Below, in pieces: positions 1 through 64,000 of a DNA stretch of 64,000 nt. Origin of the DNA: Porphyra umbilicalis. Lineage: Eukaryota; Rhodophyta; Bangiophyceae; Bangiales; Bangiaceae. Below the pieces are notes generated by a model. That model saw only the letters and a list, made by a program, of their open reading frames with translations, had not been told where the DNA came from and searched no databases. The stretch is taken from positions 55,745-119,744 of the forward strand of contig KV919009.1 of the NCBI GenBank assembly GCA_002049455.2, written 5' to 3'. The translations under genes were made by a program, and so were the position numbers. The number at the start of each line of letters is the position of its first letter. Position 1 is the stretch's first letter.

Positions 1-625
1 CCGACTGAAAGCCGAGAATGCCACCATCGCTCGACACTGCCATCGTGGTGCTCGTCCGCGGCACCGTGCGCGGGTCCCGACCCAGTAGACGAGAGCGGTC
101 GTGCGCCAGGGCCCGTCCAAAGCGACGGAAGACGTCACCGCCGTCGGTGTGCGTCTCATCAACGGACACGATGCAGCGACGCGGGATGTGTTCGCGAATT
201 GCCGCGTGCGTCAACCGCCGCGGCGCCGACGACTCCTCAAACAGCCGCAACACAACCTTGCGGGTGAAGCCCAGCTTGTTGAGGTGGAAATCGACGGTGC
301 TCTGCGAGCAGCGTAAACCGATGAACTCGCCACTCGCGTGGTTGCGCATCATGTCCAGCATTGCAGCGTGCTCGCGCAGCAGCGCCCGCGGGTTCTCTCG
401 AACCAGAGCGACGATGGCCGACAGCAGCGTCATGTCGAACGCACAGTTGTCCTCGTGGCGGTTGCGCAGCACCGGGTTCCTCCATACCGACCCATGGTCA
501 CGGTAGTACAGCTTCCAGCGGTTAAGCGTCGAGCGCGTGACGCCGGTACTCTCGTAGATGATGTTGCGGCTCACGCCATTGTGCAGCATCGTGACAGCAA
601 TGAGCCGAATGTCCACCCCAAACAT
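1..625 (-). CDS. Tc1/mariner-IS630 superfamily transposase, 3' end beyond window
   Basis: Reading the minus strand from an ATG at 625-623 gives an open frame of about 208 codons running off the window edge without a stop. The N-terminus has a helix-turn-helix with motif GVTRSTLNRWKLYYRDHG, followed by a second DNA-binding-like region. Near residue 155 lies the start of the DDE catalytic fold, SVDETHTDGGDVFRRFGRA, where the Asp of VDE is the expected first catalytic residue. It is followed by SSDGGILGFQ, which corresponds to the SLDGGI segment of Tc1/IS630 DDE_3 domains. The later catalytic Asp and Asp/Glu lie outside the window. Family: cut-and-paste transposases that use TA target sites. Its 5' end faces the 164-bp array and the SET gene. 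Whether the element is complete cannot be judged here. Confidence 0.82.
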   Translation of the reverse strand, partial: MFGVDIRLIAVTMLHNGVSRNIIYESTGVTRSTLNRWKLYYRDHGSVWRNPVLRNRHEDNCAFDMTLLSAIVALVRENPRALLREHAAMLDMMRNHASGEFIGLRCSQSTVDFHLNKLGFTRKVVLRLFEESSAPRRLTHAAIREHIPRRCIVSVDETHTDGGDVFRRFGRALAHDRSRLLGRDPRTVPRTSTTMAVSSDGGILGFQS

Positions 626-783
626 GAGTCTCGCCTGGACCGCCACACCACCGACAACTGGAGACGCAATTCGATCGTAACATGCGTCGCCCTCAGCCGC
701 AAACACGACGCCGGCGACAATCACGCTGCACCCCGCAGCGTCGCGCACAACGAGCAGCATATGGACGGCGTCAACGGCGACGA

Positions 784-1850
784 CGCGTGCAGCACGTCGG
801 GAGTGCTGCACCCCGCAGCGCCTTCCACAACAAGCAGCAAATGGACGGCGTTAACGGCGACGAGGAGGGCCACACGACGCCGGCGAGCAGCGCGTCACCT
901 CCCGCCGCGTCACCAAGCACGAGCCGCACGCGGACGGCGTCAACGACGACGACGCGTGCAGCACGTCGGGAACCTTGCCCGTCGCCACCGCGGCCGCCAC
1001 GACGGCAGCGACGCGTCCGCCGGCCCCCGCCGCAAGCACGACGACAACGACCAGCGCGTTACCTCCCGCCGCGTCGCCAACCTCGACCGCCACGCGGACG
1101 GTGTCAGCGGTGACGGGGCTTGCAGCACGTCGGGAGCCTTGCCCGTCGCCACCGCGGTCGCCACGACGGCAGCGACGCGTGCGCCGCCCCCTGCAGGAAG
1201 AACGACGACAGCGACCAGCTCGTTACGTCCCGCCGCGACACCAACCACGAGCCGCACGCGGACGGCGTCAACGACGACGACGCGTGCAGCACGTCGGGAA
1301 CCTTGCCCGTCGCCACCGCGGTCGCCACGACGGCAGCGACGCGTGCGCCACCCCCTGCAGGAAGAACGACGACAGCGACCAGCGCGTGATCTCCCGCCGC
1401 GTAACCAACCACGAGCCGCACGCGGACGGCGTCAACGATGACGACGCGTGCAGCACGTCGGGAGCCTTGCCCGTCGCCACCGCGGTCGCCACGACGGCAG
1501 CGACGCGTGCGCCGCCCCACGCCACGAGCACGACGACAGCGACCAGCTCGTTACGTCCCGCCGCGACACCAACCACGAGCCGCACGCGGACGTGTTCAAC
1601 GACGACGACGCGTGCAGCACGTCGGGAGCCTTGCCCGTCGCCACCGCGGTCGCCACCACGGCAGCGACGCGTGCGCCGCCCCACGCCACGAGCACGACGA
1701 CAGCGACCAGCTCGTTACGTCCCGCCGCGACACCAACCACGAGCCGCACGCGGACGTGGTCAACGACGACGACGCGTGCAGCACGTCGGGAGCCTTGCCC
1801 GTCGCCACCGCGGTCGCCACGACGGCAGCGACACGTGCGTCGTCCCCGGC
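784..1850. repeat. 164-bp tandem array (upstream of SET gene)
   Basis: The anchor TGCAGCACGTCGGGA (last base variable, first copy degenerate upstream) recurs at 788, 957, 1121, 1285, 1449, 1613 and 1777. Spacing is 169 and then exactly 164 bp five times. Because 164 is not a multiple of three, each unit shifts frame, so the long Arg/Thr/Ala-rich ORFs found here in all frames are artefacts. A degenerate half-unit (CTGCACCCCGCAGCG) lies upstream at about 728-830. The unit is close to nucleosome-repeat length, as many satellites are. Confidence 0.9.
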
Positions 1851-2285
1851 CACGCACACGACGCCGGCAGCATTCACGCTGCGCCCTGCCACGTCGTCCA
1901 CAACGAGTAACTCGTGGACGTCGTGTGTTCTTGGCCAGCTCGTCGCCGGCTGCGCGTGGGAATCCGTGGCCGCTGCCCAAAGACGGCTTCGCCTCCCGCC
2001 TCCCCCTCCTCCATTGTCCTTTCATGTTTTTTACTGTAATCACACATCTGAGGCATGAAAATCTGCGTCCTGAGGCTCAGCCTCGACACCCCATGCAGGA
2101 CGTGCCTCAAAGCGTGCCGGCCAACGAGAACATGTCGTTCCAATCTCCTCATTGGATCGGCGCACGCTGATTGGGCGACTCGCGTGCATGCACGGTTGGA
2201 GGCTGCCGTCGAGGCTGCGCCTCAGCGTTGATGACCGCTGAGTCTCTGCGAGTGGTCTTCTGTCGCTGCCGCGGCCGCGCATGAC
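1851..2285. other. Spacer between array and SET gene
   Basis: Less GC-rich DNA containing the presumed promoter and 5' UTR of the SET gene. No TATA box is obvious. Nothing else was recognised. Confidence 0.5.
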
Positions 2286-5195
2286 ATGGAGTGTTCCGAC
2301 TTGCATCTGCTCCTGGACTGGCCTGACCTGTGTCAGCCCTGTGCCTTGACCCATGTCGAAGACGACGACGCCTACGAGCCACGAGGCCTGGTTCGCACCG
2401 TAGCCGACGTGCTCGATACAACTGCGCGCTATACTCTGCGTTGGCAGCGCACGGCGGTAGCGGTCGCCATTCGGCTTAACCGTGCCACCGTTCACCGGCA
2501 GCAGCGTGTTGCTGCTGCTTCTGCTCCCTCAGGCGACACTACGCCGATTTTGGCGACCTTGGATGTAGCGCGTCTGGTGCGCAGTGAGGGCACCGGCGCC
2601 TATGACGCCTGGTGGGTTGTAGGGGCTTCCGCTGCCAGCGACGCCGGCACGGCCGTATGGAGTGACCAATGGTCACAGCGTGGAGAACCTGCGTTGCGTC
2701 AACATGTGAGTGTGCGAGGCACCGACAGTGCTGATGGTAAACGCGGGAGCTGCGACGACGGGCTCTCAGAGAGCGACCCAGAAGAGCCGTCGCTACGTAC
2801 GGTGCCAACGGTGCATTTGTTGTCGGCTGGACGTCCAGTGCGTGGAGGTAATAGGCAGCGCGCTGGCGCGGCGCCGATGCCCGCCTCCGAGTCGCCTTCC
2901 CTCTATGCGCCAACAACAACTACGGGGTTTGCTGTCCCTACGGGAACGCCACTGCCGTCGGGCGACGATCTACCGCGGGCCGGCACCATACGGACGATCA
3001 TGCTTCCGTTTGTCGAGCGGCTGCCGACGCACACGTTCTGCACGCTCACCCGGCGGGTGTGGCGGCGCATCGAGGACGTTTCGGCGCCGCGGTTTGTGCC
3101 GTACATGGGCGGGGTGACGGGTGCGTTTGCCGAGTCGGCGTGGCGCGCTCGCTTGGACAGGTGGGCGGGTGTCGTCGACAGCGACAGCGACATCTCCGAG
3201 GAAGACGCTGCTGACAGAGGGGTGGGGTACTACGGCCTGTCAGCAAGGACGCGGCGAATGGCAGAGCGTGCCGGGATGCAAGCTGTCGTGAGCATGCTGG
3301 GCGACGACCAGACCGTGGTTGACGCCATTGCGCGCGGATTGGGCCGACCTTCGGCCAGAGTTCGACGGACGATTGACCTCGTCGACAGACGCGCCCGCCA
3401 GCACGCAGCTGCACGGAAGAGACGCATCGAGCGAGCCGCACGCCAATCCGCGCTGGAGCGATTGACGGGCGGCGCTAGCTTGGCAGTCGTTCTAGCCAGT
3501 GGCGCCGCGCGTGCTCGCCCGCGTGCAAGTCCCCGGTCGGCGTCTGGGCCCCGGCACGCCGACACAGCGGCTGCGCCGCCAGCGGCGTTTGTGGGCAACT
3601 GGGGCCAGATGGGCTCGGCCGTCGATGCGGTGGCGGTGGCAGCGGCCGATGCAACAGCGGCCGGCCTTCCCCGAGCCAGCCGTGCGTGGGCAATGCGACA
3701 GGTGGGGGAGGTAGTGTCGGTGCTGGCTGATGCAGACGCCCACAGACGCGACGTCGCCGGCGTGCGCGACGTGCTATCCACGCTCCGGCTGACCGACGGT
3801 GCCGACCGCGTTGCCGAGTTGCCCTGTGTCGGATCATTTCTTGGATGTGCTCCTCCGCCTCATGCGTCTGCGCTGGCGGCGTCCATCGACGCGTCGACTG
3901 ATTTCATGGATTCGTCGGCGCCGTCGCGAGACACATTGGCGCGTCTGCTTTGTCGTGTATGCCTACGTTACGCCTGCCGCTTGCACGGTCCGTGCCCTCG
4001 CGACCCTCTGTCGGCGCCGCCACCCGCCCGACCCGTCACTCTTCCCCCCGACGTCCATCGAGCGCTCGCCTACGTCGAGGCATTTGGGTGGCCAGTCGGC
4101 GGCGCCGCACCTGCGCGGGCGCCCTTCATGGATCCGATCTCTCCACCTACCAACAGCTCGTCGGCGACTGCAACCCCTCCCCTGTCGCAAGCAGCCTCGT
4201 CGCAGAGGCGGCGGCAGGAGAAACCGACCGCGTCGCCGTCGATAGAGGGCGGCAGCCAGATTGACAACGCGGCGGTCGACTTTGTGCCCTGCTTTCACGT
4301 CGGGCATTGTACGGAGCGGGTGTGCCGGTGCGCGCGCGCGGGTGTTCCCTGCGAGAAGTTTTGTGGTTGCTCTCACGTACGTTGGGTGGCTTCGGACCAG
4401 TCGTCAGCTACAGCCGCTTGGGCGACAGCCATCGACGTGCGCGCCGGCACCGGACAATCGCCCGCAATCGCGTCGCCCTTGACGCCGTCGGACACTGCCT
4501 GGTTTTCAACTGTGACGGCTCCTGGGTCCCGTTTTTGCTGGCGACGGGTGCAGTGCGAGTGCTCGGCACCTGGGAGGTGCGCGACTGACGAGTGCCCGTG
4601 CTTCGGCGAAGACCGCGAGTGCGACCCGGACGCATGCTTCACGTGCGGCGCCGCTTGGTCGCCGGCATCCGGCGTCGACGACGCCTGCCCTCCATTTCGT
4701 GGCGGTGACCGCAACGATGAATGGCCGAAAGGCCTGCTGACGGCTGTCGACCCAGTCGCCGGTGGAGTCCCCGGCAGCCGGCGCTGCCGAAACGTACAGA
4801 TGCAGGTCGGCTCCCGTGTGCGTGTCGTGCTCGGGCGCTCCGAGGCACACGGCTTCGGCGTGTTTGCAGCTGAGCGCGCGACGGCTGGTGACTATGTCGG
4901 GGATTACGTGGGGGAGCTTCTCCCTCACGCCGATGCGCACACTCGCGGCCGCGTGTATGACGCAATCGGGGTCAGCTTCCTGTACACGCTGACCCGCACA
5001 CTCGTGCTGGATGCGACTCGCGTCGGCGGCTGCCTGCGATACATCAACCACAAACGGGACGGAGCCAACCTCCAGCCGAAGCTGCTCAGCGTTAGTGGGT
5101 ACATACGGGTGGGGTTCTTTGCTGCCCGGGACTTGGTGCCGGGCGAGGAGCTGTTTTTCGATTATGGGTACAGTCTGGATGACTGGCGTGTCTGA
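2286..5195 (+). CDS. Enhancer-of-zeste-like histone H3K27 methyltransferase (CXC + SET)
   Basis: Single uninterrupted ORF of 969 residues from ATG at 2286. The last 300 residues are diagnostic. A cysteine-rich CXC/pre-SET region starts near residue 668 (CxxxxxCxxRVCRCxxxGxxCxxxCGC), followed after a spacer by CECSxxGRCxxDECPCFGEDREC. The SET domain covers about residues 836-965, with HGFGVFAAE, GDYVGE, LRYINHKRDGAN and the C-terminal GEELFFDYGYS, which closely matches the E(z) GEELFFDYRYS. A RFVPYMGG segment near residue 275 resembles the PYMGD region of E(z). The remaining N-terminus is not recognisable. In PRC2 the family trimethylates H3K27 and silences genes and transposons. Oddity: the usual NHS of the SET core is NHK. 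It is intact despite flanking repeats and a neighbouring transposase. No intron is needed. Confidence 0.88.
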   Translation: MECSDLHLLLDWPDLCQPCALTHVEDDDAYEPRGLVRTVADVLDTTARYTLRWQRTAVAVAIRLNRATVHRQQRVAAASAPSGDTTPILATLDVARLVRSEGTGAYDAWWVVGASAASDAGTAVWSDQWSQRGEPALRQHVSVRGTDSADGKRGSCDDGLSESDPEEPSLRTVPTVHLLSAGRPVRGGNRQRAGAAPMPASESPSLYAPTTTTGFAVPTGTPLPSGDDLPRAGTIRTIMLPFVERLPTHTFCTLTRRVWRRIEDVSAPRFVPYMGGVTGAFAESAWRARLDRWAGVVDSDSDISEEDAADRGVGYYGLSARTRRMAERAGMQAVVSMLGDDQTVVDAIARGLGRPSARVRRTIDLVDRRARQHAAARKRRIERAARQSALERLTGGASLAVVLASGAARARPRASPRSASGPRHADTAAAPPAAFVGNWGQMGSAVDAVAVAAADATAAGLPRASRAWAMRQVGEVVSVLADADAHRRDVAGVRDVLSTLRLTDGADRVAELPCVGSFLGCAPPPHASALAASIDASTDFMDSSAPSRDTLARLLCRVCLRYACRLHGPCPRDPLSAPPPARPVTLPPDVHRALAYVEAFGWPVGGAAPARAPFMDPISPPTNSSSATATPPLSQAASSQRRRQEKPTASPSIEGGSQIDNAAVDFVPCFHVGHCTERVCRCARAGVPCEKFCGCSHVRWVASDQSSATAAWATAIDVRAGTGQSPAIASPLTPSDTAWFSTVTAPGSRFCWRRVQCECSAPGRCATDECPCFGEDRECDPDACFTCGAAWSPASGVDDACPPFRGGDRNDEWPKGLLTAVDPVAGGVPGSRRCRNVQMQVGSRVRVVLGRSEAHGFGVFAAERATAGDYVGDYVGELLPHADAHTRGRVYDAIGVSFLYTLTRTLVLDATRVGGCLRYINHKRDGANLQPKLLSVSGYIRVGFFAARDLVPGEELFFDYGYSLDDWRV

Positions 5196-5224
5196 CGCGG
5201 TTGCTCTGCCTGTTGGTGCTTGCT

Positions 5225-6015
5225 GGCGACGCGGCGGGCGGTGGCTCCGGCGTCGGCGGCGTCCGTGTCGTCGCGGTGTCCAACGCCGTCGACGCTCCCG
5301 TCTTGGCGACCTCGTCCGCGACGCACAGTCGGCGACGCGGGTTCCGCTACTCATCAGCGTTGGCGCCCGCCGCGTGCAGCACCTCGTTGGCGACACGGCG
5401 GGCGGTGACGCCGGTGTCGGCGTCGTCCGTGTCGTCGCGGTGTACAACGCCGTCGACGCTCCCGTCTTGGCGACCGCGTCCGCGACGCACAGGCGGCGAG
5501 ACGGGTTCCGCTACTCATCAGCGTTGGCGCCCGCCGCGTGCAGCACCTGGTTGGCGACGACGCGGCGGGCGGTGACGCGGGCTTCGGCGCTCGCCGCGTG
5601 CAGCACCTGGTTGGCGACGCGGCCGACGCCGGCGTCGGCGTCGTCCGTGTCGTCGCGGTGTACTACGCCGTCGACGCTCCCGTATTGGCGACCGCGTCCG
5701 CGATGTACAGTCGGCAAGATGGGTAGCGCTACTCATCGGCGTTCGCGTCCGCGGCGTGCAGCACCTCGTTGGCGACGCGGCGGGCGGTGACACCGGCGTC
5801 GGCGCCCGCCGCGTGCGGCACCTCGTTGGCTACGCGGCGGGCGGTGACGCCGGCGTCGGCGCCCGCCGCGTGCAGCACCGCATTGGCGACGCGGTGGATG
5901 GTGACGCCGGCGTTGGCGCTGGCCGCGTGCAACACCTGGTTGGCCTCGCGGCAAGCGGTGACGCCGGCGTCTGCGCAAGCCGCGTGCGGCACCTGGTTGG
6001 TGACGCGGCAAGCGT
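5225..6015. repeat. 164-bp/57-bp tandem array (downstream of SET gene)
   Basis: The first part has two 164-bp units (anchor GTCCGTGTCG at 5261 and 5425; CGCGTGCAGCACC at 5371 and 5535) and a third diverged unit. From about 5753 the array switches to a 57-bp unit, with CGCGTGC anchors at 5753, 5810, 5867, 5924 and 5981. The 57-bp unit is a sub-segment of the 164-bp one. Read as reverse complement it resembles the upstream array: CCCGCCGCGTCGCCAA followed at similar distance by GCACGCGG. The array starts about 30 bp after the SET stop codon, so it probably lies in the 3' UTR. Confidence 0.85.
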
Positions 6016-6376
6016 CTGTGCTCGTCTATTTCATGGCGCCGTCTATTTCTTCGGCGCCGTCCCCCTCGCAGGCGTGTGGATGCTGGCGGGTGGGGAAGTG
6101 CGGGCGTCCCGCTGGCGCGCCGCCGCCACGCACGTGCGCGTGGCGGTGGTGCACCTGCCGGGGGCGGCGAGCTGGGACGACGGTGGCGCCGACGTGTGTC
6201 CAGCATGTCGCGTTCGTTTTGATGCGATACGGATTGTGCGACTTTTTTTCTCTTCTGCGTCGTGTTGGTTGACAGGCGTCTTCGCAAGATCCAGGAGCTC
6301 CGCAAGAGAGAGAAAGAATCAGGCGCTTGTCGGGAGCAGGAAAAAGGTGGGATTTACTCGTTTCAGTTCACTGTAA
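6016..6376. other. Intergenic
   Basis: Contains a pyrimidine-rich stretch (about 6241-6256) and ordinary sequence. No gene was recognised. Confidence 0.4.
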
Positions 6377-7339
6377 ATGACTGACAGACGGACGCTCCGA
6401 TTGGCATGCGTCACCTCGTCAGCATACCGGTACCGTGAAGACACCATCGAAATCCACTGTGACTCTAACGGGCACCGTGGCCAAGTCCCGACGTCGTGGG
6501 ACGGCGGCCAGGCCTGGCTGACGATGACGTCCTGCCCGCTTCCGCGGGTCGCGGCTGCCGACGCGAGTCAAATGTCTTGCACGTTGCTGCGCCAGGCGAC
6601 GCCGCACGCAGCCAGCCACGGCTCGTCGCAGCGCCAAGTCGTGCCCGGCGACTCGCAGCGTGTGTGGTTGTGGACGCATCTGTGGCGGGTGGCGGCCGCA
6701 GCGGCGGCCGCGCTGGTTGCCGCCTTTTCGCGCCTCTGGGTGCGACGGGCCGACGTAGCGGGCGACGGCCGGCACTTCGCGGTCCGCGGCGGACGCCGTG
6801 CTCGGCCGAGGTACTTCTCTCGTCGGCACCGGGACAGAGCGCTGCCGCCCCCGACCCCTTCCCGCACCCATGCCGTGCTCGACCCGTCCCGCGCGGCTCC
6901 GACGCTGTTCGGGGTGCGCGCGACACGGACGCGACGGTACGCGCAAGTGGCTCCCGCAGCGCACGCGGCGGTGATGAAGGAGGAGGTGGCCGCGGCAGCG
7001 GCGGCGGAGGTATCGCCCGCGGTGCCGCCGACTGAGACGGTGGCGGCAGCAGCAGGGCCGGAGGTGCCAACAGTACACCGACAAGGCGCTTCTCCACGGC
7101 GCGTGCAGCGTCTGCCTCGCCATGTGCGTGGCGGCGGCCACAGCGTCGGCGTCAACACGCTCGTCATTGTCAACGACGGCGGCGCCAACAACGAGCTCCA
7201 CAACGCGTTCAGGAGTTTCCCCGCCGTGTGCGGCGTGCCGGCGGCCACAACGTCGGCGTCGAAAATCACCGCATTGTCAACGACAACGTCGGCGTCGACA
7301 CGGTCGTCATTGTTAACGACGGCGGCGCCATCAACGTGA
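6377..7339 (+). CDS. Hypothetical protein, possible membrane segment, runs into a repeat array
   Basis: ORF of 320 codons from ATG 6377 to TGA 7337. No family was recognised. It contains an Ala-rich hydrophobic stretch around residues 98-118 (VWLWTHLWRVAAAAAAALVA) that could span a membrane, then a basic region, then an Ala/Glu/Val-rich tail. The last 70 codons are the start of the 141-bp tandem array, so the C-terminus is repeat-derived. The opposite strand is also open for 260 codons, a common side effect of high GC here. Coding status is doubtful. Confidence 0.28.
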   Translation: MTDRRTLRLACVTSSAYRYREDTIEIHCDSNGHRGQVPTSWDGGQAWLTMTSCPLPRVAAADASQMSCTLLRQATPHAASHGSSQRQVVPGDSQRVWLWTHLWRVAAAAAAALVAAFSRLWVRRADVAGDGRHFAVRGGRRARPRYFSRRHRDRALPPPTPSRTHAVLDPSRAAPTLFGVRATRTRRYAQVAPAAHAAVMKEEVAAAAAAEVSPAVPPTETVAAAAGPEVPTVHRQGASPRRVQRLPRHVRGGGHSVGVNTLVIVNDGGANNELHNAFRSFPAVCGVPAATTSASKITALSTTTSASTRSSLLTTAAPST

Positions 7340-8230
7340 GCCACGGCGCGTGCAGCGACTGCTTTGCCGCGTGCGTGGCGGCGGCCACAGCGTCGGCTTC
7401 AACAAGCACCGCATTGTCAACGACAACGTCGCCGACGACAAGCTCGTCATTGTCAACGACGGCGACGCCAACTACGTGCTACACAACGCGTGCAGGAGCT
7501 TCCTCGCCGTGTGCCGCATGCCGGCGGCCACAACGTCGGAATTGACAAGCACCGCATAGTCAACGACAACGTCGCCGTCGACAAGCTCGTCATTATCAAC
7601 GACGGCGGCGCCGACAACTTGCTCCACGACGCGTGCAGCAGTTCCTCGCCGTGTGTGGCGTGCCGGCGGCCACAACGTCGGCGTCGCAAAGCACCGCATT
7701 GTCAACGACAACGTCGGCGTCGACACGGTCGTCATTATCAACGACGGCGGCGCCATCAACGTGAGCCACGGCGCGTGCAGCGTCTGCTTTGCCGCGTGCG
7801 TGGCGGCGGCCATAGCGTCGGCGTCAACCAGCACCGCATTGTCAACGACAACGTCGCCGACGACAAGCTCGTCATTGTCAACGACGGCGACGCCAACTAC
7901 GTGCTACACAACGCGTGCAGGAGCTTCCTCGCCGTGTGCCGCGTGCCGGCGGCCACAACGTCGGAATTGACAAGCACCGCATTGTCAACGACAACGTCGC
8001 CGTCGACAAGCTCGTCATTGTCAACGACGGCGGCGCCGACAACGTGAGCCACGGCGCGTGCAGGAGTTTCCTCACCGTGTGGGTCGTGGCGGCGGCCACA
8101 ACGTCGGCGTCGACAAGCACCACGTCGGCAGCGGCCATGTCGACTGCCTCTCCTATGTCCACGTCGGCCTCAAGACGCACGTCGTCGTCTACATCTGCGC
8201 GTTTCCGTTTGCCGCTGTGTGTTTCTCAGG
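7125..8230. repeat. ~141-bp tandem array with 425-bp higher-order repeat
   Basis: GGCGGCCACA-type anchors occur at 7134, 7240, 7380, 7523, 7665, 7805, 7947 and 8091. Every third unit matches best (7240/7665, 7380/7805, 7523/7947), all 424-425 bp apart, so two copies of a three-monomer higher-order unit span 7240-8089. Monomers share the block ACCGCATTGTCAACGACAAC. Several frames stay open on both strands, but unit length varies between 139 and 144 bp, which argues against coding. Confidence 0.85.
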
Positions 8231-8530
8231 GGCGTCGACGATAAGCGCATAAGAATATATTGAAGGCTGCGCGGGAGGAAAGCCGCCCACACAGACCACG
8301 AACAAGCAACGGGTCAAGCCCTCGTTCCCCTCCATCGTTGACGGCAGTGCACCCCACCCAGGTCGGCTGCCGCGGCCCAACGCGTTGCTCTCCGAAGCAC
8401 AGCAACTCGCCGCCACCACCCCCATCCCCCAAATCGCCAACCCTCCACACACGCTACTATCCTCACCCCCACGAGTCCCTTGCAAAGTACGACCGCTACC
8501 TTGAACTACCGTCCTCCCGCAAGCAAACAC
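8231..8530. other. Intergenic / 3' region of the minus-strand gene
   Basis: Contains the 3' end side of the neighbouring minus-strand gene. No recognisable feature. Confidence 0.4.
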
Positions 8531-10661
8531 TCAGCCCGGCACGGGGCCCACTCGGATGCCCTCCTCCTCGTCGTCCTCTTCATCCTCCTCCTCCTCCTCC
8601 GCCTCGTCGTCATCCCCCTGCAACGGGCGGTCCGCTGCTGCACCGGCCGCCGCTAACGCGTCGTCCCACACATCTTCGCCGCCCAGATTGCTCGTGGCCA
8701 ACACCGCAGTCGCCACCGCATGCTCGCCAATCCACTTCTTCACCCACCGTGCAATGAGCTGCAACAGGTTCTTGTTAGAGTGCGTCACGCGGCGCGATAC
8801 CAACTGCTCCGCAACCTCCGCGGGGGAGACGGGACCACAGGTGACGCTGAGCCCCAGCAGCAAGTTCTCCTGCGCCGCACTGATCATCTCCTCCTCCATC
8901 GACTGGAAGGCCCCAGCGTGCTCAGCCAGCGCGCCCTTGAACACGGTCTGCGCCAGCTGCCGCGCGGTCAGCCGGCTCACCGCCGCAGACTCGAACACAA
9001 CCGCCGTGTCGAACTGCGCGCGCGTGCCCTCCTTCCACGTCAGGTGGAATGGAACCACAGGTAGCGCAGGTCCTCCCCCCCCCGAGCCGGCGTTGAAAGC
9101 GGGCGCGGTCCCAGCGCAGACGACGGCTGCCCCACCTCCCCCCCCCCCCCACGCGCAGGAGTCTGCAGCGGCGGCACACCGGTCGTTGCCAACCGGACAA
9201 TACCGTCGGCTGCGTGGAGAGCGTTGCGCTCCATGAGGCTGCGGTGCTCGCGCCGCATCTGCGCAACGGAGAGCGCTGGTTGGTTCGGTCGCCCACCGGT
9301 GGTCGTTGCATCTGTGACAAGCGACGCGGTCGAGGGCGTCGACCCCCTGACACCTTGCATCGGGTCGCCCCCACCAGACGTTCCACCCCCCCTCCCCGCC
9401 CCCGCGCTGTCCGTTCCTGAGGACGATGAACGGCGCCGTCGTCCCGCCGGCGACAGCAGCGATCCCCGCCCCCGCACTCGACGAGCGCCGGCACCGGGTT
9501 CCGCCTCCCGCGACCGCGCGGGGCTCGATCCACTGGGTGACGCGCCAACGAGATATATCTCGTCGTCGTCTACCGCCGCCGCGCCCCCTCCTTCGCCGCC
9601 GCCACTGCTTGCGCCAGCCACCGCGCCGCCACCGCTGCCGTCGCTTTGCGGTACTGGAGGGGGTTCTTGCCCAACGCCACGCCCAGAGCACCCGGCCCCG
9701 CCGGCACGCCCACCGCGAGGTGCGCCTTGAGCTCTGCCGCGACACCTTCCTGTTGGCGCACAGGCCCTGCCACCGGCGCCCGCCGCCGCCCCGGCCACAC
9801 CGCGGCCACCTCCCGCGGCCGCAGCGCCCGCCGCCGCGCCGGTGCCGCCGCCGCCGCCTCCCGCTGCCGCCGCAGCCCCACGGACGCCACCACGTCCCTC
9901 TTCCTGCCCCCCCCCCCCCTCCCACCGCGCCCGCCACGCCCGCCGCGTCCGCCACGCCCGCCGCGTCCGCCACGCCCGCCGCGCCCGCCGCGCCCTGCAG
10001 CAGCGGCTCCCCGCCCACCACCACGACCACCTCTTGCTGCCGCCGCCCCAGCTACGGCACCCACAAGCGCCGCCCCGACGGCCGTCTGGTTCGGGTCCGC
10101 GAGAGCGCCGACCGTGCCGTCGAAAACGGCCCGGTTGTCAGCGTGGTTTGTGGCAGCCACAATGCCCTCGTCTGACATCAGGTCGGCCGCGCCGATGGGA
10201 TCGAGACCGGCGTCGTGGAGGTTCGCGACCAGCTCGGCCGCCGCCGCCGCGGTCTGCTGCGTATCCGACAACTCCTTCCAGCACGCCACATAATGCGCAC
10301 GCAGCCACTCGGCGACGATCGTGTCGGTCACAGCGCTGCACACAAAGTCAGAACGAGACAGCGGTGGCGCCAAACGGCGGCGCGTCACGTTGCCGGTCTT
10401 AGGGTCCATCTGGAACCGGTCCGGAGACAGGACCATCGTGTCAACCCGGTGACCAACGCGGTTGCACTTCGAGCACTTGGCCGTGCAACAGCACGCCAAA
10501 GCGAAGCACGCGCCATCTTTGGCGAAGGGGTGCTCCGCCGCCAGCTTGTGCCGGCACGGCGGCGACTTCATACCACACGTCCGCTGCGTGTGGGCCCCGG
10601 TGCGGGGGAGGCCACTCCCGTCATCGCCCAACTCGAAGCCACAAAGCAAGCATTTGCCCAT
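8531..10661 (-). CDS. Unidentified Cys-rich / RGG / acidic-tail protein, frame changes at homopolymers
   Basis: Start chosen at ATG 10661 because it directly precedes a cysteine/histidine-rich module (CLLCGFELGDD, RTCGMKSPPCRHK, ACCCTAKCSKCNRVGH), probably zinc-binding. It is followed by a helical region ending near DGTVGALADPNQTAVGAALV, then an RGG/GRG-repeat tract encoded by 9928-10010. The frame then changes at a 13-C run near 9907-9919 and again near other C runs around 9075 and 9140. The segments reconnect into Ser-rich sequence (DDDEIYLVG), a C-terminal domain (WKEGTRAQFDTAVVFESAAV ... SNKNLLQLIARWVKKWIG) and an acidic tail (DDDEAEEEEEDEEDDEEEG), with the stop at 8531. RGG plus zinc modules suggest nucleic-acid binding, but no family is recognised. 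A transposon-accessory role is possible. Frame changes may be assembly length errors. Confidence 0.5.
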
Positions 10662-13149
10662 GGCTCCAAAACGATGCCCTTCCCGACTCTCCCTCCCCCG
10701 CCCCACCGCGCGTCCCGCGACCCTCCCCTGCCTCGTCGCCCGTCCCGCGACCCTCCCCCGCCTCGTCGAAAGCCTCAGTACGAAGCCGCGCACGTCCAAC
10801 AGCACCAAGAAAAGCGCCGGCGCCTGCACCGGCTGCGCGACACCCGTCCTCCCGCGCCGAGGCCCTTGAGAAAAGAGGCCTCACCCGGCACGCGCCCGTC
10901 TGGTCGATAACCACCACTCCGTGCACGTCAGGGTACGACCCCTTGTAAGCGGCGTCGGTCTATGCTGCTGATGCACGGCGTGGAGAAAAGAAAAGGGCCG
11001 ACGCCGAGTGGGAGCGGACGGACGATACGCGGGTGAGCGAAGGCCACACACACGGAGATATGGCAAACGTGTGGCTCGGCGTGGCGGGGGGGGACGAGGT
11101 GCAATCGGATAAGGGGCCCGCGTCGCTGCAGAAGTGCGCTCATGGGAAACTGTCGCCGTGGAGAGGGGAGGGGGGAGGGACGAAGCGCCATGACGGACCT
11201 CATGGCGATCTACGGGCCTCACGAGAGCACGGGCGCCCTGTCGAGAGGCTCGATCCACCGGCAAACACTTGTGGCCCGATCCCTTTCTGCACGAACCTGG
11301 TCAATGGCGCATCCAATCAGAGCATGCCAGGTCCACGCATATCCGATCGTGTGACGGTGGCGGAGCACTGCCGCCGCTGCCGACTTTCTTGTAGCCCTCC
11401 TTTTTTAAGCTTTGCACCCCTGCATTAGCGATTGCACACCGCCGCCTGGAGCACGAAGTGGCGCACGTTTGGTCCGAGGGGGGTGCGGCGGGCCTCGATT
11501 AGAGCAGTGAAATTTGACGAAATCTGACCACCTGCTCTGACACTGCCTGAGGGTGACCCCTAATGAATCGGGTTAAGCATTTGCCACACAGATCCACCCG
11601 GCAGGCGCACGAAGTGGAGCACGTTGTGTCAGATCCTCATCCTGGCCGCTCCACGAATTCAATCGGTCCACCTCACTAAGGCCCCGGACCAAGGACCGCG
11701 CCGCGATCCGCGATCGCCGCTGTGCGCACGCGAGATTCGGCGTCAGACCCTAGCATTCCCCCTCGTGATGCGGCTCTCTGTCAGCAAACGTGTTGTCCGG
11801 TCAAATTGAACGCGCCCCCCTTGGCCCTCCTGGAGGGGGTCAAACGTGCACCGCCGACGGAGGGGGTCCATTTTTTGTGGAAGTGCCATAGGGTTGCTAA
11901 ACGCATCTCGGGGCGCGCTTAAGGGCGCTTTGAGGGCGCGCTTAACAGTGCGATTTCGGTGCGTAAGCGCCACACGCCCCATATGGAAAGGGGCGCTTTT
12001 GGGGCGCAAACTGTTATTTCTGCTCAGCTAAGTATAGACATGACACTGTCAAGTGCCGGTCAAAATTCGACGACCTCCGACAACGAGCAGGCTGCTGACC
12101 CAGCAGCTATGAAATGCTGCTGTCCCAGCCGAAGGGAGCCCTGACGATAGGCTATCAGACGTCCAAAGGAATATTGCCACCAACCTGTGACGACTGCCCT
12201 CGTATGAGTGGCACGCCCACAGATGACGCTCTGAGCGTTGGGGCCACGAATGACTGTCAGTACGAAAGAAAGCGGAGCTGCACAGTACTGCATCGGAAGG
12301 ATGAGGGATCGATCCCCAACCGCTCGGGAATGCAAATAGGGTAGTTTATCGTCGGACCTGGCGTACTCCATCGGCCGTGGAACATAGTTCCAGGCGCAAC
12401 TCTCTCTTACATGATACTTGAGAGAGAAGCAACGGGCACCACTTCTGTACTTCTCTTATTTTAGTGCGTGATTTATACTGAATTTATATGGGCGCTTAAG
12501 ACGCTTCGGGGCGCTTTTCGGTGCGTTTAGGGCGCTTTCGGGCGCTTACTGGGGCTGGATGACATCGCGCCCCCAAAATAGGGGCGCGTTTAGCGACCCT
12601 AGTGAAGCTCCAGGGGCACAGGCAGGATCCTTTTACTGCCTGAATACCCCACGTGTTCCCATGAAAGCCCGCCACCGACGGCCAAACGTTGCATCTTTAC
12701 GGCGCTCATTGGCGGGCGCGCTGGTGAGCGCCCGCCGCTATTGCTGTCTTCCCAATTTTGGCCGATCCCGTCGATGTCAAGAGGGGTGATCAACAGTGTG
12801 AAACAGCGTCTCAGCCATCCACTCAGCCGGATAAAGTCGATTGACCAATGGGCAGTTGGCCCAGACCCCTTCTTGACTTTGACCACATCGGCCAAAATTG
12901 GGAAGACGGCAATATCATAGCGCGATACATGATGTATCGCGTCCAACGGACTCGATCGCTGGCACCACCGCCATAGGACACCGCTGTGCGCGTCACGCGT
13001 TCTGGTCGGCTCGTGGCTGCGGCCACCGTCGGTGTCGCTCTATCCCCCTGGGGGGACAGCAGCTGTTGTCTAACGCGGCCGTCGCGGCCGTGCGGCCGCT
13101 GCTCGGCGTGTTCCTAACTCGCGGACCAGACTCGTACCTGCTAGTTGCG
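10662..13149. other. 2.5-kb region without a recognised gene
   Basis: Composition drops toward neutral from about 11.4 kb. Short ORFs on both strands have no protein-like features. The block GCACGAAGTGG(A/C)GCACGTT occurs at about 11450 and 11608. The 11.9-12.6 kb part holds the GGGCGCTT clusters listed separately. No large-subunit exon of the gamma-glutamyltranspeptidase could be found here. Confidence 0.5.
11905..12605. repeat. Two clusters of GGGCGCTT-type short repeats around an AT-richer core
   Basis: GGGCGCTT/GGCGCGCTTAA/GGGCGCGTTTA words are repeated irregularly every 8-15 bp at 11910-12010 and again at 12487-12595, in the same orientation. They bracket about 470 bp of AT-richer DNA (12010-12485). 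The arrangement could be the subterminal repeats of a non-autonomous transposon. No clean terminal inverted repeat was found. Confidence 0.45.
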
Positions 13150-13796
13150 CGTCGGCCGCCACTCCCGACCGACGGCGGCACGACGCACTTGTCGATTGTC
13201 GACAGCGCCGGCACCGCCATGGCCGTCACGTCGACGATCAACACGGATTTTGGGTCGGCCGTCGTGTCGCCGACGAGCGGCATCCTCCTCAACAATGAAA
13301 TGTCCGACTATACGCTCGCCACCGACGGCGCGCCCGTCGGCGTCAATGGCGTGGAATCGGGCAAGTGCCCGCTCTCCTCTATGTCCCCGTCGGTCCTCCT
13401 CGGCCCGGGCGGCGCGGTCGTCGCGACGGTGGGCGGCTCTGGGGGCCCCCGCATCATCACAGCGGTCTCGCAGGTGCTCCTGCGCGCCATTCTCGGCGGG
13501 GAGGCGCGGCCGGCCGCCGTCACCGCGCCGCGGGTGCTCCACCAGCGCGTGCCGGCGGTGGCGGACCTCGAGGGAATTGTCGGTGACATCGGCTACGCGT
13601 GCGCGCCCGCCCTGATCCTGTGTTTGGGGCGGTGCCGCCCCGGGCGTGACAGGTCGTGTGCGACCTGCTGCTCAGCCGGGGGCACATGGTCCGCACGGGG
13701 CCGGTCGCGCAGGTGCAGGCGATCGTGGTGGGTGAGGGGAGACACCTTGTTGCCGCATCGGACCCGCGCAAGGAGGGGGGGGCGGCGGCGTATTGA
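13150..13796 (+). pseudogene. Gamma-glutamyltranspeptidase small-subunit fragment
   Basis: The frame from about 13150 matches the mature small (catalytic) subunit of GGT. It begins at the catalytic threonine motif GGTTHLSIVDSAGTAMAVTS and continues INTDFGSAVVSPTSGILLNN, EMSDY, GKCPLSSMSPSVLLG and VGGSGGPRIITAV. After about 13615 the match resumes in another frame (GHMVRTGPVAQVQAIVVG ... ASDPRKEGGAAAY), ending at TGA 13794-13796, where GGTs normally end. The frame change could be a short intron: GT at about 13620 and AG at about 13675 would give 56 nt and restore frame. The family hydrolyses glutathione at the cell surface or in vacuoles after autocleavage at that Thr. The roughly 350-residue large subunit is missing upstream, so this is either a truncated copy or has very distant 5' exons. 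Confidence 0.72.
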
Positions 13797-15480
13797 GGCG
13801 CGGGCGGTTTCCTCAGACTCTGGTGGCGGGGAGGCGTGGCCTGGTCCCGAAGATCAACACTGTTCTTGTCTTTTGTTACGAGGGTTGCCCAACTGGTTTA
13901 TCGTAATTGATTAAAACTGGTTTACACTGGGTAAAAATCATACATCTCTTGTGAACTGGTTTTGGATGCGAAGTATCGGTCAAACCGGCTATTCCAAGTA
14001 CGAGAGAGTTGCTGTCATGTGACCGGAATTTCCAGCGTTCCTTGTCTTCAAGTGCGGGACACGACCCCAATTAATTACCTGTGCACGACCTGAACCAACG
14101 ACTGGTGTCTTCGTCTCTCACACATCGCACACGAGTCGTGTAACTACATACCGCACGCGAGTCGTGTAACCAGAGGTATAACCAGAGGTATAGCCACACC
14201 GCACACAAGACGTGCAACCACACCGCACACAAGTCGTGCAATCACACCACACACGCCTGCACAGGAAAGGGACGGCCACGTACGCAACACGCAACCATGC
14301 GGGAAGAGTGAAGGTGCATGCACCTAGCAGCCTCAAGTACATCTGAGGAAAAAAAGCAACGATAAGGACCATTGCACACGCTAAAAACACATGATGCACA
14401 AAGAAGCATAAGAGAAGGGAACGCCGCGCAGAGGAGACAGATGCTCGTGTCAGACGCGCTGCACACAGACAACATCATACATACTGGCAGTTCGACAGAT
14501 GTCCACAATATCACCTACAGACCAATCATTCACAGATACACACCAGCATCTCCCCATATAGTCGACATGACGACGGGGGAAGATGTCACTACCCAAAGCG
14601 GTGCAGTAGACGGATTCCCGGGACAAGTCCAAGGCCAGCGTTGGTGCAGCACATGGCACCAAGGCGCCAACCGACGGCAGAGCGTTCGGCGGGTGGGCAA
14701 GGAGGGAGTTAGAACTGCAACGGGCTCGTAAGGTGTGGCACTAAGAGCGACAGAGACAACGGAAAATGAATAAAGAGGGCGCAAGCGCAGCGAACAGCCT
14801 CGGCGCGTGCCACCTCAGAAAGATGGTCCGAAGGAATTTTTAAAACTAAGCATATCATACAAAAGCAACGATGCAAACGATCCCCTCCAGGAGCGCCACC
14901 TTGCCTTACAAACACAGCGCATCTCGGCCCTATTGGCTCGCCGCAACCCGCACTCTTTCGCTCTGCCGCACGTGTCGGCTGCGGCCGCGCCGCCAGCCAC
15001 GCCGGGCGGCGGCGTCGCCACCCGCCCCATCTCCTGGTGCCGACCTCCCCCCCTGCGACACCCCCCCACTTCCCGCGACGCAGAGGCCGCGCGGATGGCA
15101 ACAGGAAATAACGGCGGGCGGCGAGGAAGGCGACGCGGGGGCTCCCCACCGCCCGCAGCTTGCTCGTCAGCAACAGTACATGGCACAGCGGCTCGCTCAC
15201 CCGCTTGCGCGCCCGCGAGGGAGGCGCGGCCGATCCGACCATCGGGCCCCAACGGGCGAAATGCGCTGATGACAACTGCCACGCGCGGGAACCCCCCTCC
15301 CCCCACCCCCTTCTCAAGTCTGCTTACCCCGCACCCCGCCACGCCACGCTTCCCCGCCCCGCCGCTCTCCCCCCCCCGACCGCCAGCGGTGCGCCGCCTC
15401 CCGCCCGCGCCTCGACAGCACCGTCAACGGCGAAAGACCGCCGTAGACCTGCCGTCCGCAGTCGGCCACGGCGGCGGCCA
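13797..15480. other. Intergenic, low-complexity patches
   Basis: No gene recognised. AT-neutral until about 14.9 kb, then GC-rich. ORFs 14807-15487 (+) and 14815-15317 (-) overlap each other and are Arg/Pro-rich, typical of non-coding GC-rich DNA. Confidence 0.45.
14120..14252. repeat. Degenerate 24-26-bp tandem repeat
   Basis: About five imperfect units of the form GCACACAAGTCGTGCAACCA. Each contains a short GTCGTG or CACGAG core, plus a 12-bp duplication (AGAGGTATA) inside the array. Confidence 0.7.
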
Positions 15481-15855
15481 ATGCTAGCGACGGCCGCGCG
15501 CGGGCGCCACCCGCTCTGGGTGCTTGCGGCGGCCGCACCCGCGCCAGCGGTGGCCGCCGCGCCCATCCCTGCGCCGACTGCGGTAAGCTTCCCGCCCGTG
15601 TCCGCACCCCCGCGGTCGCGGCCGCCGCACGTGGCGCCCCGCAGCGTGGCGCCAGTCGACGACGCTGCGTCGGCGGCGGCGGTGGCGCCAGCATTGTGCG
15701 TCGCCCGCCTCCACGCGGTGGCCGTCCGTCGGCCGCCTCGCAGTGGCGGGGGCACCCGCGCGGCGGCCGCATCGGCTGGAGGTGTCGTCAGGCCGCGCCT
15801 GGCAATTGCAGCCGCGGCGGGGATGGCGAGTGGCTTGCCATTCATGGCAGCATGA
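15481..15855 (+). CDS. Small Ala/Pro-rich hypothetical ORF
   Basis: ATG at 15481 opens a 124-codon frame (start MLATAARGRHPLWVLAAAAP) ending TGA 15853-15855. The Ala/Pro/Val-rich composition and hydrophobic N-terminus would fit a targeting or signal sequence without a mature protein. No family is recognised. The opposite strand is also open, so coding is uncertain. Confidence 0.22.
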   Translation: MLATAARGRHPLWVLAAAAPAPAVAAAPIPAPTAVSFPPVSAPPRSRPPHVAPRSVAPVDDAASAAAVAPALCVARLHAVAVRRPPRSGGGTRAAAASAGGVVRPRLAIAAAAGMASGLPFMAA

Positions 15856-15957
15856 TGCTGCACTCCTCTACGCACGCGAGCAGCTCTTGCATGAGCCATC
15901 ATCACATACTGGGAAATACAACGAAAAGCAAAATGAGCTTATCACAGATTGGTAGCA

Positions 15958-16495
15958 GAGTTCACAGTAACACCCCAAGTAACACCCCGGAAACACGCCC
16001 AGTAACACGCCCAGTAACACGCCCAGTAACAGCCCAGTAACATCCCCAGTAACGACCCCAGTAACATCCCGGAAACACCCCGGTCACACCACCAGTAACA
16101 GCCCGGTAACAGCCCAGTAACAGCCCGGTAACACCCCGAGTAACACACCGAGTATCACACCGAGTAGCACCCCGGTGACACCCCGGTAACACATCCAGTA
16201 TCACCCCGGTAACACTCCGGTAACACTCTTAGTAACACCCCGGTAACACCCCGGTAACCCCCCCAGTAACACCCCGAGTAACACACCGAGTAACACCCCG
16301 GTCAAACCCCCAGTAACATCCCGGTAACAGCCCGGTAACAGCCCTGTAACAGCCTGGTACACCCCCAGAATCACCCCGGTAACACCCCGATAACACGCCC
16401 AGTAACACCCTCAGTAACACCCCGGTAACACCCCGAGTAACACCCTCAGTAACAGCCTGGTATCACCCCCAGTAACAGCCCGGGAACACTCTGCA
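15958..16495. repeat. 11-12-bp minisatellite (AGTAACACCCCGG type)
   Basis: About 45 irregular units of CCCAGTAACA / CCCCGGTAACA alternating in 11- and 12-bp registers. It is strand-asymmetric (C/A-rich plus strand). The mixed unit length keeps frames open by chance. It does not match any telomere repeat I know. Confidence 0.88.
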
Positions 16496-17552
16496 GGCGC
16501 GAGGCCACCGTCGCCCCCGAGCCTGGCGAGTGTGTCATGTCGGTGCGCGATGCTCCCGTCCACGGCGCACGCACAAGCCGGCCAAGCCGCGGGGCAGCGC
16601 GCGCCGTGTACCCCAACGCCGCCGCCGCCGCCCGGGGACGAAGCATGGCAATCAAGAGACAGCACCCAAGTCCGGCAGCAGCCGTGCGAGCAGCCACGTG
16701 CATCACACCCGCGCCCAGTGTCAGTGTCATGTCAGTAACCACAACGGATCCCGGCACTTAGGGGGTGTCGGCAAACAGTACAGCAGATGCAGTCATCTCT
16801 GCAAGCTACCACCACCGGTGGAGGACCGCCCCGCCTGCACCCCCCACTCCGGTCGTCGATTCGGCCACGCGGAAGACCGGTCGATTGCCCTCCCCCCTCT
16901 CCCCGCCCCCCACAAGAGGCACATACAATCTTGCGGTTGTACGGTTGCGTCAAGAACTTGCCGCACCCCTCTGCTGGACACGGGTACCGCGCCGTCACTC
17001 CCTCTGAGGTGCACCGCCGTGCCGGCGACGAGCTTCGCTCCCGACCCAACAAGCCATCCGTCCACGCCGCCGCCCCCATCGATGGCGCAACAAAAAGGGG
17101 TGGGGGGCGCCATGAACTGCCCGAGCGCAAGGGAGAGGTACAGGCCACCGACAATGCTCAGATTTCATATCTATTCGCCGCCACCACCGGCAGCCCGCCG
17201 TGTACCGACGCCCCCCTCCCCCCCACCACCTCCGCCAGCCCCCCCCCCCCCCACCACGACCGCCACCGCCGGCGACCACAACCACCGCCAGCCCCCCCCC
17301 CCCCTCGCCACAACCGCCACCGCCAGTGATCGCGACCATCGCCAACCCCTTCCGCCCCCCACCACCACCGCCACCGCCGGCGACCACCGCCAGCACCCCC
17401 CCCCCACCACCACCACCGCCACCGCCCGCCACCACCACCGCCCGCCGCCCGGCTCCGCCCCGCCCGTCACCGCCCCACCTGCCGCCTGCCCGCCGCCCAC
17501 CACCGCCCGCGACCGCCTTCCGTCACAGCCACCGCCCCCGCCCGCCACCGCC
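16496..17552. other. GC-rich region, no certain gene
   Basis: The minus strand at 16732-17154 contains a cysteine pattern (CPAEGCGKFL ... IVCASCGG ... CCTVCRHP) resembling a zinc ribbon, but the frame has no ATG and no further support. Pro-rich C runs follow from 17190. Confidence 0.35.
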
Positions 17553-18071
17553 ATGTCGCAACCGCCGTCGCCGCTGCCGCCCCCGCCCCCACCGCCGTCG
17601 CCGCCCCCGCGACCGCCGCCACCGCCGCCGCCATCGCCGCCGCCGCCGCCGCCCGAGCCCGTCGCACAAACGTTGGCAGCGGCGAGGCTGGCGCGGCGAC
17701 GTGCGAAAGGCCGGGCGCGGGCCCAGAAGGCCCGCGCCCGGACCAAGGAGAACCCGGGGTGGGCCAAGGACCCCGCCAAGGTCATGGCGCGGGCCGCCAG
17801 CCACCGCAACAGGCGGCGGTCCGCCTCGTCGCCGGGGAGCTTCCCCCAACCGACGACCCGGCGGCGATCGGCGACGGCCACCGCGACAACGCCGCCGCCC
17901 ACGCCCCGGGCGGCGGGGCCGCCGCCCGGGGCGTGGGCGGCGGGGCCGCCACCCTGGGCGTGGGAGACGGGGCCGCCGCCCTGGGCGTGGTCAGCGGGGC
18001 CGCCGGCCGGGGCGTGGGCGGCGTGGCCGCCACCCGGGACACAATCATCCCAAGAAGCGCTCAATCTTTGA
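17553..18071 (+). CDS. Pro-rich protein with basic helical segment and AGPPPGAW repeats
   Basis: ATG 17553 begins a 172-residue frame. It opens with an almost pure Pro/Ser tract (residues 1-34) and a highly basic helical stretch (ARRRAKGRARAQKARARTKE, NPGWAKDPAKVMARAASHRN; residues 40-86). Near the C-terminus are four to five copies of a roughly 9-residue repeat (AGPPPGAWA, AGPPPWAWE). The basic segment would suit nucleic-acid binding. No family is recognised. The upstream in-frame extension to 16530 is poorly protein-like, so this ATG is preferred. The opposite strand gives a Gly-rich ORF that is probably its shadow. Confidence 0.33.
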   Translation: MSQPPSPLPPPPPPPSPPPRPPPPPPPSPPPPPPEPVAQTLAAARLARRRAKGRARAQKARARTKENPGWAKDPAKVMARAASHRNRRRSASSPGSFPQPTTRRRSATATATTPPPTPRAAGPPPGAWAAGPPPWAWETGPPPWAWSAGPPAGAWAAWPPPGTQSSQEALNL

Positions 18072-18189
18072 AAGTCATCATACAGGTGAGGGTGCACACA
18101 AGCGATTTTGGCCATTGTGACCAATACAGCCAATTACTCGGCTGAACAGGGGGGGGAGGAGTGTATTACGAGGTTCCGCAGGGACTGCA

Positions 18190-18245
18190 CAGTGCACCTC
18201 GTTGCTGGATCCACCACGAGCCCGATTCTGACTCAAATTGCTCGT
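18190..18245 (-). repeat. 56-bp dispersed repeat, copy 1 (inverted relative to copies 2 and 3)
   Basis: The reverse complement of this interval matches 19970-20025 and 46893-46948. The core GGCTCGTGGTGGATCCAGCA followed by ACGAGGTGCACTG is invariant, with a few substitutions in the first 20 bp. Similarity stops sharply at both edges. Copies 1 and 2 form an inverted pair 1.8 kb apart. Confidence 0.88.
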
Positions 18246-19969
18246 TTAGAACTTGCACGACCCCTCGTAATCGCCTCTGTGGAGCGTCTTTCTCGTGCAA
18301 AACATGTTTTCACTTGCATACTTTTGCAGTCGAGCATTTTACACCGACTTTTTGGATGCATCAGAAGCGTCTCTGGAAGCGCCTCCTATGGTGTACAGGG
18401 CCATAGTGTGAATGCCCGTATGCGAACGTATGTAAATGCACAACATGCGCGTGCGAGGTCTTCGTTTCTCTCAACGAGGTGTTTCTGCGATTTTTGCACG
18501 CTTGCATTAGGACACCCTTGTCGAGGCGCGTATATTAAGTCGATCACGGGTGTCGAGGTGCTGCACGAGTACCGGGTTTTCAAACTTAGCTCCCCCTTCT
18601 CTGCGACTTGACGGTATTTATTACCAGCCACCGGAGCGGCAACTGTCCCTCCGTGAGCGGCGCAAGGGAATGGTCTCGGTATTGTGAACCCACTTCCCAC
18701 CAAGTTCTGTGACAATTGCCAAAGAGCTGTGCATCCCGTGCGCAGAAAGCGGGTTCCGACGCCCCCCACCGCGGGGGTTGCGGGGCTTGTGGCACGACAT
18801 CCGCGTCGCTCTGCCGACTCTGTGCCGGTTGCCCACTGCTGTTGCCATACTCCACCTTTGTTACCGTGCTTCCCCGCCGCCGGCCTGTGCTTGCGCCAGT
18901 GGCGGCTACGGCAGCGGCGGCTACCTCCCGCTGCGACAGCCACCGCCGCTGCGGCGACCAAGCCGCCCGCGTGGCGGCCGCACCCCCGCCACCTATGCCA
19001 ACGCCCCCCCCCCCCCCCTCCCCGCTGGCACTGCCCCGCCCCACCACGTGCTCCGCCGGCCCTTGCGCTGGCTGACCTCCCCGATGGCCCCCATCGTCGC
19101 CCCACCGTACCAACATGGCCACCATCGCCGTGGCTGCCTGCCTCTGGTGGTGGCTGCAGCGGCTCCCTTAGGGCGACATTGAGGTCCCGCCGCCGCCGTC
19201 GCACGTCGCCACCACCGCCGTCGCCGGCACTGGTGCGGTGGCAGTCGCTGCCACAGCCAGCAACCTCCCCCTTGCCACCACGGGGGCCAACTCGCCACGT
19301 CTCCCGGTGCTCACCCACGCGGCACGCCCCTACAGCTGTGTCGTGTACTTCTGGACCGCGCCCACCTCAGCACTCAAGGCGCTCGACGCTTGCTGCGGAC
19401 CCTTTGGCACTGGGGGGAGGGGGGGGGGGGGTGGGACGCTCGTCCAGATTAGTCAGGGATCCATGTGCGGGGTGTGGGGCGGATGGGGGGGGGGTGGGGG
19501 TTGGACGCTGGGTTAGCCGATAAAGGGCAAAGGGTTCAAGAAAGAAGGGATGCATGCTTTACGCTGTACGACCAGGGGTGCTTGCTTGCTACCGCAGGGG
19601 CAGGTGGCCGCGAGAGGGTGTCGGCTGCGGCGGCGGCCAGAGCGGGTAACACCGGGAGAGAGGCGTCAGGCTGCTAAAAATGTCTGCTCTCTTCCCACCC
19701 ACCGCCCTAGAGTGGGCGCAACCTTCCTCTGCTTGTGTGCTGCACGATGGTGTCGTTCTACGTATTTCTTGCCCTACTCGGCACAGATCCGATACTGAGC
19801 ACCGCACCCGTTTAGTGTATCAAGTCGCACTTGTAAGAACTTGAGCGGACTTCACAGAGCTCTCAATCACGCCCTCATCTCGTGCCAGCACGCCACAACG
19901 AGTTCTTTGGACGGGATACGAGCAAACACTCCCAACGTGCGAGCAGGAGCCCGTTTTCAACGAGCGTTT
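18246..19969. other. Region between the inverted 56-bp repeats
   Basis: Left part near-neutral composition, right part (18680-19520) GC-rich with C and G runs. ORFs there (for example from 18684 and 18709 on plus and 18586-19125 on minus) overlap and none looks convincingly protein-like. If the 56-bp copies are termini, this would be the body of a 1.8-kb non-autonomous element. Confidence 0.35.
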
Positions 19970-20025
19970 ACGAGCAATTTGAGCCAGAACCCGGCTCGTG
20001 GTGGATCCAGCAACGAGGTGCACTG
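19970..20025 (+). repeat. 56-bp dispersed repeat, copy 2
   Basis: Begins ACGAGCAATTTGAGCC and ends AACGAGGTGCACTG. Same length and edges as the other two copies. Confidence 0.88.
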
Positions 20026-22230
20026 CGCTGGGAGACCGGATCGTCCTCGCCCGGGATGAGCCGCGGCCCCCCAGTCTCATGTGTGGCTGGCACTCTGTAT
20101 CGTACTAAAAACATAATTAATGTCGTAAATCCACGCAACGGACGCTTGTAGAGCATTCGCAGAGCTCTAAGTATATCCTAAGTCGAAATGAGTCTATTCA
20201 AAGCTTCCAGGAGAAACGAGTGTGGGTTGCAGGGCCCTGGAACCACATTGTTTATTCCAGGCACGTACGTGCAATACCCTGGCCTTCAGGGCGGTGGCGC
20301 GCTCGGCGACGCATAGATACCGGGTAAGCCGGCCGGCTCCACATGGCCGCGAGCACGCACGGGGGCACGTGCAGCCACGTTGCCGTGGCGGGGGGGGCGT
20401 GGGGCGGGGAAAGGGGTGCCACCGCCGCCGCCGCGGCGGCGGCGGCCCGCCGGCGTGGTGCAACGCCTACGGGCGGGGCCGTCACCCCCCTGGGCAGCGC
20501 ACATGCGCGCGGCCGACAAGGCGCACGGGCGGGCGGATGGGATCGACCACCGCGCGACGGGGCGCCGCTAACCGTGCCGCGAGATGGCGTTAGCAACCGC
20601 CGACGTGCTGCCGCAACAGAAGCCGGCGCGCAGGCACGATCACCCGCGGGTCCTCGCGGGCGCGTCGAACCCCGGAAGTCGCTGCACGCGGTCGCCGCGC
20701 GCAACTCGGGGCGGTGGGGGGGGGGCAGGGGGGCAGGCGCCGTCTGGGCCCTGTGACCCTTGTGGCAGGACAGTCCTTTTCAGCCGCGTAACTCTATTCG
20801 CTTTTAGCGTCATCGCGACCCTTCCAACGCTGACACTCCCTGATGACACGAATGCAGACTGCCATCTCTGAAACGGAGAGCAAGTCCCTTGATCTAAGTA
20901 TATGTGTGCATCACTACACTTTGAGAGCACCCTGTCCTAGAGGCCAGGGAATTGGATTTCCACAGGCTGACGAGTCGCGTCTCGTCACTGTCAGGTGCTC
21001 GCATGGCGGTGCCCTTGTTTGTCGAGGCAGAACGGAGCGCTAGAGTGCGCGATGGACGCCTGGGAGCTACTGCACGGTCATTCTGTTTGGTCCGGTGCCA
21101 GCTGGCAACAGCACGGCCGCTGCAGCCGCCATGCAGCCGCCGTGCTGTTGCTTGACGTTTGTGTGTTGGGTATACGTCAGAGGCCTCCCTCGTTGAGCCT
21201 GCCGCGCCTGCCTCAGAGTCTGACACAGAAACGGTTGCACGCCCACGGACACCACGAAAGAACACGGGATGAGTCACCCATCGCGCTGCCCTCCTAACAG
21301 GTCCCCCTTCAAGACACAGGTGTCGCAGTTGTCTTGCAAGACACCTGAGGAAGGGAAACCCCCCCGTTCTGCTACTCGCCGGCAGCGTGATAGCCACTCG
21401 CCGCTCACACCCGCCGACTGACCGTACCGCCCACTGCACCCGTACCGTCTGTGGGGGCATCGTGGCCATGGCGCACCCCCGTCTCGACCCGTTTTCGGCG
21501 GCCCCCGCCACCCCTGTAACCGTGCCTCTCCACCTGCCCTACGGGAAAAATTCGCCTCGATGATAAGCCGCAGTGGCTTGATGAGCATTCACTCTGTCCT
21601 GGAGGATGAGTGAGCCTGGCCTGATCGGAAGTCGCTTCTGCTGGATGATGAGGTACTGAGGGCCCCAGAAATGGGACTATCCGACGATCCTATTGGCCGC
21701 CTACCGGCTTACAGCTTACAGCAAACAGAAGCTTACAGCATACAGTAAATTTAAAGAGTTACAGTGTAAGCACGATTGAGATTCGATGCCTGAGCGACGC
21801 CTGTTACAAAATTGTTACGAAATTGTTAATTTATTAATCTCTCAATAAATGGCAATATTCGTCTATTTATTTATATATTGGACAGTGACTACCGCCAGCG
21901 AATGCTAGGACGGTCACCCCAACCCGGTGCGCGGGGTAATGCGATGATGCACGGAGCTCGATGCGAGCGGTACGTGCCTCCCCGCCCGTCGCCCGTCGCC
22001 CGTCGCCTCCTCGCCCCCCGCCCCCCGCCCTCCGCCACCCCCGCTCGCCAACCGCACCACGGAGATCCTCAGCAGTGTTGACTTGCCGCCAACGTCGTCA
22101 ATACCATCGCGCGGTCGACGCCGCCTGAGCTGCGACTAGTGGCCTTGGCCTGCACCCGACATCCCACATGTCTCGTCCACCGCACGCATGCTACACCACA
22201 CGTCCACACGCCCAGCGCCAACAGCGTGCT
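20026..22230. other. 2.2-kb intergenic region
   Basis: No gene recognised. 20.3-20.75 kb is GC-rich with G runs. 21.65-21.88 kb is AT-rich and holds repeated TTACAG/TTACAGC words (21708-21760) and a TTTATTTATATATTGG stretch near 21866. Confidence 0.4.
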
Positions 22231-22234
22231 CTCT

Positions 22235-22618
22235 TCGACGTCCTCCCCGTCCTCCCTGTCCTCCCCGTCCTCCCCGGCCTCCCCGTCCTCCCCGTCCTCC
22301 CCGTCCTCCCCGTCCTCCCCGTCCTCCCCGTCCTCCCCGTCCTCCCCGTCCTCCCCGTCCTCCCCGTCCTCCCCGTCCTCCCCGTCCTCCCCGTCCTCCC
22401 CGTCCTCCCCGTCCTCCCCGTCCTCCCCGTCCTCCCCGTCCTCCCCGTCCTCCCCGTCCTCCCCGTCCTCCCCGTCCTCCCCGTCCTCCCCGTCCTCCCT
22501 GTCCTCCCCGTCCTCCCCGTCCTCCCCGTCCTCCCCGTCCTCCCCGTCCTCCCCGTCCTCCCTGTCCTCCCCGTCCTCCCTGTCCTCCCCGTCCTCCCCG
22601 TCCTCCTCGTCCTCCCCG
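22235..22618. repeat. 9-bp minisatellite (CCGTCCTCC)n
   Basis: About 42 almost identical tandem copies of CCGTCCTCC, with rare CCTGTCCTC variants near both ends. The minus strand is (GGAGGACGG)n, purine-only except for C, with regularly spaced GG pairs. All six frames are open through it, giving artefactual Arg-Gly-Gly or Pro-rich ORFs. It lies just 3' of the minus-strand ORF ending at 22650. Confidence 0.95.
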
Positions 22619-22649
22619 CCCCCCCCCCCCCGGGATCAAATGCAAGAGC

Positions 22650-23201
22650 CTAGACGTGGCCATGCTGCAGCACCGCCAACAACGCCTGGGCCTCGGGCCC
22701 GTTGGCAACGCCGTGGAGCTGCTCGTTGGCGGTGCGCTGCGCCTCGGCGATCCGCTTGTCGGCCTTGGCCTTGGTGATGGCCCGGCGCTTGTTCCGCCGG
22801 TTCATGGTGGACTTGCAGGCGCTGGTGTGCTTGAAGAGAAGGCACAGGGTGGCCCAGTGGTCGCGCGCCCGCGCGAGCTCCGGCACAAACCGCTCAACGT
22901 ACAGGACCGCCATCATTCTTTTCTCCGCCGTCTGCTGCGTGAAGGTGAAGCGGGTGTCGAAGAGGCCCTTGACAGCGTCAGGGATAATTGACGTACGCAG
23001 CATGTACACGCTCTGAGTCGTCAGCCCGAGCGCGGGGGTGGCGTACGGCTGCTCGTCATTCAACTTGGCCTGGGTGCGGTTCACCATGCCCGCAGCCACT
23101 CCTCCCGCCACAGGCGCGCCAGCCGCAGCACCTCCGGTTTCAGCAGCAACTCCTGTTACAGCTGCGTCCCCGCCCGCCGCCGCCACCGCCGCCGCCGGCA
23201 T
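22650..23201 (-). CDS. Unidentified 183-residue protein
   Basis: The ATG at 23201 precedes an Ala/Gly-rich leader (MPAAAVAAAGGD, about 35 residues). A mixed-composition domain with normal amino-acid balance follows (LNDEQPYATPALGLTTQSVY, DAVKGLFDTRFTFTQQTAEK, RMMAVLYVERFVPELARARD), then a basic helix (MNRRNKRRAITKAKADKRIA) and the stop at 22650. The domain reads as genuine protein but matches no family I can name. It lies head-to-head with the Tnp2 transposase 1.9 kb away, separated by minisatellites. A second transposon protein (TnpA-like) is possible but unsupported by sequence. Confidence 0.45.
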   Translation of the reverse strand: MPAAAVAAAGGDAAVTGVAAETGGAAAGAPVAGGVAAGMVNRTQAKLNDEQPYATPALGLTTQSVYMLRTSIIPDAVKGLFDTRFTFTQQTAEKRMMAVLYVERFVPELARARDHWATLCLLFKHTSACKSTMNRRNKRRAITKAKADKRIAEAQRTANEQLHGVANGPEAQALLAVLQHGHV

Positions 23202-23526
23202 CACGTCCTTGAAGAGAGGGTGCACGACACACGTTGAACTTCTGTAAATATCAACAAGCAGCATGCAAGGCAGCAACGTGTGACAGGAGTGGCAGTGCAG
23301 GAAGAGGAGAACAACATGGTGTGACAGGTGAGTCGGCTACTAAATGGACGACGATAAATGTGCCTCACACACACACACGGCGTGAGCCTGGAGAACGAGG
23401 GGCCCGCTGCACACAAAAAAGAGCTAAAGCCACGCACCGCGTGCAACGAGAGAGTAAGGAGCACGTACAGAATAATGATAGACGAGCTCCAATGTCGGGA
23501 GTAGGCCAGTATTGGAGCAGGGCGGC

Positions 23527-23700
23527 CGAGTCGACGAGGCCGGCGCGTCGACGAGGCCGGGAGCGTCGACGAGGCCGGGAGCGTCGACGAGGCCGGGAGC
23601 GTCGACGAGGCCGGGCGCGTGGACGAGGCCGGGAGCGTCGACGAGGCCGGGAGCGTCGACGAGGACGGCGCGTCGACGAGGCTCGCGCATCAGTGGGGCG
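23527..23700. repeat. 18-bp minisatellite (GCGTCGACGAGGCCGGGA)
   Basis: About nine tandem units, each with a GTCGAC palindrome. The last units degrade into the neighbouring array. Confidence 0.92.
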
Positions 23701-23769
23701 CGCGCGTCAACGACGCCGGCGCGTCAGCGGGGGCGGCGTGACGATATCGCCAGCGCGTCAGCGGAGGGG

Positions 23770-23995
23770 GCGCGTCGGCAAGGCCGCCGCGTCGACATGG
23801 CCGCCGCGTCGACACGGCCGCTGCGTCGGCAAGGCCGCCGCGTCGGCGAGACCGCCGCGTCGGCGAAACCGCCGCGTCGGCGAGACCGCCGCGTCGGCGA
23901 GACCGCCGCGTCGGCGAGACCGCCGCGTCGGCGAGACCGCCGCGTCGGCGAGACCGCCGCGTCGGCGAGACCGCCGCGTCGGCGAGACCGCGCAG
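23770..23995. repeat. 17-bp minisatellite (GCGTCGGCGAGACCGCC)
   Basis: About ten good units plus diverged ones on the left. The unit is related to the adjacent 18-bp repeat (GCGTCGRCGAG core). Three units make 51 bp, giving a 17-residue repeat in any frame, which explains the open frames. Confidence 0.92.
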
Positions 23996-25059
23996 GTGCT
24001 CCGCCTGGTGTGATGCAGTACAGATCTCAACAAGAAGGCAGGCGGACGGCAGCTGCAGCGACCCCAAAAAGGCATGGATGCGAGCACGCGGGGGAAAAAT
24101 GGCGAGAGAAGGGCGAGAGGGGGGCGAGAACGAGGAGAGAGAGGGGCGTGGGGCAGGGGGCAACCTGCAAGGGGGGTGAGCGGGGGGCCATGTGGGGGGG
24201 GGGGGTTGCGAATGAGGGGCGTGCAGCGAGCGGGAGGGAGCCATGGTGCGTGGCGCCATGCCTAGCGTGCTTCGAGAGCGCGCCACGCTGCGTAGCGCCC
24301 AACGTGGCGCCCTGGATGGTGTCGTGCGACGGGGGGCCCACGACAGTGTCTGGCCAGCCGTCGAGAGCAGGCGCTGTGGCGCCTTCGAATTGAGGCGCGG
24401 GGGCCGCAAGGGACCTCGTGGCCGTGCCAAAAAAGGGCGCGCGCGGCTGCCAGTCAGGCGGCATGGCGTCCGGGGGCCCGACAAAAAGGCGCGCAGGCAC
24501 CGCTGATTAATTTTGGTCCTAGGCCAGCACAATTGAACTTGATAATTTCATGCGTGAGTGCGGATCAACTCACCCGATTCCGTAATCGAGCGACGCCCTT
24601 CGCTCCCACACCCCAGGCCAGCGCGCACCAGCTTGGCGCCCATGCCTGCTGCTCATTTGGTTGCCGGCTTGTCCGGAGCGATGGGAGACGAACGGCACCG
24701 CCGGTAGCTGCGGCGCGCGGTCCGGCCGGCGTGGGAGCCGACCAAGCCCGGGGGTGCGTGCCGAGAGCACTGTCTGTCTGCGGAGAGGGATGCTGTCAGT
24801 GCCACTAGGAGATTCGCAGGCCAGGAGGACGAGCGGCCATGATGTTGGCTGGTGCTAGAGGTGGAAGAGCCGCGGGGAGGTCGAGGTCAAGGGGCTCAGT
24901 CAAGCGGCCACCACCTCATATGACAACCACGGCCGTCTAGCCCTCGTCCGCGACGGATCCGTTCCCCAGTGTTGCTGTGCTCTTTCCCATGACTGTGCGC
25001 TTTCTATCCACGGTTCACACAACACCCCTGCCCCGCATCTCACGCCCCTGCAGTGCCTC
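23996..25059. other. Intergenic, presumed promoter side of Tnp2 gene
   Basis: 24.1-24.2 kb is G/A-rich, and 24.2-24.5 kb contains repeated GGCGCC words. No gene, and no CACTA-type terminal inverted repeat pair, was found. Confidence 0.4.
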
Positions 25060-28000
25060 ATGGCACATGGGGGCGGCCGTGTCCTCTGCGGATGCTTTGT
25101 GTGCCGTGGCAACAACGGCGGTGAGTCGAAGATGATCGGCAGGTCAACGTGGTTTAGGCACCAGGCCTTGATGACCGGCGAGCTTCCTTCTACTCCCCCA
25201 CTCTCTGCCGGTGGTGCGATCGAGCCTGACGACGATGCGGTATCGGACGGCGGCAGCTCCGAGAGCGGCAGCCTCTCTCCCATCGATGCAGGTAGTACCT
25301 ACCCTTCCGACGGTGGCAGCAGCAGCAGCGGCAGGAGCAGTAGCGGCCAAAGCAGCAGTAGCAATGGAGGCAGCAGCAGTAGCAGCAGCCCCTCTTCATT
25401 CTTTCTTCCCGATGGCTCGGGCGCTGGGGGTACTGGAGAAGGCGGCGACGCTGTTGCGGTTCTGCGAGACCTGGAGGGTCTCAAAGCCAATGGCGTGTGC
25501 ATCACCGAGAGGGCGTTCTTGTGGGGCGTGGACGACTTTGTGGGTTCTACCTTTGCCACCAACCATGGGCTGTCGCGTGCCGCTGTGGCCGACTACCTCA
25601 AGCAGCGCGGTAGCCGACGGCACTACAACACCCCGTACCTGATCGGCCACTACATCGAGCAGTGCGTGCGGGTCGTCTCCGTTCCTGTGCCGTGTTGTCC
25701 CAGTGGGTGCATGGCCTTTCCGCACCGCAGCGACGACGTTACAACGTGCCCCCACTGCGATGCCAACCTTTTCAAAGGGGAGCATGCCCCCGCCCTCACG
25801 ACCCCGTACTGGCCGATCATCCCGTGGCTACGGCTCGTGCTCAAAGACGAGATCATGTCATCGTACATCAAGCAGACGATGGCGCACGCGCGTGAGTGTG
25901 CCGCCGCTCCCTGGCAGCAGTACAGGGACTTTTACGACTCGGCCACGTTTCGGGACTTGTGCCGCCGCAAGGTCATCACGAGCGACTATGACATCATGCT
26001 GGGAGCGGCGGTAGACGGCTACGACGCCTACGAACAGACGGGCGCCAAGGGTGTAATCATCTCTGTGATGATGCTGAGCCTGCCGGCAGATATGAGGTCC
26101 AAACTTGTGTGTATGCTGCCCGTGCTCATCACGCCCGGTCCGGGCGAGCCTGTGGACCTCGACTCTTTCATTGTGCCGCTCATGACGGAGCTCGACTCGC
26201 TGGCTGCTGGCGTCGAGGGGGTGCAAGTGCACGGAGAGGATGAGCCCATCAAGCTGCGCGCCATGCTGCTCCACACCTCCACAGACATGGTGGGGGGGGA
26301 CAAGCTGACCCACATGACCGGGCACAGCGGCCGAGTGCCTGGTCGCCTCCGTCTGTTTCACGGCGTCGTCTCTGGGAGCAAGTACTACTATCCACCGAAG
26401 GACCCCACCACCAAGGAGGAGTTGTTCTCGGTGACGTCGCCGTCATCCAACCTTAGACCGCGCGGCAGTCTGCGGCGTCACGCAGACCACGTGGAGGCGA
26501 TGCGGATGATGGGACGCCCGGCTGCGCACGTGCAGGCTGAGATCCGCCGGACGGGCGTGTCGGGCTGGTCCCCGCTTCTCAACCCTGGACCGGACACGCG
26601 CGCCGCTTTTCCATCCCTGTCGTACTTTTGGGCGCTTGGCCCGGCCGCGACCGCCCCATACGACACAATGCACCCCTTCTTTTGTAATGTGGTCCCCAAC
26701 CTTTGGGGGCTTTTGAGCGGGAAGCTCCGGGCAGGGACGGATGTGGTCGACGACTACCTGCTTTCGGCCGCGGTACGGGCCGAAATGGGCAAGCAGTACA
26801 AGGCGGCGGCACGGACAGTGCCGGTACGGCAGGCGCGATCGATGCGCAACATCGACAAGCACAGCGGGTCGTTCAAGGCTGTTGACTGGATGTTTTTCCT
26901 CCTAAGTGGTGCTGAAGCGCTGCTGTACGGCAGGGTTCCCGAGTACTTTTATCAGATGATCATGTGCCTGTGCCGCGCGGGGCGACTGCTTTTCACGCCC
27001 GACCCGATTTCCAAGGCCAACCTCCTTAAGGCCGACGATGAGCTCAAGAAGTTCCTTTCAGCCTACTATGAGGAGGTGTACCGTGGGGAGCTGTCCCGCG
27101 TACGCCTGTGCCGATACGTGTTTTCGGCGCTGCTAGACGTGGTGCCCAACGTCAAGCAGTGCGGGCCTGTCTGGTGCACGTGGCAGTTCCCATTGGAGCG
27201 GTTGATCGGGACGCTGCCCGGGATGGTCCGCAGCCGGTCGCGCCCGCACGCGTCGCTGGTCAATGCCATCTCCAAGAGGCATCGTTCTGAGCTCATCCTT
27301 GCTTTTGCTAATGGCAACTGCCCCGCCGAGTGGGCGGCGGCGATTGGTGCTGATGCGGTCGTGGCTGAAGTTGATGCAGACGCGCAGGACGGCGGCGGCC
27401 CAGGTGATAATTGCAACGTCAACGATGGAGATGGCGGCGGCAGCGCTGAAGATAGCGGGTCTTATGGCAGGCGGTGGCGTTTACCGCTACCTAGCGAAGA
27501 GTATTGCGCAGTGATTCTTCTTCCTCCCGTTTCTGGGGCCTCAGAGCTCGACGGCGAACAGCTGACGGCTCTGCAGCAGTTTGACGCAACTCTCGCCGAC
27601 GCCAATCCCACTCCCATCAAGTTCTTCCGCGTGCTGCTGCGGAACAAGGCGACTGTCGACGCGCGGGACAACCAGCCCCACATGCGCGCGGCCCGCCGGC
27701 GCACGTCGCTACTCCGCGTGCAGTCATCTGACCGCCGCCTGCTCCGAGGTGGCCGGGTGGAGACTTTTGAACGCCGCACGTACGGTGTGGTTGAGCATTT
27801 CCTATTGTGTGACAGGCCTGGTGGTGTGACTGCTCTTGCTTTCTTGCGTCTGGTTTGCTCGCGGCAGGACCCGGCGGGGAGGTACGGCATTCCCGATGAG
27901 GTCCGAGGGATGGACGTGTTCACCTCATACGATGGGATGCGTCGCTACACTGACGTGATGTCCATTCTTGACTCCGTTGGTTGCTTGACGAGAGAGGGAC

Positions 28001-28062
28001 GCTACCATGTTTTGTTCACGCGGGAGCCGTTTTCGATCATTGGTGCAGGGGAGAGTGCTTGA
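25060..28062 (+). CDS. Tnp2-type (CACTA/EnSpm superfamily) transposase
   Basis: Intact ORF of 1000 residues from ATG 25060. A Ser-rich acidic linker (residues 60-115) precedes a zinc-knuckle (CCPSGC ... CPHCDANLF, near residues 208-232). The Tnp2 catalytic block follows: DYDIMLGAAVDGYDAYEQTG, VMMLSLPADMRSKLVCMLPV, ITPGPGEPVDLDSF and IKLRAMLLHTSTDMVGGD, where the two Asp are probably catalytic. Next come HPFFCNVVPNLW and a late WQFPLERLIGTLPGMVRSRS segment (about residue 705), likely carrying the catalytic Glu. The C-terminus (820-1000) resembles the accessory domain of fungal and algal Tnp2 proteins. Cut-and-paste DNA transposition. Full length and lack of stops suggest recent or current activity. 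Terminal repeats were not found. Confidence 0.9.
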   Translation: MAHGGGRVLCGCFVCRGNNGGESKMIGRSTWFRHQALMTGELPSTPPLSAGGAIEPDDDAVSDGGSSESGSLSPIDAGSTYPSDGGSSSSGRSSSGQSSSSNGGSSSSSSPSSFFLPDGSGAGGTGEGGDAVAVLRDLEGLKANGVCITERAFLWGVDDFVGSTFATNHGLSRAAVADYLKQRGSRRHYNTPYLIGHYIEQCVRVVSVPVPCCPSGCMAFPHRSDDVTTCPHCDANLFKGEHAPALTTPYWPIIPWLRLVLKDEIMSSYIKQTMAHARECAAAPWQQYRDFYDSATFRDLCRRKVITSDYDIMLGAAVDGYDAYEQTGAKGVIISVMMLSLPADMRSKLVCMLPVLITPGPGEPVDLDSFIVPLMTELDSLAAGVEGVQVHGEDEPIKLRAMLLHTSTDMVGGDKLTHMTGHSGRVPGRLRLFHGVVSGSKYYYPPKDPTTKEELFSVTSPSSNLRPRGSLRRHADHVEAMRMMGRPAAHVQAEIRRTGVSGWSPLLNPGPDTRAAFPSLSYFWALGPAATAPYDTMHPFFCNVVPNLWGLLSGKLRAGTDVVDDYLLSAAVRAEMGKQYKAAARTVPVRQARSMRNIDKHSGSFKAVDWMFFLLSGAEALLYGRVPEYFYQMIMCLCRAGRLLFTPDPISKANLLKADDELKKFLSAYYEEVYRGELSRVRLCRYVFSALLDVVPNVKQCGPVWCTWQFPLERLIGTLPGMVRSRSRPHASLVNAISKRHRSELILAFANGNCPAEWAAAIGADAVVAEVDADAQDGGGPGDNCNVNDGDGGGSAEDSGSYGRRWRLPLPSEEYCAVILLPPVSGASELDGEQLTALQQFDATLADANPTPIKFFRVLLRNKATVDARDNQPHMRAARRRTSLLRVQSSDRRLLRGGRVETFERRTYGVVEHFLLCDRPGGVTALAFLRLVCSRQDPAGRYGIPDEVRGMDVFTSYDGMRRYTDVMSILDSVGCLTREGRYHVLFTREPFSIIGAGESA

Positions 28063-28640
28063 GCTTGATGTAGTATCAATAGCACGCACGACGTGGAGGA
28101 ATTTTGCGTTTTCCTCCTGCGCGGAATAGAAGCGCATGTGGTTGTCGATTTGTCACTCGGCGATTGCCTCAATCGGCAATTGTAGTAGTCAGGAACTTCA
28201 TGTAAGCACGATGATCGAAGGAAATTATTGATCCGAGTGGCTGAGCCGCAAGGGGCTCGCCCCGCCTCCTCTCAACGCCGCTCCCCGGCACACTTTTTTC
28301 CCACGATGCGTCGAAGAGTCCCCCAGCGCTGCTTTCTCACTGCCATCTGCTGCATCCCCCTTCCGGTTGCGTGCTGCTGGGGGCGTGCTATGGGGCGTGC
28401 TCGGGGCCAGGCCTCTGTAAGTGTTAGGTCGGACGCACTAGGCAGCTCTTTTGACTCAATAGGCTGCGTGTTCCCCGTAGGGCGTCGAGGGGCTCGACGA
28501 GTGCGGCGGCGTCACTTCTCGACGCGCGACCGCCGACGGCGTCGACGTGCGCACCCGCCACCACCGTCGCTCCGCCGCCGCCGCCAGTGTTGCTCCACGC
28601 GGCCGTCCCTCTCGGCTCCACCGCGCGGTGAGCGGTCGAG
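28063..28640. other. Intergenic between transposase and secreted-protein gene
   Basis: 28.06-28.23 kb is near-neutral and could be the 3' part of the transposon. Beyond it lies the GC-rich presumed promoter of the next gene. No TAGTG-type terminus was seen. Confidence 0.4.
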
Positions 28641-29327
28641 ATGGCCCCTGCATGGCGGCTGGTGGCGACAACGTCGACCGCGGCGGCGGCGGTCCTCCTA
28701 CTCTTGGCGGCCGCAACCACGTCGCAAGCGGCGTTGCCCGCGATCCGCCCCCCGCCAGCCGCCGCTGCGGCCGTCGCCGCGGCGACGGCGACGGTCAACG
28801 CAACGACCTTTCCCAGCGACCGCCAGGCGGACGACGGTCCCGACGCGGACGACGACCCCGAGCCGATCACCGACAAGCAGGTGCTGCGCTTCCGCAACCG
28901 CTTTGCCGACCTCGGCGTGTCCTTTGACCAGCTCATGGCGGCGAGTCAGGCGGGCACCCTCGACGCCTACAACGCCGACATCAACAATGGGCGGGAGGTG
29001 CTGCTCCACGTTTCTCGCGCGGTGCGGCGGTACCGGTCCATTCTCACGTCGCTCCACGCTGCCGGCCGCTGCGTCGACTTTGTGCGGCAGGCCACCCCCG
29101 ACGAGCCCGACACGTGTGGCGTCGAGCGGTTGCGCCGTTGCCGCCGCGGCACCGCGGACGACCGCGATGGGGTGCTGTTGTGCGCGGCGCACAAGAACCT
29201 CGGCGTGTCCCCGCCGTTTCGTACTGCCGACGGGCGGGCGGCCAACAGCTTTCGGATACGCGCGCTGCCGCTGCGGCCGGTCGTGCGCAGCCAGACGGGG
29301 GGTGTGCCGGCGGGTGCCGCCCGCTAG
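28641..29327 (+). CDS. Secreted protein of unknown function
   Basis: ATG 28641 opens a 228-codon frame ending TAG 29325-29327. The N-terminus is a typical signal peptide: basic start, hydrophobic VLLLLAAATTSQA core, probable cleavage after the Ala near residue 30. The mature part has a balanced helical region (DKQVLRFRNRFADLGVSFDQ, NGREVLLHVSRAVRRYRSIL) with several Cys (RCVDF, DTCGVERLRRCRRG, LLCAAH), suggesting disulfides. No family is recognised. The same frame stays open for 141 more codons after the TAG with protein-like sequence, so the stop may lie in an intron, be read through, or be a lesion. Confidence 0.6.
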   Translation: MAPAWRLVATTSTAAAAVLLLLAAATTSQAALPAIRPPPAAAAAVAAATATVNATTFPSDRQADDGPDADDDPEPITDKQVLRFRNRFADLGVSFDQLMAASQAGTLDAYNADINNGREVLLHVSRAVRRYRSILTSLHAAGRCVDFVRQATPDEPDTCGVERLRRCRRGTADDRDGVLLCAAHKNLGVSPPFRTADGRAANSFRIRALPLRPVVRSQTGGVPAGAAR

Positions 29328-29753
29328 AGCCACCCCGACGCGCCGTGGCGGCCGCCGGCGGGCGGCGCGGCGAGCTTGCCGCCTGCGCCGTGGTCGGTGG
29401 TCGACGCGGTCGGGCGGTGGGCAGCGGCGGTCGGCGGCGGGCGGCGCGGCGGCGGCGGGACCGCCGCCCGGCGTCGCGGCAGGGCGGCTGCGGCGGCACC
29501 GGCGGAGGTCGCCGTGGAGGGGCTCCCCCGCCCGACCGTGGCGACCGCGTCGCGCACGGCCGCCGGGGGGGAGGTGCCCTTTTACTTTGAGGAGCAGTAC
29601 GAGGAGATCGGGCTGGTCGTCGACGACCCGTTTGTGGCATGGTTCAAGGAGTTTTTGTTCTATTCGGCGGGCTGCGTCGAGTTTTGTTGCTCGACGCTAT
29701 TTGCGGGGTCTGCGCTGTGTGACGTGAACGCGAGCCCAGACTTTTGGTTCTAG
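29328..29753 (+). other. In-frame continuation of the secreted-protein ORF after TAG
   Basis: Same frame as the upstream gene. After a Gly/Ala/Arg-rich stretch it gives clearly protein-like sequence near the end (VPFYFEEQYEEIGLVVDDPF, VAWFKEFLFYSAGCVEFCCS, ALCDVNASPDFWF) and stops at TAG 29751. The cysteine-rich end suits an extracellular protein. The TAG at 29325 is immediately followed by AG, and the bases CCGCTAG read as a possible 3' splice site, so an intron removing the stop is one explanation. Confidence 0.45.
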
Positions 29754-31379
29754 CTGCGGGGGGGGGGGGAGGGGTGGCGCAACGTGATCGCGTGCGCAAG
29801 TGGAGCCACTCACCGCCCTTGTTTCCATTTTCCTCCGTGCCGCTTCCCGCCCTGCGGCCACGCGTCCGCCCCCTTTCCACGCTCGCCTGCCCCGCCCCGC
29901 GCTGCTACATTGACGGTGGCGCCAGATCCCCCACCTGCGTCACCATTGGCATGCCAGCAACCCCCACCCGTCGGGCCTTCCCCCGCCTCGGTCGCGACAG
30001 GGCACGGGTCAGCCGCAGCGGCGGGGCCGCCACGGCGTCGGGCGCACTGTCGGGTGCGGCATCCTCCGGAGTTGCCCCGGTCGAACGCGCGATGGCCCCG
30101 CCACTGCGCTGTGGTGGTTAAAGGGGGGTTACACGCAAGCCCGATTTTGCTCGATTCTCAGGTCCGCAGCGACTGCGGGAGCATCCGCAAGCAAGTCCGT
30201 TTCGCAGAAATATGAGGTTGAAGCAGCGATGCGGCCGTGGTTGACCAAAGTGGATGGAGCCACGAAGTGAAAGCAAATGATATCTCCCAATCGAGGCGAT
30301 GCTGAAAGTAGCAGCCAGCCAATGGAAGAGTACCGACTCAGGGTCTATCCGCCAATGAAGAGCTCCTATTAAGAGAAATCTGCGGTGACGAGTTTTGACA
30401 TCCGACCGTTTTCGCTGGGTCTGCCAAGATGCAGCACGAGCGCGTCCGTCATTGACAACTATTGACAACAGCCTCGGAGAGTGAAGTGGCCAACGATGCC
30501 TGTACCGGGTGTGGAGAGCTGGGCGCTGATGGCGCCGACGTCATGGCGGATGACGGTTTGGGAGCCGACGACAACGCCCACGACACCAGTTGTGTGGGCG
30601 CTGATGGCTGTACCAGGCGCAGAGGTGAGGGCGCTGATGGCGCCGACGTTGTGGCGGATGACGGCCTGGGTGCCAATAACGACGTGGACGGGCGTGAAGG
30701 CTGGTTCCCGTACCGGGGCGAGCACGGGGAGGACGTCGAAGTGAACAGCGGCACCTCCGCCGTTGGCGACGACGTGCCCGTCGCATGTTGGGGTCTTTGC
30801 GTGTCAAAGTGGGTGGCGCACCATAGCCTGCAGGGGCGTGGCGCGGCGTAGTGGGGGAAGGATCTGATGTACCAGGGAGTGGACGGGCATGGCGGGGCGT
30901 GGTGGGCAGTCAGCTTGTGTCTTCTCGGCGTCAAGGGTCACCGCCATCTTCTTCTCGGCTTACTGTGATGACACAAGGGGAGACTGCCTTACCCAGCCAG
31001 CTTGCACAGCCCCGGGCGATCAATTGTGGACAGCTGCCGCATGTTTCTGCGCAGGGAGGCGCTACAGGCTTTTGCGCTTGCCTGGTGAAGCGCACAGTGG
31101 AGTGATTCCGCGCTCGCCATGCCCGAAGCTAATCGAGTCGCATTCAGACGCTTCGGGAGGTGTAAGGACAGTTCTGACGGCTTCCGGGAAACATAAAACG
31201 CAGCCATTTGAGGTTAAAAAGGTAAAAAACCGTCAAGTATGGTGTCGTGCTGGGGGGGTCCGCAACATCTTGCGGTCAACAATCGACTAATCCGCCGGTT
31301 GCGTGCGACCCCCCCTTTAAGCACCACAGCGCTGACGCGGCCGCCCTACCGAAAATGACGGATCAAAAAAGCACGATAT
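29754..31379. other. 1.6-kb intergenic region
   Basis: GC-rich to 30.1 kb, neutral afterwards. Apart from the 108-bp duplication no feature was recognised. Confidence 0.4.
30523..30738. repeat. 108-bp tandem duplication
   Basis: GCGCTGATGGCGCCGACGT at 30523 recurs at 30631 (108 bp, 36 codons), each followed by GGCGGATGACGG. A partial GCGCTGATGGC also lies at 30598. The unit length keeps all frames open on both strands. The minus frame reads VIRHDVGAISA-type repeats. No coding evidence beyond that. Confidence 0.75.
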
Positions 31380-32059
31380 CCCAAGCTCTGGCCAATCAGA
31401 ATCCGCATGTTGACCCGCTACCCAAAGTGGCTTGGTGTGAATAGTCCGACGACTCTACGGTGGATGACATCCTCGCGTTCCACACTGTGTGGCGGTATGA
31501 AGTTCCCGAGAAAAAGTGAGATCTTTTCTTTCATTATAAATAGGGAGGAGTTATTTCGATTCGACCGCATCCAACTCCGCCGACTATCCTGCAGAAGATC
31601 CCTGAAAATGTGTTGAACAATCGCGAAGATTATCTTCCCAATCCGCTCGAGACGTCCTGCAGATCGTATTTGGAACTTACCTGGTCCGATCCGACAATCA
31701 GACTTGTCTCGGATGGCGGATGGTCCTGAGATCAGACCAGGAACTGTTTTCCAGATTGTTTCCAGGACTGTTCCGCAGCGTATCTCGTGGCATGGCCACT
31801 GGAACAAACGACAAACAAATCCGTGCGCGCGTTGGACCGACTGGTCTAGCGTTCGAACAAGATCCGATCTCCATCCTGTACCCGTAGAATGAGTACGCGC
31901 ACGGGTTCCAGACTGTCTTCAGAGCCAGGCAACAGCCTCGACGAGAGATAACAGTGTCGTCACGCGATAAGCGCATACCCAGGATAAGTTCAGAACTACG
32001 TCGGTGCCCGACATGACAGACAAAGCACAGGGATAGCTGAGAATCAGTCCTGCAGATAA
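31380..32059. other. Neutral-composition segment with a TATA-like box
   Basis: Contains CATTATAAATAGGG at about 31533-31546, a good TATA-box candidate on the plus strand, but no ORF follows within the segment. It may be part of a transposon long terminal repeat. No partner copy exists in the window. Confidence 0.35.
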
Positions 32060-32297
32060 AGCAGCAGGACAGCCTTTGGAACGATCCTGTCGACAGTTAG
32101 TATTCTTCTTCATCCGATCGCTTGATACTCTATCCGAAGATCTACCGCCTGGCATGTCAGCAGGACAGCCTTCGGAACGGTCCTGTCGACAGTTAGTATT
32201 TTTATTCATCGGACTGCTTCCTGCTTTATCTGGAGATCTGCCGCCTGGAATGTCACCAGGACAGCCTTCGGAACGGTCCTGTCGACAGTTGTTCTTT
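32060..32297. repeat. ~97-bp tandem repeat, 2.5 copies, ending at an N
   Basis: ACAGCCTTCGGAACGGTCCT-type anchors occur at about 32068, 32165 and 32263. The third copy is cut off by the ambiguous base at 32298. On the minus strand the units read as a 32-residue repeat (NCRQDRSEGCPADMPGG), probably incidental. Confidence 0.82.
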
Positions 32298-32298
32298 N
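32298..32298. other. Ambiguous base (N), possible assembly join
   Basis: The only N in the window. To the left is neutral-composition repeat DNA, to the right 70-percent-like GC coding DNA. The repeat and the plus-strand gene are both truncated exactly here. Confidence 0.7.
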
Positions 32299-33360
32299 CC
32301 ACGACGAGTGCCGGAGCGGGAGCGGGTGCCGGGGCCAGACCCGCGGAACCAGCCGGCGGTCGAGCGCATGCAGCCCGGCGTACTGGCACGGCGGCATCCA
32401 CGAGGTGCACTCGCAGCGGTGCGATGGAGAGTTGGCCGTCCGCTTCAGCCGCGAGGTGGCGCGCTTCGGGACGGCGTTGCCGTCGTGGTTCGTCCGGACG
32501 GCGTACGCCTTCGTGAGGGAGCACGAGAACGAGACTGTCCTCGCGAGTGGGTGCCGTGGGTGGCGCACTGCTGGGGCCGTCTGATGAGCCTCATGCCGGA
32601 CGCGGTGACCCCACCGGCGGAGTACCTGACGGAGTTGTCGCTTCCGTATCTACGGACGTCGGCGGACCTCGGGTACGTGCAGGCCGCCGAGGCGCAGCAC
32701 CGGGAGGCGATGGATGCGGCGGCGTACTACTACGAAGAGGCGGCGGACAAGAACGCCCGTCGTGTGGACGCGGGGGCGGCGCCACGGGCGGTCCTGCCGT
32801 ACGAGTGCCCGGCCATCAGCTCCTGGCCGAAACCCGAGCGGGTTGGGCGCGATCTGACGCTCCTTTTGGCGGAGGGCGACCGCGTGGCGGTAAACCAAGC
32901 GCGGAAGGAGGTGGACGTTCGGGCGCGCAAGGGCGGCGACGTCCCGTACCTGATGACGGCGGGCCACCATGCCAAGGGCTTGAACCGAGCCGGCTGGCGG
33001 CGCGTGCCGGAGGCGCTGGGCGAGTTGGAGCTGCCGCGGGGGCTGCACGTTGCGTACCCCACTGTGCTGTCGTATTATTACGAACGCATGATGGGGGACG
33101 ACCGCAGCTGCTTGTGGGACATGTACGTGGTGGAGCGCGTGCAGCTCACCGCCATCGCGCTACTGGCGGACCTCGCCGGCGGGCGTGTCCACCGCATCTC
33201 TTCAGCCCTTCTCCACCGGCTGGAGCGTCTTCGGCTGGACGACATGGCGGAGGGGAGTGCGGACGAGCACGCCCGGCTGCAGCGGCTGCTCCAAGGCATG
33301 GCAGTGCTGCTCCCCAAATGGGGAGACGTGGTGGCGGCTGCGGGTTTGCCGCTCGGGTAG
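32299..33360 (+). CDS. Unidentified protein, 5'-truncated, convergent with retrotransposon pol
   Basis: From the N onward one frame reads protein-like sequence (PAYWHGGIHEVHSQRCDGEL, SREVARFGTALPSWFVRTAY). It shifts near 32545 into the frame EWVPWVAHCWGRLMSLMPDA, which continues YLTELSLPYLRTSADLGYVQ, DVPYLMTAGHHAKGLNRAGW, YYERMMGDDRSCLWDMYVVE and a Leu-rich helical end, to TAG at 33358. No family is recognised. Composition is normal for a folded, helical protein. The frame continues after TAG (next entry). It probably belongs to the retrotransposon as an antisense ORF or to a second element. The 5' end is lost at the N. Confidence 0.5.
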   Translation, partial: PRRVPERERVPGPDPRNQPAVERMQPGVLARRHPRGALAAVRWRVGRPLQPRGGALRDGVAVVVRPDGVRLREGARERDCPREWVPWVAHCWGRLMSLMPDAVTPPAEYLTELSLPYLRTSADLGYVQAAEAQHREAMDAAAYYYEEAADKNARRVDAGAAPRAVLPYECPAISSWPKPERVGRDLTLLLAEGDRVAVNQARKEVDVRARKGGDVPYLMTAGHHAKGLNRAGWRRVPEALGELELPRGLHVAYPTVLSYYYERMMGDDRSCLWDMYVVERVQLTAIALLADLAGGRVHRISSALLHRLERLRLDDMAEGSADEHARLQRLLQGMAVLLPKWGDVVAAAGLPLG

Positions 33361-34587
33361 ACGCCGTTGCCGGCGGAGGCGGACGACGCGGCGAACCCAT
33401 ACGGGTTTCGACTAGCGTTGGATGCTAGGGGCGTCAACTTCCCAAGTCGGGCCGAGCGCGCGACGTCGCAGAGCTCCACGGCGCGGGGGCCGCCGGGGGC
33501 GTCCGGGAACGTGGGGGCGGGGCCCACCCGGGGCGGGGACAGCGACGCGGCCCGGGAGGACGCGGCGGCGGCAGGCTCGGGATCGCCGTCATGGCGGGCC
33601 GTGTCGCCGTCGCGGTCGTCGCCGAGGGGGCGTGCCCGGGACGACGCCCAGTGGGTGCCTTCGCGGTCCCCGTCGCGGTCGTCGCCGAGGGGGCAGGCCC
33701 GGGACGACGCCCAGTGGGTGCCGTCGCGGTCCCCGTCGGCGTCGGCGTCGACAACGCGGACACGGTCACCCGTTCGGGGGTCGTCGCGTCGGGCGACGGG
33801 GTCGCGCCGGACACCGCCGCCGGGACGCGGCACGCCTCGCCCTCGGCGCGGGCCGACGCCGGGACGGGCAATGCCGCCGCCGGCGGCGTCGCAACGGAGT
33901 GGCGCGGCGGGGGAAGCCGCGGGAGGTAGCCGGCGGTCGTGGTCACCGCCAGCGGCGTCGACGCGCCGGCGGAAGCCGCCGGCGTCCGCTGGAGCGTCAG
34001 GGCGGGCGGACGGCGGCGCGGCGGCGCCCCGACCGGGCGACGCGCGGCGCGGCCGGTCGCCGGTCGGCGCCGATGGGGCGGCCCGGTCGACGGCGGGGGC
34101 AACCGGGGCGCGGCGGAGCGGGGGGACCACGCGGGGGAAACGCCCGAGGTCGTCCGAGGGGCAGGAGGTGGAGCCCCCCTACGCGGCGCACCACAAGTGG
34201 TACCGCGTGGGGTCCATTGCGCCTGAAGGCGACGCGCTCCGGGCGCACCTTTCGGCGGCGGCCGTGAAGCGCTTGGCCGCGGCGGGCGGCGCGCCGGCTG
34301 GCGCCGTGGGGCTGGCGATCAGCCGGGTGCTGCGTAGTGGCGTGGACCGGCTGCACGCGTCCCTGCGGACGTCCAGCGATCGCACGATGGGGGAGGCGAT
34401 GGACGGCGTCGTCAAGGTCGTCAAAGAACTCCGCCGAGCGTCGCACCTGGAGGACGACATTGGTCGTATCCTGGACGAAGTGCGGGCGGCGGACCGCGTG
34501 GCCTCTGCTGACGAGCGGTTCGTCTATGACGACAGCGACGAGTCGGGGGGTGAGCGTCCCACGGGTCCTCGGCAGCGGCACCGCTAA
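33361..34587 (+). CDS. Continuation after TAG: Arg/Ser-repeat and helical C-terminal part
   Basis: Same frame as the preceding ORF, open for 408 codons to TAA 34585-34587. After ANPYGFRLALDARGV it enters an Arg/Ser/Pro low-complexity region with two near-identical DDAQWVPSRSPS repeats. It ends in an ordered-looking domain (EPPYAAHHKWYRVGSIAPEG, LRAHLSAAAVKRLAAA, VVKVVKELRRASHLEDDIGR, EVRAADRVASADERFVYDDS). Its stop shares two bases with the pol stop of the opposite strand. Interpretable as a nucleic-acid-binding (SR-like) protein of unknown role. Whether it is translated by readthrough of the TAG or is a broken gene is open. Confidence 0.45.
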   Translation, partial: TPLPAEADDAANPYGFRLALDARGVNFPSRAERATSQSSTARGPPGASGNVGAGPTRGGDSDAAREDAAAAGSGSPSWRAVSPSRSSPRGRARDDAQWVPSRSPSRSSPRGQARDDAQWVPSRSPSASASTTRTRSPVRGSSRRATGSRRTPPPGRGTPRPRRGPTPGRAMPPPAASQRSGAAGEAAGGSRRSWSPPAASTRRRKPPASAGASGRADGGAAAPRPGDARRGRSPVGADGAARSTAGATGARRSGGTTRGKRPRSSEGQEVEPPYAAHHKWYRVGSIAPEGDALRAHLSAAAVKRLAAAGGAPAGAVGLAISRVLRSGVDRLHASLRTSSDRTMGEAMDGVVKVVKELRRASHLEDDIGRILDEVRAADRVASADERFVYDDSDESGGERPTGPRQRHR

Positions 34588-37500
34588 GCGGTGGCGCACG
34601 CGTTGACCCGTGTGGTGTGGGCCTTCTCAAAGCGGAAGATCACGACGCGCCACACGGGCGGCGGGGAGGAGGCGGTGCGGCCTGCCACCGTGAACGTAGG
34701 ATAGGGGGGGTTGAGTTGCACCCGAGCGGCGCAGTAGCGCGTCGCTAGCGTCCACCAGGCCTGGTGTTGCCAGCGCGGGGCGACGAGGGTGATGTCACAC
34801 GGATAGGAGGTGATGCGGGCGAGGACCTGCGGTAGGAAAGAAAAGGGGGGGTTGGCCCACCCGTTTTCGACCGCCCAGTCGACCGAGAACGCCGCGGCGC
34901 AGCCGCGCGCGGCGTCCGCGGGGGACAGGGGCAGGAACCGGGGTAGATGGGTGGCCGCGGTGGCGGTAAACAGGTCGACCGTATGGGGGCCCCAGACCGC
35001 GTCGAGTTTCTCGAAGGCGGGGCGGCCCAATGCCCAGTGGGCAGCCGGCGGGTTGTCGGGAAACGCCGCGAGGAGGGAGGATGCCCAAAGGGCAGGGACG
35101 GTCTCCTCGTGGCTTTTCGCCGGGGACGCCCAGCGCACATCCACGAGCATGGCACCCGTCTCATCGGTGTGCTGCTGGACCGCGACGCAGACCCACTGGG
35201 GTTGCCGCGGGGGCGGGGCGAGGACGACCGGCGTCGTCGGGAAGGCGTCGTCGGGGAGCGTAAACTTCTTCTGCTTCGCTAAGCGGATGACGAGATGTTT
35301 CGGTAAACCCGAAATGGGTTCCCACGAATCATCGCCCCGGCCATAAGTGGCCCACCGAACTTTCGCCACGATGCCGTTATCGGTGTCGTGGCGAATAGCC
35401 AACAGCCGGTCGATTTCCCAGGTCGGATCCTCATCGGAGGAATTCACGTCGGGGAGCGGGGTCTGTGTAAGCAGATGCGGCTGGGCATCCGGTCCCGGCA
35501 CCGGGCGCGGTGCCGGTGTGACGTCGTTACTGTTGACCCGTCCTTCGCCATCGCCTTGGTCGATTACGAAGTAGGTGCCCTCCGTATCGAGAATCTCGAA
35601 CGGGCCAAGGGCCTTGGGCAGCAGCTTGTGCCCCCCGCGGTGGGAGCGGAGGTAGACGAAGTCACCGACCACCAGGTCCTTGTTCTTCGGCCGTACCCGG
35701 CTGTCCCAGTCTCGCTTATAGCGAGCTTGGTACTTGTCAAGGGAAGCGCGCACCGTCGGGATGAGCTTTTTCAAGCCCTGGATGATGGCGCGTTTCACCA
35801 TGAGCGGGGAGCCATCGGCGGATGCCAGCGGGGACGAGCCAGCGAGGCCCTCAACTGTGAGGTTTGGCATACGGCGGGGGATCAGGAGGTCGAACGGCGC
35901 CATACCGGTGGCCCTATGCGGGCAGGTGTTGTACGCCATGCTCAGGGCGGGGAGGAGGCGATCCCACTGGCGAGGGTGCTCCTCACAGAAGGCCCGGATC
36001 TGGTTCAGCAGCGTACGGTTATACCGTTCCACCTGACCGTTGGTCTGCGGATGGTAGGGCGTCGTGTATTTGCACCTCGTGCCCAACATCTTCATGACGG
36101 CGCGGAAGAACGCGTTGTCCATCTGTCGACCCTGGTCCGATAGGACGCAGTCGGGGGGCCCATAGGCCGCGACCCATGCGGTCAGGAACGCCGACGCGAC
36201 CGTGACGGCGGTGATACGTCGGAGCGCAACCGTACGGGTTAGCTTCGAAAAGCGGTCGGACATGACGAACACATACCGGTTGCCGTCAACCGTGTTGAGC
36301 AGCGGCCCGAGGATGTCAATGCCAACCTCGGTCAACGGTTCCTTTGGCGGGAACAGGGTCATGGGGGACGTATGTCGTCGCTCCTGCAGCCGGTTCTTCG
36401 CGCACGGCGGGCACTGCCGGACGAAGTCGTACAGGTCGACAATCATCGACTCCCAATAGAAGCAACGCTTCATGGCGGCGTACATCCGCTGCACCCCAGG
36501 GTGACCTTTGGTCGTCGGGTAGTGCTCGAGGCCCATCACGCGGGAGCGTAGGGCCTCGGGGATGTATACTTGCATAACGTCCGTCGTTGGCTGACGGCGC
36601 ACGAGGCGGCCTTCCTCATCGAGGACGAACCGCGTCGGCTTGCCCGAGTCGATCACGGCGCGTAGCTGCTGGCATCGGCCGTCCGCGCCTTGTGCGCGAA
36701 GGAGCTCCTCCGCTGTGATAGGGGGAGGCGGTAACGGCACCGAGAAGTTGTTGGCGTCCGTGCCCCTTGCGGCCTGAGCTAGAAGGAAGCACGGGATGTC
36801 GTCGTCCAGCTCCTTCTTGTCCAGACCCGTCGTGGGTACGCGGGACAGGGCATCGGGGAGGTGGTGGTTCGCTCCCTTCTTGTACTTCACCTCGAAGTCG
36901 AACTCCGCTAAGCGGAGGCGCCAACGGAGCAGACGACCGGTGGCCGTAGTCAGCCGGTAGATCCAACTGAGGCATTCGTGGTCGGTACGCACCGTGAACC
37001 GCGAGCCCTCCACATAGTGTCGGAGGTGGAGCACGGCCCAGACGAGGCCCAGGCACTCCTTCTCGGTGGCCGAATAGTTGCGTTGCTCGGGCTGCAGGGC
37101 GCGGCTGTAGAACCCCACGGGTTTGAGCTGGCCGTCCTGCTGCTCTTGGAGCAGGGCGCACCCCAATTGGGTGTCGCACGCATCGACGTCAATGGTGAAG
37201 GGCGCTCCGCGGCGGGTGAGCGCCAGGACCGGCGGATGAAGCAGCGCGTCGCGTAGGCGCGTGAACGCTGCGGCTTGTGTCTCGGTGAACGTCGGGAGCG
37301 TGTCGCCGTACGCCTTGGTTGTCAGCTGGTTTAGGGGCGCTGCGATCCGTGCGTAGTTCGCGACGAAGCGGCGGTACACGTTACACATTCCGAGGAAGCT
37401 ACGCAATTGCGTCTTTGTTCGCGGGTGACCTACCTTCGCGAGCGCCTCCAGGTTCTTGTTGTGCACCCGCATCTCCCCAGGGGATATGATGTGCCCGAGG

Positions 37501-38639
37501 TACTCGACGGACGTCTGGAAGAACTGGCACTTCTTGGCTTTCAACGTGACGCCGGCCCGACCCAAGCGGGTCAGGGCTTCGTCGAGCGCTTTCACGTGGT
37601 TCTCCGGGGTGTCGGAGAAGACGATGACATCGTCGAGGTATACCAGGCACATTTGCCAGGTCATCCCGGACAGGATGATGTCGAGGGCACGTTGGAAGGT
37701 CGCAGGAGCGTTGGTGAGGCCGAAGGCCATCTTCAGGTACTCGTACGTGCCCATGTGGCAGGTGAAAGCGGTCTTGTCGATGTCGTCCAGGGCCATGGGT
37801 ATCTGCCAATACCCGGCATTGCAGTCGAGCGTTGAGAAGACGCGGGCGTCTCCCAGCGAGTCGATGCAATCCTCCATCCGCGGGATGGGATAGGAGTCCT
37901 TCTTGGTCACTGCATTGAGACGACGGTAGTCGACGCAAAAGCGTGGCGACCCGTCTTTCTTGGGGACGACAACGACAGGGCTGGCCCATTCACTGGTACT
38001 TGGTCGGACGACCTTGGCTTCCAGCATCCGATTGACCTCGTCACGGATCATGTCACGGGCATGGTGACCCGCGCGGTACGGTTGCTGCCGTATCGGCTTC
38101 GTCCCGGGTTGGACCTCCACGCGGTGGACGGTGGCGTCGATGGAGCCGAGCGTCCCGTCCAGCATATACGCATGGCGGCGGATGAGTGCCTGGACATCCG
38201 GGAGTAGCCGGTCGGGTACGCCAGAGAGATCGACTTGGTCTAGCACCGCTTCTGCGGTCGCGGTGGGCGATGCCGCGTCGTCAGTGACGAGCAGGCAGTC
38301 GACATCGTCGACCGGGCTAACGGTAGCGAAGATAGTTCCCTTGCGGAGGCAGACCGGTTTGTCGCTGAGGTTAGCGACTTCAACGCTGAAGCGTTGCCCC
38401 GGGACAACGACGGCCAACCCACGCGCCGTTTGACAGCGGTGATGCTTGTGAAGGCGGTTGTACGGCGCGACTACGACCTGACCAGCGAGGTCGGCGGTGA
38501 CCAGCAGGGCCGTCCGGGTTTGCGGGGGCAGCACCCGTCGTTGCGCGAGGCGCACCGTCGCATCCTTCGGGGATCGGCGGCGTTCTTTCTTGCCGCGTGC
38601 CGTGCACGATAAGATGGGCACCGAAGCATCGGTGGACCA
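34584..38639 (-). CDS. Retrotransposon pol: RT, RNase H, integrase, chromodomain, Dam-like domain
   Basis: Open from the codon after TGA 38642-38640 to TAG 34586-34584, about 1351 codons. The first ATG-like start is not needed if translated with protease. RT: YLDDVIVFS near residue 328 (counted from 38621), with VVVPKKDGSPRFCVDYRRLN before it. RNase H: FTIDVDACDTQLG and TDHECLSWIY. Integrase: H2C2 zinc module (GHPGVQRMY ... CPPCAKNR), then D in GIDILGP, D in LSDQGRQMD and E in NGQVERYNR. Chromodomain near 35262-35432 (TWEIDRLLAIRHD, WEPISGLPKHLV). After it, about 34700-35035, a domain with GPHTVDLFTA, LPRF, W-ANPPFSFLPQVL and LVAPRWQHQAWW matches the Dam-methylase-like domain of DIRS elements, including the NPPF motif. 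All key residues seen are intact. Confidence 0.93.
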   Translation of the reverse strand, partial: WSTDASVPILSCTARGKKERRRSPKDATVRLAQRRVLPPQTRTALLVTADLAGQVVVAPYNRLHKHHRCQTARGLAVVVPGQRFSVEVANLSDKPVCLRKGTIFATVSPVDDVDCLLVTDDAASPTATAEAVLDQVDLSGVPDRLLPDVQALIRRHAYMLDGTLGSIDATVHRVEVQPGTKPIRQQPYRAGHHARDMIRDEVNRMLEAKVVRPSTSEWASPVVVVPKKDGSPRFCVDYRRLNAVTKKDSYPIPRMEDCIDSLGDARVFSTLDCNAGYWQIPMALDDIDKTAFTCHMGTYEYLKMAFGLTNAPATFQRALDIILSGMTWQMCLVYLDDVIVFSDTPENHVKALDEALTRLGRAGVTLKAKKCQFFQTSVEYLGHIISPGEMRVHNKNLEALAKVGHPRTKTQLRSFLGMCNVYRRFVANYARIAAPLNQLTTKAYGDTLPTFTETQAAAFTRLRDALLHPPVLALTRRGAPFTIDVDACDTQLGCALLQEQQDGQLKPVGFYSRALQPEQRNYSATEKECLGLVWAVLHLRHYVEGSRFTVRTDHECLSWIYRLTTATGRLLRWRLRLAEFDFEVKYKKGANHHLPDALSRVPTTGLDKKELDDDIPCFLLAQAARGTDANNFSVPLPPPPITAEELLRAQGADGRCQQLRAVIDSGKPTRFVLDEEGRLVRRQPTTDVMQVYIPEALRSRVMGLEHYPTTKGHPGVQRMYAAMKRCFYWESMIVDLYDFVRQCPPCAKNRLQERRHTSPMTLFPPKEPLTEVGIDILGPLLNTVDGNRYVFVMSDRFSKLTRTVALRRITAVTVASAFLTAWVAAYGPPDCVLSDQGRQMDNAFFRAVMKMLGTRCKYTTPYHPQTNGQVERYNRTLLNQIRAFCEEHPRQWDRLLPALSMAYNTCPHRATGMAPFDLLIPRRMPNLTVEGLAGSSPLASADGSPLMVKRAIIQGLKKLIPTVRASLDKYQARYKRDWDSRVRPKNKDLVVGDFVYLRSHRGGHKLLPKALGPFEILDTEGTYFVIDQGDGEGRVNSNDVTPAPRPVPGPDAQPHLLTQTPLPDVNSSDEDPTWEIDRLLAIRHDTDNGIVAKVRWATYGRGDDSWEPISGLPKHLVIRLAKQKKFTLPDDAFPTTPVVLAPPPRQPQWVCVAVQQHTDETGAMLVDVRWASPAKSHEETVPALWASSLLAAFPDNPPAAHWALGRPAFEKLDAVWGPHTVDLFTATAATHLPRFLPLSPADAARGCAAAFSVDWAVENGWANPPFSFLPQVLARITSYPCDITLVAPRWQHQAWWTLATRYCAARVQLNPPYPTFTVAGRTASSPPPVWRVVIFRFEKAHTTRVNACATA

Positions 38640-39082
38640 TCAGACGCGTTGACGGCGTGGGTAGAGCGCGTCGACGTGGCGGTTGATGAAACTGGTGCCG
38701 AGCAGCACAGGGACGGCGAGGCGCGGGACGACGACAAAGTCGACGTCCGTGGCGAAGCCACCGGAGCGCAGGCGTAGGGTGATCATGCCTCGGGCGGAGA
38801 TAGGGTTTTTATTTGCGTCCACAATGTGGGGCAAATGAGGGTGTCGATGCAACCGCCGCTCCCAACCCTTGGGCAGGGCGTCCACCCGAATGATCGAGGG
38901 CCCGGCGCCTGTATCCAGGGTCGGTGTCATCAGCCGCATGCGAGCCTCGTCAAAGCCGAGGGCCGCGGGGATGGTATACTGCCGGTACACCGGAGCCAAG
39001 ACACGGTGTATCCGTATCTTGGGACCCTGCGGGCTGGGGGCGCCACGGGGCGGCCGAGCCGCTAGCGGCACGCCCCGTGTTA
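38640..39082 (-). CDS. Retrotransposon aspartic protease
   Basis: The frame is -1 relative to gag and entered through the heptamer at the gag stop. There is a GTG but no ATG near the beginning, which itself argues for frameshift entry. The retropepsin signature LDTGAGPSIIR gives the catalytic Asp-Thr-Gly. A later VLLGTSFINRHVDALYP fits the C-terminal ILG(R/T)-type motif. It ends at TGA 38642-38640, and the pol ORF continues in the same frame directly after. Confidence 0.88.
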
Positions 39083-39089
39083 GTTTCCC
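39044..39089 (-). promoter_or_regulatory. Probable -1 programmed ribosomal frameshift signal (gag to protease)
   Basis: In gag frame the last codons are CCG GGA AAC TAA. G_GGA_AAC (39089-39083) is a canonical X_XXY_YYZ slippery heptamer lying directly on the stop codon. Slippage by -1 reads CTA ACA CGG, exactly the protease frame. Three bases downstream a perfect 9-bp GC-rich stem can form: CACGGGGCG (39079-39071) with CGCCCCGTG (39052-39044). The 18-nt loop contains the palindrome GCCGCTAGCGGC. Confidence 0.82.
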
Positions 39090-40963
39090 GGCCCGGCAGG
39101 GGCAGGTGGGTCCACCGTTGGACTCGGATCCGGTTGCGGATCCCTGGGCGAGGCGCCGACCGTCTCGTCTCCGCTGAGGGAGCCGGTGTCGTCCGGCACC
39201 AGCGGATCACCCCAGGGGTCCCCGGCGATGGCGGCCATCGCGTATTGCAAACGACTCGGGCGTAAGGCGGGACGGGCCGCGCCAGGGGGTCCCGGGGCGA
39301 CCGTAGGCGGCGCACCTGTCCCCATCGCCCGGTCGAGCGAAGGACATACGCGGGCGTAGTGACCGAAACCGCGGCAGCGGTGGCACTGCACCTGGCTCAG
39401 GTGGACCAGAGCCGGCCGTCCCGCCGGACCGCCCGGTCGGGGAGACCATTGGGTTGCCGTTCTGGCCGACGGCGTCCGGGCCGCCGGTGGCGTAGGGTTG
39501 AATGCCTGGAACGGCTGCTGCGGTAGAGGCCGACCCATGGGGTTCCGGCTCTGTGGCGGCGTGGCCTCCGACGTCGTCGCTGGTGGCGCCGCCCAGAGGA
39601 CCGGTTCGGCTTTTGCTCCGCTCCCGGCGCCCAGCTGCAGGACGCTCTTGGCCCTGGCGTACCGGTCGGCTTTGCCGGTGGTGACCTTGACCGAGCGGAG
39701 CCCATCGCCGATATTCTGCGAAAGCGCCACGAGTTCGTCGAAGGTGGCGCATGTGCGGTCGGCCAGCTCGGCTTGGGCACGTACCGAGGGGTGGAGCCCT
39801 TTCAGGAACAGGTACCGTAGCTGCCCCGGGTCGTACATACCCATGAGCTGTCGGCCGAGCCTCATCAACCGCTGATAGAAAGCGCGTTCGCCTTCGTCTT
39901 GGCGCTGCTCCGCGGTGCGGAGGGCCATTTCGGCGGTGTGCAGGGCGTCCTCGGGTGCATAGCGGGTCAACAGATAGTTGATCGTGTGCGGGAAACCGGT
40001 ACCGACGGCGCTGCCGTGTGGGCCATTTGTTTCCTGGACGAAGTCGTCCTTCGCCTCACCGCCAATGCGGTAGGCGAGGAGGTACGGGGCCTCGCCCAGA
40101 GTGACATCCATTTCGTCCGCGGCTGTGCGGAAGCGAGTGAGGAGCGCCAGGACGGCCAGCGGATCCGAGCCATCGAAGAGCGTGACGCCGTGGAACGGAC
40201 CGTCCAGCAGGCGATGGCGCCTGCGGAGTTGGCTTGCTTGCGACCGGCCATACGTCGGATCCGCATTGCGGACGAGGTAGCGGCGGAAGTCGAGCAGCGA
40301 CGAGAACGGGCCATGCTTGGACGTCAAGGGGAGCGGCCAGGGGATGACCGCCATTGGCGTCGAAGCTGTCCGACCGGTGACCCGCGTGCGGGTGCGGCGC
40401 CGCGAGCGAACGCGGTGGCGCGCGGGGCCGGTGCTGTCACTGCTGCTGCTGCTGCTGGGGTCTCGGGGCGGCTTGTCGTCATCGGCAGACCGCGAAGAGC
40501 GGGCGTCGGGATCCGATCGTACGCCCGCGCTCCGCGAGGCCAACGGCGACGTTGAGGCAGCGGACCTGCGCGACCGGGGCCGGTCGCGCGGGGCCGGGGT
40601 GTTTGCCGGTGTTGGGTCAGTGGGCCGGGGTCCACTGGCGGTCGACATCGGCAACGTCCCAGTTGGGTCGCGCAACGTTGTCACGTCGGCGCGTAGCTCT
40701 CGGACGGACGCGGCCAACGTACGCACGAGCGTCGTTAACTCGGCGACCGCCGATTGCTCCGCGCGACGACTAGTATCGCCGAGGGAAGCGCCCGAGCCGC
40801 CCGAAGCGGGAGCCGCTGCGGTTGGATCGGGGAGACCAGAGGCATCGTGGGGAAGAGGGGGAGTCGTAGTCGCAGGGGCAGACCCGTCGGCCGTACGCCG
40901 AGCGTCAGCGCCCGTATCATGAGGGGGGGCAAAGCGCGGGGGATCGGCACCCCCGCTCGCCAT
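39080..40963 (-). CDS. Retrotransposon Gag
   Basis: ATG at 40963 (MASGGADPPRF) is the first in-frame ATG, preferred over an upstream GTG at 41035. It has 627 residues ending TAA 39082-39080. The N-terminal 230 residues are Pro/Ala/Ser-rich and disordered-looking. The Retrotrans_gag capsid region spans about residues 250-450 (GEAPYLLAYRIGGEAKDDFV, EQRQDEGERAFYQRLMRLGR, LRYLFLKGLHPSVRAQAEL). The nucleocapsid zinc knuckle CHRCRGFGHYARVC, a perfect CX2CX4HX4C, lies near residue 530. Packages element RNA in virus-like particles. The C-terminal Pro-rich tail leads into the frameshift site. Confidence 0.92.
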   Translation of the reverse strand: MASGGADPPRFAPPHDTGADARRTADGSAPATTTPPLPHDASGLPDPTAAAPASGGSGASLGDTSRRAEQSAVAELTTLVRTLAASVRELRADVTTLRDPTGTLPMSTASGPRPTDPTPANTPAPRDRPRSRRSAASTSPLASRSAGVRSDPDARSSRSADDDKPPRDPSSSSSSDSTGPARHRVRSRRRTRTRVTGRTASTPMAVIPWPLPLTSKHGPFSSLLDFRRYLVRNADPTYGRSQASQLRRRHRLLDGPFHGVTLFDGSDPLAVLALLTRFRTAADEMDVTLGEAPYLLAYRIGGEAKDDFVQETNGPHGSAVGTGFPHTINYLLTRYAPEDALHTAEMALRTAEQRQDEGERAFYQRLMRLGRQLMGMYDPGQLRYLFLKGLHPSVRAQAELADRTCATFDELVALSQNIGDGLRSVKVTTGKADRYARAKSVLQLGAGSGAKAEPVLWAAPPATTSEATPPQSRNPMGRPLPQQPFQAFNPTPPAARTPSARTATQWSPRPGGPAGRPALVHLSQVQCHRCRGFGHYARVCPSLDRAMGTGAPPTVAPGPPGAARPALRPSRLQYAMAAIAGDPWGDPLVPDDTGSLSGDETVGASPRDPQPDPSPTVDPPAPAGPGN

Positions 40964-41460
40964 CGGAGATAGGTTGGCTTCTTGTCTCGAGATAGCACAA
41001 ACCCGGACACGACGGCACCACGGCCCGTCGGGCACCGTCGAGCGACTCCCCCGGCCTGCAACAACAGCCGCCGGGTGACCGGGACCACGAAGTGGTCACG
41101 TCACGTGAACCGTCAGGGGCGTCCGCACCGTTGTCGCCGGGGCTCGCGAGAGGAGAGGCGTCCCTCGAAAGGGACGACGCCCTCTCCCCTGCTGCTCCAC
41201 CAAGTGTGGCAACAAAGAAGGCGCGAACAAATACCCTAGAACCACACTGACAGTACAAAAGAAAAGGACCTAAAGGGTCAACCTACCGAGAGGACCTAGA
41301 CGGCGCAAAGGCGCTCAAAGGCTAGGACTCGAGAGGGACGCCAAGATTTAGATGGCGAGCAAGACGGGGCAGCGCGGGGCAAGGCCGGCGCCGTAATAAC
41401 AAGACGAAAACAGACGAAAAAGAGAGACGTAAGAGTAGCCCCTGGCCCGAATAGGGGGGG

Positions 41461-41950
41461 CTACTTAGGGAGGGACAGCCGTCCCACAGGCCGCATTCCG
41501 AAGTACGGAGAGACGGGCGCAAGTCCCGGCAGGGGCATAAGTACTGGACTTAGCCCCTGCCGAATGCAACACCCACCAGCCCCCGTGGCAATCGGCATAT
41601 GGGCCGAGGCGAGGCTCTCTGCTTCGGGCTCGTCCTCGGCACCGTCGTCCCCAACAAGGTCAGAAAAAATGTCAGAGAGCAGCTCGGCGCGCACGGTGGC
41701 GGCGGAGGGCATGGCGTCGCGGGGCTCCAAGTCTCGCAGCTCCGCAGAGAGACCGGCACACGGGTCACAGCTCTGCAGCGTGCGCGACAGGCCCACCAAA
41801 AAGTCCATGATGGAAGCCCACTCGTGCAAGCGCGCGGGGAGGACGACGTGGTTGCCAACGCGTGTGGCCGGGACAAAGCCACACGCCTACGGCGCAAGAA
41901 GTGCATGGACGCCACAATGGCGCAGGGCACTGACACTAATGCCGCCCTCG
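41461..41950 (-). pseudogene. Degenerate ORF, possibly a hAT transposase fragment
   Basis: On the minus strand 41461-41889 reads HEWASIMDFLVGLSRTLQSC and PSAATVRAELLSDIFSDL, loosely resembling the EW..I..L...L segment before the C-terminal part of hAT transposases. A frame change near 41889 would join it to SVPCAIVASMHFLRRR upstream. No ATG in frame. Assignment is tentative. Confidence 0.2.
41527..41562. other. Inverted repeat, 10+5-bp stem
   Basis: CGGCAGGGGC (41527-41536) pairs with GCCCCTGCCG (41553-41562). Inside, TAAGT/ACTTA adds five pairs with one bulged base and a 5-nt loop. Could be an LTR-internal hairpin or a terminator-like structure of the minus-strand element. Confidence 0.6.
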
Positions 41951-42138
41951 TGTCGAGATGCTGTCAGCTGCTGTCAGCTGTCCGGTCGACCGCACGAGCC
42001 ATGAAAAGATTTTTCGTTTCATTTCACACGATCGAAATGAAGAACCCAGTGAGTTGACAAGACCCCCGACGTAGGTTAGCAACAACCTGCGGAGCAAGGC
42101 TGGAATGGCAGGTTTCGCTGTCACCCGGGGTGATCGCA

Positions 42139-42652
42139 ATGGGTTCTCGAATCGTCCCCTGCTTGGTGGATTCGAGTGACGATGACGAGACGCAGACTCG
42201 CGAGCTGCGCAACTCGACGGAGGTGTCGCACGCCGACGCGGCCAAGGCTGAGCTGGACGCCTTCTTGCATCTGGTTGATGGCAACAACAAGATGGACACG
42301 CTCGAGTTTTGGAGGCAACAGAACAACAAGTTCCCGTTGATGACGTTGGTGGCCTTCTCTGTTCTCGGGGCGGTCGGAACGTTGGCGGCAGCGGAGGGGG
42401 CTTTTTTCGACGGCGGGCAATATCATGACGCCGAACCGGTCTGCCCTCTCGTCGCAGCACCTGGAGATGCACTGTCTTATCCGGGGAAACGCGCATCTGC
42501 TCCCGACGCCCCTCGGCAAGGTCCACGTCCTGTCGGCGTTGAATGAGAACAAACTGCTATCCAAGATGTTGTTGGCTAGTCGCCGTCAAGTGTCCGGAGA
42601 TGCCAACAACATGTCGTCAGCGGACGACGCGCCAGTTGAGTGTATGCTGTAG
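42139..42652 (+). pseudogene. hAT transposase C-terminal dimerisation domain, frameshifted
   Basis: From ATG 42139 the frame reads an acidic spacer, then LDAFLHLVDGNNKMDTLEFW, RQQNNKFPLMTLVAFSVLGA and TLAAAEGAFFDGGQ, the pattern of the Dimer_Tnp_hAT domain (L.FW.....FP.L..LA....). The domain continues in the +1 frame from about 42420 (IMTPNRSALSSQHLEMHCLI, RGNAHLL) to a stop at 42652. So one base is missing or extra near 42417-42425. The catalytic RNase-H-fold part of a hAT transposase is absent. Interpreted as a decayed element end, although the short intact dimerisation domain could be a captured fragment. Confidence 0.72.
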
Positions 42653-43260
42653 GCGACAGCGACGCGGTGTTTGATTGTGTGTGTATACCATCGGGAGGTA
42701 TCGACTAGTGATGGGGATGGAGTCGTGGGGATTGGGAGAGACTCTGTGGCACTACGGTGCGGCATCCCCTGCGTTGCCAAGATCACCCACTCGGCAACGC
42801 ACGGGCCGCTCACTCGGTGCCGCGCACACGAGCGACCGGGCACAGGCACAACAACCAGCGCCTCCGGGCGTACACGTTTTCCTGTGGGTAGTTTTCCCCT
42901 CCGAGACACCCAGCCGGGGCCTTGTGCGGAGCTGCTGTCGAGAATGCCGACTATGCCCGCCAGCGGTGGGTCGGGGCGCTCCCACACCAGACAGATGGCC
43001 GAGGTCGAGTCCGGCCGTGAAAAGTTCCCGCAGAATACGGGGTGTGTTTTCTGGGAACAAAGTACCCGGTCACACATTTCGGTCGAAAAGTGCCCACGAA
43101 AAAATGCATACTGTTCACCGGCTGACAATGTACGCTTGATTGGAGCTCTCTCTTTCCGGCACGCGGTTGCTTGACAGGAAAAATCTCAAATACGCAGACG
43201 CTGGCAGAAAACGAGTACGCTTGAAGACCCCTGGATCATACACATAACTTTTCATTTTTT
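42653..43260. other. Intergenic
   Basis: Neutral composition, no recognisable feature. Confidence 0.4.
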
Positions 43261-43287
43261 CTAGTGCACGCGCGGGAGTACTTGCGG
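43261..43287 (+). repeat. 27-bp dispersed repeat, copy A
   Basis: CTAGTGCACG followed by CGGGAGTACTTGCG. Near-identical to 45867-45893, with related T-rich sequence preceding both. Confidence 0.7.
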
Positions 43288-45866
43288 TTTGCCCTGTGTC
43301 CACACCTTTTCGGGCCGTACGCAGTGTATCGATCACTGCTGCGGGTCGTTCGGGCATGGTTCGGTGCGCAACATGCGTCCAACAGTTTCTGTAGCTTTTC
43401 TCGTCTGTAGCATGTCAGACGCGGTCAGACGGACGCCGTACGTCACGTTTCGTGTTTAGGACGTCCGGGTTAGCTGCCTCAGAATGAGGGTGATGCGTTC
43501 AGACCTCCGGAAACGTCGATCCGGTCAGACGCGTGGACTGTATTTTGTGATTAGGTCCAGCGATGGCGCTCCAAGGGACAACCAAGGCACATTCTGTTCG
43601 AATATTCGAGCAGACGCTCGCGACCCATCGTCCTAGAGGAGAGAGCTCCCGGACGGCCGGCGGGAGCTGCCGACGGCTGCAACACCGCTATCGTCGGGGT
43701 CACCACCGCGGCGGCCGCACACGCCCGACACATCCCCCGCGCGCGTGTCGGTGCGCCACCGCCCGCGACCAACACCGCCGGCGCACGGTCGGCCGCCGCG
43801 CCGAAGAGGCGACCAGCCCCGCCCACCCCCCAGCGCGCGCGTGTGGGTGTCCCCGCCGTGGCCATCGTGGCGCCCGTCCGCCTCCACGCCACGTGCATGA
43901 ACCGCGGCGCCCGACGCCCGGCGCCGCTGGCGGCCGCACCGCCCGTTGCGAGCGATATGGCATGGTCCGAGGCGCCGCCGGCCCCCCCCGCATAGTCGCG
44001 GCGGCAGCGTTGACGGCGGCCCCGCCCACTGAGGCGCTCCCCCACTCCTCGCCCCCGCCACTGTCTGACGGGGGACGAGCTCCGCCGCCGTTGGGAGTGG
44101 GGAAGGTCGCCGGCAGCGTCGCCGCCGCCTCCCCTGCCGTGGCTGCCGCCGCCGTCGCTCCCGCCATCGCCGCGACTGCGACGGGTGGTGGCTGCGACTG
44201 CGGTGGCCGCGGCGGCGGTCTGTGATCCATGGCCCCACCGTCGCCGCTGCCGCCGCTAGTGGGTGTGCTCACCGCCGCCTACACGCCGACGGGGGCCGGC
44301 GGCGCGGAGTTCGAATGCGGGCTGCCTGCGTCGGCGGCGGCGGCGCCCAACTGCCGCGGCCATGGCGACCGGGACGCATGCGATCGACCGGCCGTGTGCC
44401 GCGTGCCAGGCCGCATGCCCGAGCTTTCTCTCTTGCGACCGGCCGCGCGCCGCGTGCCACGCGCGGCTCACCCGCGCGGCGGGTAGGGGGGGCGGCCACC
44501 GCCGCTGGCGGCGTCGCCGCCGCGCCTGCCGCCGACCTGGCGGTGGGCGGTCGACGACCGCGCGCGCGACGCGTGCCCGCACGCGGCGGCGGGTGGCGGC
44601 CGCGGCCACGGCCGAAGAGGGAGTGGCCGCGGCGGCGGCGGCGGCCGCGGAGATCGATTCCTCCGTGGTGGCGGGGCGCGGGTGCGGCCGCGCGGCAGCC
44701 ACCACCGCCCGTCGCGCGGCGGCCACCGAGGCGGTTGGGCGCGGGGGGCAGCGCGCCCCGCCGACGGCCTGGTGGCACCCGAGCTACCGCGTTCCACCCC
44801 CTTAGCCGCCACCGCCGTCGCCGCGGCGTTTACAGGCGTGCCCATGAGGGCGGTGGCCAAAGCCACGGCTGCGTTTCCGCCCCGCTGCCGTGGCGTCGGC
44901 GGTCGCGCGCGACTGCCGAGGCGGAGGCCGGCTGGTGGGCGCCACCACGGTCGCTCGCAGTGGGGCGCCGTCAGGCCGCCCACGGCGGCGCCGCCGCTGG
45001 TTTCGCCCCGCCCTTACTACAGCGTAGCGCCGGAACGGGGTTGGGGAACTCCCGACCCTGCCCCTCGCTGCCGATGGTCCTTGCCCCTGCCGGCGGGTGC
45101 GTCCCGTCGACGCTACGCGTGTGCGCGCTTAGGGGCGGCCTGTGGCGGCCGCTCCGACGGCAGCCGCAGCCGCGGCGTTGGCATCCCCCCTCCTCACCTG
45201 GCAGCGGCAACAGGCAAGCAGCGGCCGCCCCGCCAGCTGATGGGGCGGGGGCCCCCGGTCGGGCACACCCCGAGCCGCCTCCCGCACCAAGGCGTTGCGC
45301 GTGTGCACGCGGGCGGGGCGGAAGCGGCGCGCCGCCGCCGCCGCGCACCCGCGTCCGCGACGCCGACGGCGGCTCGGTGGGGGCACGGCGGCGCGGCGGG
45401 CGCCGGCGCCGAGCGCCACGCCGACGAGGGGGATGCAGGGCTTTCCTCTGGCGCAAAGGACGCGGGAGCGCGTGGAGACAGGGTGGGGGGGGGTTGAAGC
45501 CCCCCGCGGTTGCCCTGCTGGTCCGCCGTCCACTTGCATGGTCTGCGTGGCGGAGACTGCGCAAGGGCGATTGTACGGGGCTCCCGTGGTGGCCGCCCTG
45601 TGATGTGGATGAGAAAGGGGTGGAAAAAAGACAAAGAAGCTGTATTGATGTGGCGAGACAGTGGCGTAGGTGGAGGTGGCATTGTGTCTGAGCAGCGTTG
45701 CCTCTTGTCAGAGCACCCTCAGAAGATGCCCGTGAAGGTCTTGTCAATCTTTCGTCGTGTGAAAACGGTTTTGTCATTTGGCAATTCCAGGGTATTTCCC
45801 CTGGCCTTTAGGACAGGGTACTATCCAACATGCGCATAAGGGCCCCTATTTTTATGTTTTTCCGAG
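43288..45866. other. 2.6-kb segment between the 27-bp repeats, GC-rich, coding status unclear
   Basis: From 43.6 to 45.6 kb both strands are open over long distances (for example a 489-codon plus ORF at 44222). The translated sequences are Arg/Pro/Ala-rich without domains, and no frame is clearly favoured. A short Ala/Pro frame from ATG 44229 (MAPPSPLPPLVGVLTAAYTP) could be the start of a protein, but the frame closes after 85 codons. Confidence 0.3.
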
Positions 45867-45893
45867 CTAGTGCACGTTGCGGGAGTACTTGCG
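45867..45893 (+). repeat. 27-bp dispersed repeat, copy B
   Basis: CTAGTGCACGTTGCGGGAGT followed by ACTTGCG. Same orientation as copy A, 2.6 kb apart, bracketing a GC-rich block. Confidence 0.7.
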
Positions 45894-46892
45894 AGAAAGC
45901 GGGGTGGCCGCGGAGAGACCTCGTACGGCTCAGGCGGACGTCACCGTACGGTGAGTCCGACATGGTCAGAAGCGTCAACTTGCACCGTATCCGTACATGT
46001 GTTTTTGCACGATGGCCGTACGTAGGGCATTGGTGAGGTCCAACCATGTAGAAAGAGGGGTTTTTTCTCGTTCAGATGGCTTGAAATCGGGGGTCTGTGC
46101 TTCAGAAGAGCTGGAAACGAGGATGTGTGCTGCATCCGACCGCATCGGGAGAGTAATGACAGCGTACTTCGTGGAACCTGCCCCTGAGATGCTCTGGACG
46201 GTGATTTTATTCAGATTTGAACTCGGAGGAGAGGGCCCAAATTGTGGCCAGTCGGGACGCATCGGGAGGAGACCGGACAGGGGAGTACGTTCGGGGGGTT
46301 GTGGAGGGGTGGAGGGGCCGTGGGGCTGGAGGGGGGGGGGTGATGACGCCGCTGGCTTGCCGGTGGCAGCCCCTACGGCGGCGGCGGCGGCCCCTGCGCC
46401 CGCGCCCCCTGCTGCGATAGGCTTGCTGCTGGCAACAAACCTAGCCACCATTGACGAGGGGGCGCGAGTGGCGTGGCGTTTGCCCCGGGGAGCGGGTTGG
46501 CTGCACGGTAGCGGCGGCGAAGGCGGATGTAGGTGAGGCCGGAGGGATGGGGGGGGTGAGGCTGTCGGCGAGCCGTGCGTGACTTGGGTTGTCGCAAGCT
46601 CGGCGTTGCCTGGGTGGGGGGCCGGCGCGCTCCGGGGCGGACGGCTCGGGCGCGCGCGCCTGCACGTGGCGCCCGCAGGGACATGAAAGTAAAAGCCAAT
46701 GCAGTGCATGAAATATATAGCCACGTGCCAAGTGAAGCGCGACGCGGCATGTTTCGAGTCTAAATAATGCTTCGGAACTTACACAAATAGATGGTCTTTG
46801 ATCACAGCACAACTCGAAGACAGGGTATTTTCGCGTACACGCTTTCAGTTCGCGAACGCATTTTCAGTTAATCACTTGCCCATCCCTAGTTT
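45894..46892. other. Intergenic
   Basis: The minus strand 45975-46724 is open (Pro/Ala/Ser-rich) without recognisable domains. Nothing else is supported. Confidence 0.3.
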
Positions 46893-46948
46893 ATGAGCAA
46901 TTTGAGGCAAAACCGGGCTCGTGGTGGATCCAGCAACGAGGTGCACTG
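46893..46948 (+). repeat. 56-bp dispersed repeat, copy 3
   Basis: Begins ATGAGCAATTTGAGGC and ends AACGAGGTGCACTG. Same length and orientation as the copy at 19970, with unrelated flanks. No inverted partner was found nearby. Confidence 0.88.
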
Positions 46949-46989
46949 CGCAGCCCCCCCTCGCCTCTTCCCCGTGACTCTGCGTGCGA

Positions 46990-47125
46990 TCATCGGCCCG
47001 GCAGGAAATCGCATCGAGCATGCATCGAGCATGCATCGGGCTGCATCGGCCATCGAAGGTAGCATTCGATGGGCGTTTTTGGGTGCATCCGAGCCTCCAT
47101 CGAAGTGCATCGACCGATGCAGAAC
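46990..47125. repeat. CATCGA-rich short repeats
   Basis: GCATCGAGCAT occurs twice in tandem, followed by irregular GCATCGG/CATCGAAG words about every 10-15 bp. A related cluster lies at 48525-48625 (CCATCGA about every 12 bp). Confidence 0.6.
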
Positions 47126-47516
47126 AACCGCTGACAAGAACCCAACACCACGTGCGTTTCTTCCCGACAGACTACACTTCGAGACTCGGCCGCCGCTTCA
47201 TTGTGCACTGTGCACGGGCTCTTCTGCGAATGATTGGTCCAGCTACTGTACGCTTTGGATAAGCGCTCCGACAGGCATGCTGCTTACTGTAGAGGGCACT
47301 GGAACTGGAATTCCCAGGGAATGTCATCCGCAGAGTGCGGTATCCACGACGAGCTTACCTGCTCGAGGTCTTTGATTTACGTTGTAAGGTAACGAGCGAG
47401 GCCGCAAGTGCGAACCGTCGTGACTTAGATGACTGAGAATCGCTCGCGAAGAGATTGCCGCCAGCAAGGCGCGGTGTTACACTGTAGCGGGCAGTCTCTT
47501 CTCTGCTGCCGCGTCT

Positions 47517-48146
47517 TTGGCCCTGCCGGGCGGGCATGCTAAGGGGCGGCCCGGCTCCTGGGGCGCCGTGGCACCCACCACCCACACCGTCGCCACCCGA
47601 GCGGCCGCCGCCGCCCCCGTCGGTGGCGGCGGAGGACTCAGGCGGGACGAGCTTTCCCTTCCCCCCCGGGCGTGTGCGGCGGCGGGGTGCCCCGCCACCT
47701 CCCCGCCGGTGCACGCCGTCACCGACCACCGCGTCATTGGCGTGGGCGCGCGCCCTCAAGGCATTTCTCCCGTCCGACGGGTGGTCCGTGCAGCGGTGGC
47801 GCGGTCGAGGTGGGACCCCCTCCGTGCGGTGGCATGGCATCGCAACCGCCACACGCTCGCCGTGGGGGGGAAGGGGGGTGGGGGTGTTAGTGTGTTTGTG
47901 CGCTACCGTTTGTGGCACCTGTCCGGTCCGGCGGGCGGCGGCAGTGGCGCGACCGCCTCCTCGTCGGCAGCCGCGCTGGCCTTCGTCTTTTGCTGGCTCG
48001 CAGGCCGTCGTCGCGGGAAGCGTTTCGCGCGGGTAGGGGTCTCTCGACGGGCGGACCGTTTCCGCGAACAGGGCGCCATGCGTCGTAGCGGCGACGGCGG
48101 CCCGACCGCCGCCGCCGTATCGCCTGGCAACCCGCCGCCGGGGTAG
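47517..48146 (+). CDS. Hypothetical ORF with weak WD-repeat-like segment
   Basis: ORF of 209 codons. Around 47800-47900 it reads WDPLRAVAWHRNRHTLAVGG, resembling a WD40-type turn (AWHP..LAV), and the overlapping frame just before has ASLAWARALKAFLPSDGW. A frame change near 47790 could join them. The rest is Arg/Ala-rich. Without the remaining repeats, assignment to a WD protein is a guess. Confidence 0.2.
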   Translation: MALPGGHAKGRPGSWGAVAPTTHTVATRAAAAAPVGGGGGLRRDELSLPPRACAAAGCPATSPPVHAVTDHRVIGVGARPQGISPVRRVVRAAVARSRWDPLRAVAWHRNRHTLAVGGKGGGGVSVFVRYRLWHLSGPAGGGSGATASSSAAALAFVFCWLAGRRRGKRFARVGVSRRADRFREQGAMRRSGDGGPTAAAVSPGNPPPG

Positions 48147-48370
48147 CGGGGGCGAGGAAGCGCGCGTGGGTGGTCACAGAGCACGGCGACAGAGCGGCCG
48201 GGGGAGCATTCCCCCGCCGTGGCGGGGCGTCGACAACGGTATCGGGAGGGCGTGCCGGGGTCGAGTGCTGGCGTGCTGTCGGGGAATGCCCTGTTTCGGC
48301 CTAATTGCAATGACGCTCGACAGACAGTAAATACAAAATACTATCACTCTGGTCAAATAGTTATAGCGTT

Positions 48371-48456
48371 CAGCTCATTCATAGAACACTCACGCTATTG
48401 GACAAGCCTCGTTCAGCTCATTCATAGAACACTCACGCTATTGGACAAGCTCTTTT
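48371..48456. repeat. 43-bp tandem duplication
   Basis: CAGCTCATTCATAGAACACT at 48371 is repeated 43 bp later (48414). The two copies are almost identical to GGACAAGC. Confidence 0.9.
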
Positions 48457-48524
48457 GCGACCGTTACGAGCAACGAATCATGAGACTGGAGCTTCCGCGT
48501 CGGCTTCCTCGGCGTACAGTAATC

Positions 48525-48625
48525 GGGGGTCCATCGAGGGTCCATCGAAGATCCATCGAAAGCATGCCTCGATGGGGTTCTCAAGGCCCATCGAAGCCCC
48601 ATCGAGAATCCTTCTCGATGGACAT
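48525..48625. repeat. CCATCGA-type short repeats
   Basis: Seven or more GGTCCATCGA/CCCATCGAAG words, partly in inverted orientation (CTCGATGG), just upstream of the glycosidase gene. Related to the cluster at 46990. Confidence 0.6.
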
Positions 48626-48719
48626 TCCTGCCCGGCCGACGATGCTCCCCCCCTTCCCCGCCCTGCCTCCCTCCCCTCCTGCCGCCCTGCCTCCCCCCCC
48701 CGCCGCCGCCATGCTCCCC

Positions 48720-50585
48720 CACCCGTCGCCATGCCACCCCCGCCCCCACCGCCGCCGCCCCCGACGCGCCCGCCGACGCTGTCGCCGCCGCCGACGCGGC
48801 GCTGGCGTTGGACCCCCCCCCCCCCCCCCAGCCGCGCTGGCGGCGCTCGCCGGCCGCCTCTCCTCCCACTTTGCCGCGCTCGGCCCGATCGTGCGGCCGC
48901 CGGCGGGCATCCTGGTGCGCCCTTGGACGACGCCGGGGGGGTACTATGGGCAGCTGTGGGATTGGGACGGCTTTTTTACCGGCGTGCACTTGGCGGGCGC
49001 GGGGGCGCCCGAGCACCTCGCCCACCTGGTCGTCAAGTGCGTTGGTGGCTGGGGGTGGGTGGGTGGGGGGGGGGGAGGGAGCGCCGGTGTGGCCGGCGGT
49101 TGGTGGTGAGGGGGGCACCGCGGAGGGGGCCAGCACGACGGGCCGCTGTGGGGGCTGCCGCTCCATGGCGGCCGGCCGGTCGGCGGGTGACCCGTGCCGC
49201 CCCGTGGCGGCGGGTCTGGGTGGCTAACACGGCTCGCCGTTGGGCTGACGCTGCTGGTCGTTTGTTGTGTCATGCGTCCCCGCTGGTCCCCCCGTGTCGC
49301 TGCGTGGTGTGGCGCTCGGCGGGGGCGCAGCTTTGTCACTGCCTTTTGGGCGGTCGGCTTCCCGCCGGCGGTGCTCACGCCCGACGGCGTGCGCGGGGCG
49401 GGTGGCTACGTGGCGCCGTCGGCGGCGGCGGCGGCGGCGGCCGCCGCCGCCGCCTCGTCGCCGTCGGGGGCACCCACCGAGGCGGGGGCCCCCCCCCACC
49501 TCCCCCCCCCCCGACGTGGACGAGACGTGGCGCACCAAGCCCTTCCTCGCGCAAGCGCTCGCCGCCGCCCTCGATGGCGGCGTCCCCTTTGACCCCCCCC
49601 CACCGCCGACGCCCTCTACACCGCCGTCGTGGCCATGCACCGCTGGCGCGACGCGCGGCGGCGGCACCCCCCCACGGGCTTGTACACGTGGGCCAACGCG
49701 ATGCAGTCGGGCGCGGACAACAACGTGGCGCTCGTCTGCGCCGACGGCGCGAGCGCCGCGGCGGGCGGCGGGCAGGCGCCGAGCGGCCCGCCGCTCCTCG
49801 CCGTGGATGCGAGCGCCTTTGCCGTCGCCGAGGCGCGGTCGCTCGCGCGCGTCGCGGCGGCGCTCGGCCGCCCGCCCGCCGAGGCGGCGGCGTGGACGGC
49901 GGCGGCGGACGAGACGGCGGCGGCGATGCGCCGGTGGTTGTGGTGTGCCACCGACGGCACTTACTACAACCGGCGGGCGGGGGTGGGGGGGGGGTGCCGT
50001 CGGGCGCCGGCGGCTGGGTGCGGCGGGTGACCTACTCGAATTACACGGCGCTGTACGCGCGCGTCGCGACGGCGGCGCAGGCGGCGGCGATGCTCACCCG
50101 CTACCTCGGGGCGCCCGACCACCTGCTGTCGGCCGGCGGGTTGCGGTCCCTCTCCCCCGCCGACGGCGCCTACTCGGACGCGCCGACGATTGATCCCGCG
50201 TCCAACTGGCGCGGCCCCGTGTGGCCGATTGCCAACTGGATTGTCGGCGTCGGCCTGTTGCGCTACGGCGCGGCGCGGCTGGGGGCGGCGGTGGCCGCGC
50301 GGCTGGCGGGGACCCTCCTCTCTGACTTGGACGCGCACGGGGGCATGCACGAAAACTACTCGGGGCGCACGGGCGCGCCGCTGGCGCCGACGGCAGACGT
50401 GTCGCCGGCGGGGGCGGCGGGGGGGTTTGTCGGCTGGAACCTCCTCGCCGTGGACCTCCTCCGCCTGGCTGGGGCGGGGGGGGGGAGCGCCACCGCGTCG
50501 ACTTTGCGGCCCTGCCGCCGCTGCCGCCGCCGCCGGCCGACGCGGACGAGGAGGGGGGGGGGGCGCCGCCGCCGACGCCGAGTAG
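48720..50585 (+). CDS. Family GH63-like alpha-glycosidase, one intron, frame changes at C/G runs
   Basis: Protein segments in different frames line up in family order. AALAGRLSSHFAALGPIVRP, ILVRPWTTPGGYYGQLWDWD and GFFTGVHLAGAG are encoded to about 49037. A gap of about 290 nt, probably an intron, follows. Then come FPPAVLTPDGVRGAGGYV, DETWRTKPFLAQALAAAL, GLYTWANAMQSGADNNVAL, DGTYYNRR, SNWRGPVWPIANWIVGVG, GGMHENYSG and FVGWNLLAVDLLRLAG. WRGP(V/I)W..NW and SG.DN are hallmarks of (alpha/alpha)6 GH63/GH37-type enzymes. The Asp of SGADNN and Glu of HENY sit where acid and base are expected. Closest in pattern are mannosyl/glucosylglycerate hydrolases. Frame changes coincide with C/G runs near 48822, 49495, 49600, 49985 and 50478. 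The start is uncertain. Confidence 0.68.
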
Positions 50586-50828
50586 CGCCGCCCGCCCGCC
50601 CGCCCGCCCGCCCGCCCGCCCGCCCGCCAGCCGCGGCGGCGCCCCCCCCCCCCCCCCCCCCCGCGCCGCGCGCGGCGTGCGCGTGGATTTTTCCACGTTT
50701 TTATCAAGTCTGTTAAAAAGATGCGCGCGCGCCCGCCGCGGCGGGCGGTCCGCGGCGGCGCGCGTCCCCCCCCCCCCCCCCGCCCCCCGCCCCGCGAGCG
50801 CGGTCACCCCCGCCGCCCGCGCCGTTGC
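50586..50828. other. Convergent intergenic gap with homopolymers
   Basis: Contains (CCCG)n Pro/Ala-encoding repeats at 50590-50630, an 18-C run and short T runs. No gene. Confidence 0.5.
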
Positions 50829-51008
50829 CTAGTTAGGTCCTTCCCCCGGCGGGGGGCGGCGCCGCCGGGGCGCGTCCCCCCCCACCCCCCCCCCGCCCCC
50901 CCCGCCGGCGCAGCTGTCGCGGCCGCCGCCGCACGCGGCGCCGCCGGCGCCGCCGCGGCGCCGCCGCGTCAGCCGCTTTGGCGCCGCCGCTTGGGCCGCC
51001 GCCCCCCC

Positions 51009-51057
<49 letters not shown>

Positions 51058-51748
51058 GGGCGCGGCGGCGGGGGCGGCGCGGGCGGCGGGCGCGGGACCC
51101 CCGCGGCGGGCGCCGCGCGGGGCGGGGGCACGCCCCCCCCGGGGCGGCGGGCGTGCGCCCCCCCCCCCCCCCTCAGGGCGGGCATGGACGCGTGGCGCGG
51201 GGCTCCCCCCCCCCCCCTTCCTCCCACCCGGGGGCGTCCTCCCCCCCCCCCACGGCGGCGGCGGGGGCGGCGGCGGGGGCGGCGGGGGCGGGGGCGTCCC
51301 CCCCCCCCCCCCCCCCCCCGGCGGCGCTCGCCGGCGGCGCCAGCCCCGCGCGGAGCTCGGCCAAAAACGCGCGCACCGCCGCGTCCCGCCGCCGCCGCGT
51401 CGCGTGCGCGGCGTCCATGGCGCGGCCATAGGCGCGGAGTTCGGCGCGCTCCCGCTCCTGATCCGCCCGCCGGGGGCGCCCATAGTAGACGCCCCGCCCG
51501 TGCCACGAGCGGTACACGCCGCCGGTGAGGAAGGGGGGGGCGGGGGGGGGGACCCCACCCCCGAGCGCGCCCGGATACGTGCGGAGGTAGGGGGGGAGCC
51601 CCGACGGGTAGGTGGGGGGGGGTAGGGCAGGGGGGGGGGGGGGGGTACCCCCCGCCGGGGGGGTAGGGGGGGGGGACCACCCACTCCCCGCCCCCCCGCC
51701 CGCCGGCCGGGTCGTGGGGGGGGAGCGCCCCGAGGCCGCCGCCAGTGA

Positions 51749-51784
<36 letters not shown>

Positions 51785-51986
51785 TGCCGCCGCTGCCGCC
51801 GCCGCGGCCCCACGGGGCGCCCGTGGGGCCACCGCCGACGCCCCCCGCCGGCGACGCGGCGGCGGCGCCGGCGAGCACCGCGGCGGCCGCTTCGGCGGCC
51901 GACGCTTCGGCGGCCGCCGACGTGCCGACGCGGCCGCCGGCCGGCGGCGCCGCCGACGGGGTTGGAAAGTACCACGGGGCGGCCGC

Positions 51987-52021
<35 letters not shown>

Positions 52022-52172
52022 GGGAGCCCCCCGCCGGCGCGCCGCCGGCGGTCGGGGAGCCCCCCGCCCACTGGGCGCCGCCGCCGCCGCCGCCCGGGGG
52101 GGGCCACGGGAAACCGCCCCGGTCGGGGGGGGGGGGGGCGCCCCCGCCGCCGTCGCCCCCCGCAGCGGCGAC

Positions 52173-52220
<48 letters not shown>

Positions 52221-52980
52221 CTCGGCCGGCAGCCACCCCACGTCGGGGCGCGACGCGGCGGCGGCGGCGGCGGCGGCGCCCCAGCCCTCGTCCGCCGCGC
52301 CAATGGGGTGCCCCCCCCCCCCTCCCCGCCGCCGTCGGCGGGCGGCCACGGTTGGCGCGCGTCGGCGCCCCCCCCCTCCCCGCCGCCGCCCGCGGCGGCC
52401 CACACGGGGGGGCGCCCCCCCCCCCCGCCCCCTCCCCGTCGGCTTCGGAGCGGAGCCACGTGCGCGTGCGTGGGGTGAAGAGCGGCGGCCCGCGGAGGGC
52501 GCCCGCCGCCAACCCCGCGCCCGCGTCGGGGGTGAGGGCGAGCCACGGCACCCGCCCGTCGTCGGTCGTCCCGGGGGGGGGCGCCGCCGCGCCCGCCGCC
52601 GCGCCGCCGTCGGGGGGGGGGGGGGGCGTAGAGGGGGTGGGGCGTGACTTGCAGGGGGGGGGGCGGGGGGGGGGGCGTGCCGGCGGCGCCGCCTGGTGCC
52701 CCGCGTCGGCCGCGTAGCCGTGGCCGAGTGGCGGGTAGGGAGGGTGCTGCTGCTGCTGCTGCTGCGGCTGCTGTTGCTGCTGCTGCTGCTGCTGGTACGG
52801 CTGCTGCTCTTGTAGATGTGGCAGCTGCGGGTAGAGGTGCGGCGGCGGCGGCGGATACGCCGCCGCCGCGTACGGGTGGTGGGGTGGCGACTCCCCCGCG
52901 TCCGCCTCGGCCGGTGGGGGCTCTGGGGGAGGCCCCGGGTCACCCCGGGCGGCGCCCCCACGGCGGTGCCCGCGATACAT
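50829..52980 (-). CDS. Pro/Gly/Gln-rich low-complexity protein of unknown function
   Basis: ATG 52980 starts MYRGHRRGGAARGDPG, followed by a Pro/His/Tyr-rich segment and a glutamine tract (QQQQQQQ interrupted by one Pro, encoded near 52750-52800). A normal-looking stretch follows (DDGRVPWLALTPDAG, FTPRTRTWLRSEADGE), then Gly/Ala/Pro-rich repeats across several G runs with frame changes. Near 51350-51560 an ordered segment appears (GGVYRSWHGRGVYYGRPRRA, DQERERAELRAYGRAMDAAH, RRRDAAVRAFLAELRAGLAP) that looks like a basic coiled helix. PolyQ and Pro/Gly composition suggest a nuclear or RNA-associated scaffold. No family recognised. Exact length cannot be given until homopolymer lengths are verified. 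Confidence 0.45.
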
Positions 52981-55900
52981 GGCGGCGTCGCCCCGGGGGC
53001 ACGCGCTCCCCGCCGCCCGTCGCGCCCGCCGCCGTCCGCCCGCCCGCCGCCGTCTTGGTCCCACCCGCCGCCCGCCGCGGCGCCGCCGTCCGCTCCGTCG
53101 GTAACGTCGGCGGTGGCGGCGGCGCGGCGGCGCGTCCCCGCCGCGGCGATAAAGCAGGGGGAAGGCGCGCGTCGGCGCCGCCGCGCCCCGCCCGGGTGGT
53201 CGGTCGGTCTGCGGCGGCCCGCCGACGGGTGGCCGCCGCTTGCCGGCGGCTCGCGGCCCCCACCCGGCGGGCGCGCCGTCGGCCACGGCGGTGGCAGACA
53301 GCCGACACCGCCTCGCCCTTACGAGGTGGGGCGCCCCCACCCACGATGGGTGGCCGCGCGGCGGGGGCGGTACCACCCCCGCCTGACGGCCGACGACCGA
53401 CGAGCGGCAGGCGCCGCCGCGGCGGTCCGCCGCGTACGGCCGCTCGCGGGCGGCGTGTCGCCGCCGCGTCCACCCCAAAGCCCCGCCCCGCGGACGTCCA
53501 CGCTCACCGGCGGGGGCGGTGGTGGGCGCGGCGTTGACGCGCTGCGCGCGCACGTCGCGCCGGGACACTGGCGGGAAACGGGTGTGAGCCGTTGGAGCGC
53601 CGCCTTGCAAGCCGCCCCGCACGCCGGCACCGGCACCCCGACCGCCCGGTTCCGTGGGTGTGTCCCTCACACCCCACCCCCCCACCCCTCCGCTCCCTTC
53701 AGCGGTCTGACAAACGGGCCTGCAGGCGGCTGGCAGTGGCCCCACCCTCGAGAGTGACGTCCCTGTACAGGCAAACCGCCGCCGTGTACGTTGTTGCGCT
53801 GGCGGCACGGCCGTCGCTCGTCCCGCCGGCTCCACAGCGCCCCCGACTGACGCGACCGACAGGGCCGAGCGGGGCCAGCGGCGGCGCTGCCACCGACGCG
53901 CCCACGATCCGGGCTCTTTCCCCTTGCCGAGCGAGCTGCGCCGCTCCCGTACCGTCACGGTCGTCGACGGCGGGCGGCGTTACGGTGGCGCGGGTGCTGC
54001 CGCCGAGCCTCGCCTCCGCATGGTGTGGTACGTATACCGCGTCTGACTGGCGGCGGTGCGGCCACTCCAGTGCCGCGAGTGCCGCCGTGGTCGACCCCCG
54101 TGTCGGTCGTGTGCGGGACGGGCGTACAGGATTGGGTGGCAACGGTCTGTCAGCAGCGTGGTCGTCCAAGGGGGGATGGAAGAGCAGCGGAAAGGTGGGC
54201 GGGGTGGGGTGGGGAGGGAACAAAAAAGGATGCTCTGAGTCCGCCCCGCCCCGTTGCGAAAACAGTGCGCAACCACAATCTGGCTCGGCGAGGGAGCTGC
54301 CAACCGGCGGGGGGGGTGCGCGCCGCGCTAGCGGCCAACGCACCCGAGACGCGTGGCGCCCCACCAGTGCGGATGGCGTGATCACGACGACGCGGCTGGC
54401 GGCGCCGCCGGGATGAGGCTGGGAGGACACGAGGGGACGAGGGGCGCGCGGCTCGGCACGGTCCTGGTGGTGGCAACACACAGACACACCGCGGAAGGAC
54501 CGGCGGCGGCGCGACCGCGCGCGCAAGCCCCAGGCCCCCGCAAGACGTGGTCGGCGGTCGACGTGCCAGACGAACCGCGGCGGCGGCGGTGGCGGTGGCG
54601 GCAGCGGCCGCGGCAGCAGTCGCCAGCCACAACGCGTGTACGCGGCGGTTTTTTTGCTCCCTCCCCCGTTCTTCCAAAACAGGGACTATTCCAGGATAAG
54701 AAGCGAAGGGTCAACGCCGCCGTACAGTATCAGAGGGCCGGTGGGTTTGCGCGGCGGTCGCCCCCAGCGGGGCGTCTTGGACCGCACCGTCAACCGTCGG
54801 CAGTCGGGCGGGCGCTGGTGGCCGCTGCCCACCGTTCGATCGGCGGCGGGCAACCACGCTGTCGGTGCGGTCGGGCGCCGTCCACCCCCCAACGCACACT
54901 CTTTCCCCCGGCTCTTCCCAAGCGGTTTTGCATGCGGCTGTCGGTCGTCAGCACGCGGGGCGTGTCGACCCGCGGCTTTCGACAGGCAAAATCTCGCGCA
55001 TGGGCATATCCGTCTCTCAGGCGCCTGGGCTGCGAGGCGACCGCGCAAATCCGGCGACTCGGTCGTCCGCGCATCGACTGGCCGCCGAGGGTGTGGGCTT
55101 CGTACGGACGGCGGTCTGGCGCGGCACAATTATTTCGGGTGGACCAGCGACGGCGGGTGCCACACGTGTGGACTCGGGGCAGTCTCGCGACAACCCAAAT
55201 CCCCCGCGCCGGTGCCGCAACGTCACATCTGCCACTGCTCGACACTTATTAATCCCGACGTCCGACCGCCACGGACTTTCGACAGTTGCCCGAGGCGCCG
55301 TCCAGACACCGCTGTGCGTGCAACAAGCTGAGGACGGCGAAGCGGCCTGACAATCACGGCTCTGCCTCCCTCTGAGTGTGAAAGCAAGGCTGTGCCCCGC
55401 TTGGCGGAGCATCGACTGCGGGCTGGCGACTGTTGTGCACCACCGATGGGCGGCACACGAGTGACAGTCGACCAACCACGCGATTTATGACCGCACCGCT
55501 GTCCTCGACGCGAGTTGCCTGTCGAATCTTTTTCCACGGTTGCCGCCCTGGGCCCCATATGCGCCTTCGGGTGAGAGAAAAACGACCTTCCACCGCACTG
55601 CCAGCCTGCCACACGCGGGGTGTACGCGAAGACACGTGTAATGGCCACAGTGCATGGGCCTACGGTCGTACTGGCTAAAATCGGTCTGTGGCCGCTGTCA
55701 GCGGCTGGTGGTGCTGGCGTAGCGCCTGCGGCGATCGGCAAGCCTCTTTGAGTGCTTTCCAACAGTGGGGCAACTCGCGGGTGTCGACGGATCGACACGC
55801 GGCTGCTCTACGCTGCGGCGACCTGTCGACAGACGAGGCTCAGCCACCAGCTGAAGGGACATCCACTGAGCATATGGCCCTGTCACCAGCGGATTCCACC

Positions 55901-56296
55901 TCTTACGATGTTTTCGATGCGGCCGTGGTTCGTGCGCAGCCGCAGTGGTTGGTTGGGATAGATTTGTTCGAGCGGCGTCTGGAACACGTCCGCCGCAGGG
56001 TGCGGTCGAGCGAGAAGAACAATCGCATCATGAGAGAAGCTGTCGATGGCACTTCATGGCAGCTACGCCGTCAGCGGTCCTGTGAGACCGCACTGACCGT
56101 CACTTATCTGGTGAGGCCTTCCACCTGAGCTGTCCAGGAAGAAATCGGTTTCTGTCAAGTATCACGTGGATCTCATGACAAGGGCAACGCCATACCACGA
56201 TGGTCTCGAGGTCATTGAAGCGCCCTTACGCACGCGTGTGGCGAGGTGATCAAAATCGACGTATCGACTGTTCGACAGACGACAAAAGGAGCTACC
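52981..56296. other. 3.3-kb region without a recognised gene
   Basis: 53.0-53.7 kb is extremely GC-rich and probably the promoter side of the Gln-rich gene. 53.7-56.2 kb is less extreme. Overlapping ORFs on both strands (for example 53592-54416 plus, 53699-54526 minus) are Arg/Ser/Pro-rich and lack domains. Confidence 0.4.
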
Positions 56297-56382
56297 CGAG
56301 CCTGGCAGGGCTCGAACCTGCAATCTTTTGGTTCGAAGCCAAACGCGTTCACTGCGAAGTCAATCCATTACGCCACAGGCCC
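56297..56382 (-). tRNA. tRNA-Arg(TCG) with 13-nt insertion in the D-loop
   Basis: Read on the minus strand: acceptor GGGCCTG pairs with CAGGCTC (7 bp, one G-T), discriminator G. D-stem GCGT/ACGC. Anticodon arm TTTGG-CTTCGAA-CCAAA with anticodon TCG (Arg, CGA codons). Variable AGATT. T-arm GCAGG-TTCGAGC-CCTGC. Total 86 nt versus the usual 73. The extra 13 nt, TGACTTCGCAGTG, sit in the D-loop; without them the loop is AATGGATA, the typical Arg D-loop. No CCA is encoded, as expected in eukaryotes. The anticodon loop itself has no intron. Confidence 0.9.
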
Positions 56383-56901
56383 TCTGTTGACATTGGCGCT
56401 TTTCTGGTAAAATATATTCCACATGGAAGATGTCAAAATGGGTGTTGAACACTTCTCTTGGTAGTTATGTTGTGAGGCGACGGGTCGGCGGCGGGGTCGC
56501 CCCACAAAGGATCCAGCCGACAGTGGGGGGGGGGAGAGGGGGCACCCGCATGCACCGCAGCGGCGGCGCCCCCGCCAGCCAGAGTGGCGCGCAGCCGGGA
56601 TGCCGGACGGCGGCCACAGTGGCAATGTGAAATGGCGACGTTGTAGAAGGATAAGGAGCTCAGATCTGTGCACACAACAGCGGCTCAGCTGAAGAACCGG
56701 ACGCAGCCTTTCGTAACGCCTTTGACAATGAACGAAGCCATCGACAGTAGCCGCTGGACCTTTGGAGAGATATGTACAGCCAGCTGGCTTTAGAGATACA
56801 TTACTAGCGCACTACTTCGGTGTTAAAGCAACCTGGACAGAAGTGTCCTGCAGCCAGGGCTGGTTTCAAAACGAGCTATTGACTGTCACTGGAAGGTAAA
56901 G

Positions 56902-56967
56902 TAAGAAACAGCGAAAGACCCCCACGCTCAGCGCAAGCTGAGCGTGGGCTTCTTTCGCTTTTTCTTA
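56902..56967. other. 66-nt near-perfect hairpin with GCAA tetraloop
   Basis: Arms pair symmetrically: TAAGAAA/TTTCTTA (7 bp), one mismatch, AGCGAAAGA/TCTTTCGCT (9 bp), a 2x2 internal loop, CCCACGCTCAGC/GCTGAGCGTGGG (12 bp), and the loop GCAA at 56933-56936, a GNRA tetraloop. The structure is equally good on either strand apart from the loop (TTGC on minus). Confidence 0.85.
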
Positions 56968-57610
56968 TCAACTTCGAACCGACCACACTAAAGCTTTAGC
57001 TCTTCTTTTGCAGTGCGAGACGGTTCGCCCCACGATGCATCCTCGGAAGGAAAAACGTTTTTGGAAAGCCGAGAGCAACCGGCTGGCCACTGCCACATCG
57101 CCCTTACATTCCCCTCCGCTGTAGTCCATTCAGATGGCTTCTTGCTCCCACAACGCTCCGCGCCGGTGGACCCTAACAGGATCCAGGAGCAGCCACAGAG
57201 TGGTCGCGGTGCGTGCAATCACCACCAACCATCCTCTGCCGCCACGCGATCAGCTCCATATGGAAACATAGGAGGAAAGCGGGGCGTACAGCTCGAAGGA
57301 TGTGGTCTTGCAGCAACGCAGCACGCACGTGCGCCGTCAGCATAGGAAGAAGCTACGTACTCCATGGAAATCGAGAGGCAAGCGTCACGCTTGTCCATCA
57401 AGATGGTGGATGGAGGGTAGGAGAGCCGGTGGCGGGACGAACGGAGGGCGGCGGACGCGCGAGGGCGACGTACAGTACGCGACGGCCGTGGCGAACGGCC
57501 GACGCATGCTGGGGTTTGCGCCGAGCAATACCCACGGCGCTTCTCGAGGACTTGATCCAGCCGCCGAGTGAAAACAATTTGGTGGAGCTGTAGATCTGCC
57601 ATCGATACGA

Positions 57611-57637
57611 GATGATCCGGATCATCCGGATATCCGG
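57611..57637. promoter_or_regulatory. Two overlapping palindromes upstream of the Rab escort gene
   Basis: GATGATCCGGATCATC (57611-57626, perfect 16-bp palindrome) overlaps CCGGATATCCGG (57626-57637, perfect 12-bp palindrome), about 240 bp before the start codon. Possible dimeric-factor site; function is inferred only. Confidence 0.35.
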
Positions 57638-57873
57638 GCGAAATGATGAAAACCAAGTACATTCTGGGCAGACAATCCATTGCTGCCAGTCCAGTCACAT
57701 CGCGGCTGTCCGCCTCGCGAACCACGGACGTGTGCGTGTGTTTCTCCTCTCCTCGCTACCCCTCCAAGAACATCGCCCCCTTCATCCTCCCCTCCTCTTC
57801 ACCCCCCCTCCCCCTTTCATTCCTTCTATACCCCCCTGGCCTTGCGTCGCTCACCCGCGTCCCACCTGGCATC

Positions 57874-60096
57874 ATGCCCCCCCCCAACGGCGGCGCGCCG
57901 TCGCTCGACGGCGCGACCTTTGACGCGGTCCTCGTCGGCACCGACCTGCCGCAGGCGCTGCTGGCGGCGGCACTCTCCCTGTCGGGCCTCTCCGTGTTGC
58001 ACGTGGACGCGGGACGGGGGTACGGGGGGGCGTGGGGCACCCGCCCCTTGCACGAGTGGCAAGCCGCCCTCGACGTGGCCGCGGGGGCGGCCGCGCCGCC
58101 CCCACCGCCGCCGCCGCAGCCGCCGGCCGCCCCCCCCAGCCCGCCGGCGCTCGCGGCACGCTTTGGGGCGGGCGCGTCGTTCATCCCCACCCCCGCCCTC
58201 GGCGTCGCCGCGTTTCCACCCCCGGGCTTGACGGCGTGGCCGCCGCCGCCGCCCGCGGCGGACGGGCACCCCCCGCCGCCGCCGCCGCCGCCGGGGGCGA
58301 CGACCGCCCCCCCCCCCACCGCCCGCCGCCGACGCCGCCCCCGCCGCCAGCACGTCTGGCGGCACCCTCCCCCCCGCCGCCGCCGCGCGTGTGCACCTGG
58401 ACCAGCTGCCGCGGCCGCTGCTCGGCGCGGGCGCGCTCGTGCCGCTGCTGCGCGCGACGAGCGCGGGGCACTATGTCGACTTTGTCGCCGTCGACGGCGC
58501 GTACGTGCACTTTGGCGACGGGGTGGGGGGGGGGGGGGGGGGGGGTCGACGCCGCAGCGGCGACGGCGGCCGGCGGCGGCGTTGGCGGCGGTGGCGGCGG
58601 CGGCGGACCGCCGCTGGGGGGGGGGGGGGGGCGCCCCCACCCCCGCGGGGGCTCCACCGCGTGCCCGCCAGCCGCGCCGACGTGTTTCGCTCGCCGGCGC
58701 TCGGGCCGGTGGACAAGCGGCTGCTCATGCGCTTCCTGTCGGCGTGCGCGGCCGACGACGCGGGGGGCACCGCCGGCGCCGATGGCGGCGGGCGCGACAG
58801 CGGCGGCAGTGGCAGCGGCAACGGCAGCGGCAGCAGCGACGGGGGGGCGGCCGCGGCGGCGGGGGCGCCCCCCCCCCCGACCCGCACCTTTGAGCAACAC
58901 ATGGTCGCCGCCCGCCTCGCGCCGACGACGCGGACCTTTCTCCGCCACGCGGTCGCCTTTTCCCCCGCCGGCAGCCTCCCCGCCGCCGCCGGCGTGGCGG
59001 CCGTCCGCCGGACCGTTGCGTCCATGGCGGCGCTCCGCACGCCGACGGCCCTGCTGCTGCCGCGCCACGGTACGGGGGAGCTGCCGCAAGCGTTTGCGCG
59101 CGTCGCCGCCGTGCACGGGGCGGTGTACGCGCTGCGCACGGGCGTGGCGGGGGTGGTGGTTGGGGGGGAGGGGGGGGGGGGGGGGGGCGCGCGCAGGGCG
59201 GTCCCGCCGCAGCGGACGCGGAGGCGGCAGCCGCCGACGCCCCGGGCATTGTCGGCGTTGTGTTGGGCGGGGGGGAGGTCGTGGCGACGCGGTGGCTCTT
59301 TGGTCCGCCGCCGCCGCCGCCGCACCCGCCCTTGACGGCGGCGGCGGCGGCGGCGGCGGCGACGGCGGCGGCGGGCGCGGCCGCCGCCGACGGCGGCGGC
59401 GAGTGGCGGTGGGCGGGCGTCACTGACGGGCGCCTCGCGCCCGCCGCCGACCGGCCCGTGGTGTACGTGCCCGCCGGCACTGCCGGGCGCGCGGCGGCCG
59501 ACGTGACGCTCTTGTCCGTCGACGATAGTGGGCGGGGGGTGCCGCCGGGCCTCCACGCCGTGGCCGCAACGACGGTGGGGGCGGGGGGGCGGCCGACCTC
59601 CAAGCCGTCCTTGCCGCGCTACTCGACGTTGGGGGGGGGGACGGCGGGGGGCTGCCGCCGCCCCGCCGACCGCCGCCGGGGGGGGGGCGCCGCCGATGAA
59701 GGGGGCGCCGGCGCCGCCGCCGCCAAGCCCCGCGTCCTCTGGGGCGCCCTGTACCGGCAGCCCGGCGACGCGCCGGCGTCGTCGCCGCTGCCGGCGCCGC
59801 AGCCTGCCGCCGCCCGGTGGGTGACCGTCTGCCGCGCGACGGGCGGCGTGGACGCGGACGAGGCGGTGGCCGAGGCGGCCCGCTGCTACGCCCTCGTCGG
59901 CGGGTTGCCCCCGTTTTTCGCGCCCCCGCCGCCGCCGCCGCCGCCAGAGGCGGCGGCGGCCGAGGCGCAGGGAGCGGCGGCCGCGGACGGCGGGGCGGCA
60001 CCGCCGCCGGGTGGCGCCGCGGCCCCGACGGGCGACGCGACGGCGGGGGCATCGGTGCCGAATGGGGTGGCGGCGGGCGGGGGGGAGGCACGGTGA
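57874..60096 (+). CDS. Rab escort protein / Rab-GDI family
   Basis: ATG 57874 begins MPPPNGGAPSLDGATFDAVL; then VGTDLPQALLAAALSLSGLS and VLHVDAGRGYGG match the dinucleotide-fold start of REP/GDI (GTGLPES...VLHVD..YYGG). From about 58386 the frame changes: VHLDQLPRPLLGAGALVPLL, SRADVFRSPALGPVDKRLLM, RFL, TFEQHMVAARLAPTTRTFLR and GTGELPQAFARVAAVHGAVY. These match the REP segments DL.PKLL, SRADVF, FCR..AVFGG(I)Y. After a G run near 59165-59190 the first frame resumes (GIVGVVLGGGEVVATRW ... VLWGALYRQPGDA ... ADEAVAEAARCYALVGGLPP) to TGA 60094. REP presents new Rab GTPases to geranylgeranyl transferase II. SRADVF and an insert-rich architecture favour REP over GDI. Long Ala/Gly/Pro inserts are unusual. 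Frame changes fall at C/G runs. Confidence 0.82.
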
Positions 60097-60676
60097 TGGC
60101 CCCTGCGGGCCGCCGCGGGCGGCGGGGAGGCCCCGTGGCGGGCCGTGTGCGGCGATGGCCGTCCCCCTGCTCCTTTTGTTGGGGGGAGTAATGGCGCGGC
60201 GCAAGGACGGGAGGTGCTGTGGTTTTGTCGTTGCTACGAGCACCCAAGGCCCCATGGCTGACGGTCGCAAGGAAATGGGTACCCCGCTGCTCCCTCTCGG
60301 CCACCAGCGGTTCGGAAGAACAAGAGCACATGCTAGCGGCACGCACAAGACATGGGCGACACACGGGACAACACACGAACAATATCCTACGACTTGCAAC
60401 AGCGTTTTGCCAACCTCTCCCCATCGCGACCGTCCAGGCAGGCACAAAAAAAAAATTACATCGTACAAGGCGGCGACCGGGCAAGACAAGGATATCAAGA
60501 GGAGCCGGCTGGACGCCCCTCTGAAGGACGCAGTTCTACACAAACGAGGTCACCCTCACGCAGCAAGCACCAAAAAGGCAAACGACACGGTCCAAAGACG
60601 AACAAACCACACCCGAAAAAGCTTGGTGAGGGGCCCCCCATCGGCTACACGACGCACCCCGCGGGCGCCCGCCGCA
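60097..60676. other. Convergent intergenic region
   Basis: 580 bp between the stops of the Rab escort and BAR genes, including both 3' UTRs. A 9-A run lies at about 60447. Nothing else. Confidence 0.5.
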
Positions 60677-62674
60677 TCAAGCAGACGTGGCCGGCGCCGC
60701 CTCCTCGGCTGCCGCGGACGCCTTGACCGACAGCGGCGGCACCGCCGGCACGTCGTCCACGTCGACGGCGGGGGTGTCGGCCGCCGCGGGCGCCGCCGCG
60801 GGCGCGGGCGTCACCTCCTCCGTCACCGCGGGCGCCGCCTCGGCGGCGGCGGTGGCACCTTCGGCATCGGCAGAGGCCGCAACGACCTCGGCAGGCGGCG
60901 CCGACGGGGCCACCGTCGGGATGGTGGCGCCCTCGTCAACCGCCTCTGGCGCCGCGGCCTCGGCCGGCGCGGCCTCTGCGGGTGCCGGCGCGGCCTCTGC
61001 GGGTGCCGGCGCGGCCTCTGCGGGTGCCTCCTCGACGGCGGGCGTCGCCGCCACTTCGGTAGTGGCCTCTGCCGCCGCGGCGGCGGGGCTGGCCTCAGCG
61101 GCAGGCGCGTCGTCTGCGGCCGGTGTCGCCTCGGGCTCGGGGGCGGCCGCCTCCTTCTCCGCGGATGGTGCCGCGTCGGCCGCCGGCGCGTCGACCACCG
61201 CCGGCGTCTCCTCGGCGGGCGCCGCCTTTTCCTCGGCGGGCGCGGCCGCCTCCTCGACGGGAGTCACCGTCTTTTTCACAACGACAACCGTCTCGGCGGC
61301 GGCGGGCGCCGCCCGCTCGGCCTCGGCCTCCTCGTCGGCCTTGACCTTTGCGGCGCCCAGGGCGGCGAGGTCGAGCTCCAACATCCCCGCCTCGAGGCCC
61401 TGCGCGTACTCGTGCGCGGGCCCCGTCGACGTTTCGACGAGGGCGTTGAGCCCCCGCTGCGCCAACCAGTACGCAACAAAGGCGGATTGAAAGACGGGCG
61501 CGCGCTTGGCATACAGCGCCTTGGCGGCCGACAGGGACGCGCGGAGGGAGTCGGCGTGCGCCGCGTCCGCCTCGGTCGCCTTGGCAACGGCGGCGGCCAA
61601 GCGGCCGTCGGCGGGCTTGGCCTCTGCCTTGGGCGACGACCCCCCGTCCGACGTGGCCGGCGGCGACGCCGGCGGTGCGGCGCCCGGCTTGGCCTTCTTG
61701 GACCGCTTCTCCGCCTTCGCCGCTGCCCGCTCCGCGTCGGCCTTGAGGGCTTCGGTCGCCTTGCAGGCGGCGAGGACCTTGGTGATTTCCGCCAGGTACG
61801 CGTCGACGACCTTGGTGTTGATGGTCACGTGCGACGGCGTCGCGGGCGGGACCGCGTCAGACGACGCGGCGGCGGGCGCCGTCGCGCCCTCCTCCTCCCC
61901 GCTCGTCACGCCCGCCGAGTCGACCTTGGTGTCGTCATCAGTTTTGGCGGCGGCCTCCTCCTTGGCCTCCTTGGCCTCCTTGGCCTGCTTGGTCTGCGGC
62001 AGCTTGTCCGCCAACTCGGTGATGACCTTGGACATCTTGGGCATGAGGCGGGGCATGCGCGGGGACTTGGCGGGCGCCTTGCCCTGCTGCACAAAGGCCT
62101 TGTGGGCGGCGGCGGTGGCGTCCTTGGCCTTGGCGGCTTGCTCGGCCACCACATCCTCCTCGGGGTAGGAGGCCGCAAACATCTCGGCGAAATCCCGCTG
62201 GGAGGTGATGACATCCGCCCACGCGTCGTGCGCAGAGTCCGTGGCCGCCCGCGACGTCTGAAGCGACGCCTCCACCCGCTTGAGGCGCTCCTGCACGTCG
62301 GCGAGCGCCGCGTCCGCCACCGTCGCGTGGGTGCCCCGCTTAGCGACCATGGACACCCGCTTCACGAGCGAGTGCATCGTCGGCATGCGCCGGGGGGCAC
62401 CTGCGTCCTTCTCCTTGGGGGCCCCATCCTTGGACGCCTCGTCCTTGGTCTCCTCCGTGGCCCCCTCCTTGGCCTCTTCCTTGGCCTCCTTGGCCTCCTC
62501 CTTGGCCTCATCCTTGGCCTCATCCTTGGCCTCATCCTTGGCCTCCTCCGCCGGCGCCTTCTTAGTCTCCTCCGCCAGCGCCTCCTCCTTGGGGGCGACG
62601 ACGGGCTCCGCGAGCGGCGCCGGCGTGTTCTTCATGGGCGCCGGCACGGCCGCCACAACCTCCGCGTTGGCCAT
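60677..62674 (-). CDS. BAR-domain (amphiphysin/Rvs-like) membrane-curvature protein
   Basis: Intact 665-residue ORF. ATG 62674 (MANAEVVAAVP) is preferred to one 35 codons upstream because the upstream part is Arg/His/Pro-rich and unlike the rest. Residues 25-90 are a Lys/Glu/Ala charged repeat (AKDEAKDEAKEEAKEAKEEA). Residues about 100-435 are a BAR-like helical bundle: VQERLKRVEASLQTSRAATD, SQRDFAEMFAASYPEED, VDAYLAEITKVLAACKATEA, AERAAAKAEKRSKKAK, SLRASLSAAKALYAKRAPVF and QSAFVAYWLAQRGLNAL. The last two match the P.L...R..F...F...L..Q pattern at the end of amphiphysin BARs. Residues 450-665 are an Ala/Glu/Pro-rich tail. No SH3 domain is seen. Predicted role: endocytic or actin-linked membrane shaping. 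Coding is clear despite a 997-codon antisense frame. Confidence 0.72.
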   Translation of the reverse strand: MANAEVVAAVPAPMKNTPAPLAEPVVAPKEEALAEETKKAPAEEAKDEAKDEAKDEAKEEAKEAKEEAKEGATEETKDEASKDGAPKEKDAGAPRRMPTMHSLVKRVSMVAKRGTHATVADAALADVQERLKRVEASLQTSRAATDSAHDAWADVITSQRDFAEMFAASYPEEDVVAEQAAKAKDATAAAHKAFVQQGKAPAKSPRMPRLMPKMSKVITELADKLPQTKQAKEAKEAKEEAAAKTDDDTKVDSAGVTSGEEEGATAPAAASSDAVPPATPSHVTINTKVVDAYLAEITKVLAACKATEALKADAERAAAKAEKRSKKAKPGAAPPASPPATSDGGSSPKAEAKPADGRLAAAVAKATEADAAHADSLRASLSAAKALYAKRAPVFQSAFVAYWLAQRGLNALVETSTGPAHEYAQGLEAGMLELDLAALGAAKVKADEEAEAERAAPAAAETVVVVKKTVTPVEEAAAPAEEKAAPAEETPAVVDAPAADAAPSAEKEAAAPEPEATPAADDAPAAEASPAAAAAEATTEVAATPAVEEAPAEAAPAPAEAAPAPAEAAPAEAAAPEAVDEGATIPTVAPSAPPAEVVAASADAEGATAAAEAAPAVTEEVTPAPAAAPAAADTPAVDVDDVPAVPPLSVKASAAAEEAAPATSA

Positions 62675-64000
62675 GTCGGCGGAGGAGGGAGAGACGGGGG
62701 CGTGGGGGTGTGGGGCGGCGGCGACGGGGAGTGCGGCGTGTGCGCGGCGGCGGCAGTGGACAAGCACGACGCGCGGCACACACCAGCTGACGAGGGGGTG
62801 TCGGCGTGTACAAGGGGAAAACGGCTCGCGCGCCAGCCGTCAATACGAGACGATGCGTGCGTATTGACGTCGGTCGCGTGCACCCACCTCGCCCCTGCGT
62901 ACACGTGCACGCGGGCGGGAGGTGCGCCAGATGCTGCCGGTGGGAGGGGTGTCAACGGGGCGCTGGCAGGAGTGCGCGCGGGCGCCCGCGCTGCGGGGGG
63001 CTAAATAGGGGGGGTACCGCTCCTCCCCCGCGCTGGCGGCTGGGCGCTCCAACGTAAAGGCGCCCTTGCGCAGGAGGCCGCTCTGGCAGCGTCAACAGCG
63101 CCAGCCGGCTGCTGCACAGCCCCTCGGCCCCGCAACGCGACACCACGTCCGCCGCTGGTCTGGTCTGGGTGGACGGCGTCGGCCTGCGCCTCGCCGGCGC
63201 CGTCCTCCCCCCTCCTCCCCTCGCCCGCGCCCAGCTCTCCTCCCCCCCCCCCTCAGGCGGGTGCGGCCGTTGCCGACGAGGCCCAATCAGTAGCGGGCAT
63301 CACGGGGCAGCATGGGCGGGACGTCGAGGCAACACCACGACACCGCATTGTCCCCGCCCAACGCCTGCGGCTGCGCGCCCAGCGGGGGGCCCCGACCAGC
63401 TGCGAGTGGCGCGCGTTACAGTTGTGTGTACCGTGCAGTCGACGCTGCTGGTGCCCAGCAGCGGGATATCCGCCGTGTGCAGCTGCCCAGAAAACGGCTG
63501 TTTCCAGGCGGGTACACCGCTCCACTGTATGCCACCGTCATGAAACCAGCCAATCCTAGCGTCGTGATCGTCCATCTTGGTCAGGTCGGCCTCCCAGACG
63601 CGGCGCGTGGCAGACGAGATGGCGGTGGGAGCCCCCGGGTGGAGGCGGGCCGCGTCTGCAATCATCGTTTGGCGGCAGGCGGGGCGGGGTGAGTGGTCGA
63701 CCACGCCCCGGGGCCCACCCCGCCCCGGAAGATTTGCCCGCCGCCTAAGCCAGTGGGGGTTGCGACGAATGAGACAAGTGACGTGTGGGCGGGTGGAGTC
63801 CACCCCCCGTTGGCCGCGTGGAACATCAGAAGCTGAGTGGCGACCACCGCCACGGTGGCTCGTGAGTAGACAGTGGCCAAATCGTTGTGGCTGGTGGGCA
63901 GACTGGCCAATGGGTGGGAGCGGTCTCTCCTCTTGCACCACCCGCGGGCCACCGATGGAAGACCAGGACAGTGGAGCCAGCTGTAACGAGATGGGTGGAG
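62675..64000. other. Upstream region of the BAR gene and unassigned DNA
   Basis: 62.7-63.3 kb is GC-rich with C runs and probably contains the BAR promoter. On the minus strand 63300-63941 is open and its middle part reads fairly protein-like (RRVWEADLTKMDDHDARIGW, FHDGGIQWSGVPAWKQPFSG), but no family or reliable start was found. Confidence 0.3.

Follow-up and report, generated by a model that had tools for sequence, protein, structure and literature searches.

A Dam-like domain follows the integrase chromodomain in the Pol protein of a Ty3/gypsy retrotransposon from Porphyra umbilicalis

The DNA analysed here is a stretch of 64,000 nucleotides from Porphyra umbilicalis, called the window throughout. 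On its minus strand lies an LTR retrotransposon with a 5' LTR, a Gag-like ORF, a protease ORF and a Pol ORF, and Pol runs on past the integrase and its chromodomain into a tail that sequence profiles and a predicted structure assign to the Dam/DIRS-type N6-adenine methyltransferase fold. The Dam domain of DIRS elements and the capture of a cytosine enzyme by Gypsy elements were already known (PMC5890265; the papers named here are cited from excerpts). What appears to be new is the Dam-like domain in an LTR element. The features, in positions of the window unless a locus is named, are as follows.

41205..41571, minus strand: 5' LTR of the window copy (367 bp, TG...CA; aligned to both LTRs of the C3 and C28 copies)
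39080..41035, minus strand: Gag-like ORF, 651 aa, with one CCHC-like knuckle (zinc-knuckle matches sub-threshold, E 0.02-0.036)
38640..39071, minus strand: aspartic protease ORF (PF00077 RVP, E 7.4e-5, 23.4 bits, above the cut-off of 20.7)
34584..38621, minus strand: Pol ORF, 1345 aa, stop-free (ORF translation and Pfam)
37485..37967, minus strand: reverse transcriptase domain (PF00078 RVT_1, E 1e-34)
36900..37205, minus strand: RNase H domain (PF17917, E 4.4e-33)
36048..36563, minus strand: integrase, H2C2 zinc domain and rve catalytic core (PF17921, E 5e-14; PF00665, E 3.8e-8)
35295..35420, minus strand: chromodomain (PF00385, E 4.4e-4, 20.5 bits against a cut-off of 25.1; three strands and a helix in a low-depth model)
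35037..35198, minus strand: linker, perhaps a second chromo-like module (alignment of nine tails; strands 80-112 and helix 113-121, pLDDT about 51-59)
34587..35036, minus strand: Dam-like (PF05869, DIRS 'MT') domain (Pfam, profile, hhalign and fold comparison)
34968..34979, minus strand: VDLF, candidate motif I (SAM side), a putative assignment (D invariant in the 14-row and 60-row alignments)
34842..34853, minus strand: NPPF, the expected catalytic motif IV (seen in 28 of 30 family copies)
32308..34587, plus strand: convergent ORF between Pol and the 3' end (350 and 406 aa, split by a stop)
L035 7703-10000, minus strand, and L031 2-1792, plus strand: convergent ORF in two further loci, antisense to Pol
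32062..32253, plus strand: two 96-bp tandem units, followed by an undetermined base at 32298 (no 3' LTR in the window copy)
25060..28062, plus strand: ORF of 1000 aa outside the element, perhaps from a CACTA-type DNA transposon (sub-threshold matches to Transposase_21 (tnp2), E 2.3e-4, and to DUF4218)

The order of the Pol domains (reverse transcriptase, RNase H, integrase), with an aspartic protease upstream, places the element in Ty3/gypsy. Two further copies, on contigs other than that of the window, have both LTRs: in C3 the 367-bp LTRs are 99.2% identical and the target site duplication is TCCGC, and in C28 the LTRs are again 99.2% identical, with the duplication GTGGG. LTR ends of TG...CA and 5-bp target duplications are seen in these two copies, and the window copy shows the 5' LTR only. 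Duplications of 5 bp are as for a Ty3-type integrase. The element is a Ty3/gypsy LTR retrotransposon with recent insertions. A repeat search for an LTR pair between window positions 29000 and 46000 found none, and a 3' LTR was not found on the 3' side of the window copy, which reflects either truncation or assembly. The 96-bp tandem units that close the window copy do not align to the C3 or C28 copies.

A chromodomain lies at the C-terminus of the integrase, and PF00385 reaches 26.4 bits in the related C23 family, above the cut-off of 25.1. The label chromovirus refers here to architecture and not to reverse transcriptase phylogeny; according to a study of brown algae, chromodomain Gypsy elements can fall outside the reference chromovirus clade (PMC12477816). 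The element resembles chromoviruses in its Gag, protease, reverse transcriptase, RNase H, integrase with C-terminal chromodomain, LTRs and 5-bp duplications, but has about 235 more residues past the chromodomain match (linker and Dam-like domain) and a convergent ORF before the 3' LTR. The rve integrase and the LTRs with target site duplications rule out a DIRS element mistaken for a Gypsy; the DIRS pattern, a tyrosine recombinase in place of a DDE integrase and no LTRs, was not found in this element.

A preliminary description, made from the letters of the sequence alone, had claimed that the Pol ORF continues without interruption after the integrase and chromodomain into GPHTVDLFTA, LPRF, ANPPFSFLPQVL and LVAPRWQHQAWW, and had read these as the signature of the Dam-like domain of DIRS elements. 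All four lie in frame in the stop-free minus-strand Pol ORF. The extent it gave, 34700..35432, is too short at its lower end: the domain continues for about 113 bases more, up to the stop codon (34584-34586).

Taken alone, the window tail is sub-threshold against PF05869 Dam (E 0.0027-0.011, 15.9-17.8 bits; curated cut-off 28.1), but it scores 130.0 bits on a profile built without the window from DIRS rows mostly of its own genome, and 112.6 bits on one, also without the window, built from other DIRS-type rows. The maxima for 1000 shuffles of the tail against the two DIRS profiles were 8.2 and 6.5 bits, which rules out a chance motif match. Eight other pieces of Pol were also scored: the one that begins at residue 1051 and runs into the first part of the tail gave 37.2 and 33.2 bits, and the listed pieces without such overlap gave at most 3.0 bits against the DIRS profiles. 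Comparison of the window family by hhalign gave 99.56% (E 1.5e-23) with DIRS-type rows from other sources and 99.75% (E 2e-27) with DIRS rows mostly from its own genome. PF05869 is matched at E <= 0.1 by 13 of the 14 aligned members, the window among them (best 1.1e-14). P0128, a Pol of 1459 aa from another dataset, passes the Dam cut-off at 28.9 bits, with RVT_1, RNase H, H2C2 and rve also above theirs and Chromo weak; P0129 falls just under the Dam cut-off of 28.1 at 26.5 bits, and the Pfam scan gave no PF05869 match in P0131 or P0080. PHROGs and NCBIfam scans assigned the tail to no family, a protein search with the tail region (under the full Pol length) retained none of 1515 candidates at E <= 0.001, and none of 58 pattern matches in viral contigs was confirmed. 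The PDB sequence search with A1 gave no match and that with A2 seven weak ones (best E 0.015), all on the RNase H part of the rows.

The AlphaFold model of the tail is a Rossmann methyltransferase. In Foldseek its sole PDB match at E <= 1e-3 was CAPAM (6irx, E 5.9e-5), which also occupies the top six VIA rows, a ranking of CAPAM and Dam that re-examines Foldseek's list and covers the families on that list. Lower rows include methyltransferases with non-adenine targets (COMT, DOT1L, MnmM and others), and the nearest predicted viral proteins are phage N6-adenine methyltransferases, named as DNA methyltransferases. Profile, profile-profile and fold comparison agree with one another in their similarity to Dam-like PF05869, and the Dam/DIRS-type assignment of the preliminary description is borne out by them; the closeness to an RNA cap enzyme had escaped it. 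CAPAM/PCIF1, the closest solved fold, is a cap adenosine-N6 methyltransferase whose catalytic motif is NPPF, as in the window tail (PMC8868631). It differs as a host enzyme that acts on mRNA caps and has about 470-490 residues modelled; identity over the aligned part is 11-16%. PF12237 (PCIF1_WW) matches 4 of the 14 aligned members (best 4.3e-4), the window domain not being one of them.

The tail is widespread. In the 83.8-Mb genome of origin there are at least 143 tail matches among the 150 of 367 candidates that were scored, and at least 39 match rows are 73-100% identical to the window, three short fragment rows being excluded. We fetched 44 other loci with upstream sequence for carrier typing. 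In 12 of them a match to the integrase C-terminus and chromodomain of the window's Pol lies in the same ORF as the tail. Just before the Dam part, 28 of the remaining 32 have the residue pair SR, like the end of a DIRS-type RNase H; the pair is missing in L055, L065, L066 and L068, and L055 resembles the L041 lineage. Two DIRS-type loci with long flanks, L032 and L033, have reverse transcriptase and Dam above the Pfam cut-off (Dam 53.2 and 42.7 bits), and in one of the two an overlapping ORF weakly matches a tyrosine recombinase (PF00589, E 0.0093). For most loci the DIRS label means that a chromodomain match is absent and that the alignment has the RNase H junction. Both DIRS-type and integrase-type carriers of the Dam domain are present in the same genome.

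The window family also occurs in other datasets at 82-91% identity (P0015, P0017, P0019-P0023), and P0080, 285 aa from another dataset, aligns to the chromodomain and tail at 64% identity, a protein in which Pfam finds no domain. Among the 120 Gypsy relatives listed of 6568 over the threshold, only P0128, P0129, P0131 and P0136 have a clear tail.

Between the chromodomain and the Dam part, all nine Dam-tailed Pol tails compared share a linker of about 54 residues in the alignment. It is perhaps a second chromo-like module, given a predicted order of strand-strand-strand-helix. The AF2 model of chromodomain, linker and tail was built from 10 rows only and its Dam part is poor (mean pLDDT 50.2, pTM 0.25), and we use it as a hint on the linker alone.

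A tree built from 56 Dam domains sets the 12 integrase-type rows apart on one side of a branch with support 78/81, and DIRS-type rows from other sources lie deep within the opposite side. The tree is unrooted, and two long degenerate rows meet in it, their placement unsure; 14 of the 44 other loci (near-duplicates and short pieces) were left out by hand, P0136 is not included, and L034 was lost at the length or match filter, its family being represented by L075. In a tree of reverse transcriptase and RNase H, with 112 rows of 122 candidates (those with fewer than 430 aligned positions or a span above 700 were dropped, and L031 and L041 are not included), all six Dam-tailed Pols included lie in one clade of eight with support 96. 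The two other members of that clade have lost the frame or end before the tail. A single capture is the simplest reading of the two trees. The Dam domain was probably taken once from a DIRS-type element, with moderate support for the single origin (78/81).

Our preferred reading, held tentatively and with a little less than even confidence, is that a DIRS-type N6-adenine methyltransferase was captured, probably once, behind the chromodomain and works in cis, with RNA or cDNA of the element itself as its target. The domain would have been joined behind the integrase chromodomain of a Ty3/gypsy Pol and then retained. With its full NPPF, the window-family domain is likely to be a catalytically active adenine-N6 methyltransferase, judging from its sequence. 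Inside the particle or the pre-integration complex, where Pol encounters nucleic acid, it would bind adenines of the element's own RNA or cDNA and, in intact lineages, methylate them, and the benefit may be that the element escapes host surveillance or settles after integration. We favour a role that concerns nucleic acid of the element itself because in DIRS elements, which have neither a chromodomain nor a DDE integrase, the domain is found next to RNase H, and it is by this analogy that RNA or cDNA would be the substrate. Several results count against a cis-acting enzyme: the sub-threshold Pfam score of the window tail, NPPP or NPPT in P0128, L041 and P0129, SPPF in C460, and a C23-type domain that is without the motifs yet constrained, where selection keeps something other than catalysis.

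The state of the motifs differs between lineages. NPPF, an instance of the catalytic pattern [ND]PP[FYW], is found in 28 of the 30 fetched copies of the window family, and equally many, 28, have the D of VDLF (all 30 are counted, L017, L024 and L029 in the correct orientation), so the expected catalytic position is intact, as the preliminary description had it; in the 11 stop-free copies both are present without exception. P0128 and L041 have IDLF with NPPP and P0129 has IDLF with NPPT, keeping N-P-P and losing the aromatic. C460, the sister family of the window's, has SPPF. The motifs are lost in P0131, P0136 and the C23-type family (L034 6250-7044, L069, L072-L079), a large chromodomain family of the same genome that has a shortened Dam-like tail with GPYTYVW, VPPV and a deletion. 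The preliminary description had not noticed that the domain persists in sister lineages whose catalytic motif is changed or gone. Several of the DIRS-type loci L057-L067 and L070 have FPPF, YPPF, APPF, SPPF, KPPF, CPPF, NPRF or ESPF replacing NPPF; by sequence, motif loss occurs in DIRS-type lineages too.

The Dam domain of the window family is constrained like the integrase. Pooled dN/dS, a rough ratio that pools related pairs and skips codons with stops, was 0.36 for the Dam core, 0.31 for the integrase part, 1.39 for the linker and 0.72 for the chromodomain in the 11 stop-free copies. In 23 gapless copies the values were 0.38, 0.37, 0.93 and 0.55, respectively, these being 23 of the 30 fetched after L017, L024 and L029 were omitted over orientation and L009, L023, L025 and L027 fell below an 80% gapless-identity filter, which L029 would likewise fail. 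Chromodomain constraint is weak in these small samples (0.55-0.72, wide bootstrap). In 10 C23-type copies dN/dS was 0.31 for the degenerate domain and 0.22 for the linker. By these ratios the tail is of use to the element with the motif and without it. As this degenerate domain is still constrained, catalysis cannot be the sole use of the tail, and nucleic-acid binding may be part of the domain's job.

That observation speaks for a tail that binds nucleic acid without catalysis, its fold kept for binding only and NPPF a leftover, which we consider rather unlikely. Motif loss in C460, the C23-type family, P0131 and P0136 would fit it, as would the missing aromatic residue of P0128, P0129 and L041. 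Set against it are the full NPPF and the D of VDLF in all 11 stop-free window-family copies, the N-P-P and D also kept in P0128, P0129 and L041, and the presence of N-P-P and D on both sides of the deepest split among Dam-tailed Pols in the reverse transcriptase tree.

With a chromodomain and a methyltransferase-like domain in one polyprotein, it is conceivable, if unlikely, that Pol is brought to marked chromatin by its chromodomain and that the methyltransferase puts 6mA on the target site or new insertion, which would couple the targeting of integration to marking. The bdelloid rotifer N4CMT, a bacterial amino-methyltransferase with a C-terminal chromodomain, offers a 'histone-read-DNA-write' parallel (PMC8885841). 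It shares with our element the fusion of an amino-methyltransferase to a chromodomain, and differs as a host gene of bacterial origin outside a retrotransposon Pol that makes 4mC with another methyltransferase subtype (PMC8885841). Against such marking stand the DIRS elements, which have the same domain without a chromodomain or DDE integrase (PMC3783388, PMC3266345), and the weak constraint on the chromodomain. A single protein that integrates at the sites recognised by its chromodomain and uses its Dam domain to place N6-methyladenine on incoming or target DNA seems to us quite improbable. If it were true, a 'read chromatin, write adenine' element would set its own epigenetic state at each insertion.

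The likeness to CAPAM raises another prospect, that the domain is an RNA writer, placing m6A or cap m6Am on the element transcript as PCIF1/CAPAM does and altering its stability or recognition. CAPAM is the only solved structure that matches the model at E <= 1e-3, PF12237 is found in 4 of 14 members, and an orchid Gypsy lineage has an active m6A RNA demethylase (PMC9289625), from which RNA methylation appears to matter to such elements. We nevertheless think the RNA writer unlikely, since the window domain has no PF12237 match, the model, judging from its length, would have no counterpart of CAPAM's other domains, and, among predicted viral proteins, the closest folds belong to phage enzymes with the name of DNA methyltransferases.

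An assembly chimera or a lone chance fusion, for which the undetermined base and the lack of a 3' LTR on the 3' side of the window copy could speak, is ruled out by copy number, complete copies and fused Pols elsewhere. The fusion is no artefact because it is multi-copy in the genome, occurs in copies with both LTRs and 5-bp duplications, and is found as fused Pols in other datasets, which disposes of the worry in the preliminary description that it might be a chimera unique to one copy.

The Dam-like domain of DIRS elements has been described before (PMC3783388, PMC3266345, PMC2685390), and the function of this methyltransferase domain was called unknown in 2011 (PMC3266345). The domain in our element is homologous to the DIRS MT (Dam-like, PF05869) and has the same motifs; in DIRS it follows RNase H in an element with a tyrosine recombinase, whereas our LTR element has it after the integrase, the chromodomain and the linker. 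In dinoflagellates and Klebsormidium, retroelements, in one case a Gypsy, have captured a DNA methyltransferase, but theirs is a structurally unrelated cytosine-C5 enzyme, and the excerpt of PMC5890265 describes no chromodomain fusion with a Dam-like domain, the word chromodomain being absent from its text. The orchid Gypsy that acquired an N6-adenine-related enzyme, the AlkB m6A demethylase, carries an eraser and not a writer, and in an additional ORF (PMC9289625).

In excerpts of the open-access literature we found no description of an integrase-encoding element whose chromodomain is followed by a Dam-like domain. The nearest statement is an ambiguous sentence in PMC6338049; slightly before it, the paper lists DAM for DIRS and DCM for both clades, and as we read the sentence, it does not describe a Dam-chromodomain fusion. 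For red algae, the excerpt of PMC3350952 reports no retrotransposon chromodomains in three species, and chromoviruses are recorded (PMC3605345).

Having the same domain in an LTR element and in DIRS allows a natural comparison of what stays when the surroundings change. Three families, one with the motif complete, one with it changed and one that has lost it under continued constraint, feed that comparison. The fusion also makes it testable whether mobile elements methylate adenines in RNA or DNA, and whether a chromatin reader steers the mark.

The stretch from Pol to the 3' LTR is occupied by the convergent antisense ORF, whose stop overlaps the Pol stop. In the C3 copy it is one open frame of at least 766 aa. 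A Pfam scan of the convergent ORF gave no match. The convergent ORFs of the window family and the C460 family are related (about 40% over 124 and 113 aa), and because of this relatedness the ORF is probably a real gene of the element.
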